NCBI GenBank assembly: GCA_902796945.1
Contig: CADBQR010000102.1
Coordinates: 1 to 49,876, forward strand
Direction of reading: 5' to 3'
Source of the DNA: an uncultured Acidaminococcus sp.
Lineage (GTDB): Bacteria > Bacillota > Negativicutes > Acidaminococcales > Acidaminococcaceae
Length of the DNA stretch: 49,876 bases
This document shows, one piece after another, positions 1 to 49,876 of the stretch; within the stretch, counting starts at the first letter, position 1; each line of letters starts with the position of its first letter. The notes beneath the pieces are model-generated. The model ran no database searches and was not told where the DNA came from. It worked only from the letters and a program-made list of their open reading frames with translations. Made by a program: the position numbers and the translations under genes.

Positions 1-10
1 ATTTTTTTTT

Positions 11-85
11 GGCCGGGTGGTCAAGCGGTTAAGACACCGCCCTTTCACGGCGGTATCGGGGGTTCGATTCCCCCCCCGGTCACCA
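11..85 (+). tRNA. tRNA-Glu (anticodon TTC)
   Basis: A full cloverleaf is visible. The acceptor stem pairs 11-17 with 75-81, the discriminator is A82 and CCA is encoded at 83-85. The anticodon stem CCGCC/GGCGG (37-41/49-53) closes the loop CTTTCAC with anticodon TTC at 44-46, and the T-arm carries GGTTCGATTCC. It reads glutamate codons GAA and GAG. A run of nine T precedes it. Confidence 0.96.
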
Positions 86-96
86 TCTTTTTTTTT

Positions 97-172
97 GGGC
101 GCTTAGCTCAGCTGGGAGAGCGTCTGCCTTACAAGCAGAATGTCAGCAGTTCGATCCTGTTAGCGCCCACCA
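97..172 (+). tRNA. tRNA-Val (anticodon TAC)
   Basis: Acceptor stem GGGCGCT (97-103) pairs with AGCGCCC (162-168), and CCA is encoded at 170-172. The anticodon stem TCTGC/GCAGA (123-127/135-139) encloses loop CTTACAA with anticodon TAC at 130-132. The D-arm begins with the usual TAGCTCAGCTGGGAGAG. Only 11 bases, mostly T, separate it from tRNA-Glu, so the two are probably cotranscribed. Confidence 0.96.
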
Positions 173-180
173 TGAATGCA

Positions 181-213
181 AACGTGATTGCCATCAAGGC
201 AGTCACGTTTTTT
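181..213 (+). terminator. Terminator of the tRNA cluster
   Basis: A 12-bp stem (181-192 with 198-209, one G-U pair) with a five-base loop is followed at once by six T. It is a textbook Rho-independent terminator eight bases after tRNA-Val. Confidence 0.92.
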
Positions 214-278
214 GTTTATGTTTCCGTTACCTTATTTCAGAAAAGTTTCTGCTTTTTTTACGCTTCCCTTATGGGCCC

Positions 279-310
279 TTTACAGGATTCCTACGCTGTT
301 TTCCTATAAT
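279..310 (+). promoter_or_regulatory. Possible promoter of the metallophosphoesterase gene
   Basis: TATAAT at 305-310 is a perfect -10 box. The best -35 candidate, TTTACA at 279-284, is 20 bases away, longer than the preferred 17, so only the -10 is convincing. Confidence 0.4.
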
Positions 311-358
311 GAATCCGCGTGAATCGCAGCGCAATATAAAGAGGAGTGTGAAGAGAAA

Positions 359-1366
359 ATGTGGAAGAAAAAGGTTTCATTTTTGATGGCACCCATACTG
401 GCGGTTTCGATGCTGGCTTTCAGCAGACCGGGAATGCAGGCTGCTTTTGCCGCGGAAAAAAGCAAACGCGTCGTGGTGCTCAGTGATGTCCATTATGGAA
501 GCAAGGAACATGATGACAAGGCGTTACGGAGCCGGGTGATGAAGAACAAGGAACAGGCCATTCAGGAAATCAATGGCTGGAACGATGTGGATCTCTGTGT
601 CTTTACCGGGGATATGGTGGAGCTGGCCGCCAGCCCTGAGGAATACCGCCTGGCCCGCTCCCTGACGGACAAGCTGGGGCAGCCGAAGGTCTTTGTCGCC
701 GGAAACCATGAAATTGTCTATAGTGAAACCCCTGCGGTCAAGGGCAAGCTGCAACCGGCTGACCCCTATGAACGCATCTGCCACATCAAGGCCTACAAGG
801 AAAACTACGGACCACTGTATTATGCAAAGGATGTCGGCAATTACCGGCTCCTCTTCCTTTCCCCCGATGTCATCGAAGGCCATATCCCTGTCAACAAGCC
901 TTATGCAGTTGAACTTTCCAAGGCACAACTGACCTGGCTGAAAGCAGAACTGAAGGCTTATCGGGATCGCCCTACGCTGATTTTCTGCCATACCCCTTTA
1001 AAAGGGACCATCCTTCCCGACAACCCGGAAAACGAGGAACGGAATTTCACGTCCCCCGCTGAGAAAATCAAGGACATCCTGGCAAAGAATCCCCAGGTCC
1101 TTATCTGGTCTTCCGGCCATACTCATACGCCTCCTACGGATCCGAGCGTTGACCATGCCATTAATAAACTGGCCGGAACAAATGTCCTGAACGTGTACAA
1201 TCCTGCCTGGGAAGGAGACCAGATCTGGACCAATTCCTTCTATCTCTATCCTGACCGGATTGTTGTCCGTACGTACAGCCACAAGGATCATCAGTGGCTG
1301 ACCCGGTTTGACCGGACGATTTCACTGCCGGCTTCCCTGGTGGCGTCCGGAAGAAAGGCGGCCTGA
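359..1366 (+). CDS. Exported calcineurin-like metallophosphoesterase
   Basis: The 335-residue protein starts with a signal peptide (basic MWKKK, hydrophobic core to about residue 30, likely cleavage near AFA-AEK). It is therefore expected outside the cytoplasmic membrane. Metal-ligand motifs of calcineurin-like phosphoesterases follow in order: SDVHYG (D43, H45), FTGDMVE (D85), AGNHEI (N116, H117), FCHTPL and GHTHTPP. Substrate cannot be read from sequence; family members act on phosphomono- or diesters, including nucleotides and phospholipid head groups. GAGGAG at 341-346 lies 12 bases before the ATG. The gene stands alone between terminators. Confidence 0.85.
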   Translation: MWKKKVSFLMAPILAVSMLAFSRPGMQAAFAAEKSKRVVVLSDVHYGSKEHDDKALRSRVMKNKEQAIQEINGWNDVDLCVFTGDMVELAASPEEYRLARSLTDKLGQPKVFVAGNHEIVYSETPAVKGKLQPADPYERICHIKAYKENYGPLYYAKDVGNYRLLFLSPDVIEGHIPVNKPYAVELSKAQLTWLKAELKAYRDRPTLIFCHTPLKGTILPDNPENEERNFTSPAEKIKDILAKNPQVLIWSSGHTHTPPTDPSVDHAINKLAGTNVLNVYNPAWEGDQIWTNSFYLYPDRIVVRTYSHKDHQWLTRFDRTISLPASLVASGRKAA

Positions 1367-1379
1367 CATTTTGCAGGCA

Positions 1380-1439
1380 GGGACAGCCGAAAAAGGAGCA
1401 CTGCCGGAAATGGCTTTTCGGAGTCCCCCGCTGTTTTTT
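1380..1439 (+). terminator. Terminator after the metallophosphoesterase gene
   Basis: GGGAC (1380-1384) pairs with GTCCC (1423-1427), and CCGAAAA (1387-1393) with TTTTCGG (1415-1421), forming a long two-part stem. Six T at 1434-1439 follow after a short spacer. Confidence 0.6.
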
Positions 1440-1456
1440 GAAATTGTTTAAATCAG

Positions 1457-1487
1457 GCAGTACGTCGATTTGGCGTACTGCTTTTTT
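1457..1487 (+). terminator. Second terminator before nfeD
   Basis: GCAGTACG (1457-1464) pairs with CGTACTGC (1474-1481) around a nine-base loop, followed by six T. It lies only 18 bases beyond the previous hairpin, making a tandem pair. Confidence 0.85.
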
Positions 1488-1605
1488 GATGGCCCGTTTT
1501 TTTGCCTCTGTGGCGGATTTCCCTGGAAGGAATTTCCTGTTCCCTGTAGAATAATATGTAAGAAAGAGTTTTGTGTTCCGTCATTTCCAGGAGGAGGGGA
1601 TTGGA

Positions 1606-2073
1606 ATGTTTCTGACGCTTCTTTGTGTGGGAGTGATCCTTCTGGTCATCGAAATGATGATTCCCGGGTTTGGTGTTTTCGGGATTTCCGGTCTTGCCTG
1701 TCTGCTGGGAGCCCTGTTCCTGTATCTGGGAGCGACGGGGGAAGCGGCCATGATTGTGGGCGCCCTGTTGTTCTTTACGGTCGTCCTGGGCGTGTGGTTC
1801 TTCAAGAAAGGGCCGCACAGCCGATTGGGAAAACAGATTACCCTTGGCTTCCGTTCGACCACAGATAAGGGATATACGACGAACGGGGATCTTCGGGACC
1901 TGGTAGGAAAACAGGGGGTTGCAGAGACGCCGCTTCGCCCATCCGGGCGGATCATCATTGACGATGAGCCGGTGGACGCGATTTCCCGTGGTGAATTCTA
2001 TGAAGCCGGTACGCCCGTCAGGGTCATAGCGGTGGAGGGACGTAGGATTGTAGTTGAAAAGGAGGAAGTATGA
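1606..2073 (+). CDS. Short NfeD-family membrane protein
   Basis: This 155-residue protein has about three transmembrane segments in residues 1-70. The soluble C-terminal part (about 85-155) is expected to be the OB-fold typical of NfeD. It lacks the ClpP-like serine protease domain of long NfeD proteins. NfeD and flotillin proteins are nearly always paired and organise membrane microdomains. The ATG at 1606 follows CAGGAGGAGGGG (1589-1600); an upstream in-frame GTG at 1573 has no such site and would put extra polar residues before the membrane segment. The gene overlaps floA by four bases (ATGA). Confidence 0.88.
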
Positions 2074-3065
2074 TTGCCTTATTGAGCAGTTCCTTTGTGA
2101 TTGTTGTCTTATTTATCCTGATTGTGCTGTTCTTGCATTTTGTACCCCTCGGATTGTGGGTGTCAGCCATGGCGGCAGGCGTCCATGTGGGCATCTTCAC
2201 CCTTGTGGGAATGCGGCTGCGCCGTGTTATTCCGTCAAAGATCGTGCTGCCCCTGGTCAAGGCCAATAAGGCCGGTCTCGATTTGAATGTGGACCAGCTG
2301 GAAGCCCATTTCCTGGCCGGCGGTGATGTGGACCGTGTGGTGGATGCCCTGATTGCCGCTGAACGGGCGGCGATTCCCCTGACCTTTGAACGGGCTGCTG
2401 CCATTGACCTGGCTGGCCGTGATGTGCTGGAAGCGGTCCAGATGAGCGTCAACCCCAAGGTCATCGAGACGCCGCTGATTTCGGCAGTGGCCAAGAACGG
2501 GATTGAACTGAAGGTCCGTGCCCGGGTCACGGTTCGCGCCAATATCGACCGTCTTGTCGGCGGTGCCGGTGAGTCCACCATTATTGCCCGTGTCGGGGAA
2601 GGCATTGTCACCACCGTAGGTTCATCCGAGGAGCATACGGACGTGCTGGAAAACCCCGATCATATTTCCCGGACGGTCCTGAACAAGGGCCTTGATGCCG
2701 GGTCAGCCTTTGAAATCCTGTCCATCGATATTGCCGACGTGGATGTGGGCCGTAACATCGGCGCCCAGCTGATGACGGACCAGGCCGAAGCCGATAAGAA
2801 CATTGCCCAGGCCAAGGCGGAAGAGCGTCGGGCCATGGCTGTTGCCAAGGAACAGGAAATGCGGGCCTATACGCAGGAAATGAAGGCCAAGGTCGTGGAA
2901 GCCCAGGCAGAAGTGCCGGCAGCGATGGCCGAAGCCCTGCGCAGCGGCAAGCTGGGCGTCATGGATTATTACCGGCTGAAGAATATTGCCGCCGATACCC
3001 ATATGCGGGACAGCATCGCCGGGGATGCCTCCGGTTCTGAGGGAGCGCCCCAGCCGACTGAATAA
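2070..3065 (+). CDS. floA: Flotillin-like protein FloA
   Basis: The 331-residue protein matches the FloA/YqfA family. It has an N-terminal membrane segment (about 5-27) with a second hydrophobic stretch to about 50. An SPFH-like domain follows, then an Ala/Glu-rich coiled coil (about 235-290) with [16 protein letters not shown] and [15 protein letters not shown]. FloA scaffolds functional membrane microdomains with NfeD, and the start codon overlaps the nfeD stop, so translation is coupled. Length and the ending [12 protein letters not shown] agree with the family. Confidence 0.93.
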
Positions 3066-3080
3066 GGAAGGAGGATGGCT

Positions 3081-3500
3081 ATGGGTTTTTTCTTCCTTTT
3101 CCTCATCCTGTTCCTCATTCTGAACAGTGGCACGCAGCGCCGGAAACGGCCAGTTCCCCGGGAATCGGCCAGGAAGGGAAAGCTGAGTCCTGAAGTCCGG
3201 AGGAGCCTTGAGAAATATGCCAGGAAAATCCCGGTTCCTTCCGTGCCTGAGCCGGCAGGGGAAGGCCGGGAAAATCCGGAACAACCGCTCCGCACGACGG
3301 TGAAGGAAGACCTGCATCCCGTCAATCCTTCGGTGCGGGAGGAACTGACCTCCCTGAATCCTTCCATTCAGGAAAATCTCAGGCCCACCGTGGCGGAGGC
3401 GGGGGAGCCGAAGCCGGTTCGTCAGCGGAAGCGCCGCCTGAAAGGGAGCCCGAGGGATGGCATTGTCTGGGAAATGATCCTGGAACGGAAATCCTTTTAA
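3081..3500 (+). CDS. Small membrane-anchored protein in the nfeD-floA operon
   Basis: I do not recognise a named family. The 139-residue product starts with a very hydrophobic stretch (MGFFFLFLILFLILNS) and then becomes polar and basic, so it is probably a single-pass protein with a cytoplasmic tail. Residues near 80-115 show about three copies of an 11-residue unit (TVKEDLHPV, NPSVREELTSL, NPSIQENLRPT). The C-terminus ends in GIVWEMILERKSF. AGGAGG at 3069-3074 lies six bases from the ATG at 3081 but directly abuts the alternative ATG at 3075, so 3081 is preferred. It is 15 bases after floA. Confidence 0.7.
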   Translation: MGFFFLFLILFLILNSGTQRRKRPVPRESARKGKLSPEVRRSLEKYARKIPVPSVPEPAGEGRENPEQPLRTTVKEDLHPVNPSVREELTSLNPSIQENLRPTVAEAGEPKPVRQRKRRLKGSPRDGIVWEMILERKSF

Positions 3501-3503
3501 ATG

Positions 3504-3552
3504 AAAAATGGCTGTACCGTCGTTCACAGGGAACGGCTGTACAGCCATTTTT
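3504..3552. terminator. Bidirectional terminator between convergent genes
   Basis: A 14-bp perfect inverted repeat (3504-3517 with 3539-3552) begins with five A and ends with five T, so it can stop transcription from both sides. An inner CGTTC/GAACG pair (3521-3525/3531-3535) extends it. It sits between the floA operon (+) and the deacylase gene (-). Confidence 0.88.
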
Positions 3553-3584
3553 GGATGGCGGGGAAATGGATGGGAAATACCGCT

Positions 3585-4058
3585 TCACTCGGTCCTTGTC
3601 TTGCAGACATCGACCCAGGATGCGTTCCCGATGATTTCTTCCAGTTCTGCCACGGTCAGGCGAACCCCGCTGTGGTCGTTTCCGGCCGCGGGATAGACGT
3701 ATTGGAATTTTCTGAGGCTTTCATCGAGGTAGACGCGCACGCCGGGATTGATCCCAAAGGGGCAGACACCGCCCGGCGCGTGGCCGATACAGGCTTCCAC
3801 TTCATCGGGCGGGATCATACGCGCCTTGGTGTGGAAGGTATCCTTATATTTCCGGTTATCGATCCGCGCATCGCCTTCTGTCAGGAGCAGGACGGGCTGG
3901 TCCTGCTGCAGCAGGGAGAGGGTCTTGGCAATCTCTGCGGGTTTACAGCCCAGGGCTTCTGCCGCCAGCTCGACGGTGGCGCTGGATTCCCTGGTTTCAA
4001 TGATCCGGTCCTCATACCCCATTTTTCTGAGGCAGGCCCGGGCCTTTTCAATCGACAT
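3585..4058 (-). CDS. YbaK/EbsC-family aminoacyl-tRNA deacylase-like protein
   Basis: The 157-residue protein fits the YbaK/EbsC/ProX fold, single-domain enzymes that hydrolyse mischarged aminoacyl-tRNAs (Cys-tRNA-Pro or Ala-tRNA-Pro in characterised members). Typical features are the AKTLSLL segment, the DARIDNRKYKD region near residue 65 and the signature GHAPGGVCPFG (about 91-101). Which tRNA it edits cannot be told from sequence. The ATG at 4058 has GGAGG eight bases upstream; an earlier in-frame ATG at 4073 lacks this spacing. It lies downstream of the HAD phosphatase gene and ends at the bidirectional terminator. Confidence 0.85.
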   Translation of the reverse strand: MSIEKARACLRKMGYEDRIIETRESSATVELAAEALGCKPAEIAKTLSLLQQDQPVLLLTEGDARIDNRKYKDTFHTKARMIPPDEVEACIGHAPGGVCPFGINPGVRVYLDESLRKFQYVYPAAGNDHSGVRLTVAELEEIIGNASWVDVCKTRTE

Positions 4059-4167
4059 GGTGGGTTCCTCCATAATAAACTGGCTGCCGGCACGCTTCCG
4101 TTCCCAAATGGAAACGGACGGTCCGTACAGGTTCCTCCCGTCTTCAATTGCCGGAAGGTCGTATGGT

Positions 4168-4851
4168 TCAGGACTGCTGAGTGGCGGTCCGTGCTTTTTT
4201 CCGGGACAGCAGAAAAGCGGCAAGGGCCGGTACGGAATCGGCAATGTAGAGGGGATGGACTGCTTCCAGTTCCTCCCTTGTCCCGTAGCCATAAGATACG
4301 GCCGCACAATCGATTCCCAGCTGCCGGGCACCCAGCACATCATACGGTTTATCCCCGATCATCAGGACCGCGTCCCGCTGATGTTCGGTGTGGGTGCGGC
4401 GGAGGGCTTCTGCGATGACGGAAACCTTATCACTGATCCGGCCGTCAAAGGTCGCCCCGACGACTTCATCAAAATAGGGTGTCATGCCAAAGTGGTCCAG
4501 GATGGTACGGACAAAGGGCTCCGGTTTGGAAGAAGCCGTGGCCATGGAAAAACCACTTTTCTTCAGGTCAGAAAGCATCTCAATCACATGGGGATACAGT
4601 TTGTTTTCAAAGATCCCGGTTTTGGAAAAGCGTTCCCGGTAAAAGGCAACGGCTTTTTTTCCTTCTTCCCGGCTCATTCTGAACAGGCCGGTGAAGGAAT
4701 CAATGAGGGGAGGGCCGATAAAAGGAAGCAGCTCCTTTTTTTCCGGCGGGGTGATCCCCATTTTTGCGAGGGCGTATTGGACGGATTTCAGGATGCCTTC
4801 TCCTGATTCGGTCAGTGTCCCGTCCAGGTCAAACAACAAGAATTGGTACAT
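4168..4851 (-). CDS. HAD-superfamily phosphatase (Gph/PpaX-like)
   Basis: The 227-residue protein carries the HAD motifs: FDLDGTL near the start (nucleophile Asp in DxD), the TASSKPE loop (motif II) and MIGDKPYD (acidic motif GDxxxD). A helical cap inserted after motif I places it with phosphoglycolate or pyrophosphate phosphatases; the substrate is not determinable here. The ATG at 4851 follows AAAGGA with a six-base gap and lies 11 bases after the sbcC stop. A GTG at 4866 overlapping sbcC is a less likely start. Probably cotranscribed with sbcDC. Confidence 0.85.
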   Translation of the reverse strand: MYQFLLFDLDGTLTESGEGILKSVQYALAKMGITPPEKKELLPFIGPPLIDSFTGLFRMSREEGKKAVAFYRERFSKTGIFENKLYPHVIEMLSDLKKSGFSMATASSKPEPFVRTILDHFGMTPYFDEVVGATFDGRISDKVSVIAEALRRTHTEHQRDAVLMIGDKPYDVLGARQLGIDCAAVSYGYGTREELEAVHPLYIADSVPALAAFLLSRKKARTATQQS

Positions 4852-4862
4852 GGTGCTTCCTT

Positions 4863-7139
4863 TCACTGGATATGGAATTCGGTCGTGCTTCCCTGTGCGG
4901 TGGCCTTGACTTCCAGCTGGGCCGGGATGCGTTCCTTCAGTTCCGATACATGGGAAATGATTCCGACCAGACGGCCTCCCTGCTGCAGTTCAAGAAGGGT
5001 GTCCATGGCGAGGTCCAGGGTTTCCGGGTCGAGGGAGCCAAAGCCTTCATCTACGAGGATCGTATCCAGGTGGAGGCCGCCGGCATAGGATTCCAGCACA
5101 TCGGAAAGTCCCAGGGCCAGGGAAAGGGACGTAAAGAAGCTTTCCCCGCCGGAGAGGGTATGGACGGAGCGGGCCTGGCCGGTGAAGGCGTCAAGGATCT
5201 CCAGGTCCAGCCCCTGTTCCTTCCGGGCATCATGAATATCCCGTTGGCGATACAAGGTATAGCGTCCCTGGCTGATCTTGTGCAGCCGCAGGTTGGCGGT
5301 ACGCAGTACGTCGTCGAGGACTGCCTGCAGCACATAGGCGGAAAAAGACAGGTTCTGCCTGTTCTCTCCCTTTGCCGTATCGGCCAATAATCCGATGGGG
5401 CCATAGGATTCCTGCAGCCGGGCCTGTTCCTTTTCCAGTTTTTTCAATTGCTCCAGCTGCTCTTTCTGCTGTGCCAGCCGCTCCCGCAGGGCTCCTGCCG
5501 CCGAAGCTTCTTCCTGGTAACGGCGGCGGGCCCTGGCATCGGCTTCCTGCAGGGGAGCCAGGTCAGGTTTTTCCTTTCCCTGCAACTGTTCGCTCAGGGC
5601 CTTGATTTCCCCGGCCGTACCCGCTTTTCGGGTTTCATAACGGGTCAGTTCATTTTGCCAGGATTCCTTCTGACTGAGCTGTTTACGATAGGAAATGAAG
5701 GTCTTCTGGTCCGTGAAGAGCGATTTTTCCAGGGCTTCATGGAATGCCGCCGCGTCTGCCTCCAGCATGGCGCTGGCTTCTGCTTCATTTTTGCGGGCGG
5801 TTTCCAGTTGGCCCAGTGCTTTTTTCAGCCGGTCCTGGGATTTCTGCAAGGCAGCCTTGCGTTCCTGCAGCGCCTTAATGGTGGCTTCCATGGTTTTCTG
5901 CTGATCCTGCAGGCGCTTCTTTTCCTGCTGGGTCTGGGTCGCAGGGTGAGGATGCTCGGTCGCCCCGCAGACCGGACAGGGTTCACCGGGTTTCAATCCG
6001 CCGGCGAGACGGACGGTTTCCGTGGATACGGCGGTCAGTCGGGCCAGTTCTTCCCGGACGCGGGCTGCCTGTTCTTCCAGGACTTCCGTATTGGCGGCAG
6101 CTGCATCCTGGGAGAGCCGCGTCATTTCGGAAAGGGCGGCTTTCTGTTCTGCATTGGCCATTTCGGTCAAAGCCTTTGCCTTGCGTTCCTGCAGGGTGGA
6201 ACGTGCTGCCCGGTCGTAGAAGGCATTCAGGTTCTGGGCTGCCTCCAGTTTCCGGATTTCTTCCTTCAGCTGCTCCATCCGCGGGGCCAGGGCCTTCAAT
6301 TCATTTTCATGCTGCCGGGCCCGGTCGAGGGCCAGGAATGTTTCCAGGACCTTGCGGGCATTTTCCAGGGCGGCACTGGCTTTTTTCGCTTCCGCTCCGG
6401 CTTTGGCCACTTCCTTTTCCCGGGCCGTCAATTGCTCCTGCGTATCCTTCCTGAGTTTTTCCAGGGAAGCCGAGGAATCGACATGGCTCTGTTCCAGAAG
6501 GTGGGCCATATGGGTATTGACGTCTTCATAGGATTTTTTGACTGCCTTGGCGCGCTTGTCCAGGGCTTCTTCCAGCTGCCGGTATTGCTGGGTCTTGAAC
6601 AGGGTTTCCAGGATCTTGTGCCGGTCCTTTGATTCAGCCATGAGAAAACGGCGGAACTCTCCCTGGGGCAGGACCATGAGCTGGCGGAACTGCTCTGCCT
6701 TGAACCCCAGAATGGCTTCAATCCTGTTTGTAACGGACAGATAGGAAGAAGCCAGGAGCTGCCGGCTACCGTCAGGAAGGATTTCCACGAGGGAGGCATC
6801 GCCCGAAACGGAACGGGTTCCTTCTCCGCGCTTCCTCAGCAGTACCTGTTCCGGTGTCCGTTTCACTTCATAACAGTGGTCCTTATTGGCGAAGGTCAGC
6901 CGGACCTCCGTCTTGAGGGAGGGCTGGGCATAGTCGCTGCGCAGGGACCGTCCATTCCGCAGGTCTCCGCTGGCCTTTCCGTAGAGGGCAAAGGTGATGG
7001 CGTCGAGAATGCTTGTCTTGCCGCTGCCGGTGGGTCCGGTAATCAGGAAAAGACGGCGCTGGCCAAGTCGGGTGAAGTCAATTTCCTCGTTCCCGGCATA
7101 GGGCCCGAAAGCCTGCATACTGAGGGTAAGCGGTTTCAT
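4863..7139 (-). CDS. sbcC: Exonuclease subunit SbcC (Rad50-like ATPase)
   Basis: SbcC binds ATP and holds DNA ends while SbcD cuts hairpins and double-strand ends. The 758 residues contain Walker A GPTGSGKT (35-42), a Q-loop region (MVLPQGEFRRF) and a long coiled coil interrupted by a zinc hook CPVC (388-391). The ABC signature LSGGES (about 662) and Walker B ILVDEGFG (about 696) complete the head. It is shorter than the roughly 1,000 residues of many SbcC proteins, mainly through shorter coiled-coil arms. Its ATG overlaps the sbcD stop by one base (TGATG). All key motifs are intact, but its partner is frameshifted. Confidence 0.95.
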   Translation of the reverse strand: MKPLTLSMQAFGPYAGNEEIDFTRLGQRRLFLITGPTGSGKTSILDAITFALYGKASGDLRNGRSLRSDYAQPSLKTEVRLTFANKDHCYEVKRTPEQVLLRKRGEGTRSVSGDASLVEILPDGSRQLLASSYLSVTNRIEAILGFKAEQFRQLMVLPQGEFRRFLMAESKDRHKILETLFKTQQYRQLEEALDKRAKAVKKSYEDVNTHMAHLLEQSHVDSSASLEKLRKDTQEQLTAREKEVAKAGAEAKKASAALENARKVLETFLALDRARQHENELKALAPRMEQLKEEIRKLEAAQNLNAFYDRAARSTLQERKAKALTEMANAEQKAALSEMTRLSQDAAAANTEVLEEQAARVREELARLTAVSTETVRLAGGLKPGEPCPVCGATEHPHPATQTQQEKKRLQDQQKTMEATIKALQERKAALQKSQDRLKKALGQLETARKNEAEASAMLEADAAAFHEALEKSLFTDQKTFISYRKQLSQKESWQNELTRYETRKAGTAGEIKALSEQLQGKEKPDLAPLQEADARARRRYQEEASAAGALRERLAQQKEQLEQLKKLEKEQARLQESYGPIGLLADTAKGENRQNLSFSAYVLQAVLDDVLRTANLRLHKISQGRYTLYRQRDIHDARKEQGLDLEILDAFTGQARSVHTLSGGESFFTSLSLALGLSDVLESYAGGLHLDTILVDEGFGSLDPETLDLAMDTLLELQQGGRLVGIISHVSELKERIPAQLEVKATAQGSTTEFHIQ

Positions 7140-8277
7140 CAGCAGTTCCTCCCTTCCTGATCGACGGCATCCATGACTTCCCGGAGCAGGGCCCGTTCCG
7201 TTTCATTCATGGGGCGCTGGTGGATTGACTCAAAGAAGGCTTCGAACAGATCGTTCTGGGCAAGGCCCTTTCTTTTTTCCGTATCCAGGGCTTCCGGCTG
7301 CACCTCCAGCCCTTCATAGCCCAGCTGCAGGATGTGGGCATAATGGGTTTCCAGCAGGTGCTTCGGGTCGAGGACGGGTGTTTTGTCCGTCAGGATGATG
7401 CGCAGGTAATCTTCCGCATATTCTGTCCGGGGCTGCGTCATCAGCTCCTGAAAGGATCCTTTCAGGACAGCCAGGTCGTGACGGGGGTTGAGGGGAATGG
7501 TTTCTGTTTGGATGCTCCCTTTGCCGTCCAGGTCGACCAGGATGACACTCTTTTTCTGGCTGGCCTCGCTGAAGGAGTATTTCATCAGGGAACCGCAGTA
7601 GCGGACCCGGTCGCTGCATTTTTGCAGGGCATGGAGGTGCCCCATGGCCGTATAGTGGAACGGTTCATAGCAGTCGATTCCTACGGACGTACTGCCACCG
7701 GCGGCCAGGGGGCGTTCGCTTTCAGGCGTGACCTGGGCGCCTGTCACAAAGGCATGGGACAGGGCAATCCGCCGGGCTCCTTCCGGAATCTTCCGGAGCA
7801 GGCCGGCAATTTGCCATTTCAGGGCTTCTTCGTGGCTGCCTTTCTTTTCCCCGCTCAGTTCGGATGCCGTCAGGGGCTCACAGTAAGGGAGGGGGGCAAT
7901 ATAGACAGGGCCATCCCCGTCCTCCAGGATGACCGGCTCCGGATCGGTACTGACGGGACCGAAGATAAAAAGCTTTTCGGAGGCAAAAGGGCCTGGCCGA
8001 AGTTCAGCCGGTCCGGGCTGTCATGGTTTCCGGCAATGATAATGACGGGAACCTTGAGGTCCTGGATCAGGCGGCGCAGGGTTTCATCGAGGACGCGCAC
8101 GGCTTCCGTGGGAGGGACCGAACGGTCATAGACGTCGCCGGACAGGAGCACGGCATCAACCCGGTATTCCCGGGCAATGGTAAGAAGCTGTTCCAGGACG
8201 CCTGCCTGGTCATCCAGTAGATGGAGACCGTGGAAAATGCGTCCCAAATGCCAGTCAGAGGTGTGTAAGAATCGCAT
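7139..8277 (-). pseudogene. sbcD: sbcD, interrupted by a single-base frameshift
   Basis: SbcD is the Mre11-like nuclease of the SbcCD complex. The first part, read from 8277, has DWHLGR, GDVYDR and GNHDS but goes out of frame near 7983 and stops at 7870. The continuation in the -1 frame (about 7980 to 7139) encodes the rest, starting EKLFIFGP and including GHLHALQ. Total length is 1,139 bases, one short of 380 codons. Restoring one G in TTTTG(G)CCTCC on the coding strand would give a normal reading (LLASEKLF). The cause is either a real recent deletion or a sequencing error; the rest of the gene shows no decay. Confidence 0.88.
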
Positions 8278-8321
8278 GGAATCGGCTCACTTTCATCAAT
8301 CGTGGATCAGTGGGGACATAA

Positions 8322-8365
8322 AGAAAAACCGGAAGGATCCCGTTTTTCTGGTATCCTTCCGGTTT
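8322..8365 (-). terminator. Terminator after thiW
   Basis: A 13-bp stem (8326-8338 with 8353-8365) lies directly downstream of the thiW stop on the minus strand and is followed on that strand by TTTTTCTTT. It separates thiW from the sbcDC operon. Confidence 0.88.
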
Positions 8366-8376
8366 CTGGAACCCAT

Positions 8377-8889
8377 TCAGCGTGCCGCAGCCTTATCCGT
8401 TTCTGACAGCTTCCGGCGGATCTGTTCCATCACGGGGGTCTTCAGCAGGATCCCCGCCAGGATGACTCCGCCGCCGCTGCTCAGCAGGAACGGGGCTACA
8501 AAGAAATAGAAGGGAACATCCTTCCCCAGCAGATAAGAAGAAATGAACGCGGAAATCCAGGCGCCGACGATGCCGGTCCCGAATAATTCGCCGAACATGG
8601 CAGCCGGGATCTTTTGATACTTTTTGTAAAGGATACCGGCCAGGAAGGCCCCAATCATGCTGCCGGGAAACGCCAGGGGCGATCCGGTCCCGAGCAGGTT
8701 GCGAAGCAGGGAAATGACAAAGGCAATGATGGTCGCGTTAACGGGGCCGAGCAGGGCTCCTGTCACCGCGTCAATCATGTTCTGCATGGGAAAGCACTTC
8801 GATACGCCGACGGGAATGTAGAACAAATTGGCCGTCAGTGTCCCAATGGCAACAAAAATGGCGGATACGGTCAAACGGTAAGTACTCAT
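8377..8889 (-). CDS. thiW: ECF transporter S component ThiW (thiazole uptake)
   Basis: The 170-residue membrane protein has about five hydrophobic segments and the ThiW-like start TYRLTVSAIFVAIGTLTANL, followed by PVGVSKCFPMQNMID and a GSMIGAFLAG segment. ThiW is the substrate-binding subunit of an energy-coupling-factor importer for the thiamin thiazole precursor; the shared ECF ATPases and T subunit are not in this window. The ATG at 8889 has GAAAGGAAG nine bases upstream; the reading frame stays open to 8940 but without a better site. A candidate attenuator lies upstream on the same strand. Confidence 0.85.
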   Translation of the reverse strand: MSTYRLTVSAIFVAIGTLTANLFYIPVGVSKCFPMQNMIDAVTGALLGPVNATIIAFVISLLRNLLGTGSPLAFPGSMIGAFLAGILYKKYQKIPAAMFGELFGTGIVGAWISAFISSYLLGKDVPFYFFVAPFLLSSGGGVILAGILLKTPVMEQIRRKLSETDKAAAR

Positions 8890-9006
8890 GGTTGATGACT
8901 TCCTTTCAAGAGAGAATGGTGACTCGAAGGGACTGATCATCGGCCTTTATTATACCATGGAGCGGGGGGATTTACAGGGTTGATTTTTCCCCTCACGGGA
9001 GCAAAG

Positions 9007-9058
9007 AAAAAAGGCTCACGAAAAGCGGCACCCGCGGTGGTGCCCCCCTTCGTGAACC
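9007..9058 (-). terminator. Leader terminator (candidate attenuator) before thiW
   Basis: On the minus strand a 10-bp stem (9058-9049 with 9022-9013) encloses a second hairpin GGCACC...GGTGCC and is followed by six T (9012-9007). The 5' arm can instead pair with the sequence just upstream: GTGAAC (9066-9061) with GTTCAC (9057-9052). That would break the terminator. A third segment, TTCAC (9087-9083), can pair with GTGAG (9070-9066). This set of mutually exclusive pairings is what transcription attenuators look like. It ends 118 bases before thiW. Confidence 0.6.
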
Positions 9059-9103
9059 TTGTTCACTCACTTGGTAAGACCTGTGAAGTTGTCCTTCCTA
9101 TAA

Positions 9104-9132
9104 AGAGTAGCTTTCCTGATGGAATTTGTCAA
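9104..9132 (-). promoter_or_regulatory. Promoter of the thiW leader
   Basis: On the minus strand TTGACA (9132-9127), a perfect -35, is 17 bases from TACTCT (9109-9104), a weak -10. It would start an RNA near 9097 that reaches the leader terminator after about 90 nucleotides. A second TATAAT on this strand (8954-8949) closer to thiW lacks a clear -35. Confidence 0.5.
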
Positions 9133-9215
9133 TAGGGGATGGTTCATGAAAAGTGGGGGAAAACACAGGAAAGGAAAGGGGTTCCCGTATTTCACAAAAA
9201 TATCAGGAGGGGCAT

Positions 9216-9246
9216 TTGCAGCTGACGTACCGAAGTAGTGTATAAT
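9216..9246 (+). promoter_or_regulatory. Promoter of the M48 protease gene
   Basis: TATAAT at 9241-9246 is a perfect -10. The nearest -35 candidate is TTGCAG at 9216-9221, 19 bases away, slightly long. No other promoter is visible for this gene. Confidence 0.5.
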
Positions 9247-9314
9247 AGAATGAACAATCCGGGGCAGGCGGAAATCGCCCATGCTTCAACGCCCCGGTGA
9301 CAGGAGTGTTCAAC

Positions 9315-10463
9315 ATGAAATTTTTACTTGCATTGCTATGCATGTTCTTGTTTGCCGGTATGCCGCAGGCACAGGCGGCCATGATTGGGGAACAACAGGA
9401 AATCGAGATGGGCCGTAAGGCCGGCGAGCAGCTGGAAGCTCATTACGGACTTTATCAGGATGAGGAGATGCAGGCCCGCATTGACCGTATCGGCCAGAGC
9501 CTGGCCCAGTATTCCAACCGGAAGATTCCCTATCGCTTCAAGGTTCTGAACACGCAGGATGTCAATGCCCTGGCTTGTCCGGGCGGCTTCATCTATGTCT
9601 ATAAGGGACTCGTTGATTTCATGACCAGCGATGATGAACTGGCGGCTGTCCTGGGACACGAAATCGGCCATATCGAAAGAAGGCATACGGTTCACCAGAT
9701 TGAAAAGCAGATGGCCCTGTCCCTTTTGTCCGTCCTGGCCGGCGTGGCCAGCGGCGACCCCGGGGCGGCCATGGTGATGGCCACGACCGCTTCCCAGGCC
9801 CTGATGGCCAGCTACAGCCGGGATGATGAACGGGAAGCCGACGCGGAAGGATTTGTCCTGTCCAGGAAGGCCGGGTATAATCCATATGGCTCCTATGTGA
9901 CCATGGCCAAGCTGGAAGACATGACCAAGGATATGGGCAATCCGGAGTACGGGCTTTTTTCCTCGCACCCTGAACCGGAGGCGCGTATGAAAAAAGCCAT
10001 GGCAGAAGCTGAATCCCTGCATATGCCTGAAAAGGTGACCGTGGAAAAGGACGGATCCGCCGTGGTCAGTGACGGGGACTGGTCCTATACCTTTTATCAG
10101 ACCGTGGGTTATGATAAACCGGAATATCGGGCCCGCCTGATGGCGGGGGCCCTTTATCAGATTGAACGGCGGGGACCGGTGGACGAGACCCATTTCATTA
10201 CGGTTGATGGTGACAACTGGACGGATGTCTATTATGAGGACATTCGCCTGATGCGGTATTTCCCGGCAGACAGCCGGACGGAAAAAACCACCGGCCAGGG
10301 AGCGGCAGAGGTGACGGAATCCCTGCAGAAGTGGGCAGAAATCGCCAAAAAGCGGCAGATGGCGGCGCCGGGGAAAGCTTCCGCAAAGCAAGGTGCGGCA
10401 CAAGGATCCGCCGGGAACGGAAAGAAACAGAAAATCAGGACGGCTGCACCGGTCGCTGCCTGA
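9315..10463 (+). CDS. Exported M48-family zinc metalloprotease
   Basis: The 382-residue protein has a signal peptide (MKFLLALLCMFLFAGMPQAQA) and the M48 zinc site HEIGH within GHEIGHIERRH, about residues 113-123. The third-ligand motif DEREADAEGF follows, so it resembles BepA/LoiP/Oma1-type periplasmic quality-control proteases. The C-terminal 40 residues are Ala/Lys/Gly-rich low complexity. AGGAG at 9302-9306 sets the ATG at 9315; the in-frame GTG at 9297 precedes that site and is rejected. An exported M48 protease of this type suits a cell with an outer membrane, which is part of my reason for suspecting Negativicutes. Confidence 0.9.
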   Translation: MKFLLALLCMFLFAGMPQAQAAMIGEQQEIEMGRKAGEQLEAHYGLYQDEEMQARIDRIGQSLAQYSNRKIPYRFKVLNTQDVNALACPGGFIYVYKGLVDFMTSDDELAAVLGHEIGHIERRHTVHQIEKQMALSLLSVLAGVASGDPGAAMVMATTASQALMASYSRDDEREADAEGFVLSRKAGYNPYGSYVTMAKLEDMTKDMGNPEYGLFSSHPEPEARMKKAMAEAESLHMPEKVTVEKDGSAVVSDGDWSYTFYQTVGYDKPEYRARLMAGALYQIERRGPVDETHFITVDGDNWTDVYYEDIRLMRYFPADSRTEKTTGQGAAEVTESLQKWAEIAKKRQMAAPGKASAKQGAAQGSAGNGKKQKIRTAAPVAA

Positions 10464-10483
10464 TGGGAAAGGAGGAACCGGGC

Positions 10484-11551
10484 GTGCTCAGGGTAAAGGA
10501 ACAGGTCCCGCTCTGGGACTATCTGGAGACGGTGCGGCGTCCCATTGTCCTGTATGGCATGGGAAATGGCGCCGATGCCATCTTGGATCGTTGCAGGCAG
10601 CGGAACATCCCGGTGGCAGGCATCTTTGCCAGTGATGAATTCGTCCGCCATCAGGAGTTCCGGGGGTATGAAATCACGGATTACCGGAGCATCACGGCCC
10701 GTTATCCGGACTGCCTGATCCTGATTGCCTTTGCCAGCGAGCGGCCGGAGATCCTGGAACGCTTTTTCCGGATTGCCCGGGAGCACGAGACCTACGCACC
10801 CCACCTGCCGCTTTTCGGGGATCCCTCCGTGGTTTCCCCGGCCTGGCTCCTGGACCATGAAGAGGAACTGGAGCAGGTGTATGAACGGCTGGCTGATTCG
10901 CAAAGCCGCCAGGTCATGGAATGCATCCTGAATTATAAGATGAGCGGCCGGCTGAATTATCTGGAGCCGGTGACACAGCGCCGGGAAGACCTGGAACGTC
11001 TTTTTTCCTTTGGGGAAAAGGAGAGTTATGTGGACCTCGGGGCCTATAACGGGGATACCATCCGCGAATTCCTGGAGCTGACGGAGCACCGTTACGAACA
11101 CATCTATGCGGTGGAACCGGACCCCAGGAACTTTGCCAAATTGCGGGCCTTTGCCGAAAATGAACAGATCCGCTGCTGCTCCCTTTATAACAAGGCCGTC
11201 TGGAATGCGGAGGAGGAGCTTTCCTTTGATGCCCGGGGCGGGCGCATGTCCTGTCTGGCTCCGGCCGGGGAAAAGGCCGTGGGAACCCTTTCCCTTGACC
11301 GTATGCTGGGGGAACGGCCCGTGACCTACATCAAGATGGACGTGGAAGGTGCCGAGTCGGAAGCCCTGTCCGGTGGTACCCGTGCCCTTCGCCGCTGGAA
11401 ACCGAAACTGATGATTGCCGGGTATCACCACGATGACGATTTGTGGCGCATCCCGCTGCAGTTATGGTCCATCTGCCCGGATTACCGTGTTTACCTGCGC
11501 CGGCATCCCTATGTGCCATGCTGGGAAATCAATTTCTTTGCAACTATATAA
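10484..11551 (+). CDS. FkbM-family SAM-dependent methyltransferase
   Basis: The 355-residue protein has an N-terminal Rossmann-like region (VLYGMGNGADAILD, about 22-35). The C-terminal methyltransferase domain contains motif I YVDLGAYNGDTIREFL, the acidic loop VEPDPRNFAKL and the FkbM ending YIKMDVEGAESEALSGG. FkbM enzymes O-methylate sugars, antibiotics or small molecules; the acceptor is unknown. AGGAGG at 10470-10475 with an eight-base gap picks the GTG at 10484. An earlier ATG at 10463 overlapping the protease stop lies upstream of this site. Cotranscription with the protease is likely. Confidence 0.82.
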   Translation: MLRVKEQVPLWDYLETVRRPIVLYGMGNGADAILDRCRQRNIPVAGIFASDEFVRHQEFRGYEITDYRSITARYPDCLILIAFASERPEILERFFRIAREHETYAPHLPLFGDPSVVSPAWLLDHEEELEQVYERLADSQSRQVMECILNYKMSGRLNYLEPVTQRREDLERLFSFGEKESYVDLGAYNGDTIREFLELTEHRYEHIYAVEPDPRNFAKLRAFAENEQIRCCSLYNKAVWNAEEELSFDARGGRMSCLAPAGEKAVGTLSLDRMLGERPVTYIKMDVEGAESEALSGGTRALRRWKPKLMIAGYHHDDDLWRIPLQLWSICPDYRVYLRRHPYVPCWEINFFATI

Positions 11552-11562
11552 AAGTTTACAAA

Positions 11563-11605
11563 AAAGGGAATCTTCTTTTTAAATTTAAAAAGAATGGTTC
11601 CCTTT
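11563..11605 (+). terminator. Terminator after the FkbM methyltransferase gene
   Basis: A nearly perfect 20-bp inverted repeat (AAGGGAA...TTCCCTT outside, TTCTTTTTAAA/TTTAAAAAGAA inside) spans 11563-11605. The T-tract is short, so termination may be partial. Confidence 0.65.
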
Positions 11606-11607
11606 CG

Positions 11608-11636
11608 TTGCCCCTGGGAAGTGAATATGTTAAAAT
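11608..11636 (+). promoter_or_regulatory. Promoter of the TrpXYZ-like operon
   Basis: TTGCCC (11608-11613), 17-base spacer, TAAAAT (11631-11636). It lies 54 bases before the first gene. The leader contains no T-box, unlike streptococcal trpXYZ. Confidence 0.65.
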
Positions 11637-11689
11637 TAAAAAACGAGTGAAATTTTATTCAGTTTCGTTGAAGGAAAGAAGGATGGAAG

Positions 11690-12679
11690 ATGAAGAATTG
11701 GAAAAAAGCAATGGCTCTTCTCACGGTCGCAGCACTGGGTATTACCGCCGGGTGCGGAGGAAAACAGGAAGCAAAGAAGAAGGACAAAGTCAAGATTGGC
11801 GTTGTGCAGCTGGTGGAGCATGCCGCTCTTGACGCGGCCAATAAGGGCTTTATCGACGCACTGGAGGCCAATGGCTATAAAGTCGGCAAGAACCTGGAAG
11901 TCGACCAGCAGAACGCCCAGGCCGACCAGTCCAATCTGCAGACCATTGCCCAGCGTTTTGTCAATAACAAGGTTGACCTGATCTGTGCCATCGCCACGCC
12001 GGCTGCCCAGACCATGGCCAATGCAACGAAGACCATTCCGATTGTAGGTACGGCCATTACCGATTATAAGGAAGCCAAGCTTGTCAAGGATAACAATAAA
12101 CCGGGCACCAACGTGACCGGCACGACGGATATGAACCCCATTGACCGGCAGGTGGAACTGCTGCAGACCGTTTTCCCGAAGGCCAAGACCGTGGGGGTCA
12201 TCTACAATTCCAGCGAGGTCAATTCCCAACTGCAGGTTTCCATCATGAAGAAGGTTGCCGGACAGAAGGGCCTGACCGTCAAGGAAGCTACGGTTACGAC
12301 GGTCAATGATATCCAGCAGGCCGCCCAGAGCCTGGTGGCACAGAAAGTGGATGTCATCTACATCCCGACGGACAACGTCATGGCATCGGCCGTCCCTGTG
12401 CTGACGAAAATTACCAACGCAGCCAAGATTCCCGTGATTGCCGGCGAAGGCAACGAGGTCAAGAAGGGCTGCCTGGCCACGATTGGCATTGATTACTACA
12501 AGCTGGGTTACCAGACGGGCCTGATGGCTGTAAAAATCCTGAGAGGCGAAGCCAAACCGCAGGATATGGCCATCGAAACCCAGAAGGATGTCAAGGCAAC
12601 GGTCAATGAGACCAGTGCCAAGCTGCTGGGCGTTACCATTCCGGATTCCATTCTCAAGGGAGCCGAAATCGTGAAATAA
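11690..12679 (+). CDS. TrpX-like ABC transporter substrate-binding lipoprotein
   Basis: The 329-residue protein has a lipoprotein signal (hydrophobic core then ITAGCGGK; lipid on the Cys near residue 22). It then follows the COG2984 pattern: VKIGVVQLVEHAALDAANKGF, two lobes of periplasmic-binding-protein fold and IPVIAGEGNEVKKGCLATIGIDYYKLG. Characterised relatives include TrpX/TrpXYZ-type importers, often predicted to carry aromatic amino acids, but ligands differ across the family and are not determinable here. It is the first gene of a three-gene ABC operon with its own promoter. Confidence 0.87.
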   Translation: MKNWKKAMALLTVAALGITAGCGGKQEAKKKDKVKIGVVQLVEHAALDAANKGFIDALEANGYKVGKNLEVDQQNAQADQSNLQTIAQRFVNNKVDLICAIATPAAQTMANATKTIPIVGTAITDYKEAKLVKDNNKPGTNVTGTTDMNPIDRQVELLQTVFPKAKTVGVIYNSSEVNSQLQVSIMKKVAGQKGLTVKEATVTTVNDIQQAAQSLVAQKVDVIYIPTDNVMASAVPVLTKITNAAKIPVIAGEGNEVKKGCLATIGIDYYKLGYQTGLMAVKILRGEAKPQDMAIETQKDVKATVNETSAKLLGVTIPDSILKGAEIVK

Positions 12680-12805
12680 GACGGGACAGAAAGACTGCTT
12701 TCTGTGGAAAATGCAATTTCGGATCGGGCAGGAAGGCTCTTTGGGGGCTTTTCTGCCCGACGAAATTCTTTTTCAAGACCGATGAAAAGGAGAGACAAGA
12801 CAGGC

Positions 12806-13684
12806 ATGATTGATTTGATCATTCCAACCACATCCCAGGGCCTTTTATGGTCCATGCTGGCACTGGGTGTCTATATTACCTTCCGTGTCCTGGATTTTGC
12901 GGACATGACCGTGGAGGGATCCTTTCCCCTGGGAGCGGCCGTGGCCGTTTCCTGCCTGGTGAAGGACTATAACCCGCTTCTCGCTATCCTGGCGGCAGCC
13001 CTGGCCGGCGGCCTTGCCGGGATTGTTACGGGTTTTTTGCATACCAAACTCCGGATTCCGTCCCTGCTGGCGGGAATCCTATCCATGATTGCCCTCTATT
13101 CCGTGAACCTGCGTATCATGGGAAAAGCCAATGTGTCCCTTCTGGGCAAGGAAACCGCCTTTACGATCGTTGAATCGATGGGCCTTGACTATGCCAACGG
13201 CGTCTTTGTGGTGGGAATTGCGGCCACGCTGATTGTGTGCCTTTTCATTTACTGGTTCTTCGGAACTGAAATCGGGGCGGCCATCCGGGCCACCGGTTTC
13301 AATCCCCAGATGATCCGTGCCCAGGGTGTTGACACGAATGTCATGCTGCTGTTCGGGCTGTTCATGAGCAACGCCCTGACTGCCATCGCTGGCGCCCTGA
13401 TTGCCCAGAACAACGGGTTCTTCGATGTGGGCATGGGGGTCGGCACCATCGTCATCGGCCTGGCCTCCGTCATTATCGGGGAAGTTCTTTTTGGAACGAG
13501 AAGTTTCAAGAACAGCCTGGTCTCGGTCGTGCTGGGATCCATCGTCTACCGTTTCGTCATTGCCACGGTCCTGCAGATGGGCATGCCGCCCAATGACCTG
13601 AAGCTCTTTACGTCGGTCCTGGTTGCCATTGCGCTGGCCCTGCCCATGGTGAAGAGCAAATTCCAGGCAAGAAAGGCGGGCTGA
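12806..13684 (+). CDS. ABC transporter permease (TrpY/COG4120-like)
   Basis: The 292-residue protein has about eight to nine hydrophobic segments and the COG4120 hallmarks: ITFRVLDFADMTVEGSFPLGAA near the start, GNGFFDVGMGVGTIVIGLASVIIGEVLFG in the C-terminal half. It resembles branched-chain-type permeases and is expected to form a homodimeric channel with the adjacent ATPase. The ATG at 12806 has AAGGAGAG upstream at a rather long 11 bases. The 126-base gap after the binding-protein gene shows no terminator, so the operon continues. Confidence 0.87.
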   Translation: MIDLIIPTTSQGLLWSMLALGVYITFRVLDFADMTVEGSFPLGAAVAVSCLVKDYNPLLAILAAALAGGLAGIVTGFLHTKLRIPSLLAGILSMIALYSVNLRIMGKANVSLLGKETAFTIVESMGLDYANGVFVVGIAATLIVCLFIYWFFGTEIGAAIRATGFNPQMIRAQGVDTNVMLLFGLFMSNALTAIAGALIAQNNGFFDVGMGVGTIVIGLASVIIGEVLFGTRSFKNSLVSVVLGSIVYRFVIATVLQMGMPPNDLKLFTSVLVAIALALPMVKSKFQARKAG

Positions 13685-13686
13685 TC

Positions 13687-14481
13687 ATGCTGGAACTCAA
13701 AAAGGTAAACAAGACATTCTTTCCTGGAACCATTAACGAAAAAAAGGCGCTCATCGATGTCAATCTCCATGTGGAGACCGGTGATTTCATTACCATCATC
13801 GGTGGCAACGGCGCCGGGAAATCAACCCTGCTGAATTCCATTGCCGGCGTGTTCCCCGTGGATACGGGCAGCATCACCATTGACGGTGTGGAGCTGACGA
13901 AGCTGCCGGAACATAAACGGGCCCGTTATATCGGCCGCGTTTTCCAGGATCCCATGATGGGAACCGCCGCCGGCATGATGATTGAAGAAAACCTGGCCAT
14001 TGCCAGCCGGCGCGGTAAAACACCGGGCCTGTCCTGGGCACTCAAGGATGCGGATCGTTCCCGTTTCCGTGAGCTGCTGAAAGAACTGGACCTGGGGCTG
14101 GAAGACCGCCTGACTGTTCGGGTAGGGCTTCTTTCCGGCGGACAGCGCCAGGCCCTGACCCTGCTGATGGCTGCCATGAACCAGCCGAAACTGCTGCTCC
14201 TGGACGAACACACGGCAGCCCTTGATCCCAAGACGGCGGAAAAGGTACTGAACCTGACGCAGAAGGTCATTTCGAAGTACCAGCTGACTTCCCTCATGAT
14301 TACCCACAATATGCGGGATGCCCTGCGCTTCGGCAACCGGCTGATCATGATGAATGCCGGCCGTATCGTCGTCGATGTGGGAGCGGAGGAGAAAAAGAAG
14401 CTGACCATTCCGGACCTGCTGCAGCTGTTTGAAAAGGCCGCGGGGGAAGAACTTGATAATGATCGCATGATGCTGGGCTGA
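13687..14481 (+). CDS. ABC transporter ATP-binding protein (TrpZ/COG1101-like)
   Basis: The 264-residue ATPase starts two bases after the permease stop. Visible motifs are Walker A GGNGAGKST (about 38-46), Q-loop RVFQDPMMG, signature LSGGQRQAL, Walker B LLLLDEHTAALDP and the switch His in MITHNMRDA. DEHTAALDP instead of DEPT is characteristic of this transporter subfamily. It powers uptake through the preceding permease. Confidence 0.92.
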   Translation: MLELKKVNKTFFPGTINEKKALIDVNLHVETGDFITIIGGNGAGKSTLLNSIAGVFPVDTGSITIDGVELTKLPEHKRARYIGRVFQDPMMGTAAGMMIEENLAIASRRGKTPGLSWALKDADRSRFRELLKELDLGLEDRLTVRVGLLSGGQRQALTLLMAAMNQPKLLLLDEHTAALDPKTAEKVLNLTQKVISKYQLTSLMITHNMRDALRFGNRLIMMNAGRIVVDVGAEEKKKLTIPDLLQLFEKAAGEELDNDRMMLG

Positions 14482-14529
14482 TGCCTGTAATCAATAAATT
14501 TACCATTTTTTATCAATGGGGGGTTATCC

Positions 14530-15804
14530 ATGAAAAAGGTTCCTTTCGTAACAAAGGAAAAGGTTGAAGAAATTGTGAAGACGTATCCGACTCCTTTTTA
14601 TCTGTATGATGAAAAGGGAATCCGCCAGACGGCCAGGAATATCCGCGAGGCGTTCAGCTGGAATGAAGGATTCCGCGAATATTTTGCCGTAAAGGCCACG
14701 CCGAACCCGTTTATCCTGAAAATCCTGAAAGAGGAAGGATGCGGCACGGACTGCTCTTCCTATACGGAACTGCTCATGAGCCACGCCTGCGGGTTCAAGG
14801 GACAGGAAATCATGTTTTCCTCCAACGATACACCGGAGAAGGATTATGTCCTGGCTGCGAAACTGGGAGCCATCATCAACCTGGATGACTTTACCATGAT
14901 TGACGTGGTGGATAGAACGGTGGGAATCCCGGAAACGATTTGCTGCCGCTTCAATCCGGGCGGCATGTTTGAGCTGGGAAATGATATCATGGACAATCCC
15001 GGAGAGGCCAAATACGGCATGACCCGTGAACAGATCACGGAAGCCTTCAAGATCCTGAAGGCCAAGGGTGCCAAACATTTCGGGATCCACGCCTTCCTGG
15101 CCAGCAATACCGTGACCAACGATTATTATCCGGAACTGGCCCGTCAGCTCTTTATGCTGGCCGTGGAACTCCGGAATGAAACGGGCGTTGCCGTTGACTT
15201 TATCAACCTGTCCGGCGGGGTGGGCATTCCCTATCGTCCGGAACAGACGCCGAATGATATTTTTGCCATTGGCGAAGGGGTTCGCCGCGTCTATCAGGAA
15301 GTCTTTGGTCCGGCCGGCATGACCCATGTCCGCCTGATGACTGAAATGGGACGCTTTGTCACCGGCCCTTATGGTGCCCTGATTTCGAAGGTCATCAATT
15401 TCAAGCATATCTACAAGGAATATGTAGGTATGGATGCCTGCGCCGCCAACCTGATCCGTCCGGCCATGTACGGCGCATACCATCACATCACGGTCCTGGG
15501 AAAGGAAAATATGCCCTGCGACCATCAGTATGACGTGACGGGCGGACTCTGTGAAAACAATGATAAGTTTGCCGTGAACCGGCTGCTGCCGAAGATTGAG
15601 CTGGGCGACTACCTCTTCATGCATGACGCGGGAGCCCACTGCTATTCCATGGGGTATAACTATAACGGGAAATTATGGTGTGCCGAGCTGCTGCAGAAGG
15701 AAGACGGCAGCATCCAGATGATCCGCCGCGCCCAGACGCCGAAGGATTATTTTGCAACGCTGGACTTCACCGGTCTGTTTGACGGAGAAATGTATGAAAA
15801 GTGA
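14530..15804 (+). CDS. lysA: Diaminopimelate decarboxylase-like PLP enzyme
   Basis: The 424-residue protein is a fold-III (alanine-racemase-like) decarboxylase. The PLP lysine lies in YFAVKATPNP (about K58), followed by the HAFLASN stretch, SGGVGIPY and EMGRFVTG, which match the phosphate-binding Gly loop and EPGR. The active-site CES[GS]D motif reads CENND here, a variant. The expected reaction is meso-diaminopimelate to lysine plus CO2, though a related diamino acid substrate is possible. GGGGGG lies just upstream of the ATG. The gene overlaps the ClC gene by 11 bases. Confidence 0.78.
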   Translation: MKKVPFVTKEKVEEIVKTYPTPFYLYDEKGIRQTARNIREAFSWNEGFREYFAVKATPNPFILKILKEEGCGTDCSSYTELLMSHACGFKGQEIMFSSNDTPEKDYVLAAKLGAIINLDDFTMIDVVDRTVGIPETICCRFNPGGMFELGNDIMDNPGEAKYGMTREQITEAFKILKAKGAKHFGIHAFLASNTVTNDYYPELARQLFMLAVELRNETGVAVDFINLSGGVGIPYRPEQTPNDIFAIGEGVRRVYQEVFGPAGMTHVRLMTEMGRFVTGPYGALISKVINFKHIYKEYVGMDACAANLIRPAMYGAYHHITVLGKENMPCDHQYDVTGGLCENNDKFAVNRLLPKIELGDYLFMHDAGAHCYSMGYNYNGKLWCAELLQKEDGSIQMIRRAQTPKDYFATLDFTGLFDGEMYEK

Positions 15805-17365
15805 TACGGGAAAAACCGTTGAAGGCATGATCCATGTGCCGACGCTGAAACTGCGCCTGGCCATCGAAGGAATCTTTGTCGGCCTTTTTGCCGGCAGCTG
15901 CATTGCCCTGCTCCGGTACTGCCTGGAATATGTGTCGGAACGGCGGTCCGTCATGGTGGCCTTTCTTCAGCAGGTGCCGCCGACGTACGTGTTGGGATGG
16001 GTCGCCATGCTTCTCTTCCTGTCCTGGTTCATTGCCTTTCTGGTCAAACTGGTTCCCATTGCCGGCGGCAGCGGGATTCCCCAGGTCCGGGGCATTGTCC
16101 TTGGGTTATACAAGAGCCTTCATTGGTTCCGTGTCATTGTGGTGAAATTGCTGACGACGGCCCTGGGAATCGGGGCCGGCCTGTCCATGGGGCGGGAAGG
16201 TCCGTCGGTCCAGATCGGCGGCATGGCGGGACAGGGCATTGGCCAATTGTTCCGCAATTCCAACATGGAAACACGGGCCCTCATCAGCAGCGGGGCCGGA
16301 GCCGGACTGGCAGCGGCCTTCAATGCGCCCATGGCGGGCTGCCTTTTTACCATGGAGGTCATCCATAAAAACCTTTCCGCCATGGTCATGCTGCCGACCC
16401 TGATGGCAAGCCTGACCGCCGCCGTCATTGCCCATGCCGTCTTTGGCATGGATACGGTCTTTACGATTCCCCGTATGCCCATCCTGGATGTGCGCTATCT
16501 GCCGCACCTGACCCTGCTGGGCCTTTTCACCGGAGCCATGGGCGTGCTTTTCAATAAGGGATCCCTGAATATCGGGAAGTTCTATCAGCTTCCTGTCTTT
16601 AAGGCACCCTGGATGAAGATTGCTTTTCCCATGCTCCTGACGATCCCGCTGACCTATCTGTTCCCAGCCGTTCTGGGAGCCGGGGATGGCATCATCGAGG
16701 CGATGATCGACCTGAAAGGGTCGGTGGCCATGATCCTTTGCCTGCTCATCGGTAAATATTTCTTTACTCTTTTCAGTACCGGATCAGGGGCACCGGGCGG
16801 TTCCCTGCAGCCCATGCTGGTGCTGGGAGCGGTCTGCGGGGCCCTTTACGGGAACCTTGCCTGTGCCATGGGGCTGCTGCCGCCGGAATATCGCCTGCAT
16901 ATGGTGGTCTTTGCCATGGCCGGCTTTTTTACCGGTTCAGTCCGGGCTCCTGTTACGGCCATGCTGCTCCTGCTGGAATTGACCGGACGGTTCTATCACA
17001 TGGTTCCGCTCGGCATTGTCACGCTTTTTGCTTACGCGGCAGGAGAACTGCTGCGGGATCGGCCCATCTTTGATGCCATCCTGGAAGATGACATGAAAAA
17101 GCAGCGGCCCATGAAGGTCAATGACAGCCTGGCAGAAAACCGTTATTTGCTGGAAACTGCCGTGGAAAGCGGTTCCCTTGCCGAAGGCAGGACGCTCAGG
17201 GAGATTCCTTTCTCCGGGAAAGCCCTGGTCATCGGTATCCGCCGCGGCGACCGCATGATGGTTCCCGATGCCAATACGACCCTTCTTGCGGGGGACTACG
17301 TTTACATCCTGCCCAATCAGGCGACTGCCGGAGAACTGTCCGCACTCTTCAAGAGCCGCGGATAA
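15794..17365 (+). CDS. ClC-family chloride channel/transporter with C-terminal TrkA_C domain
   Basis: The 523-residue membrane protein has the anion-site motifs GSGIPQVRG, GREGPSVQIGG (gating Glu about 135) and GAPGGSLQP. A cytosolic TrkA_C-like domain follows in the last 70 residues (RTLREIPFSGKALVIGIRRG, ending in LAGDYVYIL), which probably senses a nucleotide or ligand. By eye against E. coli ClcA, the internal proton-glutamate position is Val next to a retained Glu (FTMEVI). The conserved Tyr near the end is Phe (RPIFDAIL). The ATG at 15794 lies inside lysA, six bases after CGGAG. Confidence 0.9.
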   Translation: MKSDTGKTVEGMIHVPTLKLRLAIEGIFVGLFAGSCIALLRYCLEYVSERRSVMVAFLQQVPPTYVLGWVAMLLFLSWFIAFLVKLVPIAGGSGIPQVRGIVLGLYKSLHWFRVIVVKLLTTALGIGAGLSMGREGPSVQIGGMAGQGIGQLFRNSNMETRALISSGAGAGLAAAFNAPMAGCLFTMEVIHKNLSAMVMLPTLMASLTAAVIAHAVFGMDTVFTIPRMPILDVRYLPHLTLLGLFTGAMGVLFNKGSLNIGKFYQLPVFKAPWMKIAFPMLLTIPLTYLFPAVLGAGDGIIEAMIDLKGSVAMILCLLIGKYFFTLFSTGSGAPGGSLQPMLVLGAVCGALYGNLACAMGLLPPEYRLHMVVFAMAGFFTGSVRAPVTAMLLLLELTGRFYHMVPLGIVTLFAYAAGELLRDRPIFDAILEDDMKKQRPMKVNDSLAENRYLLETAVESGSLAEGRTLREIPFSGKALVIGIRRGDRMMVPDANTTLLAGDYVYILPNQATAGELSALFKSRG

Positions 17366-17377
17366 ATCAGGTAAAGT

Positions 17378-17440
17378 AAAAAATCACCGTGGATCCTCAC
17401 CGGTTCCTTTTGGAACGGTGCCGGTCACGGTGATTTTTTT
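17378..17440. terminator. Bidirectional terminator between clc and the radical SAM gene
   Basis: A 13-bp stem (17379-17391 with 17426-17438) has A on its left side and seven T on its right, with an inner CACCGGTTCC/GGAACGGTG hairpin. It ends transcripts from both converging operons. Confidence 0.92.
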
Positions 17441-17447
17441 GATTCCT

Positions 17448-18047
17448 TTAGCCGAAGTTCCTGACCCGTAACGGAATACCGCAGCTTTCGGCAACCTTGC
17501 GGCTGGCCTCAATCTGTTCCGGCGACAGGACATCCACGACGGTCATGCGCGTATCCGGGATCTTTCCCCGGCACTCCCTGGCAAAAGCCAGCATCGCATC
17601 ATAGGCGCCGCTGAAGGTGGGACGGGTCACGGCATTGTAATCCTTCTCATTGGGCGCGTTCAGGCTGATGGAAACCGCATCGAGGACGGAAGCCAGTTCG
17701 GGGACGATATCGTGTCCGTTTTCCAGGGAGCCCAGTCCGTTGGTGTTGACCCGGAGCTTCAATTCCGGGTGGGTCTTCCGGACGTAGCGGGCCGTTTTCA
17801 GCAGGAGGGGAAGGGCGCAGGTCGGTTCCCCGTAGCCACAGAAAACGAGTTCCCGGTAGCCGTGGAAATCAAAGGCGTCGACCGCTTCCCTGACCTGTTC
17901 CCAGTTCGGGTTGACCTTGTGCCAGAGGGTTGGCGCGTCGCCGATGCCCGTATGCTGGAAGCGTACACAGAAGGTGCAGCGGCAATTGCAGCGGTTGGTT
18001 AAATTCACGTAGACACCATCTTTATAAGTATAGAGAATCTGAGCCAT
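17448..18047 (-). CDS. Small radical SAM protein (TatD-associated type)
   Basis: The 199-residue protein has the CX3CX2C cluster motif (CNCRCTFC, about residues 19-26), which binds a [4Fe-4S] cluster and SAM. It then has FCGYGEPT and RVNTNGLG, typical of the family usually found next to tatD. No tatD is nearby here; it follows B6-related genes. The reaction is unknown. The ATG at 18047 has AGGAG 11 bases upstream and lies 26 bases inside the preceding gene, so translation is probably coupled. Confidence 0.8.
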   Translation of the reverse strand: MAQILYTYKDGVYVNLTNRCNCRCTFCVRFQHTGIGDAPTLWHKVNPNWEQVREAVDAFDFHGYRELVFCGYGEPTCALPLLLKTARYVRKTHPELKLRVNTNGLGSLENGHDIVPELASVLDAVSISLNAPNEKDYNAVTRPTFSGAYDAMLAFARECRGKIPDTRMTVVDVLSPEQIEASRKVAESCGIPLRVRNFG

Positions 18048-18582
18048 GGATTGTCGATCTCCTTTCTTCTTCATGGAATAACCGGCTCTTGACGGAATGA
18101 TTGTCCAGGACGCCGCCAACCAGGTAGTAGAAGAGCAAACTGCCGCCGGATTGAAGGGCACTGCCAGCGAATGAAACCAGAAGGGCTGTGGTGGCTCCGA
18201 AAATGAGCCTACCTGCCAGATAATACCCCGTTGCCGAAATCAGCCATGAAAGGAAGGGTGCCATCCGGTTCCGTCTGCACAGGATCCGGGAACCTTTCCA
18301 GGTAAAGGGCAGCGTGATCAGGATCTTGATGATGATCGTAGCCGGTGCCCATAAAGGAGCTGTCAGCAGGTCCGCAAGGCCCCCGCCGACGGCAGCCGCC
18401 AGCAGGGCATAGGGTTGGGGAAGCAGGGAGGCCGCCACATAGATGAGGGTATCCCCGAAGTGAAGATAGCCGCCATTTGGCCCCATGGGGATATGGCAGA
18501 TATAGGCTGTAAACATACAGATCAGGGCGGCAAAGAGGCCTGAAAGGACCAAAAGCCGCTGTTTTAAATGGGATTGCTTCAT
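18022..18582 (-). CDS. ECF transporter S component, probably for vitamin B6
   Basis: The 186-residue membrane protein has about five hydrophobic segments, the S-component-like start LSGLFAALICMFTAYICHIPM and HFGDTLIYVAASLLP. It would bind a vitamin and dock onto a shared ECF module that is not in the window. Its start overlaps the pyridoxal kinase stop by four bases. Tight coupling to a B6 kinase makes pyridoxal, pyridoxine or pyridoxamine the likely cargo; this is inference from context, and a thiamin-precursor specificity is the main alternative. Confidence 0.75.
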   Translation of the reverse strand: MKQSHLKQRLLVLSGLFAALICMFTAYICHIPMGPNGGYLHFGDTLIYVAASLLPQPYALLAAAVGGGLADLLTAPLWAPATIIIKILITLPFTWKGSRILCRRNRMAPFLSWLISATGYYLAGRLIFGATTALLVSFAGSALQSGGSLLFYYLVGGVLDNHSVKSRLFHEEERRSTIHGSDSLYL

Positions 18583-19445
18583 GAAGGATCCTTCCTTTCC
18601 TGGGTTAAAAGCCTGAGATAGGGTTCATAATTGATGCCGTCGTTTCTCGGGACCTGTTCTTTCCGGGCATCCTGGATGCCGCGGGAGATGAAGGTCCCGG
18701 CCAGACGGACGCTTTGGACCAGTGTCTGTTCCTGCAGCCGCCCTGCCAGAAGGACCGCGGCAAAGAGATCGCCCGTCCCGGAATAGCTGCCTCCTAAATG
18801 GGGGAAACAGACGGGCACGCAGGTGTCATGCTGGATCACCAGATTGGCAATCATGGGTTTTCCCTGTTCCCCGCTGAAAGGAATGCCCGTGATGACAAGG
18901 TCGGCATGCTGAAGGACCGCCGATTTTTGATAAAGCTGGCGGAACAGCTCCGACGGATTGTCTTTTTCCAGGGCAAGGAGCGGGTCCAGGTCGGTTCCGG
19001 TCAGGATACAGAATTCCGTCAGGTTGGGTGTCAACAGGTCCGCCTGCCGGGAAAGTTTTTTCACCGCGTCAATCATGGATTTAGTAAAACCGCGATAGAT
19101 ATGGCCATTATCGCCCAGGACAGGATCACAGAGGTAGCAGACGCCGGGCCTGTGGAACCGGTCCAGAAAGGCTTCGGTCTGGGCGGCGGCTTCGGGGGTT
19201 CCCAGGTATCCTGACAGGATGCCCCGGAAGGAAACCCCCAGGGCCTGCCAATGGTCTCCATAGTCCTTCATATGGTCCGTCAGGGAAAGGCTGCGGTAAC
19301 CGGGATAGCCGGTCTGTGCGGTCAGGACGGAAGTGGGCAGGGGACAGGCTTCGATTCCCATGGCGGCGAGGACCGCAATATCGGCTGTGAGGGAACAGCG
19401 CCCCAGACCGGACAGGTCATTGATGGCCGCAACTCGTTGATGCAT
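18579..19445 (-). CDS. Pyridoxamine/pyridoxal kinase
   Basis: The 288-residue ribokinase-like protein phosphorylates B6 vitamers using ATP, trapping salvaged vitamin as PLP precursors. Visible are the start VAAINDLSGLGRCSLTADI, YLCDPVLGDNG, LLTPNLTEFCILTG and the C-terminal anion-hole/catalytic stretch GGSYSGTGDLFAAVLL (catalytic Asp in GTGD). It fits PdxY/PdxK proteins. AAGGAAG lies eight bases before the ATG. First gene of a three-gene minus-strand operon. Confidence 0.9.
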   Translation of the reverse strand: MHQRVAAINDLSGLGRCSLTADIAVLAAMGIEACPLPTSVLTAQTGYPGYRSLSLTDHMKDYGDHWQALGVSFRGILSGYLGTPEAAAQTEAFLDRFHRPGVCYLCDPVLGDNGHIYRGFTKSMIDAVKKLSRQADLLTPNLTEFCILTGTDLDPLLALEKDNPSELFRQLYQKSAVLQHADLVITGIPFSGEQGKPMIANLVIQHDTCVPVCFPHLGGSYSGTGDLFAAVLLAGRLQEQTLVQSVRLAGTFISRGIQDARKEQVPRNDGINYEPYLRLLTQERKDPS

Positions 19446-19481
19446 GGTCAGGACTTCCTTTCCATTTTTCTGGATGCTTTT

Positions 19482-19490
19482 GTTATAGCA
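19482..19490 (-). promoter_or_regulatory. Extended -10 promoter of the B6 operon
   Basis: On the minus strand the sequence TGCTATAAC (19490-19482) fits an extended -10 element (TGn plus TATAAC) 37 bases before the kinase start. No good -35 is seen, which is usual for extended -10 promoters. Confidence 0.5.
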
Positions 19491-19536
19491 CAGTACGCTT
19501 TCCGGGAAAATGAACAGTTTCAGGAATAATGGGGCA

Positions 19537-19712
19537 AAACCGTGCCCTATGGGATCCGTTCCCAGGAAACCGGTTTTTCAGGAACGCCCGGAAAGGTGCC
19601 AGGACAAAGGGCTCCTGTCGGTGCCTGCCTGGTCCGGCGGTTCTCTTTCCTCATCGGCACCGCGGCTCCCGGCCCTGGAAAATTCCTGGAAAACCGGTGA
19701 TTTTCGTTCCCG
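19537..19712 (+). ncRNA. Candidate structured RNA upstream of rarA, possibly 6S RNA
   Basis: A perfect 16-bp long-range stem (19569-19584 with 19683-19698, one G-U) closes a rod. Next comes an asymmetric internal loop, then GGTGCC/GGCACC (19595-19600/19656-19661), AGG/CCT and AAAG/CTTT pairings. A rod with a central bubble is the shape of 6S RNA, and Firmicute 6S genes commonly lie in the aspS-yrvM-rarA neighbourhood (from memory). AATAAT at 19525-19530 could be its -10. Ends, strand and identity are uncertain; the stem is symmetric, so the minus strand cannot be excluded. Confidence 0.4.
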
Positions 19713-19722
19713 CCTCATTTCG

Positions 19723-19731
19723 TGATATAAT
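19723..19731 (+). promoter_or_regulatory. Extended -10 promoter of rarA
   Basis: TGATATAAT (19723-19731) is a perfect extended -10 (TGn-TATAAT), 34 bases before the rarA start; the -35 region is poor. Confidence 0.6.
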
Positions 19732-19765
19732 AATATACTACGTTAATAACCAAGGAGGTTCCATG

Positions 19766-21088
19766 ATGGACGAGGGCAGTTTGTTTGAAAATCATGCGGC
19801 TGAGCCACTGGCCGAACGGCTGCGTCCCCGGACTCTTGACGAATTTGTGGGACAGCAGCATCTTTTGGGCAAGGGAAAAGTGCTGCGGAAAATCATCGAA
19901 GCCGACCGCGTTTCGTCCATGATTTTCTGGGGACCTCCCGGTGTGGGCAAAACGACGCTGGCCCGGATCATTGCCAATCAGACAAAAGCCAGCTTCATTA
20001 CTTTTTCCGCTGTAACCAGCGGCATCAAGGAAATCCGTTCCGTCATGCAGCGTGCCGACGATGGTGCCCGCTATGGCAACCGGACCATCGTCTTTATCGA
20101 TGAAATCCATCGCTTCAACCGGGCCCAGCAGGACGCCTTTCTTCCCTTTGTGGAAAAGGGGAGCATTGTCCTGATCGGGGCAACGACGGAAAACCCGTCC
20201 TTTGAGGTGAACGGGGCGTTGCTGTCACGCTGCAAGGTGTTTGTCCTGAAGGCACTCACCCTGGATGACATTGTGCAGATCCTGAAACATGCCCTGCAGG
20301 ATGCGCGGGGGTTCGGGAAGGACCATGTGCAGATGAGCGATGAGATGCTGCGGGTCGTGGCCGAATTTTCCAATGGCGATGCCCGTAATGCCCTTTCCAC
20401 GCTGGAAATGGTTGTCCTTAACGGGGACCAGCGGGAAGACGGCATTCATGTAACCCGGGAAACCCTGGAACAATGTACTTCCAAAAAATCCCTGTTGTAT
20501 GATAAATCCGGGGAAGAGCATTACAACCTGATTTCGGCACTTCACAAATCCATGCGCAATTCCGATCCCGATGCCGCTGTCTATTGGCTGGCCCGGATGC
20601 TGGAAGCCGGGGAGGATCCCCTGTACATTGCCCGGCGGGTCGTCCGCTTTGCCAGCGAGGATGTGGGACTGGCCGATTCGCGGGCCCTGGAGATTGCCGT
20701 GGCGGCCTACCAGGCCTGTCATTTTATCGGCATGCCGGAATGTTCCGTGAACCTGACCCATGCCGTGATCTATATGGCCATGGCACCGAAGTCCAACGCA
20801 ATGGAACTGGCCTACAATGAAGCCCGGGAAGACGCGGTCCGCCATCTGGCGGAGCCGGTCCCGATGGTGATCCGCAACGCACCGACGCGGTTGATGAAGG
20901 AACTGGATTACGGAAAAGGGTATGTATATGCCCATGATACGAAGGAAAAAATGGCGGCCATGCAATGCCTGCCGGATTCCCTGGCGGGAAAGCATTATTA
21001 CCATCCCACGGAACAGGGACTCGAAATCCGCTACAGGGAACGGCTGAACCAGATCCTGAAATGGAAGAAGGAACATGGGGTGCCGTAA
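19766..21088 (+). CDS. rarA: Replication-associated recombination protein RarA (MgsA)
   Basis: The 440-residue AAA+ ATPase acts at stalled replication forks. It has Walker A GPPGVGKTT (about 56-64), Walker B VFIDEIHRFN, sensor GATTENPSFEVN and the RarA C-terminal region (ALHKSMRNSDPDAAVYWLARML, KHYYHPTEQG). AAGGAGG at 19752-19758 is seven bases from the ATG at 19766 and four from the ATG at 19763; I prefer the former. Confidence 0.95.
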   Translation: MDEGSLFENHAAEPLAERLRPRTLDEFVGQQHLLGKGKVLRKIIEADRVSSMIFWGPPGVGKTTLARIIANQTKASFITFSAVTSGIKEIRSVMQRADDGARYGNRTIVFIDEIHRFNRAQQDAFLPFVEKGSIVLIGATTENPSFEVNGALLSRCKVFVLKALTLDDIVQILKHALQDARGFGKDHVQMSDEMLRVVAEFSNGDARNALSTLEMVVLNGDQREDGIHVTRETLEQCTSKKSLLYDKSGEEHYNLISALHKSMRNSDPDAAVYWLARMLEAGEDPLYIARRVVRFASEDVGLADSRALEIAVAAYQACHFIGMPECSVNLTHAVIYMAMAPKSNAMELAYNEAREDAVRHLAEPVPMVIRNAPTRLMKELDYGKGYVYAHDTKEKMAAMQCLPDSLAGKHYYHPTEQGLEIRYRERLNQILKWKKEHGVP

Positions 21089-21141
21089 GCCGTCCTGATG
21101 TAAAAAAATGGTTCATTCTGACTGGATAAAAGGAGCAGATC

Positions 21142-21513
21142 ATGATTATTGGAATCGGAGTCGATCTTGTGGAAGTTTCCCGTATTGCCGAGGCCCTGAA
21201 AAAGGAAGGCTTCAGGGAAAAGGTTTTTACCGGTGAGGAAATCGAATACTGTGAAAGCAGGAAAAGCCATGCCGCGGAATCCTATGCCGGCCGTTTTGCC
21301 GTAAAGGAAGCCGTCGGAAAAGCCTTGGGCACCGGGATCCGGCCGGATCAGCTGGAAAAGGTGGAAACCCTGCCTGACGCGTCAGGGATTCCTCAGGTCC
21401 ATCTGCTGGGGCCGATGCTGCTTTCCGGCATGGCCCGCAATGTGCGCCGGATCCATGTATCCATCAGCCATACGGCATCCTGTGCCGTGGCACAGGTCGT
21501 TTTGGAGGACTGA
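21142..21513 (+). CDS. acpS: Holo-[acyl-carrier-protein] synthase
   Basis: The 123-residue enzyme transfers 4'-phosphopantetheine from CoA to ACP. Motifs are IGIGVDLVEVSRI at the start (metal-binding Asp), RFAVKEAVGKALGTG, and HVSISHTASCAVA near the end. Its length is typical. AGGAG lies just before the ATG. It is followed two bases later by nnr, a common Firmicute pair. Confidence 0.96.
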   Translation: MIIGIGVDLVEVSRIAEALKKEGFREKVFTGEEIEYCESRKSHAAESYAGRFAVKEAVGKALGTGIRPDQLEKVETLPDASGIPQVHLLGPMLLSGMARNVRRIHVSISHTASCAVAQVVLED

Positions 21514-21515
21514 GC

Positions 21516-23030
21516 ATGAAACTGATTGGAGCCAGGGCCATGCAGGCCGTAGACGAAAAACTGATCCATCAATTGGGGTTCCCTGAAACGGTCCTCATTG
21601 AAAATGCAGGAAGGGCCGTTGCTGAAGCGGCCGATACTTTCCTGGGAGGAGCCGGGGACCGGTCCGTTGTCGTATTGAGCGGAAAAGGCAACAACGGAGG
21701 CGACGGACTGGCAGCGGCCCGCTTTTTGGCTAAAATGGGAGCTGAGGTCACGATTGTACTGGCGGAGGAAAGCAATACTTTTGGGCCGGGGGCAGCCCTG
21801 GAACTGAAAATGGCCGAAACTTTCGGTCTGCCCGTCCTTTCCTGGGTCAGGGAACCGGAGGCGGTGCTGGCTGCCTGCCGGCAGAGCGACCTGCTGCTGG
21901 ACGGGCTTTTAGGGACTCGTTTCCATGGCAGCCTGCGGGAACCCATTCTTTCCCTGATCCGTTCCCTGCAGCATTTGCCGGTTCCGGTCATCGCCATTGA
22001 CATTCCTTCCGGCGTGGAAGCCGACACGGGCCGCTGCGGCGATGTGCTTTCGGCCCAGGCTACGGTCACCATGATTGCCCCCAAACCAGGTCTTTATTTT
22101 TATCCTGGTGCGTCCCATACAGGGGATATTGTCGTTGCCGACCTCAATACGCCGGATTCAGTGATCCGGGAGGCGGACAGTTCCATGGAACTGCTGTCGG
22201 AAGAACAGGTCCAGGACCTGCTGCCCATCCGCCCGGCCAATTCCCATAAGGGCATGAACGGGAAAATTGCCCTGATTGCCGGCAGTGAAGGCTATCTGGG
22301 GGCCGCGGAACTTTCGTCCCGGGCAGCGGTCCGGGCGGGAGGCGGGCTGGTCACGCTCTACACCCATCCTGATGTCTGGAAGCTGCTTGCCATCAAAATG
22401 ACCGAGGTCATGGTGCGGCCTGAAGATCCTGCCGATCCCCTCAACATGGCGGAACGGTTGAAGGACTGTGATGTGGTCGCCGCCGGGCCCGGCGTGGGAA
22501 AACGGCCGGATATGGTGAATTTTCTCCGTGTCCTGCTGCCACTTCTTCCCATGCCCGTGGTCCTCGACGCGGACGGCCTGAATGCCCTGGCGGGACAGGA
22601 TTCCCTCCTGCTTTCCATTCCCCAGAAGGTCTTTACGCCGCATCCCGGTGAAATGGCCCGTCTCCTGGGTGTTCCCACTTCCGATGTGCTGGCCTCCCCG
22701 GTTGAATCGGCCGTGACGGGTGCAAAACGGTGGCAGGCGGTGGTGGTCCTTAAATGCGCTCCCACGGTCATTGCCCTGCCGGACGGGCGCGTCTTTGTCA
22801 ATTCGACGGGCAATGAGGGCATGGCAACGGGCGGCTGCGGTGATGTCCTTACCGGTACCATTGCCGCCCTGGTCGGACAGGGTCTTTCCCCTGCGGCAGC
22901 GGCCTGCTGCGGTGTCTATCTTCATGGCCTGGCCGGTGACCTGGCTGCCGAAAAAGGAAAAATCGGGCTAAAGGCCGGGGACCTGGTGGAACGGCTGCCG
23001 GAAGCGATTGCCCGCGTGCTGAATGCCTGA
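21516..23030 (+). CDS. nnr: Bifunctional NAD(P)H-hydrate epimerase/dehydratase
   Basis: The 504-residue protein repairs hydrated NAD(P)H. The N-terminal YjeF_N domain (about 1-215) is the epimerase, with GKGNNGGDGLAAAR and IDIPSGVEADTG. The C-terminal ribokinase-like domain (about 230-500) is the ADP- or ATP-dependent dehydratase, with SHKGMNGKIALIAGS, FTPHPGEMARLLG and GGCGDVLTGTIAALV. Start ATG has GGAGG nine bases upstream inside the end of acpS. Confidence 0.95.
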   Translation: MKLIGARAMQAVDEKLIHQLGFPETVLIENAGRAVAEAADTFLGGAGDRSVVVLSGKGNNGGDGLAAARFLAKMGAEVTIVLAEESNTFGPGAALELKMAETFGLPVLSWVREPEAVLAACRQSDLLLDGLLGTRFHGSLREPILSLIRSLQHLPVPVIAIDIPSGVEADTGRCGDVLSAQATVTMIAPKPGLYFYPGASHTGDIVVADLNTPDSVIREADSSMELLSEEQVQDLLPIRPANSHKGMNGKIALIAGSEGYLGAAELSSRAAVRAGGGLVTLYTHPDVWKLLAIKMTEVMVRPEDPADPLNMAERLKDCDVVAAGPGVGKRPDMVNFLRVLLPLLPMPVVLDADGLNALAGQDSLLLSIPQKVFTPHPGEMARLLGVPTSDVLASPVESAVTGAKRWQAVVVLKCAPTVIALPDGRVFVNSTGNEGMATGGCGDVLTGTIAALVGQGLSPAAAACCGVYLHGLAGDLAAEKGKIGLKAGDLVERLPEAIARVLNA

Positions 23031-23032
23031 TG

Positions 23033-23069
23033 GCCGGCATCCGCAGGCAATTGGCTCCTGCGATCCGGC
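23033..23069. other. GC-rich hairpin after nnr
   Basis: GCCGG (23033-23037) pairs with CCGGC (23065-23069), and CGCAGG (23042-23047) with CCTGCG (23057-23062). There is no T-run, so it may be an RNA-stabilising or weak termination element. Confidence 0.45.
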
Positions 23070-23086
23070 TGTCCTGGGCTGCTTAT

Positions 23087-23115
23087 TTGCACAGCGCCTT
23101 ATAAAGTGGTAAAAT
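23087..23115 (+). promoter_or_regulatory. Promoter of the amidase-GerMN operon
   Basis: TTGCAC (23087-23092), 17-base spacer, TAAAAT (23110-23115) preceded by TGG, giving an extended -10 as well. It lies 28 bases before the amidase start. Confidence 0.75.
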
Positions 23116-23142
23116 CGTCGGGTACGTATAGGAGGTACCGTT

Positions 23143-24231
23143 GTGTTAAAAAAAATCTTTTTGATCAGCTGCTGCCTCATGGCATTCCTTGGTGCCAGCC
23201 TGGCACAGGCAGCTCCCCGAATTACCAAAGTCGCCTACGGTGTCAGTCCGGACCGGCAGCTCCGTGTTGTCATGGAAACGACTTCCCCCGCCCGTATGAG
23301 TTCGGAATTCCTGGAACGGGAACTGCGGGTGACGGTGAACGCAAAACTGAATCCCCGGATCAACAAACTGTATGTTCCTAAAAATGCACCGTACGTGAAT
23401 AAGGTCATCCTGGAACCGCAGGGCTCAGAAACCATTGTACGCGTTCTCATGAAGAAGAAACTCTCCAGCAGCGAATACAAGACCTTTAACCTGAAACGGG
23501 ACACGGTCAATAAGCGCCCGACCCGTTCCGTCATCGACGTGGTCGGTGGTCCGGCCAAAAAGACATTTACGCCGAAGAAGCGGTCCACGGAACGGAAGCC
23601 CTGGAGACCCAGCACGGCTGGTTCCGGCTATTCCGTTGTGGGAGGCATCAGCGGCAAGCGCATTACCCTTGATCCCGGCCATGGCGGTACGGATCCGGGA
23701 ACGCATGGACTGGTGACGGGGGTCTATGAGAAAAACATTACCCTGCCGATTTCCATGAAGGTCAAGAAATACCTGGAAGAAAAGGGCGCCATTGTCTATA
23801 TGACGCGTACCACCGATGTGGACGTTTACGGTCCGGATGCAACGGATGTCCAGGAACTGCAGGCCCGTGTCGATGTGGCGGAGGACAACAAATCCGACAT
23901 GTTCCTCAGCCTTCATATCAATGCCAGCGTCAATACGAGCGTCGGTGGCTATTCCACTTATTATCATCCGAAGACCAAATACGATATCCAGGTGGCCCAG
24001 TGCATCCAGGATGAACTGCTGAAGACGGGAAACCTTGAGGACCTGGGTGTACGCTATGCCAACTTCTACGTCAATAAGCACAGCACGATGCCCGGCGCCC
24101 TGGTGGAAATGCTGTTTTTGACCAATCGGCGCGAAGAAAAGCTCCTGACCAATAACTGGTTCCAGAACAAGATTGCCAGGGCCATTGCCGATGGGGTCGA
24201 AGACTTTTATAATCAGCACAGGGGAGGATAA
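23143..24231 (+). CDS. AMIN-domain N-acetylmuramoyl-L-alanine amidase
   Basis: The 362-residue exported enzyme splits the glycan-peptide bond of peptidoglycan. It has a signal peptide (to about residue 24, LAQA-APR), an AMIN targeting domain (about 26-120) and a Ser/Lys/Arg-rich linker. The Amidase_3 catalytic domain follows with zinc ligands in DPGHGGTDPG (from residue 177) and SLHINAS, and the catalytic Glu in GALVEMLFLTN. GTG start with AGGAGG seven bases upstream. AMIN-type amidases commonly act at the division septum in diderms. Confidence 0.93.
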   Translation: MLKKIFLISCCLMAFLGASLAQAAPRITKVAYGVSPDRQLRVVMETTSPARMSSEFLERELRVTVNAKLNPRINKLYVPKNAPYVNKVILEPQGSETIVRVLMKKKLSSSEYKTFNLKRDTVNKRPTRSVIDVVGGPAKKTFTPKKRSTERKPWRPSTAGSGYSVVGGISGKRITLDPGHGGTDPGTHGLVTGVYEKNITLPISMKVKKYLEEKGAIVYMTRTTDVDVYGPDATDVQELQARVDVAEDNKSDMFLSLHINASVNTSVGGYSTYYHPKTKYDIQVAQCIQDELLKTGNLEDLGVRYANFYVNKHSTMPGALVEMLFLTNRREEKLLTNNWFQNKIARAIADGVEDFYNQHRGG

Positions 24232-24236
24232 GGCCT

Positions 24237-24779
24237 ATGAAGAAGATGTGGAGATCTGCTGTGGCTGCCCTTGCGGTCGGTCTTATGACCTTCTTTGCTG
24301 CCGGGTGCAGCCAGAATCCTGCCAATCCGGTCAAGCCGGCCAAGCCTGTCCAGCAGGAACAGAAAGTATCCAAGGTCAAGCATACCATCTACCGTGCAAC
24401 GGATAAGGCAAGCCAGAAGCTGACACCGGTTGAAATTGAAATCGACAGCAGTGAAAAGAATCCCTGCCTGGCTGTCCTGAAACGACTGGTCGAAAAAGCT
24501 CCCAAGGATGAAACCACGTTCCCAAAGGGCCTGAAAGTCAAGGGGGTAACGGTCAAGGGAAATCTGGCCACGGTTGACGTGTCCCGGGAATTTACGTCGC
24601 GGCGTCATAATGATTATGACAATACCATGATGATCTATGCGATTGTTGATACGCTTACGGAATTCAAGGACATAAAGAAAGTGACCTTTACCGTGGAGGG
24701 GAAAAAACTGGAAGTGTTGGGACAGATGGATATGTCCGAACCCTTTACCCGAGATGAAGTATTCATCAAAAAGAAATAA
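24237..24779 (+). CDS. GerMN-domain lipoprotein
   Basis: The 180-residue protein has a lipoprotein signal ending FFAAGCSQN (lipid Cys about residue 24), a Pro/Lys-rich linker and one GerMN (Spo0M/GerM-like) domain (about 48-170). The domain contains NPCLAVLKRLVEKAP and VTVKGNLATVDVSREF. In spore formers GerM works in cell-wall and germination assemblies; here it is paired with an amidase five bases upstream, so a peptidoglycan-related role is likely. The exact function is unknown. Confidence 0.85.
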   Translation: MKKMWRSAVAALAVGLMTFFAAGCSQNPANPVKPAKPVQQEQKVSKVKHTIYRATDKASQKLTPVEIEIDSSEKNPCLAVLKRLVEKAPKDETTFPKGLKVKGVTVKGNLATVDVSREFTSRRHNDYDNTMMIYAIVDTLTEFKDIKKVTFTVEGKKLEVLGQMDMSEPFTRDEVFIKKK

Positions 24780-24802
24780 GGACCGCAACCGGTCTTTTAC
24801 AG

Positions 24803-24838
24803 AAGGGCTGCCGCGTGCTGCTGCTGCGGCGGCCCTTT
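24803..24838 (+). terminator. Terminator after the GerMN gene
   Basis: A 12-bp GC-rich stem (24803-24814 with 24826-24837, one G-U) around an 11-base CTG-rich loop. The T-tail is short. Confidence 0.65.
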
Positions 24839-24983
24839 CGTCGTTCCGGTTCCGCGGGGGAGCGCTTCTCCCCGGGACCTTGCTTTCCGCGCCGGTCCCT
24901 GACAGGCGTGGTGCGGAAAGATGGTGGGAATCCCTGGCTGGCTCCCATAGATCCAGGCTCCTTGTCCTTAAGGAGCGGACCGG

Positions 24984-25012
24984 TTGCACCAAAATAGCTC
25001 CTATTATATAAT
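24984..25012 (+). promoter_or_regulatory. Promoter of putP
   Basis: TTGCAC (24984-24989), 17-base spacer, perfect TATAAT (25007-25012), 30 bases before the GTG start. An inverted repeat AGGAGC/GCTCCT (24971-24976/24997-25002) flanks the -35 and runs up to the -10. Confidence 0.8.
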
Positions 25013-25042
25013 GATGAGATAAAATCGGAAGGAAGTGTCGTT

Positions 25043-26530
25043 GTGCATATTGACTGGTATGTTTTGATTGCCCTGGTGCTCTATTTTGCCCTGCTGATTA
25101 CAATTGGGCTGGTCACCTTCAAAAAAGATGAGGATATGGAAGGATATGCGCTGGGAGGCCGCGCGCTGGGCCCCTGGGTTACTTCCATGAGTGCGGAAGC
25201 TTCCGATATGAGCGGCTGGATGCTGATGGGGTTGCCGGGATACGCCTACATGGCCGGCATTTCCGCCTTCTGGATTGCCATCGGGCTGATCCTCGGTACC
25301 TGGGCCAACTGGCTGATCACGGCCAAGCGGCTGCGTATCTTTACCCAGGTCATGAACAACTCCATAACCCTTCCGGAATACTTTGACAATCGGTTCCTGG
25401 ATTCCCGGAAAAGCCTGCGCATTGCCTCGGCATTCTTTATTTTTATCTTTTTCCTGATTTATACTTCTTCCAGTTTCGTCGCCGGCGGCAAATTGTTCAA
25501 TACGGCTTTCGGGCTGGATTACCATTTCTCCCTGTTCCTGACGGCGGGCATCGTCGTGTTCTACACCCTCATGGGCGGTTTTGCGGCTGTATGCTGGACG
25601 GACCTGTTCCAGGGATTCCTGATGTTCTTTTCCATCCTCATCGTTCCCGTGACGGCCATGTACTATATCGGCGGCGTGGGACCTACGGTGGAACGCCTCA
25701 ATGCCATCAGTCCGAACTATTTCAGCATGATTTACGGGGCTGACGGCTCGACACTCAGCTTTACGGCCATCATTTCCCTGATTGGCTGGGGCTTTGGTTA
25801 TTTCGGGCAGCCTCACATCCTGGTCCGCTTCATGGCCATCAGCTCCTCCAAGAGCATCAAACAGGCTACCCGTATTGCCGTTACCTGGGTCATCATATCG
25901 CTGGCAATGGCTGTCCTGGTGGGACTTACGGGGCGTGTCGTGCTGGGAGATGTCCTGCAGGGGTCTTCCGCGGAAACCGTTTTCATGCGCATGAGCAGCA
26001 TGTTCTTCCATCCCTTCCTGGCCGGCATCATTACTTCGGGGATTCTCGGTGCCATCATGAGTACGTCTGACAGCCAGCTTTTGGTGGCTGCTTCCTCCTT
26101 TACCACGGACTTCTATAAGATCCTGATCCGGAAGGATGCTTCCGCCAGGGAACTGGTGATGGTAAGCCGCATCATGATCATTGTTGTTTCGGCTCTGTCG
26201 CTGTTCCTGGCCCTGGATCCGGACAGCATGATCCTGACCATCGTATCCTATGCCTGGGCCGGGTTTGGCGCTGCGTTCGGGCCGCTGGTCCTGCTTTCCC
26301 TGTATTGGCGCCGCATGACAACCAAAGGTGCCCTGGCCGGGATCATCGTCGGCGGCAGCACGGTCCTGATCTGGAAAAACTTCCTTTCCTTTACGGGTCT
26401 GTATGAAATCATTCCGGGTTTCTTCCTGTCCCTGGCCGCCATTGTGGTAGTCAGCCTGCTTGATAAGGAACCGCCCCGGGAAATTACCGATGCCTATGAC
26501 CGGGCTGTGGAAATGATGAAGGCTGAATAA
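25043..26530 (+). CDS. putP: Sodium/proline symporter PutP
   Basis: The 495-residue secondary transporter imports proline with Na+. It shows about 12-13 hydrophobic segments of the SSS family and PutP-type signatures: YALGGRALGPWVTSMSAEASDMSGWMLMGLPG near the N-terminus, GWGFGYFGQPHILVRFMA, and GAIMSTSDSQLLVAASS in TM8, where Ser residues help bind sodium. Length is typical. GTG start with AAGGAAG upstream. It is a single-gene unit between promoter and terminator. Confidence 0.93.
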   Translation: MHIDWYVLIALVLYFALLITIGLVTFKKDEDMEGYALGGRALGPWVTSMSAEASDMSGWMLMGLPGYAYMAGISAFWIAIGLILGTWANWLITAKRLRIFTQVMNNSITLPEYFDNRFLDSRKSLRIASAFFIFIFFLIYTSSSFVAGGKLFNTAFGLDYHFSLFLTAGIVVFYTLMGGFAAVCWTDLFQGFLMFFSILIVPVTAMYYIGGVGPTVERLNAISPNYFSMIYGADGSTLSFTAIISLIGWGFGYFGQPHILVRFMAISSSKSIKQATRIAVTWVIISLAMAVLVGLTGRVVLGDVLQGSSAETVFMRMSSMFFHPFLAGIITSGILGAIMSTSDSQLLVAASSFTTDFYKILIRKDASARELVMVSRIMIIVVSALSLFLALDPDSMILTIVSYAWAGFGAAFGPLVLLSLYWRRMTTKGALAGIIVGGSTVLIWKNFLSFTGLYEIIPGFFLSLAAIVVVSLLDKEPPREITDAYDRAVEMMKAE

Positions 26531-26538
26531 GTCCTTGT

Positions 26539-26572
26539 AAAAGTGTCGCTTTGAGCGGCACTTTTATTTTTT
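26539..26572 (+). terminator. Terminator after putP
   Basis: A 12-bp stem (26539-26550 with 26554-26565, one G-U) with a three-base loop is followed by an A and six T. Confidence 0.9.
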
Positions 26573-26653
26573 GGCAGGACCCCGATCCGGTATTTCCGGC
26601 TTCCTGTCTTTATTCAGGGCTTCCGGAGCGGCGGAAAGGGGTTGGAATTTTAC

Positions 26654-26682
26654 TTGTTTTGGGACGGGTTTTATATTATAAT
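26654..26682 (+). promoter_or_regulatory. Promoter of the DUF1934-argS leader
   Basis: TTGTTT (26654-26659), 17-base spacer, perfect TATAAT (26677-26682). It would start RNA near 26689, leaving a leader of about 230 bases before the first gene. Confidence 0.75.
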
Positions 26683-26688
26683 GCTATA

Positions 26689-26910
26689 TATTTGTGATTT
26701 TTGAGTTCCCACGAGAATGAAAAATCCGTTAATCTTGGTGGAAGCGTGGAGGCCGATGCGCGCAGGCGTGACTGCGATACCCTCACAGCCGAGATCCTCA
26801 TGCGAGGAAAGGTTCAGTATCATATTGAGACAATGATGAGGGCTTGCTCTTGTTGACGCAGCGGCTGCGGCCAGCACAAGGGGGCAATCCCTCACTTTAT
26901 TGTGTATGTG
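26689..26910 (+). ncRNA. Long structured leader RNA, class not recognised
   Basis: About 220 bases between a strong promoter and the ribosome site of the DUF1934 gene fold into successive helices. They are 26709-26716/26733-26741, 26746-26752/26781-26786 enclosing CGCAG/CTGCG (26761-26765/26772-26776), 26796-26799/26804-26807 and 26819-26827/26831-26837. A long arm then pairs 26838-26842 with 26889-26893 and 26844-26853 with 26876-26887, capped by CGCAG/CTGCG (26857-26861/26865-26869). There is no open frame, no T-box motif and no terminator. It could be a riboswitch, a leader acting on translation or a stable RNA; comparison with large ncRNA classes such as raiA is needed to name it. Confidence 0.55.
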
Positions 26911-26921
26911 AAGGAGGCACC

Positions 26922-27350
26922 ATGGTTCCGGTTAAGATCACGATCCAAAGTGAAAACAGGGAAATCCGGGAAGGACCCGCTACGTTTGTGGCCTTCGGGC
27001 AGCTGACGGAAAAGGGGGCGGCCACCTATGTCCGTTATACGGAAAGCAAGGTGACCGGAATGGATGGAACCAAAACGACGCTGAAATGGACCGATGACAC
27101 GCTGACCGTGATCCGGCATGGCACCTATGAACACCGTCAGTGTTACGAACGGGGGAGAAATACGGTTTTCCAGTACCGGACCCCTTATTTCAGTGTTCCC
27201 ATGTGTGTGTTTACCCGTCTTTTGACGACGTGGAAGGGTGAAAAGCGCTGGGAAGTGAACCTGGATTATGATATGGAAATCGATCATCGGCCGAACGGCA
27301 GCGTACGGCTGAAGATCGTGATTGAGGAGGAAGAAATCAGTGGACATTAA
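26922..27350 (+). CDS. DUF1934 (YwiB-like) beta-barrel protein
   Basis: The 142-residue protein matches the DUF1934 family in length and pattern: VKITIQSENREI, TYVRYTES, IRHGTYEHRQCYERGRNT, then a PYFSVPMCVFT strand and a C-terminal LDYDMEIDHRPNGSVRLKI. The fold is lipocalin-like; function unknown. AAGGAGG lies four bases before the ATG. It overlaps argS by 11 bases, the same arrangement as ywiB-argS in Bacillus, so a link to translation or arginine charging is possible but unproven. Confidence 0.85.
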   Translation: MVPVKITIQSENREIREGPATFVAFGQLTEKGAATYVRYTESKVTGMDGTKTTLKWTDDTLTVIRHGTYEHRQCYERGRNTVFQYRTPYFSVPMCVFTRLLTTWKGEKRWEVNLDYDMEIDHRPNGSVRLKIVIEEEEISGH

Positions 27351-28998
27351 GAATGTGTTGTCCGAAGCGGTAGCGGCTGCCGTGCAGAAAGCCATGGAGG
27401 AGGGAAAACTCAACAGGGGGGATTTGAATCCTGTTGTCCTGACCGTTCCGCCCCAGAAGGCTTTCGGCGATTTTGCCACGAACTTTGCCCTGCAGGCGGC
27501 AAAAAACCTGCACTGCGCACCGCGTGTCATTGCCGGTGCCGTCAAGGAAAACCTGGCATGTCCCTGTGTGGAGAAGGTGGAGATTGCCGGTCCCGGTTTC
27601 CTGAATTTCTACCTGAAATCGGACTGGCTGTACCAGTCGCTTTCCGATATCCTGAAAAAGGGAACTTCCTATGGGAATCTTCCCAAAAAGGATGGGGAGA
27701 AGATCCAGATTGAGTTTGTCAGCGCCAACCCGACGGGACCGCTTCATGTCGGTCACGGACGGGGTGCCGCCGTGGGCAGTGCCCTGGCCAACCTGATGAA
27801 GGCGGCCGGTTACGACGTAACCCGTGAATATTACATCAATGATGCCGGCAACCAGATGCATAACCTGGCGGCTTCCGTCAATGCCCGCTACCTGGAATTG
27901 TTCAATATTCCCTGTCCGTTCCCGGAAAATGGCTATCATGGCGAGGATATCGTGGTGACGGCAAAACGGATCAGGGAAAAGTACGGCGATGCCTTCCTTT
28001 CCATGGATGAAAACGAGCGGCTGGAGAAATTCCAGACCCTGGCCAAGGATGAAAAGCTGGCCGCCCTGCGGGAAGACCTGGCGGCCTTCAATTGCGAATT
28101 TGACGTGTGGTTCAGTGAGCAATCCCTCCACGATGCGGATAAAATCAATCAGGCAGTGGAAACCTTGCGCGAAAAAGGGTATATTTATGAGAAGGAAGGG
28201 GCCCTTTGGTTCAAATCCACGGAATTCGGCGATGACAAGGACCGGGTCGTGATCCGGGACAATGGGCTCTCTACTTACTTTGCTGCCGATATTGCTTATC
28301 ATAAGAACAAATTCGAGCGGGGCTTCGATCGGGTCATCAACCTGTGGGGCGCCGATCACCATGGCTATATCCCGAGAATGAAGGCCGCCATGCAGGCCCT
28401 GGGCTATCGCCCGGAACAGCTGGAAATCCTGATCCTGCAGATGGTCAGCCTCTATCGCAACGGGGAACTGGTCAAGATGAGCAAACGGACGGGCAAGGCC
28501 GTGACCCTGAATGAGCTGATTGAGGAAGTCGGGACCGATGCGGCCCGGTTCTTCTTCATCATGCGCAGCATGGACAGCCAGCTTGATTTTGACCTGACCC
28601 TGGCCACGGAACATTCCAATGACAACCCCGTTTATTACGTGCAATATGCCCATGCCCGCATTTGCAGCATCATGCGGCAAATGGAGGAAGAAAAGATCCA
28701 GCTGGATCCGGACTGTGACCTTACGGTCCTGACGGAACCGGTTGAGGTGGACCTGATCAAGAAACTGAACACCTATGAGGAACTGATTGAAACGGCAGCC
28801 GCGGAACGGGCCCCTCATAAGATTGCCCATTATGTCTACGAGCTGGCAGGTCTTTTCCATTCGTTCTACAATCAGTGCCGTGTGCTGGGTGTGGATCCTG
28901 CCGTGCAGCAGGCTCGCCTGGCCCTGATAACGGCGGTGGGCAATACACTGCGTCATGGTTTGATGATTCTCGGTGTGAGTGCACCGGAGCATATGTAA
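27340..28998 (+). CDS. argS: Arginyl-tRNA synthetase
   Basis: The 552-residue class I synthetase charges tRNA-Arg. It has the N-terminal Add-1 domain (about 1-90, QKAFGDFATNFA), HIGH as HVGH (136-139, in ANPTGPLHVGHGRG), KMSKR (379-383) and a C-terminal DALR anticodon-binding domain. GTG start at 27340 with GAGGAGG nine bases upstream, inside the end of the DUF1934 gene. Confidence 0.97.
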   Translation: MDIKNVLSEAVAAAVQKAMEEGKLNRGDLNPVVLTVPPQKAFGDFATNFALQAAKNLHCAPRVIAGAVKENLACPCVEKVEIAGPGFLNFYLKSDWLYQSLSDILKKGTSYGNLPKKDGEKIQIEFVSANPTGPLHVGHGRGAAVGSALANLMKAAGYDVTREYYINDAGNQMHNLAASVNARYLELFNIPCPFPENGYHGEDIVVTAKRIREKYGDAFLSMDENERLEKFQTLAKDEKLAALREDLAAFNCEFDVWFSEQSLHDADKINQAVETLREKGYIYEKEGALWFKSTEFGDDKDRVVIRDNGLSTYFAADIAYHKNKFERGFDRVINLWGADHHGYIPRMKAAMQALGYRPEQLEILILQMVSLYRNGELVKMSKRTGKAVTLNELIEEVGTDAARFFFIMRSMDSQLDFDLTLATEHSNDNPVYYVQYAHARICSIMRQMEEEKIQLDPDCDLTVLTEPVEVDLIKKLNTYEELIETAAAERAPHKIAHYVYELAGLFHSFYNQCRVLGVDPAVQQARLALITAVGNTLRHGLMILGVSAPEHM

Positions 28999-29009
28999 TT
29001 CTGTTATAG

Positions 29010-30653
<1,644 letters not shown>

Positions 30654-30760
30654 TTTTCGGAAACAGGGTGTGAGAATGAAGGTTGGCAGGCCGATCGGGA
30701 AAGTAATCGATCGCATGCCGGAAGCACCACTGATTTCTTAATGATTTGGAGGCGTACAAC

Positions 30761-31729
30761 ATGATCATGAACAGAGAATTGTCGATGGAATTTGTCCGGG
30801 TTACGGAAGCAGCCGCTATTGCCAGTGCCCGTGGTGTGGGCCGGGGTGACAAGAACGGCATTGACCAGCTGGCCGTTGATGCCATGCGTAAGATGTTCGA
30901 TACCGTCAATATCAGCGGTACCGTCGTAATCGGTGAGGGCGAGATGGATGAGGCCCCGATGCTTTATATTGGTGAACATGTCGGCGCGGGTGGTCCGGAA
31001 GTTGATATTGCCGTTGACCCCGTCGAAGGCACGAACCTGGTTGCCAAAGGGCAGAACGGCGCCATTGCGGTGATTGCCATTGCCCCGAAAGGGTGCCTGC
31101 TCCATGCTCCCGATATGTACATGGATAAGATTGCCGTAGGCCCCAGAGCCAAGGGCTGCATCAATCTGGATGATCCGGTCAGTGCCAACCTGGAACGCGT
31201 GGCCAAGGCCCTGAACCGTAAGGTTGCCGACCTGACGGTCGTTGCCCTTGACCGTCCGCGTCATCGCAAGATCATTGAGGAAGTCCGCGCTGCCGGTGCC
31301 CGGATCCGTCTGATCAGCGATGGTGATGTGGATCCGATCATCAATGCCGGTATCGAAGGGACGGGCGTTCACATGTACATTGGCCGCGGCGGTGCTCCTG
31401 AAGGCGTCCTGGCTGCTGCCGGGCTGAAGTGCCTGGGCGGCGATATGCAGGCCCGCCTGTGCCCTGAAAATGAGGATCAGGAAGAACGCTGCCGCAAGAT
31501 GGGCATTACCGATCTGAAACATATCCTGACCATCGATGACCTTGTAAAGGGCGACGATGTCATGTTTACGGCTTCCGGTATTACGAACTGCGACCTGCTC
31601 AGAGGGGTCAACTACTTCGGCAACGGCGCCCGTACGCATACGCTTTCCATGCGCTATGCAACCGGTACGGTCCGCTTCGTTGACGCTGTCCATACCTTTG
31701 ACCGCAGCAATATCAATATCAAACTGTAA
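30761..31729 (+). CDS. glpX: Class II fructose-1,6-bisphosphatase GlpX
   Basis: The 322-residue enzyme hydrolyses fructose 1,6-bisphosphate in gluconeogenesis. It shows GlpX motifs: NRELSMEFVRVTEAAAIASA, VVIGEGEMDEAPMLYIGE (metal-binding acids), AVDPVEGTNLVA, and GRGGAPEGVLAAAGLKCLGG. The ATG at 30761 has GGAGG eight bases upstream; the ATG at 30767 is also possible. A strong terminator follows. Confidence 0.95.
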   Translation: MIMNRELSMEFVRVTEAAAIASARGVGRGDKNGIDQLAVDAMRKMFDTVNISGTVVIGEGEMDEAPMLYIGEHVGAGGPEVDIAVDPVEGTNLVAKGQNGAIAVIAIAPKGCLLHAPDMYMDKIAVGPRAKGCINLDDPVSANLERVAKALNRKVADLTVVALDRPRHRKIIEEVRAAGARIRLISDGDVDPIINAGIEGTGVHMYIGRGGAPEGVLAAAGLKCLGGDMQARLCPENEDQEERCRKMGITDLKHILTIDDLVKGDDVMFTASGITNCDLLRGVNYFGNGARTHTLSMRYATGTVRFVDAVHTFDRSNINIKL

Positions 31730-31739
31730 TTGCCTGAGT

Positions 31740-31789
31740 CGGAGCTGCATCGTGTGATCTGTCATTGCGGTGCAGCTCCGCTTTCTTTT
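31740..31789 (+). terminator. Terminator between glpX and mfd
   Basis: A 10-bp GC-rich stem (31740-31749 with 31771-31780) is followed by CTTTCTTTT. It ends just 11 bases before the mfd start, so mfd may depend on read-through or a promoter hidden in this stretch. Confidence 0.85.
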
Positions 31790-31799
31790 CAATGACCTT

Positions 31800-34700
31800 A
31801 TGAATAATGAACTGATTCAGCTTCTGCTGCAAGAAAAAAATACCAAAAAAGGGATCGCTTTATGGGGAAAGAACAAAGGACCCTTGACGATCACCGGCTT
31901 GACAGGATCTGTTAAAGCCGGCTTTTTGTGTGCCCTGCAAAAGGGCGGCAAGGCGGAAGAACCCCTTGTGATCCTGACGGCCAATCGGGAAAATGTGCGG
32001 GCCTTGCGCAGGGAACTGACTTATTTTTATCCCGATGCACCGATGCGGGAATTATACCCGGCCAGCCTCATCCATGGTCCCATTGATACGCGGAATGAAG
32101 AGGTCATGGCCGAACGGGCTGCTTCCCTCGAAATGATCTGCAAAAAGGAACCGGGCATCATTTTTGTGACCGCCGAAGCGGCCATTCAGAAACTTCCCTT
32201 GCCGGAAGGCCTTTTGGGAGAGAGCCTGTCCCTTTCCCAGGGGGATGAACGGGACCGGGATGTACTTATTGAGGAACTGGTCGGAGCCGGTTACGAACGG
32301 ACGGATCAGGTTGAAACCATTGGCCAGCTGGCGATTCGCGGGGACATCATGGATGTCTTTCCCATCAACGCCAAGGATCCGGTCCGCATCGAATGGTTCG
32401 GTGACAGCATTGACGCCATCCGTCGTTTTTCCCTGGAGGACCAGCGCAGCATCGGCGGTCTGAGCCATGTGGATATCATGCCCATTGCTGCTGAGGAAAC
32501 GGAAATGACGGCTTCGATTTTTACGTATTTTTCCCCGGAGCAACTGACTGTCCTGGATGAACCGGCCGCGTTTTTTGAAGAGGCCCATAAATCCTATCTG
32601 GATAACCGGGAATTTGCCGACCAGCTTTTTACCCGGGAAGTACTGCTGGAACAGGCCGGATCCTGCCACCTCGTCGTGGTCAGTGACCTTTCGCAGCCGC
32701 ATTTTTCCAGTGCCCCGAGTCTTCATGTCCAGGTGCGTTCCATGGCCCCGTACAACAAGAATACGGACCTGCTCATCAAGGACCTGAAGGGATGGATGGC
32801 TGACGGTATCCATCCCCTGATCATGATGGGAACCCGGGAAAAGGCCTTTGGAACAGCGGAACAGCTCCATAGCAATGGCCTTCCCATGCAGTTTGTCCGG
32901 TCCGGGCCACTGCTTCCGGAAAAGGGCGGTGTCGTCTTTGAAGGGAGCCTGAGCCATGGATTCAATTTCTGGGACGAAAAATGGCTGCTCCTGACGGAAG
33001 CCGATATTTTCGGGACCCAGAAACAGCGCCGCATCAAGCGGAAAATCAAGGGTGCCGGACCGGCCCTTAACTATTTTACAGACATCAAGGCCGGTGACTA
33101 CGTCGTCCATGATGTGCAGGGCATCGGCCGTTATCTGGGGGTTGAAACCATCGTCATTGACGGCGTGCACCGGGATTACCTGAAAATCCAGTATGCCAAG
33201 GGTGATAAACTGCACGTGCCGGTGGAGCAGGTCGGCCTGCTGCACAAATATGTCGGCAGCGAGGGAACGCCGCCCCGGCTTTCCCGAATGGGAAAATCCG
33301 ACTGGCAGCGGACCACGAAGAAGGCCCAGAAAGCCATTACCATCCTGGCTTCGGAACTGCTTCGCCTCTACGCGCAGCGGAAAATTACCCCCGGCCATGC
33401 CTTTTCACCGGATACGCCGTGGCAGAAGGAGTTTGAGGAACGCTTCCCCTTTGAGGAAACGCCGGACCAGCTGCAGGCCATCAAGGAAATCAAGGCCGAT
33501 ATGGAAAAGCCCGTGCCCATGGAACGGCTGCTCTGCGGGGATGTGGGGTATGGGAAGACCGAAGTCGCCATCCGGGCGGCCTTCAAGGCCGTAATGGACG
33601 GGAAACAGGTGGCCGTCATGGCTCCCACGACCGTCCTTGCCCAGCAGCATCTCCTGACCTTCCGGCAGCGCATGGATTCCTTCGGTGTCCGAATCGATAT
33701 GCTGAGCCGTTTCCGTACGCCTAAGGAACAGAAGGAAACCCTGAAGAAGCTGGAAGACGGGCGTCTTGATATTGTCATCGGAACGCATCGCATCCTGCAG
33801 CCAGACGTGCGGTTCAAGGACCTGGGCCTGCTGATCATTGATGAGGAACAGCGTTTCGGCGTTGCCCAGAAGGAGAAGATCAAGCAGTGGAGCTCCGGCA
33901 TCGACGTGCTGACCCTGTCGGCGACCCCGATTCCCCGGACACTCCATATGGCCCTGGTCAAGGGCCGGGATATGAGTATCATTGAATCGCCTCCGGAAGA
34001 CCGCCTGCCGGTGGAAACCTATGTGGCCGAATATGAAGACGGTATGGTAAAGGAAGCCATTGAGCGGGAAATCCGCCGCGGTGGACGCATCTACTATGTC
34101 CATAATCGCATCGAGGCACTGGATCACATTGCAGCCCATTTGCGCGAACTGGTTCCCGGCCTTTCCATCGGTGTGGCACACGGCCGTATGGGAGAAGAGG
34201 AACTGGAAGACATCATGATGGGGTTCTACCAGGGCGATTTTGACCTGCTCCTGTGTACGACCATCATCGAAAATGGCCTTGATGTGCCCCTTGCCAATAC
34301 CATCATCATCGACGGGGCCGAGAATTTTGGCCTGTCCCAGCTGTATCAGATGAGGGGCCGCGTGGGCCGGTCTTCGCGCCTGGCCTATGCCTATTTCCTG
34401 TATAAAAAGGATAAGGCCCTGTCGGAAGTGGCCCAGAAGCGACTGCAGGCCATCCGTGATTTCACGGAACTGGGAGCCGGATTCAAGATTGCCATGCGGG
34501 ACCTGGAAATCCGCGGGGCCGGAAACCTGCTGGGGGCCGAGCAGCACGGACAGATTGCCGGTGTCGGTTTTGCCCTGTACTGCCGTCTGCTCGAGGATAC
34601 CATCAATGCTTTGCAGAATGGCGAAAAACCGGAGGAAATCCGGCAGGATCCCATCATTGAAATCAAGCTGGATGCCTATATTCCGGATGATTACATCGAT

Positions 34701-35081
34701 AACCCGCGTTATAAACTGGAAATCTACCGCCGCCTGGGAAGCATGAAGTACGAGGAACGGCAGGAACTGATGGATGAAATCATTGACCGTTTCGGAACTC
34801 CGCCGGAACAGGTCATGGCACTGTGGCGCGTGGCGGCCATTCGCGATTTGTGCCGGAAGCTCCGTATTATCGGCATTACCGTCCGTCCCGGTTCCATCAA
34901 CATAACCTTTGACCAGCACAGTACGGCCAACCCGGACCGCATCCGCGACATCATCCGGGATTATGTGCCCCGTGCTACCATGAAGATGGTTCCCAAACCG
35001 CAGCTTACTGTCCGCACAGCCGGAATGGCGGAAGAACCGCTGCGTTTCCTGGAAAAGAACCTGCCTCGCCTGCTGTCGTAA
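31800..35081 (+). CDS. mfd: Transcription-repair coupling factor Mfd
   Basis: The 1,093-residue translocase removes stalled RNA polymerase and recruits UvrA. It has a UvrB-like N-terminal region and the RNA-polymerase-interacting Tudor-like domain (KAGDYVVHDVQGIGRYLG, about 430-500). The SF2 helicase core has Walker A GDVGYGKTEVA (about 580-590) and box II DEEQRFG (about 681). A TRG motif (MRGRVGRSSR) and a C-terminal D7 domain follow. The reading frame is open back to 31770, but that GTG sits in the terminator stem, so the ATG at 31800 is chosen although it lacks a clear Shine-Dalgarno. Confidence 0.95.
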   Translation: MNNELIQLLLQEKNTKKGIALWGKNKGPLTITGLTGSVKAGFLCALQKGGKAEEPLVILTANRENVRALRRELTYFYPDAPMRELYPASLIHGPIDTRNEEVMAERAASLEMICKKEPGIIFVTAEAAIQKLPLPEGLLGESLSLSQGDERDRDVLIEELVGAGYERTDQVETIGQLAIRGDIMDVFPINAKDPVRIEWFGDSIDAIRRFSLEDQRSIGGLSHVDIMPIAAEETEMTASIFTYFSPEQLTVLDEPAAFFEEAHKSYLDNREFADQLFTREVLLEQAGSCHLVVVSDLSQPHFSSAPSLHVQVRSMAPYNKNTDLLIKDLKGWMADGIHPLIMMGTREKAFGTAEQLHSNGLPMQFVRSGPLLPEKGGVVFEGSLSHGFNFWDEKWLLLTEADIFGTQKQRRIKRKIKGAGPALNYFTDIKAGDYVVHDVQGIGRYLGVETIVIDGVHRDYLKIQYAKGDKLHVPVEQVGLLHKYVGSEGTPPRLSRMGKSDWQRTTKKAQKAITILASELLRLYAQRKITPGHAFSPDTPWQKEFEERFPFEETPDQLQAIKEIKADMEKPVPMERLLCGDVGYGKTEVAIRAAFKAVMDGKQVAVMAPTTVLAQQHLLTFRQRMDSFGVRIDMLSRFRTPKEQKETLKKLEDGRLDIVIGTHRILQPDVRFKDLGLLIIDEEQRFGVAQKEKIKQWSSGIDVLTLSATPIPRTLHMALVKGRDMSIIESPPEDRLPVETYVAEYEDGMVKEAIEREIRRGGRIYYVHNRIEALDHIAAHLRELVPGLSIGVAHGRMGEEELEDIMMGFYQGDFDLLLCTTIIENGLDVPLANTIIIDGAENFGLSQLYQMRGRVGRSSRLAYAYFLYKKDKALSEVAQKRLQAIRDFTELGAGFKIAMRDLEIRGAGNLLGAEQHGQIAGVGFALYCRLLEDTINALQNGEKPEEIRQDPIIEIKLDAYIPDDYIDNPRYKLEIYRRLGSMKYEERQELMDEIIDRFGTPPEQVMALWRVAAIRDLCRKLRIIGITVRPGSINITFDQHSTANPDRIRDIIRDYVPRATMKMVPKPQLTVRTAGMAEEPLRFLEKNLPRLLS

Positions 35082-35087
35082 GGAAAC

Positions 35088-35125
35088 GGGATTCCCGGTT
35101 CCGGAACAGACCCGGCGAGAATCCC
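35088..35125. other. Hairpin between mfd and the flippase gene
   Basis: GGGATTC (35088-35094) pairs with GAATCCC (35119-35125) around an inner CCGG/CCGG pairing; GGAAAC (35082-35087) can also pair with GTTTCC (35143-35148). There is no T-run, so this is structure in the mRNA rather than an obvious terminator. Confidence 0.4.
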
Positions 35126-35173
35126 ATAAGAGCGCGCTTCTGGTTTCCGGCGAGGAGGAAAGGATGAATCCCT

Positions 35174-36739
35174 ATGGCTGACCGTTTTATAAAAGGAACC
35201 CTGATCCTGACTGCAGCGGGACTGATGGTCAAGATCCTGGCATCGGTAAACCGCATCTTCCTGTCCCGTCTGCTCGGAGGGGAAGGGATTGGCCTGTACC
35301 AGCTGGCTTATCCTTTGTTTAACCTGCTGACGGGCATTGCCGCGGCCGGGATCCCTGCCGCCATGTCCCTTTTTGTTTCCCAGTGGGCCGCCAAAAAGGA
35401 ATGGGGGACGGTACGGCATATCTTCCGCGTGTCCATGGTTCTTTTTGTTACGATGGGACTGGCATGGGCTGCTTTTGCCCTGCTTATGATTCCCCATCTT
35501 TTTTCAGGCGGCATCATCAAGGACGGGCGGGCCCTGCTTCCCATGCTTAGCTGCGTCCCGGCCCTGGCCCTGGCCGTTCCCCTGGCCGGACTGCGGGGCT
35601 ATTTCCAGGGGTTCCAGGAAATGAAACCGACTGCGGTCTCCCAGATCCTGGAACAGTTTGTCCGCGTTGCGGTGATGCTGGCACTGGCCGTGATGCTGCT
35701 GCCGCGGGGACTGGAAGTTGCCGCGGCAGGGGCTATTTTCGGTGCGGCCCCTGGCACGGCCTGCGGCCTGCTGCTGCTGATCTGGTGCTATTTCCGGCAG
35801 CAGAAAAAATGGAACCGTGAAGCCCTTTTGGAACAGGCACCGGCAAAACCGCTTTCTGTCAGGGATATTGCCGGTACGCTGGCAGGACTGGCGCTGCCCG
35901 TCACGCTTTCCAGCCTGATGATTCCCCTGGTCGGGCTGATTGAGATTGTCCTGGTTCCGAGCCGGCTGCTGGCCGCTGGTTTTACGATTGCCGCGTCCAC
36001 CACGGCGCTGGGCTATTTATCGGGAATGGCCATGCCCCTGGTCAATATGGGGACCATTCCAACCAATTCACTGGCCTGGTCAACGGTTCCGGCTATTTCG
36101 GAAGCCCGGGCCCTGGGGGATGACACTGCTGTCCGCAGCAAGGCCCGCACGGCCCTGCGCATCCTGATTCTCTTTAACCTGCCGGCGGCGACAGGCATCT
36201 TTGTGCTGGGCACACCCATTGCCAGGATCCTTTACGGTGCCATGGCAGCCGGACCCGTGGTATCGGCTCTGGCACCGGCTGTTTTCCTGCTGGGACTGCA
36301 TCAGGTAACAGCGGCCATCCTCCAGGGAATTGGACATCAACGCGTGCCCATGGTCAACATGTTCCTCAGTCTTTTTGTGAAGATCGGGGTCCTCTGGGTT
36401 TTGGTGGCTGATCCGGCCTGGAGCATCATCGGTGCGGCGCTGGCAACGGACCTGAACCTGGCCACGGCTGCCGTGCTGAACCTGATCTTTCTGTACCGGG
36501 AATGTCGGGTCCTGCTGCCTTTCCTGACGCTGCTGCGGGGAGCGGTGGCTTCCGCCCTGATGGCTGCCGGTGTCGTGTATGCTTACCAGGAACTGTTCCT
36601 GCTGTCCCATGCAAACTGGGTGACCAGCACACTGGGTGCCATCGGGGCCGGTGTCCTCATCTATGGGGCCGCTCTCCTGATCCTGGGTGAGATCCGGGCC
36701 CGCGAACTGCGTCATATCGTGAGGAGGCATTCAAAATGA
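35174..36739 (+). CDS. SpoVB/MurJ-like lipid-linked sugar flippase
   Basis: The 521-residue protein has about 14 hydrophobic segments and the start typical of SpoVB-type MOP exporters (FIKGTLILTAAGLMVKILASVNRIFLSRLLGGEGIGLYQLAYP). Such proteins flip lipid-linked cell-wall or polysaccharide precursors. Since no spore genes are visible, the SpoVB name reflects similarity only; MurJ-like lipid II export is an alternative. The ATG is 15 bases from GAGGAGG or 10 from AAAGG. A five-codon frame starting at 35164 sits in between. Its stop overlaps the mazG start (ATGA). Confidence 0.85.
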   Translation: MADRFIKGTLILTAAGLMVKILASVNRIFLSRLLGGEGIGLYQLAYPLFNLLTGIAAAGIPAAMSLFVSQWAAKKEWGTVRHIFRVSMVLFVTMGLAWAAFALLMIPHLFSGGIIKDGRALLPMLSCVPALALAVPLAGLRGYFQGFQEMKPTAVSQILEQFVRVAVMLALAVMLLPRGLEVAAAGAIFGAAPGTACGLLLLIWCYFRQQKKWNREALLEQAPAKPLSVRDIAGTLAGLALPVTLSSLMIPLVGLIEIVLVPSRLLAAGFTIAASTTALGYLSGMAMPLVNMGTIPTNSLAWSTVPAISEARALGDDTAVRSKARTALRILILFNLPAATGIFVLGTPIARILYGAMAAGPVVSALAPAVFLLGLHQVTAAILQGIGHQRVPMVNMFLSLFVKIGVLWVLVADPAWSIIGAALATDLNLATAAVLNLIFLYRECRVLLPFLTLLRGAVASALMAAGVVYAYQELFLLSHANWVTSTLGAIGAGVLIYGAALLILGEIRARELRHIVRRHSK

Positions 36740-37530
36740 ATGAAACCAAAAAGGCGGGGCTCATGGATACGCGTCCCCTGCAGGACGTAATGAAGACCCT
36801 GCGTTCACCGGGTGGGTGCCCGTGGGATCGGGTGCAGACCCATAAAAGCATGCGCCGTGAACTCGTCGAAGAAGTGTACGAAATGCTGGAAGCCATTGAT
36901 GACGGCGATGTAAAGGGTATGCGGGAGGAACTGGGTGACGTCCTTTTCCAGGTCGTGTTCCATGCCCGCCTGGCGGAGGAAGAGGGCCTTTTTTCCATGC
37001 AGGACGTCATTGATGATGTCGTCACAAAGCTGATCCATCGCCATCCCCATGTCTATGGCACCCTGGAGGTCCGGAATGCAGAGCAGGTCCTGAAAAACTG
37101 GGATGCCCTGAAGGCGGAAGAAAAAAAGGAACGTACCAGTGCCCTCGATGGGATTGCCAGGGGGTTGCCAGCCCTCATGTGCGCCTATAAACTGAATGAA
37201 CGGGCTGCCCGCAGGGGCTTTGACTGGCCTGACGCGGAAGCGGCAGGAAAAAAGGTCACTGAAGAAATGAAAGAATTAAGGGAGGCCGTAGTGTCTAAAA
37301 ATCAGGACGCCATGGAGGAGGAGCTGGGGGACCTTTTCTTTGCCCTTGCCGTCTATGCCCGCCATCTCGGTCTGGAGCCGGAAACCGCATTGAACCGGGC
37401 CAATAATAAATTTCGCAGGCGTTTTCATGGCATGGAAAAAGCCTTAAAAAAGCAAAATAAAAAATGGGAAAATTTAACCCTTAATGAAATGATTGACCTT
37501 TGGAAAACGGCAAAACAAGAAAAAATCTAG
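36736..37530 (+). CDS. mazG: Nucleoside triphosphate pyrophosphohydrolase MazG
   Basis: The 264-residue protein hydrolyses dNTPs/NTPs to monophosphates and may clean damaged nucleotides. Two all-alpha MazG domains are visible. The first has CPWDRVQTHKSMRRELVEE and the EExxE...ExxD metal motif in EEVYEMLEAIDDG and EELGDVLFQVVFHARLA. The second repeats EEMKELREAV and EELGDLFFALAVYARH. GAGGAGG lies eight bases upstream, within the flippase gene, so translation is coupled. Confidence 0.95.
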   Translation: MNETKKAGLMDTRPLQDVMKTLRSPGGCPWDRVQTHKSMRRELVEEVYEMLEAIDDGDVKGMREELGDVLFQVVFHARLAEEEGLFSMQDVIDDVVTKLIHRHPHVYGTLEVRNAEQVLKNWDALKAEEKKERTSALDGIARGLPALMCAYKLNERAARRGFDWPDAEAAGKKVTEEMKELREAVVSKNQDAMEEELGDLFFALAVYARHLGLEPETALNRANNKFRRRFHGMEKALKKQNKKWENLTLNEMIDLWKTAKQEKI

Positions 37531-37628
37531 GAATTTTAAAAAAGTACGTGCATTTTTAAGCCGTTTGTGATACCATAACACTAGCCAAGCGCCACAAAGG
37601 CGCAATTAGTATTGAGGAGGACTTACTT

Positions 37629-37904
37629 ATGAACAAAAGTGAATTAATCTCTGAAGTTGCGTCCAAAACCGCTCTGCCGAAGAAAGACGCAGAAAAGGCA
37701 GTAAACGCTTTCATCGATACCGTTAAGGGAGCGATTGCCAAGAAAGACAAAGTTCAGCTGATCGGCTTCGGTACCTTTGAAGCTCGCGTTCGTAAAGCTC
37801 GCAACGGCAAGAATCCTCGCACCGGCGAAACCATCAAGATCAAGAAGGCTACTGTTCCCGCTTTCAAGGCTGGCAAAGCTTTCAAGGATGCCGTCAACAA
37901 ATAA
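37629..37904 (+). CDS. hup: HU-family DNA-binding protein
   Basis: The 91-residue histone-like protein bends and compacts DNA. It shows MNKSELISEVASKTALPKKDAEKAV, LIGFGTFEARVRKARNGKNPRTGE (beta arm with the intercalating Pro in NPRTG) and the C-terminal VPAFKAGKAFKDAVN. GAGGAGG lies eight bases before the ATG. Codon use is richer in GCT, CGT and AAA-type codons than neighbouring genes, as expected for a very highly expressed gene. A small hairpin GCGCC/GGCGC (about 37589-37603) lies in its leader. Confidence 0.98.
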   Translation: MNKSELISEVASKTALPKKDAEKAVNAFIDTVKGAIAKKDKVQLIGFGTFEARVRKARNGKNPRTGETIKIKKATVPAFKAGKAFKDAVNK

Positions 37905-37913
37905 TTGAATTGA

Positions 37914-37951
37914 CAACCCGATGCCGGTTCGGTGTCGGGTTGTTTTCTTTT
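37914..37951 (+). terminator. Terminator after hup
   Basis: A 12-bp stem (37914-37925 with 37931-37942, two G-U) with a five-base loop is followed by TTTTCTTTT. Confidence 0.92.
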
Positions 37952-37985
37952 GATGTCCCTGACATAAGGGGAGAGAAGGACCGAA

Positions 37986-38321
37986 ATGGCTGTTCATACT
38001 GCAGATAAAAAAACCAGAAAATCAGGAATCCGGTTCGGACGGATCTTTACGGTTCTTATTGCCCTGGTTGCCCTGGTTTCCCTTTTCCGGATCTTCCAGC
38101 AGCTGCATGACCTGTACCTGGTGCATCGGGAAACGACGAAGACGGAGAAGCGGGTAGAGGAAATCAAGGAAGAAAATGCCCGGTTGGAGGAAGAAAAAAA
38201 CAATCTGGGCGATATGAAATACATTGAAAAAGTAGCTCGTGATGAACATAACATGGTGGGAAAGAACGAAATCCCGCTGTTTCTGATTGATGAAAACAAA
38301 CCGGATGGAGCCAAAAAATGA
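37986..38321 (+). CDS. Septum formation initiator protein (DivIC/FtsB family)
   Basis: The 111-residue bitopic protein has a basic cytosolic start, one membrane segment (about 19-40, IFTVLIALVALVSLFRIF) and a coiled coil (about 45-75, ETTKTEKRVEEIKEENARLEEEKNNLG). It ends in the family motif YIEKVARDEHNMVGKNEIPLFLID. It is a core divisome component. GAAGGA lies five bases before the ATG. The hup-divIC-S1 order is common in Firmicutes. Confidence 0.92.
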   Translation: MAVHTADKKTRKSGIRFGRIFTVLIALVALVSLFRIFQQLHDLYLVHRETTKTEKRVEEIKEENARLEEEKNNLGDMKYIEKVARDEHNMVGKNEIPLFLIDENKPDGAKK

Positions 38322-38358
38322 GCGCCCGCCCGGTAACGATAAAGTGATTTGGAAATCC

Positions 38359-38393
38359 CAGGAGACTGCTGCCGGAATGGCCGCGGTCTCCTG
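38359..38393. other. Hairpin after divIC
   Basis: CAGGAGAC (38359-38366) pairs perfectly with GTCTCCTG (38386-38393) around a GC-rich 19-base loop. There is no T-run; it precedes the terminator at 38441-38484 in the same gap. Confidence 0.45.
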
Positions 38394-38440
38394 TTGCTAT
38401 CCCTGTATTTTCCTGCTGTGCCGACTGGGTTACCGTGCCC

Positions 38441-38484
38441 TTGTCCCGCCCTGCCAAAAGGACGGGACAAAGCAGGGATTTTTT
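38441..38484 (+). terminator. Terminator before the S1-domain gene
   Basis: Two competing stems are possible: TTGTCCCG/CGGGACAA (38441-38448/38463-38470) or CCCTGC/GCAGGG (38449-38454/38472-38477). The second is followed by six T (38479-38484). Confidence 0.65.
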
Positions 38485-38519
38485 CCCATTTTGAGGGCTT
38501 TTCTGTCTGTACAAACCTC

Positions 38520-38549
38520 TTGACGGAAATGAAAAATCAACGGTATAAT
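38520..38549 (+). promoter_or_regulatory. Promoter of the S1-domain gene
   Basis: TTGACG (38520-38525), 18-base spacer, perfect TATAAT (38544-38549), 42 bases before the start codon. Confidence 0.8.
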
Positions 38550-38590
38550 GGTTAACGTAACACGAATTTAAAGGAGGATGTCTTTGACCT

Positions 38591-39097
38591 ATGGCTTTGG
38601 AAAAAGGCGCAATTGTTGACGGTATTGTCACAGGTATTACGAATTTTGGAGCGTTTGTCCAGCTCCCGGAAAACAAGGTTGGCTTGATACACATATCTGA
38701 GGTCTCCAATGTCTTCGTCAAAGATGTACATGACTTCCTCACAGTAAAACAGAAAGTGACGGTCAAGGTTGTTTCCATCGATGAAAAAGGAAAGATCGGA
38801 CTGTCCCTGAAGGCTCTTATGCCCCCGGCCGAACAGAAGGGGGAACGGCCTGCGAATGACCGGAAATTTGCTGACCGGAAGCCGGGAGAAAGACATTTTG
38901 ACCGGAAACCCGGTGAAAAGCATTTTGAAGGGCGCAAATTCAATGATCGTTTCGGCGGAGCCTCCCGTGCCGCTGGTCCGATGAGTTTTGAAGATAAGCT
39001 CTCCAAGTTCCTGAAGGAAAGCGATGACCGTCTTCTGGACCTGAAGAGAAACACGGAATCGAAGCGGGGCGGCAGAGGCGCCCGCAGGGGAGATTGA
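38591..39097 (+). CDS. S1 RNA-binding domain protein (YabR/YugI-like)
   Basis: The 168-residue protein has one S1 domain (about 1-75: GAIVDGIVTGITNFGAFVQLPENKVGLIHISEVSN). A very basic, disordered tail follows with repeated RKPGE/KHF and RGGRGARRGD, suited to RNA or ribosome binding. Small S1 proteins at this position are called general stress protein 13-like or YabR-like. The AAGGAGG at 38571-38577 is 13 bases from the ATG, unusually far; the ATG at 38578 directly after it is in another frame. Confidence 0.88.
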   Translation: MALEKGAIVDGIVTGITNFGAFVQLPENKVGLIHISEVSNVFVKDVHDFLTVKQKVTVKVVSIDEKGKIGLSLKALMPPAEQKGERPANDRKFADRKPGERHFDRKPGEKHFEGRKFNDRFGGASRAAGPMSFEDKLSKFLKESDDRLLDLKRNTESKRGGRGARRGD

Positions 39098-39115
39098 TTC
39101 CTGAATGGAAGCATC

Positions 39116-39145
39116 AAGGTACTTCTCCGGAAGTACCTTTCTTTG
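39116..39145 (+). terminator. Terminator after the S1-domain gene
   Basis: A perfect 10-bp stem AAGGTACTTC/GAAGTACCTT (39116-39125/39130-39139) with a four-base loop is followed by TCTTTG. It ends 14 bases before tilS. Confidence 0.85.
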
Positions 39146-39158
39146 TTGAGGAGACGGT

Positions 39159-40211
39159 ATGAGCGAATTGGAAAATCGCCTGCGCTGCCTGGTCCGGACC
39201 AGCCCGCTATGGAAGGCGGGCACCTGTGTCATGGCAGCCTGTTCCGGCGGTGCGGATTCCCTTGCCCTGACCGATGTCATGGGAAAGGCGGCCCGCGAGG
39301 ACGGAATCACGGTCAGGGTCGTCCATGTCCAGCATCACCTGCGGGGTGAGGCAGCGGAAGAGGATGCCCGGTTTGTGGCTTCCTTCTGTCAGGCACGAGG
39401 GCTTCCCTTCCGTCGCTGCGATGTTTATCCCGACCGGTTGGTCCGGGAAGCCGGGCTTTCCCCGGAGGAAGCGGCCCGCCGGCTCCGTTACGAAGCACTG
39501 GAAGCCTGCCGCAGGGAATATGGCGCCGAAGGCATCTTCCTGGCCCATCACCAGGATGATCAGGCAGAAACGGTCCTGTTGAACCTGCTCCGGGGAGCCG
39601 GGACCAGGGGACTCAGGGGGATGCTGCCCGTCAACGGGTATCTGGCCCGTCCTTTCCTGGATGCCACCCGGCAGGATATGATACAGTATTGTCTGGAACA
39701 GGCCATCGCCTTTCGGACGGATGCTTCCAATTTTGATGAATCCCTGCGTCGGAACTGGATCCGCCAGACCCTGCTTCCGATGCTGGAAGCAAGGAATCCC
39801 CGGATCCGCCGGCAGTTATCCCAGACGGCCCGGCTGGCTGCTGAAGATGAAGCCTGCCTGGAGTTCCAGGCCCGGCAGTATTTCCAAAGGTATGGCCGGG
39901 AGGCGGGCGGCTGCTGGGAGGTCAAGACGGGTCCTGAATTCGCCGCCTTGCCACGGGCCCTGAAAAGCCGGGTCGTCCGGCTGATCGTCGAAAAAGCTGG
40001 CGGCGGGGAAGCCGGTTACGGGCACATCCTGGATATCCTGGCCCTGGTTGCCAGGGGCGTGGGCAATAAAGCCCTTGACGTTCCGGGCCAGGTGCGTATT
40101 ATTTATTGTAATGGGCGATTGATGGCTGGAAAAAATCAACGGTCCCGCGAGGAAGAACGGGCCGCGAAGCTGGCACAAAAGGAGCAGCAGAGAAATGCAT
40201 CCCAACATTGA
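39159..40211 (+). CDS. tilS: tRNA(Ile)-lysidine synthetase
   Basis: The enzyme puts lysidine on C34 of tRNA-Ile(CAU) so it reads AUA. The PP-loop SGGADS (29-34) binds ATP, HVQHHLRGEAAEEDARFV and LAHHQDDQAETVLLNLLRG are TilS hallmarks, and RNWIRQTLLP marks the linker region. At 350 residues it is shorter than the 430-plus of many TilS proteins; the C-terminal TilS_C domain seems reduced or absent, replaced by a charged tail. GAGGAGA precedes the ATG. It overlaps hpt by 17 bases. Confidence 0.92.
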   Translation: MSELENRLRCLVRTSPLWKAGTCVMAACSGGADSLALTDVMGKAAREDGITVRVVHVQHHLRGEAAEEDARFVASFCQARGLPFRRCDVYPDRLVREAGLSPEEAARRLRYEALEACRREYGAEGIFLAHHQDDQAETVLLNLLRGAGTRGLRGMLPVNGYLARPFLDATRQDMIQYCLEQAIAFRTDASNFDESLRRNWIRQTLLPMLEARNPRIRRQLSQTARLAAEDEACLEFQARQYFQRYGREAGGCWEVKTGPEFAALPRALKSRVVRLIVEKAGGGEAGYGHILDILALVARGVGNKALDVPGQVRIIYCNGRLMAGKNQRSREEERAAKLAQKEQQRNASQH

Positions 40212-40734
40212 AAGAATCTTGATTGATGAAACGACCTTAAAGAAACGGATTGCCGAAATGGCTGCCGAAATCAGCAAGGATTATGAAGGGGAAGAAGTCC
40301 TTGTCATTGGATTGCTGAAGGGTGCTGCCTACTTTATGATGGAATTGACCCAGCATATGACTGTTCCTACCCAGATTGATTTCCTGAAGGTTTCTTCCTA
40401 TGGGTCCGGTACTTCAACAACGGGGAAGGTGGATATTCACTTTGATACGTCACGCAATGTGGCCAACAAGAATGTCCTCATCGTGGACGATGTATGTGAT
40501 TCCGGACTGACCCTGAAAGCGGTTCGCGACCTTTTCGCCCAGCGTAACTGCAAGAGCATTCGCCTGGCGGCCATGCTGGACAAGAAGGAACGCCGTCTGG
40601 TCAAGATGGTTCCGGATTATTATGGATTTGTGATTCCCGACGAATTTGTTGTCGGTTTTGGCCTCGATTATGACGAAGACTACCGGACGCTTCCCTATAT
40701 TGGGATCCTGAAACGGTCAGTCTACGATAAATAA
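40195..40734 (+). CDS. hpt: Hypoxanthine phosphoribosyltransferase
   Basis: The 179-residue salvage enzyme makes IMP/GMP from hypoxanthine/guanine and PRPP. Motifs are VLVIGLLKGAAYFM, the PRPP loop VLIVDDVCDSGLTL and the base-binding DYYGFVIPDEFVVGFGLDY. AAGGAG lies ten bases before the ATG, inside tilS. The tilS-hpt-ftsH order is a classic Firmicute cluster. Confidence 0.96.
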   Translation: MHPNIERILIDETTLKKRIAEMAAEISKDYEGEEVLVIGLLKGAAYFMMELTQHMTVPTQIDFLKVSSYGSGTSTTGKVDIHFDTSRNVANKNVLIVDDVCDSGLTLKAVRDLFAQRNCKSIRLAAMLDKKERRLVKMVPDYYGFVIPDEFVVGFGLDYDEDYRTLPYIGILKRSVYDK

Positions 40735-40782
40735 AAATACCCGATTATCTGTTGATGACAGGTAAGCGGAAAGGAGGATCTT

Positions 40783-42717
40783 GTGTCTAAGTTTTTCAGA
40801 AATCTTCTCTTCTATCTGCTCATTTTGATTCTCGGGCTTTGGATCTTCGATTATTACAATACATCCAATACCCCGAAGAATGATATGAGCTATACGACCT
40901 TTATGAAGGAGGTCCAGCAGGATGACGTCGCGTCGGTCACCATTGTGGACAACGCGGTGATCCGGGGCAAATTAAAGAACGGCGCCGAATTCACGACCAT
41001 TGCCCCGCGGGATGACAAGCTGGTGGATACATTGCGGGCCCGTGATGTTGAAATCAAGGCCGAGCTGCCGCCGCAGCCATCTTTCTGGAGCAATATCATT
41101 TCGTCCCTGCTGCCCATGGTGGTCATCGTGATCCTGTGGTTTGTCATGATGAACAACGCCCAGGGCGGAGGCAGCCGGGTCATGTCCTTTGGCAAGAGCA
41201 AGGCCAAGCTTTACGGAGACGGCAAGAGCAAGGTTACCTTCCGTGACGTGGCCGGAGCGGACGAAGCCAAGCAGGAATTGCAGGAAGTGGTTGAATTCCT
41301 GAAGGCTCCGCAGAAATACAACCAGCTGGGTGCCCGGATCCCCAAGGGGGTCCTGCTTTACGGTCCTCCCGGTACGGGCAAGACGCTGCTGGCCAAAGCA
41401 GTTGCCGGTGAGGCCGGTGTGCCTTTCTTCAGTATTTCCGGTTCCGACTTTGTGGAAATGTTTGTAGGTGTCGGTGCTTCCCGTGTCCGTGACCTCTTCG
41501 ACCAGGCCAAGAAAAACGCACCGTGCATTGTCTTTATCGATGAAATTGATGCTGTGGGCCGTCAAAGAGGTGCCGGTCTCGGCGGCGGGCATGATGAAAG
41601 GGAACAGACCCTGAACCAGCTGCTCGTTGAAATGGATGGGTTCGGTGCCAATGAAGGCATCATCATGATTGCGGCTACCAACCGTCCCGATATCCTTGAT
41701 CCGGCCCTGCTTCGTCCCGGCCGTTTCGACCGGCAGATCGTGGTTGACAAGCCGGATATCCGCGGCCGCCTGGCCATCCTGAAGGTCCATACCAAAGGCA
41801 AGCCCGTTGATTCCGATGTCAATCTGGAAGTATTGGCCCGCCGGACGCCGGGCTTTACCGGTGCTGACCTGGCCAACCTGGTCAATGAAGGAGCCCTTCT
41901 GGCAGCCCGCCATAACCAGGTCACCATTACCATGAGCGACATGGAAGAAGCGGCTGAACGGGTCATGATGGGGCCGGAACGCAAGAGCCGGGTCATCAGT
42001 GACGAGGAAAAACGCCTTACGGCCTATCATGAAGGCGGTCATACCCTGGTGGGCATGCTCCTGGACCACACGGATCCTGTCCATAAGGTAACCATCATTC
42101 CCCGCGGCCGGGCTGGCGGCTACACGCTGAGCCTGCCGAAGGAAGACCGCTATTACGCCACGCGAAGTGAACTCCTGGACGAACTGAAGGTCCTTTTAGG
42201 GGGGCGTGTGGCGGAAGCACTGGTGCTCCATGAGATTTCCAGCGGTGCCAGCAGTGATCTGCAGCGCGCCACGGAACTGGCCCGTCAGATGACCTGTGAA
42301 TATGGCATGAGTGAAGTGCTCGGCGCGGTCACCTTCGGCCATCAGGAACAGCAGGTATTCCTGGGACGTGACCTGGGACGGCAGCATAACTACAGTGAAA
42401 AAGTGGCGGCCGAGATTGACAGCGAAATCCGCCGCTTCATTGATGAGGCCTACGAGGGAACGGTCAAACTGCTTTCGGACAATATGGATAAGCTCCATTT
42501 GATTGCCAGGGCCCTGATTGAAAGGGAAACCCTGGAAGGTCATGAAATTGAAGAACTGATGAAGTACGGCCGTATCCTGGAAAAAGGAGAAACGGCTCCT
42601 GACGCGGGTCCTCAGCCGCCGGAACCGGGCACTCCGATTCCTCTGGATAAGACGGAAGAGGCTGCCGAAGGGGAACCTGTTTCCGATCCGCTTCTCCGGG
42701 AAGTGCCACAGGCTTGA
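40783..42717 (+). CDS. ftsH: ATP-dependent zinc metalloprotease FtsH
   Basis: The 644-residue membrane AAA+ protease degrades membrane and regulatory proteins. It has two membrane segments (about 7-24 and 103-122), Walker A GPPGTGKT (194-201), Walker [13 protein letters not shown] and the [14 protein letters not shown]. The zinc site HEGGH (416-420) has its third ligand Asp about 492 in GASSDLQRA. The middle residue is Gly rather than the usual Ala of HEAGH; all ligands are kept. The tail is acidic and Pro-rich. GTG start with AGGAGG five bases upstream. Confidence 0.97.
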
Positions 42718-42728
42718 TGATCAGCAGG

Positions 42729-42755
42729 AGGGCGCTTCGTGCGCCCTTTCCTTTT
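42729..42755 (+). terminator. Terminator after ftsH
   Basis: AGGGCGC (42729-42735) pairs with GCGCCCT (42741-42747) around TTCGT, followed by TTCCTTTT. Confidence 0.85.
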
Positions 42756-42844
42756 ATGCGGGAAAAGAAGGACCGAGGGTTCCGGAAGGGACCATCCTTG
42801 TTTTGCCGGGCAGGGGATGGGGAATCTTGAAAGGATGATGACGG

Positions 42845-43846
42845 ATGCGCGAAGAAATCTTGAATATTTTGCGGGAAAAGGCCCCACAGCCGGTTTCCGG
42901 ACAGGACCTGGCCCATGTGCTGGGAATTACCCGCACCGGCGTCTGGAAGCATATCCAGAGCCTGAAAAAGATGGGGTACCAAATCGAAGCCTATACAAAG
43001 AAGGGATATGTCTTGACGGGAATACCGGATAAACTGCTGCCGGAGGAAATCGGTGCCGTTCTCCACACAGCATTCTTAGGGCGCCATATCTGTTATGAGG
43101 AGCAGGTGCAGTCCACCAATGAAATCCTGAAGAAACTGGCTGTTTCCGGTGCCGACGATGGAACCCTGTGTGTCGCGGAGGAACAGACCGGCGGCAAGGG
43201 ACGGCTGTCCCGCGGGTGGTTCAGCCCCTATGGAAAGGGCCTCTGGTTCTCCCTGCTGCTGAAACCGTCCTTCCTTCCCCAGGAAGCCCCCAAGATGACG
43301 CTCCTTGCGGCAGTGGCCGTAGTGCGTGCCATCCGGGAATGCTGCGGCGTCAATGCCATGATCAAGTGGCCCAATGACGTGCTGCTGGAAGGCCGCAAGC
43401 TGGTCGGCATCCTTACGGAAATGAGTGCAGAATTCGGTCACATCAACTACCTGGTTGTCGGTATTGGCATCAATGTCTGCGTGCCCCGGGACATGGTGCC
43501 GGAAAACCTGCGGGATTCAGCGATTTCCATTGCGGACGTGGCGAAAAAGCCTTTTACCCGGGTACAGCTGCTGGGCCGTGTACTTGATTATTTTGAGGAA
43601 TATTATCAGCAGGTACTCAAGGAAGGTTTCCAGCCCATCTTTGACCAGTGGCGCGTATATTCGACGACGCTGGGCCGTATGGTCAAGGTCATTTCCCCTG
43701 ATAAGACCTATCTTGGCACGGCTGTCGACATTGACGAGGATGGCGCCCTCATGGTCCGTAAGGAAGACGGAACCGTGGAAAAGGTCCTGGCAGGGGATGT
43801 ATCGATCCGGCCGGCCACGGGAACGGGAAAGTATGAATTCCGGTGA
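42845..43846 (+). CDS. birA: Bifunctional biotin-protein ligase and biotin operon repressor
   Basis: The 333-residue BirA has an N-terminal winged helix (about 1-60, GQDLAHVLGITRTGVWKHIQSLKKMGY). The ligase domain has the adenylate-binding GGKGRLSRGW, KWPNDVLLEGRKLVGILTE and a small C-terminal SH3-like domain. It biotinylates carboxylases and can repress biotin genes; no biotin genes lie nearby. AAAGGA lies nine bases before the ATG. Confidence 0.95.
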   Translation: MREEILNILREKAPQPVSGQDLAHVLGITRTGVWKHIQSLKKMGYQIEAYTKKGYVLTGIPDKLLPEEIGAVLHTAFLGRHICYEEQVQSTNEILKKLAVSGADDGTLCVAEEQTGGKGRLSRGWFSPYGKGLWFSLLLKPSFLPQEAPKMTLLAAVAVVRAIRECCGVNAMIKWPNDVLLEGRKLVGILTEMSAEFGHINYLVVGIGINVCVPRDMVPENLRDSAISIADVAKKPFTRVQLLGRVLDYFEEYYQQVLKEGFQPIFDQWRVYSTTLGRMVKVISPDKTYLGTAVDIDEDGALMVRKEDGTVEKVLAGDVSIRPATGTGKYEFR

Positions 43847-43872
43847 GTCATTTCCTCATTGGTTGAGCAAAG

Positions 43873-43926
43873 GAAGCTCTTTCGCGGCAGCCTGAAAAAA
43901 TCAGGAACGCGGAGGAGCCTTTTTTA
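43873..43926 (+). terminator. Terminator after birA
   Basis: A two-level hairpin is visible: AGCTC...TTCGCG with CGCGGA...GAGCC outside, and CCTGA/TCAGG inside. It is followed by six T ending about 43926. Confidence 0.75.
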
Positions 43927-44023
43927 CCTGGAGGGACTCCGGGAGAAAGGGCGCAAAAACGGAAGGACGGGTGCTCCCCGGCCGGAATTTTGTTCCAGAT
44001 TTTGTGTTTACCTTTAAAAAATG

Positions 44024-44051
44024 TTGCACCTTTTGCAGGTTTTGGTATAAT
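44024..44051 (+). promoter_or_regulatory. Promoter of coaX
   Basis: TTGCAC (44024-44029), 16-base spacer, TATAAT (44046-44051) preceded by TGG, an extended -10. It lies 81 bases before the coaX start. Confidence 0.78.
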
Positions 44052-44132
44052 TAAGTCGTTTGTGGGTGCTGTCCGGAAGGCGGCAGACCCGAATCCACGG
44101 AGCTGAACCTGTACTTTGGAGGAAAGTCAAAA

Positions 44133-44903
44133 ATGTTAATGGTAATGGATGTCGGCAATACGAACATTGTAGTAGGTGTTCACGATGGCAACGATTGGTG
44201 CGCGCACTGGAGACTCTCCAGCAGCCGGTCCCGGACGAGCGATGAATTCGGCATCGTCCTGGGAAGCATGTTCTCCTATACCGGCGTGGATATGAAGCAG
44301 ATTACGGACATCATCATTTCCACGGTTGTACCGCCGCTGCTGGTGCCCCTGTGCAATATGTGCAAGCGCTATTTCGGGATTACCCCCTTTGTGGTGACCA
44401 GTGAAATCAAGACGGGACTGAAGCTGGATTATGACCATCCCAACGAAATCGGAGCGGATCGGATTGTCAACGCCGTGGCAGCCCATCATAAATACGGTGA
44501 TAAGGGGAACCTGATCATTATTGATTTTGGCACGGCCACCACTTTCTGCGCCCTCCGTCCGGACGGCGAGTATCTGGGCGGTGCCATTGCCCCGGGGATC
44601 GGCATTTCGACGGAAGCCCTCTTCCAGAAGGCCGCCAAGCTGCCCCGTATCGAACTGATCAAACCGCCTGCTACGATTTGCCATGACACCATTCATGCCA
44701 TGCGGTCCGGCGTGATCTTTGGGTTTGTCGGTCAGATGGATGGCATCATCAGTCGCATGAAAAAGGAACTGGGCGGTCAGGCCTTTGTCGTCGTGACCGG
44801 CGGCTTCGGGAAACTCATGGCTTCCGAGTCCGACCTGGTCGATGTGGTGGAACCCTTCCTGACCCTGGATGGCCTGAAGATCCTCCATGATATGAATCGC
44901 TGA
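44133..44903 (+). CDS. coaX: Type III pantothenate kinase
   Basis: The 256-residue ASKHA-fold kinase performs the first step of CoA synthesis. Motifs are the phosphate loop MDVGNTNIVVGVHDG at the start, IGADRIVNAVAAHHKY, IDFGTATTFCAL and GGAIAPGIGIS. Type III kinases are not feedback-inhibited by CoA. GGAGG lies ten bases before the ATG. Confidence 0.96.
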   Translation: MLMVMDVGNTNIVVGVHDGNDWCAHWRLSSSRSRTSDEFGIVLGSMFSYTGVDMKQITDIIISTVVPPLLVPLCNMCKRYFGITPFVVTSEIKTGLKLDYDHPNEIGADRIVNAVAAHHKYGDKGNLIIIDFGTATTFCALRPDGEYLGGAIAPGIGISTEALFQKAAKLPRIELIKPPATICHDTIHAMRSGVIFGFVGQMDGIISRMKKELGGQAFVVVTGGFGKLMASESDLVDVVEPFLTLDGLKILHDMNR

Positions 44904-44924
44904 GAACGGGGAAAAGAGCAATCG

Positions 44925-44974
44925 AAACGGCGCCGCTGTCCTTGCAATGAGAAGGGCAGGACGCCGTTTTTTGG
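44925..44974 (+). terminator. Terminator between coaX and dus
   Basis: AAACGGC (44926-44931) pairs with GCCGTTT and GTCCT/AGGAC stacks on it, followed by six T ending at 44972. Confidence 0.85.
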
Positions 44975-45008
44975 CAATTTGTTTTTACCCAAACGAAAGG
45001 ATATGTGT

Positions 45009-45992
45009 ATGTTCAATCATCTTGTGCCGGCGGCCTGTCCAGTCATCCTCGCGCCTATGGCGGGAGTGACGGACCTGCCCTTTCGCCGGATCTGCCGGGA
45101 AATGGGTGCGGATTATACGGTTTCCGAAATGGTCAGTGCCAAGGCGCTGCTCTACCGTAACCAAAAGACCTTTGCCATGCTGGAAATCGACCCCGGGGAA
45201 CACCCGACGGCAATCCAGCTTTTCGGGTCCGTCCCGGAGGAAATGGCAGCGGCCGGCAAGATTGTCGAGGCCCATGGAGCGGATATCATCGATGTCAATA
45301 TGGGCTGCCCGGTCCATAAGATTGTTTCCAATGGGGAAGGGTCGGCCCTGATGAAGGATCCGGAAAAGGTATACGCCATCCTGGCCGCCCTCGTCGATGC
45401 CGTTTCCGTTCCCGTGACGGTCAAGTTCCGTGCCGGTTGGGATGAACAGCACCGGAATGCCGTGGAGATTGCCCGGGCAGCGGAAAAGGCCGGAGTCAGC
45501 GCCGTGGCCGTCCATGGCAGGACCCGGACCCAGTTCTATTCGGGCAAGGCGGATTGGCAGATCATCCGGCAGGTGCGGGAAGCCGTATCGATTCCCGTCA
45601 TTGGCAACGGGGACCTCTTTACTTATGGGGATGCCCTGCGCATGATCCGCGAAACCGGCTGCAGCGGGGTCATGATTGCCCGCGGTGCCCAGGGAAATCC
45701 CTGGATTTTCCGGGAAATCAGGGCGGCCCTGGGCGGGAAAAAAGTGCCTTCCGTGACGCTGGCGGAACGCTTTGCCATGGTGCGCCGCCACCTGCGCGAT
45801 CTCATCGCCTTTAAGGGGGAAAAGATTGGCGTACGCGAAATGCGGCATCATGGGGCCTGTTACTTTTCGGGACTGCCCCGCAGCGCATTTTACCGGAACG
45901 CCATCAACAAGGCCATGACGGAAGCGGAACTGCTTTCCGTCCTTTCCACCTACGAAGAGGAGCTGGCCCGGAAGAGGGCGGAGCAGGCCTGA
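45009..45992 (+). CDS. tRNA-dihydrouridine synthase (DusB type)
   Basis: The 327-residue flavoenzyme reduces uridines in the tRNA D-loop. It has the FMN-barrel start ILAPMAGVTDLPFRRICRE, IDVNMGCPVHKIVSNGEGSAL (catalytic Cys), AVHGRTRTQFYSGKADW and GNGDLFTYGDALRM, with ARGAQGNPWIFREI for FMN phosphate. AAAGG is eight bases from the ATG at 45009 but only two from the ATG at 45003, so the later start is chosen. A terminator just upstream suggests its own weak promoter or read-through from coaX. Confidence 0.93.
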   Translation: MFNHLVPAACPVILAPMAGVTDLPFRRICREMGADYTVSEMVSAKALLYRNQKTFAMLEIDPGEHPTAIQLFGSVPEEMAAAGKIVEAHGADIIDVNMGCPVHKIVSNGEGSALMKDPEKVYAILAALVDAVSVPVTVKFRAGWDEQHRNAVEIARAAEKAGVSAVAVHGRTRTQFYSGKADWQIIRQVREAVSIPVIGNGDLFTYGDALRMIRETGCSGVMIARGAQGNPWIFREIRAALGGKKVPSVTLAERFAMVRRHLRDLIAFKGEKIGVREMRHHGACYFSGLPRSAFYRNAINKAMTEAELLSVLSTYEEELARKRAEQA

Positions 45993-46012
45993 CAGAACAA
46001 AGCGGTTTACAG

Positions 46013-46045
46013 AAAGATGCTTCCCTTGGGGAGGCATCTTTTTTG
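46013..46045 (+). terminator. Terminator after dus
   Basis: A perfect 13-bp stem (46013-46025 with 46029-46041) with a three-base loop, ending in six T. Confidence 0.95.
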
Positions 46046-46082
46046 CGTTTCAATATTTATACTAAAATAATAGGAATTCATG

Positions 46083-46111
46083 TTGACAAACAGGAAATTT
46101 TAAGGTAAGAT
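46083..46111 (+). promoter_or_regulatory. Promoter of copA
   Basis: Perfect TTGACA (46083-46088), 17-base spacer, TAAGAT (46106-46111). It is the best-matching promoter in the window and sits 59 bases before copA. Confidence 0.85.
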
Positions 46112-46126
46112 ACAACCGTAAAAACA

Positions 46127-46143
46127 ATACCATGGTAGGGTAT
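46127..46143. promoter_or_regulatory. Possible copper-repressor operator
   Basis: ATACC-ATGGTA-GGGTAT resembles the inverted ATACCC/GGGTAT half-sites bound by CsoR-type copper repressors. It also contains the 10-base palindrome TACCATGGTA (46128-46137). It lies just downstream of the -10, where a repressor would block transcription. No repressor gene is in the window. Confidence 0.4.
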
Positions 46144-46169
46144 AAAGATAAGCAAAGGAGGAATCCTTT

Positions 46170-49100
46170 ATGAAACAATTCAATGTCGAGGGCATGACCT
46201 GTGCTTCCTGTCAGGCCCATGTGGAAAAAGCCGTGGCTTCCGTTCCCGGCGTATCAAGCGTCTCCGTTTCCCTGCTGACCAACAGCATGGGCGTGGAAGG
46301 AACGGCGTCCGACCAGGATATCATCAAAGCCGTGGAGGAAGCCGGTTATGGAGCTTCTCCCAAGGGTCGTAAGGCGGAAGGACAGGGGGAACTGGCTGCC
46401 GATGAGGATGCCCTGAAAGACCGGGAGACACCGAAGCTGAAACGGCGCCTTTCCCTGTCCGTTGGCTTTCTGCTCGTCCTCATGTACCTGACCATGGGGC
46501 ACAATATGCTGAACCTGCCGGTTCCGGCCTTCCTGGAAAGGAACCTTTTCGGACTTGGCATTACCCAGATGCTTCTGGCCATCATCGTCATGGTAATCAA
46601 TAAGGCCTTTTTTGTCAGCGGCTTCAAGAGCCTGCGCCATCTGGCTCCCAACATGGATACCCTGGTCGCCCTGGGCTCCGGCGTTTCCTTCCTGTGGAGC
46701 CTGTACGTCCTGTACGATATGACCTACCAGGCTGCGGGAGGCGCTTCCTATGACCAGCTGCTTCCCATCTATAAGAGCAACCTGTATTTTGAATCGGCGG
46801 CCATGATTCCTGCCCTCATTACGGTTGGCAAGATGCTGGAAGCCCTCTCCAAGGGGCGTACGACCGACGCGCTGAAGGGCCTTATGAAACTGGCACCGAA
46901 GACCGCAGTCATCCTGGTCGATGGAAAGGAACAGACCGTTTCCATCGATACGGTCAAAAAAGGCGATATCTTTGTCGTCCGCCCCGGTGAAAACATTCCG
47001 GTGGATGGGGAAGTCATCAAGGGTGAAAGTGCTGTCAATGAGTCGGCCTTGACCGGTGAAAGCCTGCCTGTGGACAAGAAGCCCGGCGATAAGGTTTCTA
47101 CGGCCACGATGAATCAATCGGGCTATCTGGAATGCCGTGCGACCCGGGTCGGGGAGGACACAACCCTGTCCCAGATCATCAAGCTGGTCAGCGATGCATC
47201 GGCCACGAAAGCACCGATTGCACGGATTGCGGATACCGTGTCCATGTACTTTGTGCCTTCTATCATTTTCATTGCCCTGGTCACCACCGTGGGCTGGCTG
47301 ATTGCCGGCGCTCCCCTTGGTCAGGCCATTGCACGCGGTATTGCCGTTCTCGTCATTGCCTGCCCCTGCGCACTGGGACTGGCAACTCCGGTTGCCATCA
47401 TGGTCGGCAACGGGGTCGGTGCCAAGAACGGGATCCTCTTCAAAACGTCCGAATCCCTGGAAAATGCCGGGAAAGTCAATATCGTTGCCCTGGATAAGAC
47501 CGGTACCATCACCAAAGGCGAACCGAAGGTGACGGATCTGGTTCCCGCGGCAGATGTCACGGAAACCGAATTGCTGCAGCTGGCCTACGACCTGGAACAG
47601 AAATCGGAGCATCCCCTTGCCAAGGCGATTGTGGAAGAAGCCCGGCAGCGGGGCCTTACGGTGGGGACGGTCGAATCCTTCTCCATTCTGCCCGGGAACG
47701 GACTGAAGGCCGTTCAGGATGGAAATGAACTGGTTGGCGGCAGCCTGAAGTTCATTCGTTCCACGGCTGCTCTGGATGCCGGTATGGAAAACCGGGCGGA
47801 AGCCCTGGCCGGGGAAGGGAAAACGCCCCTTCTCTTTTCGAAGAATGGCAAGGTAGCGGGTATGATTGCAGTGGCCGATGTCATCAAGGAAGATTCGCCG
47901 CAGGCCATCCGTGAATTGCAGCAAATGGGCATCATGGTCGTGATGCTGACCGGGGATAACCAGAAAACTGCCGAAAGCATCGGTCGTCAGGCCGGTGTGG
48001 ACCGTGTCATTGCCGGTGTCCTGCCGGACGGAAAGGAAGCGGTCATCCGCAACCTGCAGCAATACGGCCGGGTGGCCATGGTGGGTGATGGCATCAACGA
48101 TGCACCGGCCCTGACCCGGGCTGATATCGGGATTGCCATTGGTGCCGGTGCCGATGTGGCAATCGATTCCGCCGATATTGTCCTCATGAACTCCCGCCTC
48201 ACTGATGTGTCGGCCGCGGTGCGCCTGAGCCGCAGCACCGTCCGCAACATTCATGAAAACCTGTTTTGGGCGTTCTTCTATAACATGATCTGTATTCCCC
48301 TGGCCGCCGGACTGGTCGCGGGAATCCGTATGAACCCGATGGTCGGGGCCGCAGCCATGAGCGTTTCCAGCTTTACGGTCTGCATGAATGCCCTGCGCCT
48401 TAACCTGACCAAAGTCCATGATGCCAAAAACGATAAGAAACGCAGCAATCCGGCGGCGGAAGCCCTGGCTTCGGGAAAACCGCTTATGGCTGCACCGGCC
48501 GCGCCGGAAACACCGGCCGGCAGCAGTGCGGGAAACGAACTGGAGCTTACCGTGACCGGCATGACCTGTGCCCATTGTGAGGCCCGTGTGCAGAAAGCAC
48601 TGGAAGCCCTGCCGGGCATTGCCGCTGCGAAAGCGGACCATACGCAGGGCCTGGTCCATGTCCAGTTCAGCGGGGTCTTTGATTCCGAAGCGGCCCGCAA
48701 GGCCGTGGAAGACGCCGGCTATGGCTATGGTGGTGTCCAGGAAAAGGAAAACCGTGACATTCTGCTCCGGGTGAGCGGCATGATGTGTGCCCACTGCGAG
48801 GGACGCGTCAAAAAAGCCTTGGAAGCCCTGCCCTTCGTGTCCGCCGCGGAAGCTGACCATGCCAGCGGATCCGTAAAGGTTCGCCTTTCAGGGCCTGTGG
48901 TAGAGGATGCTGTCAAAAAAGCCGTCACGGAGGCTGGTTATACCTATGAGGGGCAGCTGGAAGAACCGGCTCCCCAGGTCATGACACTGCAGGTGAGCGG
49001 CATGATGTGCGCCCACTGTGAAGGCCGTGTCAAGAAGGCCTTGGAAGCCCTGCCTTGTGTCACCAGGGCTGAAGCCCATCATGAAGATGGCCGTGTGGAG

Positions 49101-49178
49101 CTGCAACTTTCCGGAAAGCTGGACCGGAAAGCGGCGGGCGAAGCCATTGCCAAAGCGGGCTATGAATTAGTCGGCTAA
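46170..49178 (+). CDS. copA: Copper-exporting P1B-type ATPase with one N- and three C-terminal HMA domains
   Basis: The 1,002-residue pump exports Cu+ from the cytosol. It has an N-terminal HMA domain (CASC at 11-14), about eight membrane segments, the TGES actuator loop and the transmembrane metal site CPC (398-400). DKTGT with phosphorylated Asp442, SEHP and GDGINDAP complete the core. The core ends near residue 755. Three more HMA domains follow, with CAHC at about 800-803, 873-876 and 947-950, about 73 residues apart. The last two share the stretch [20 protein letters not shown] and look recently duplicated. AAGGAGG precedes the ATG. Confidence 0.93.
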
Positions 49179-49229
49179 AAAGGGCCTTGTCGGGTACGGT
49201 TTCATTTCCGGCAATCCCCTGGTTTCTCA

Positions 49230-49275
49230 GGGAGCTGTCACTCCGATTGATGTCGGGGCTGGCAGCTCCTTTTTG
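49230..49275 (+). terminator. Terminator after copA
   Basis: GGAGCTG (49231-49237) pairs with CAGCTCC (49263-49269) with an inner CCGA/TCGG pairing, followed by five T. Confidence 0.85.
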
Positions 49276-49414
49276 CTTTGCCTTTGGTTCCCCATCTGGA
49301 TGGGAATCCTGGATTCCGGGTGGAGGGAAAGAAAAACAAAAAACCATAAGAAAAACAGATGCAAAATATTAATAACGATAAAAAAACTTCTATTGAAAAT
49401 TATACAGCGCCAAA

Positions 49415-49428
49415 TCCATAATTATGGA
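49415..49428. promoter_or_regulatory. 14-base perfect palindrome over a possible -10
   Basis: TCCATAATTATGGA is a perfect palindrome. TTGAAA (49393-49398), 18-base spacer, CATAAT (49417-49422) would place it over the -10 of a plus-strand promoter, so it could be an operator. The binding protein is unknown. Confidence 0.4.
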
Positions 49429-49664
49429 AAATCATTTTGAACTTGGGAAAAATCTTATAAGGTAATTTCACGGTTAAAAGAGTGGGGACATAAAGACAGC
49501 AACCGGCTTTATCGTTGAATTTGTGCCGTTGCGGCGGCCAGTGGGGTGTTTTTTTTACATGCAATTTTCTTCTTAAAAAGAAAATACTACCGTATACAAT
49601 TATCTTTTTAATATTTCTTATTAAATTCGACTGACGGAGTACTGTTTTTCACCCTTTTCTTACA

Positions 49665-49693
49665 TTGATTTTACACTTGTTGATTTATATAAT
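49665..49693 (+). promoter_or_regulatory. Promoter of the gene at the right edge
   Basis: TTGATT (49665-49670), 17-base spacer, perfect TATAAT (49688-49693). It would give a leader of about 140 bases before the ATG at 49843. Confidence 0.75.
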
Positions 49694-49706
49694 AGTGTCG
49701 AGATTT

Positions 49707-49715
49707 TGTGGATAA
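49707..49715 (-). promoter_or_regulatory. DnaA box
   Basis: TGTGGATAA is the exact complement of the consensus DnaA box TTATCCACA. It lies just downstream of the promoter, where DnaA commonly represses its own gene. I found only one perfect box in the region. Confidence 0.55.
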
Positions 49716-49842
49716 AACGAATTTTTACCCTATAAATGGATCGATTCCATGCCGCATCCGCCTGCTATATACAGGCGGGAACCCATCGGAGAGAGGATCC
49801 GGAAGGACCCCGGATTTGGCATTGCAGGAGGGAATGTTGTGA

Positions 49843-49876
49843 ATGGCTGGAAAAAGTAATATCTGGTCTCGCTACG
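49843..49876 (+). CDS. Start of a truncated gene, possibly dnaA
   Basis: Only 11 codons are present (MAGKSNIWSRY). AGGAGGG at 49826-49832 is ten bases upstream; nearer GTG and TTG codons run into stops at once. DnaA proteins often begin with a short polar stretch and a Trp like this, and a DnaA box overlaps the promoter, but the sequence is too short to identify the product. Confidence 0.35.
   Translation, partial: MAGKSNIWSRY

Follow-up and report, generated by a model that had tools for sequence, protein, structure and literature searches.

A family-specific hairpin in the 5′ leader of the DUF1934-argS operon of Acidaminococcaceae

A leader hairpin absent from Rfam, termed P2 here, precedes the DUF1934-argS operon in a 49,876-nt stretch of DNA from an uncultured Acidaminococcus sp. 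(the window; contig C102 of a 2.17-Mb assembly). P2 is real and specific to the family, and the rest of the leader in which it sits is unremarkable. Comparison of homologous loci indicates that P2 is an RNA hairpin of the DUF1934-argS 5′ untranslated region that has been selectively kept across Acidaminococcaceae. All coordinates below are positions in the window, and all features lie on its forward strand.

The DUF1934-argS locus and its leader

The leader is preceded by putP (TIGR02121), which possesses its own intrinsic terminator (26537–26567), identified in a terminator scan as 14 base pairs followed by a T-run and separating putP from the DUF1934 transcription unit. The first gene of the operon (26922–27350, ATG at 26922) encodes a DUF1934 protein (PF09148, E = 7.9e-31) with 67% identity to its counterpart in Acidaminococcus massiliensis; eight further species among the compared genomes belong to the same genus as the window. 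The arginine–tRNA ligase gene argS (27340–28998; TIGR00456, 499 bits) begins a few bases before DUF1934 ends, and is followed by pyrG (CTP synthase, 29034–30653) and glpX (class II fructose-bisphosphatase, 30746–31729), both recognized by profile matches. The gene order DUF1934-argS was found at all 29 loci with sufficient sequence. An initial annotation of this DNA had suggested an argS-pyrG-glpX operon as a possible target of the leader; pyrG and glpX lie downstream, with no tie to the element.

The same annotation had placed a promoter far upstream of the first gene, and a promoter-like site (26649–26682) is indeed located about 240 bp 5′ of the DUF1934 ATG, past the putP terminator. A promoter scan selected TTTACT/TATATT (26649–26677), and TTGTTT-17-TATAAT (26654–26682) can also be read there. 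The promoter stretch TATATTATAATG..ATATATTTGT is common to the congeners G003, G006, and G007. On this sequence, the RNA is expected to start near 26688–26690, and the leader measures about 230 nt from the promoter to the DUF1934 start (26922).

Folded as a whole, the 226-nt leader is only slightly more stable than dinucleotide shuffles (z = −1.76). Its variable 5′ part (26690–26835) displays neither excess structure (z = −0.19, with 79 of 200 shuffles folding equally well) nor conservation, aligning to Acidaminococcus congeners no better than shuffles do (z between −1.7 and 0.6). The "at least seven helices" described previously are not confirmed as a feature of this leader; as the split folding and the alignments indicate, they are what any sequence of such composition would be expected to yield, the terminal arm excepted. 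Two CGCAG/CTGCG hairpins are present as reported, the first (26761–26776) in the unconserved 5′ part and the second (26857–26869) forming the tip of P2, where the sequence varies in relatives. We rejected the leader as a large 220-nt noncoding RNA, given that its 5′ 140 nt lack both conservation and excess folding and that Rfam is blank.

The long arm previously noticed near the end of the leader is the 58-nt hairpin P2 (26837–26894), with arms UGAGGGCUUGCUCUUGU and ACAAGGGGGCAAUCCCUCA, and is identified by its folding, by a leave-one-out model, and by covariation in relatives. The segment 26836–26896 folds at z = −3.47 against dinucleotide shuffles, a value matched by 2 of 200 shuffles. A possible extension at the base of the helix, pairing ACAAUGA with UUAUUGU (26830–26903), appears in the predicted fold (z = −4.09) and was not seen by eye in relatives. 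Downstream, a U/G-rich linker that is similar in relatives leads into the Shine-Dalgarno sequence (26895–26917, with GGAGG at 26913–26917).

Several further observations concern the window's leader. The motif CCCUCAC occurs twice (26780–26786 and 26889–26895) and has two possible partners, UGAGGG (within the 5′ arm of P2) and GUGAAGG (at the Shine-Dalgarno sequence); in the predicted fold of the window, CCCUCAC pairing would hide GUGAAGG at the Shine-Dalgarno sequence. An open reading frame of 39 amino acids (26717–26836) ends right at P2. A 26-codon frame (26756–26836), with GGAGG shortly before its ATG, ends exactly at the start of P2 and is probably a chance occurrence, since it has no counterpart in relatives. 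A conserved upstream open reading frame or leader-peptide attenuator was rejected, as the frames in the window's leader have no counterpart in congeners.

Conservation and distribution of P2

The region upstream of DUF1934 was gathered from 53 genomes of Acidaminococcaceae. Across the family, arms of the kind GAG(C/G)CUUGC...GCA(G/A).CUC occur shortly before the Shine-Dalgarno sequence, and the stretch from P2 to the ATG aligns to congeners at z = 13–26. In an alignment of 22 relatives, 89.4% of the cells of the 12-pair helix are paired, and every slid register of the helix is much worse. Eight pairs show compensatory change, being altered on both sides among these relatives, a count that includes inheritance along with independent events. 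The covariation score of 0.400 compares with 0.247 ± 0.020 in shuffles, 0 of 500 of which reach it; such shuffles ignore relatedness, which makes this a strong result rather than a calibrated probability. Taken by itself, P2 folds in all species listed at about −18 to −30 kcal/mol, with a mean z of −3.7 against mononucleotide shuffles over 18 sequences (the window and 17 relatives). Conservation in relatives covers the lower helix and the linker that runs to the Shine-Dalgarno sequence, while the apical loop varies in both length and sequence. Across 33 rows, the helix contains 63 G-U cells versus 7 A-C cells, an excess that marks this RNA strand as the target of selection and that neither a DNA palindrome nor an RNA of the opposite strand would show. 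The conservation and compensatory change anticipated for the leader in relatives were thus found in the 58-nt terminal arm and not in the 220-nt multi-helix unit.

In the sub-type to which the window's P2 belongs, a C·U mismatch replaces the C-G pair found in most genera. Model R2 was built from other sub-types, without that of the window, which accounts for the mere 16.6 bits that it gives the window's hairpin. A leave-one-out model (R3), built from the congeners G003, G006, and G007 with the window excluded, picked out 26837–26895 at E = 3.8e-11 and no other significant site in the window's genome, where the runner-up had E = 1.26. When run across the family, R3 matched only the four genomes of the window's sub-type.

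Homologues of P2 precede DUF1934 in 14 of the 16 Acidaminococcaceae genera where DUF1934 was found (g1, g2, g3, g5, g6, g8, g9, g10, g12, g13, g16, and g18, and partly g14 and g17). The hairpin is absent before DUF1934-argS in g4, g15, part of g14, and most of g17, and the congener G002 is unreadable in the P2 region. In 59 genomes of the family, the strong R2 matches are all at the DUF1934 locus, with one locus per genome; a match at a contig end in G037 is this same locus. Beyond the family, inspection by eye of 40 sampled loci, almost all of them belonging to other Negativicutes families, revealed no P2-like hairpin, and most of these loci have a promoter close to the start codon. A class-wide model scan returned only weak matches outside Acidaminococcaceae, and a phylum-wide model scan added weak matches only. 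The best out-of-family match (G383/G429) was discarded as a terminator-like hairpin (AAAAGCTTGCCC..GGGCAAGCTTT) in an unrelated setting, followed by neither an ATG nor a Shine-Dalgarno sequence. P2 was not found in the sister families f3 and f4 of the same order, and family f2 carries argS without DUF1934 and without the hairpin. On the strength of this distribution, P2 looks to have arisen in Acidaminococcaceae and to have been lost later from a few genera.

Other elements were encountered at these loci. Upstream of P2, a second hairpin (P1), for example GUC..UUUUAGUGC / GCAUUAGAUUGAC, occurs in g8, g9, g14, and g18 (loci L042, L043, L045, L047, L037, and others) and is absent from the window. 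Compensatory differences in P1 are visible by eye in g8; in g9, g14, and g18 it is 93% paired, with 66 of 500 shuffles reaching its covariation score. Most members of g17 (L028–L031, L033–L035, L041, and L044) have DUF1934 without P2 behind a symporter-like gene, and a strong terminator-like hairpin with a T-run lies a few tens of bases before the Shine-Dalgarno sequence; this hairpin may be an attenuator or simply a terminator. The leader at L017 (G002:C8) contains the string GTATAAGAGACAG, which resembles a Nextera transposase adaptor end and is probably an assembly or adaptor artefact in the G002 genome.

Relation to known RNA classes

A search of the whole window against Rfam 15 at gathering score retrieved only two tRNAs (11–169). 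With the leader as query and E values up to 5, the only match was sR1, an unrelated snoRNA whose 9.9 bits against a cut-off of 45 are meaningless. The earlier statement that the leader lacks T-box, TPP, and cobalamin motifs agrees with the absence of any Rfam match at gathering score or at E up to 5. Membership in a known large noncoding RNA class, which had also been considered, can be set aside, as Rfam, including raiA, OLE, 6S, and riboswitches, gave no match and the 5′ 140 nt are unconserved. The description of a structured leader of uncatalogued class before DUF1934-argS is borne out by the Rfam blank, with the conserved part being the 58-nt arm.

Three kinds of known system invite comparison. 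T-box leaders (RF00230) are likewise structured and precede a synthetase gene in a Firmicutes lineage, but P2 is a single short hairpin without an antiterminator/terminator pair and without a covariance-model match; at gathering score and at E up to 5, RF00230 matched neither the window's leader nor the loci of six relatives. In operators of the type known from Escherichia coli thrS, the synthetase represses translation of its own mRNA by binding a hairpin there that resembles tRNA. P2 shares with these operators its place in the 5′ untranslated region of a synthetase operon, as a hairpin immediately ahead of the Shine-Dalgarno sequence, but differs in having no conserved anticodon- or tRNA-like loop (inspection of relatives found no conserved tRNA-like loop in P2) and in that the first gene encodes DUF1934 rather than a synthetase. 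By analogy, the thrS-type operator is the nearest functional counterpart of a putative control by P2. The ldh2 motif of Negativicutes, a lineage-limited candidate cis-regulatory motif from a comparative-genomics screen (PMC8632094), illustrates lineage-specific motifs, which P2 resembles as a compact conserved RNA of one lineage and one gene family and from which it differs in its location upstream of DUF1934-argS. The main texts of three such screens (PMC8632094, PMC6429828, and PMC8040213) mention neither argS nor Acidaminococcus.

Candidate functions of P2

We infer that P2 regulates, and assign a probability of roughly 45% to the reading that it acts in cis as a landing site for a protein that sets the translation or decay of the DUF1934-argS mRNA. 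Protein-mediated control is favored because helix and linker sequence are conserved beyond what pairing demands and because only the DUF1934-argS mRNA carries P2; a variable loop combined with a conserved helix and linker would also be more in keeping with binding by a protein than with a pocket for a metabolite. In its simplest version, ArgS or the DUF1934 protein, both encoded in the operon, would feed back via P2, and the bound protein would keep the ribosome off the Shine-Dalgarno sequence, which lies about 9–21 nt downstream of P2. Naming an operon-encoded protein as the trigger is a guess. It is improbable that P2 represents a new family of autogenous operators, with the hairpin bound by ArgS or by the DUF1934 protein to repress the operon that encodes them, and no tRNA-Arg-like loop for recognition by ArgS was seen in P2. 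Counting against control by P2 in general is the existence of DUF1934-argS without the hairpin in g4, g15, part of g14, and most of g17; its absence from several genera, the sampled other families, and f2 implies that any such control is dispensable for the operon.

A passive role is possible, though on balance doubtful: P2 may sense nothing and act as an mRNA stabilizer or insulator that blocks decay or shields the ribosome-binding site from the variable leader. The high stability of the helix everywhere (from about −18 to −30 kcal/mol), its placement just before the Shine-Dalgarno sequence, its variable loop, its loss in several genera, and the additional 5′ hairpin in the leaders of several relatives would all suit such a role, and the sequence record expected from passive stabilization is largely the same as that expected from control by P2. 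Such a stabilizer needs no set sequence, yet the lower helix GAG(C/G)CUUGC/GCA(G/A).CUC and the linker have been kept over many genera, and the DUF1934-argS mRNA is the only one to carry P2.

It is very unlikely that P2 operates as an RNA switch whose 3′ arm (CUC..) alternatively pairs with GGAG and hides the Shine-Dalgarno sequence. The 3′ arm is complementary to GGAG, and blocking the 5′ arm in G013, G014, G030, and G031 sharply lowers the predicted accessibility of the Shine-Dalgarno sequence, but many other relatives, and the window, show no such effect or the opposite one. Small hairpins that touch the Shine-Dalgarno sequence were predicted in 22 of 25 cases versus a mean of 20.3 with shuffled linkers, and 269 of 1000 shuffles scored as high. 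A helix sequestering the Shine-Dalgarno sequence was rejected as inconsistent among species and not above shuffled linkers; terminator scan, accessibility, and shuffled linkers together reveal no consistent Shine-Dalgarno or terminator platform.

Similarly unlikely is a DNA operator, in which the inverted repeat would bind a transcription factor and the RNA hairpin would be incidental. An inverted repeat downstream of a promoter can serve as a roadblock operator, but the spacing of the arms varies widely, the excess of G-U over A-C is unlike that of a DNA palindrome, and there is one site per genome. Also very unlikely is the metabolite riboswitch (for arginine, a nucleotide, or a metal) put forward initially. 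In its favor is a structured leader, conserved and without an Rfam family, ahead of a biosynthetic and tRNA-charging operon; against it are a single hairpin whose helix and linker are conserved but whose loop differs in both length and sequence, the lack of a conserved unpaired core or multi-helix junction in relatives, the lack of a consistent alternative structure, and the presence of one locus per genome with one target operon.

What had been read by eye as a large structured leader resolves, after folding controls and comparison with relatives, into one real hairpin. If P2 regulates, common gut anaerobes that use neither a T-box nor a known riboswitch at DUF1934-argS would possess a new cis-acting RNA motif for a tRNA synthetase operon, and one that lends itself to experiment. 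P2 would also give a starting point for learning what DUF1934, the companion of argS, does, and were the operator reading true, it would provide a first function for the DUF1934 protein family, as an RNA-binding regulator. For both argS and DUF1934, a protein family without an assigned function, P2 is a candidate point of control that can be tested.
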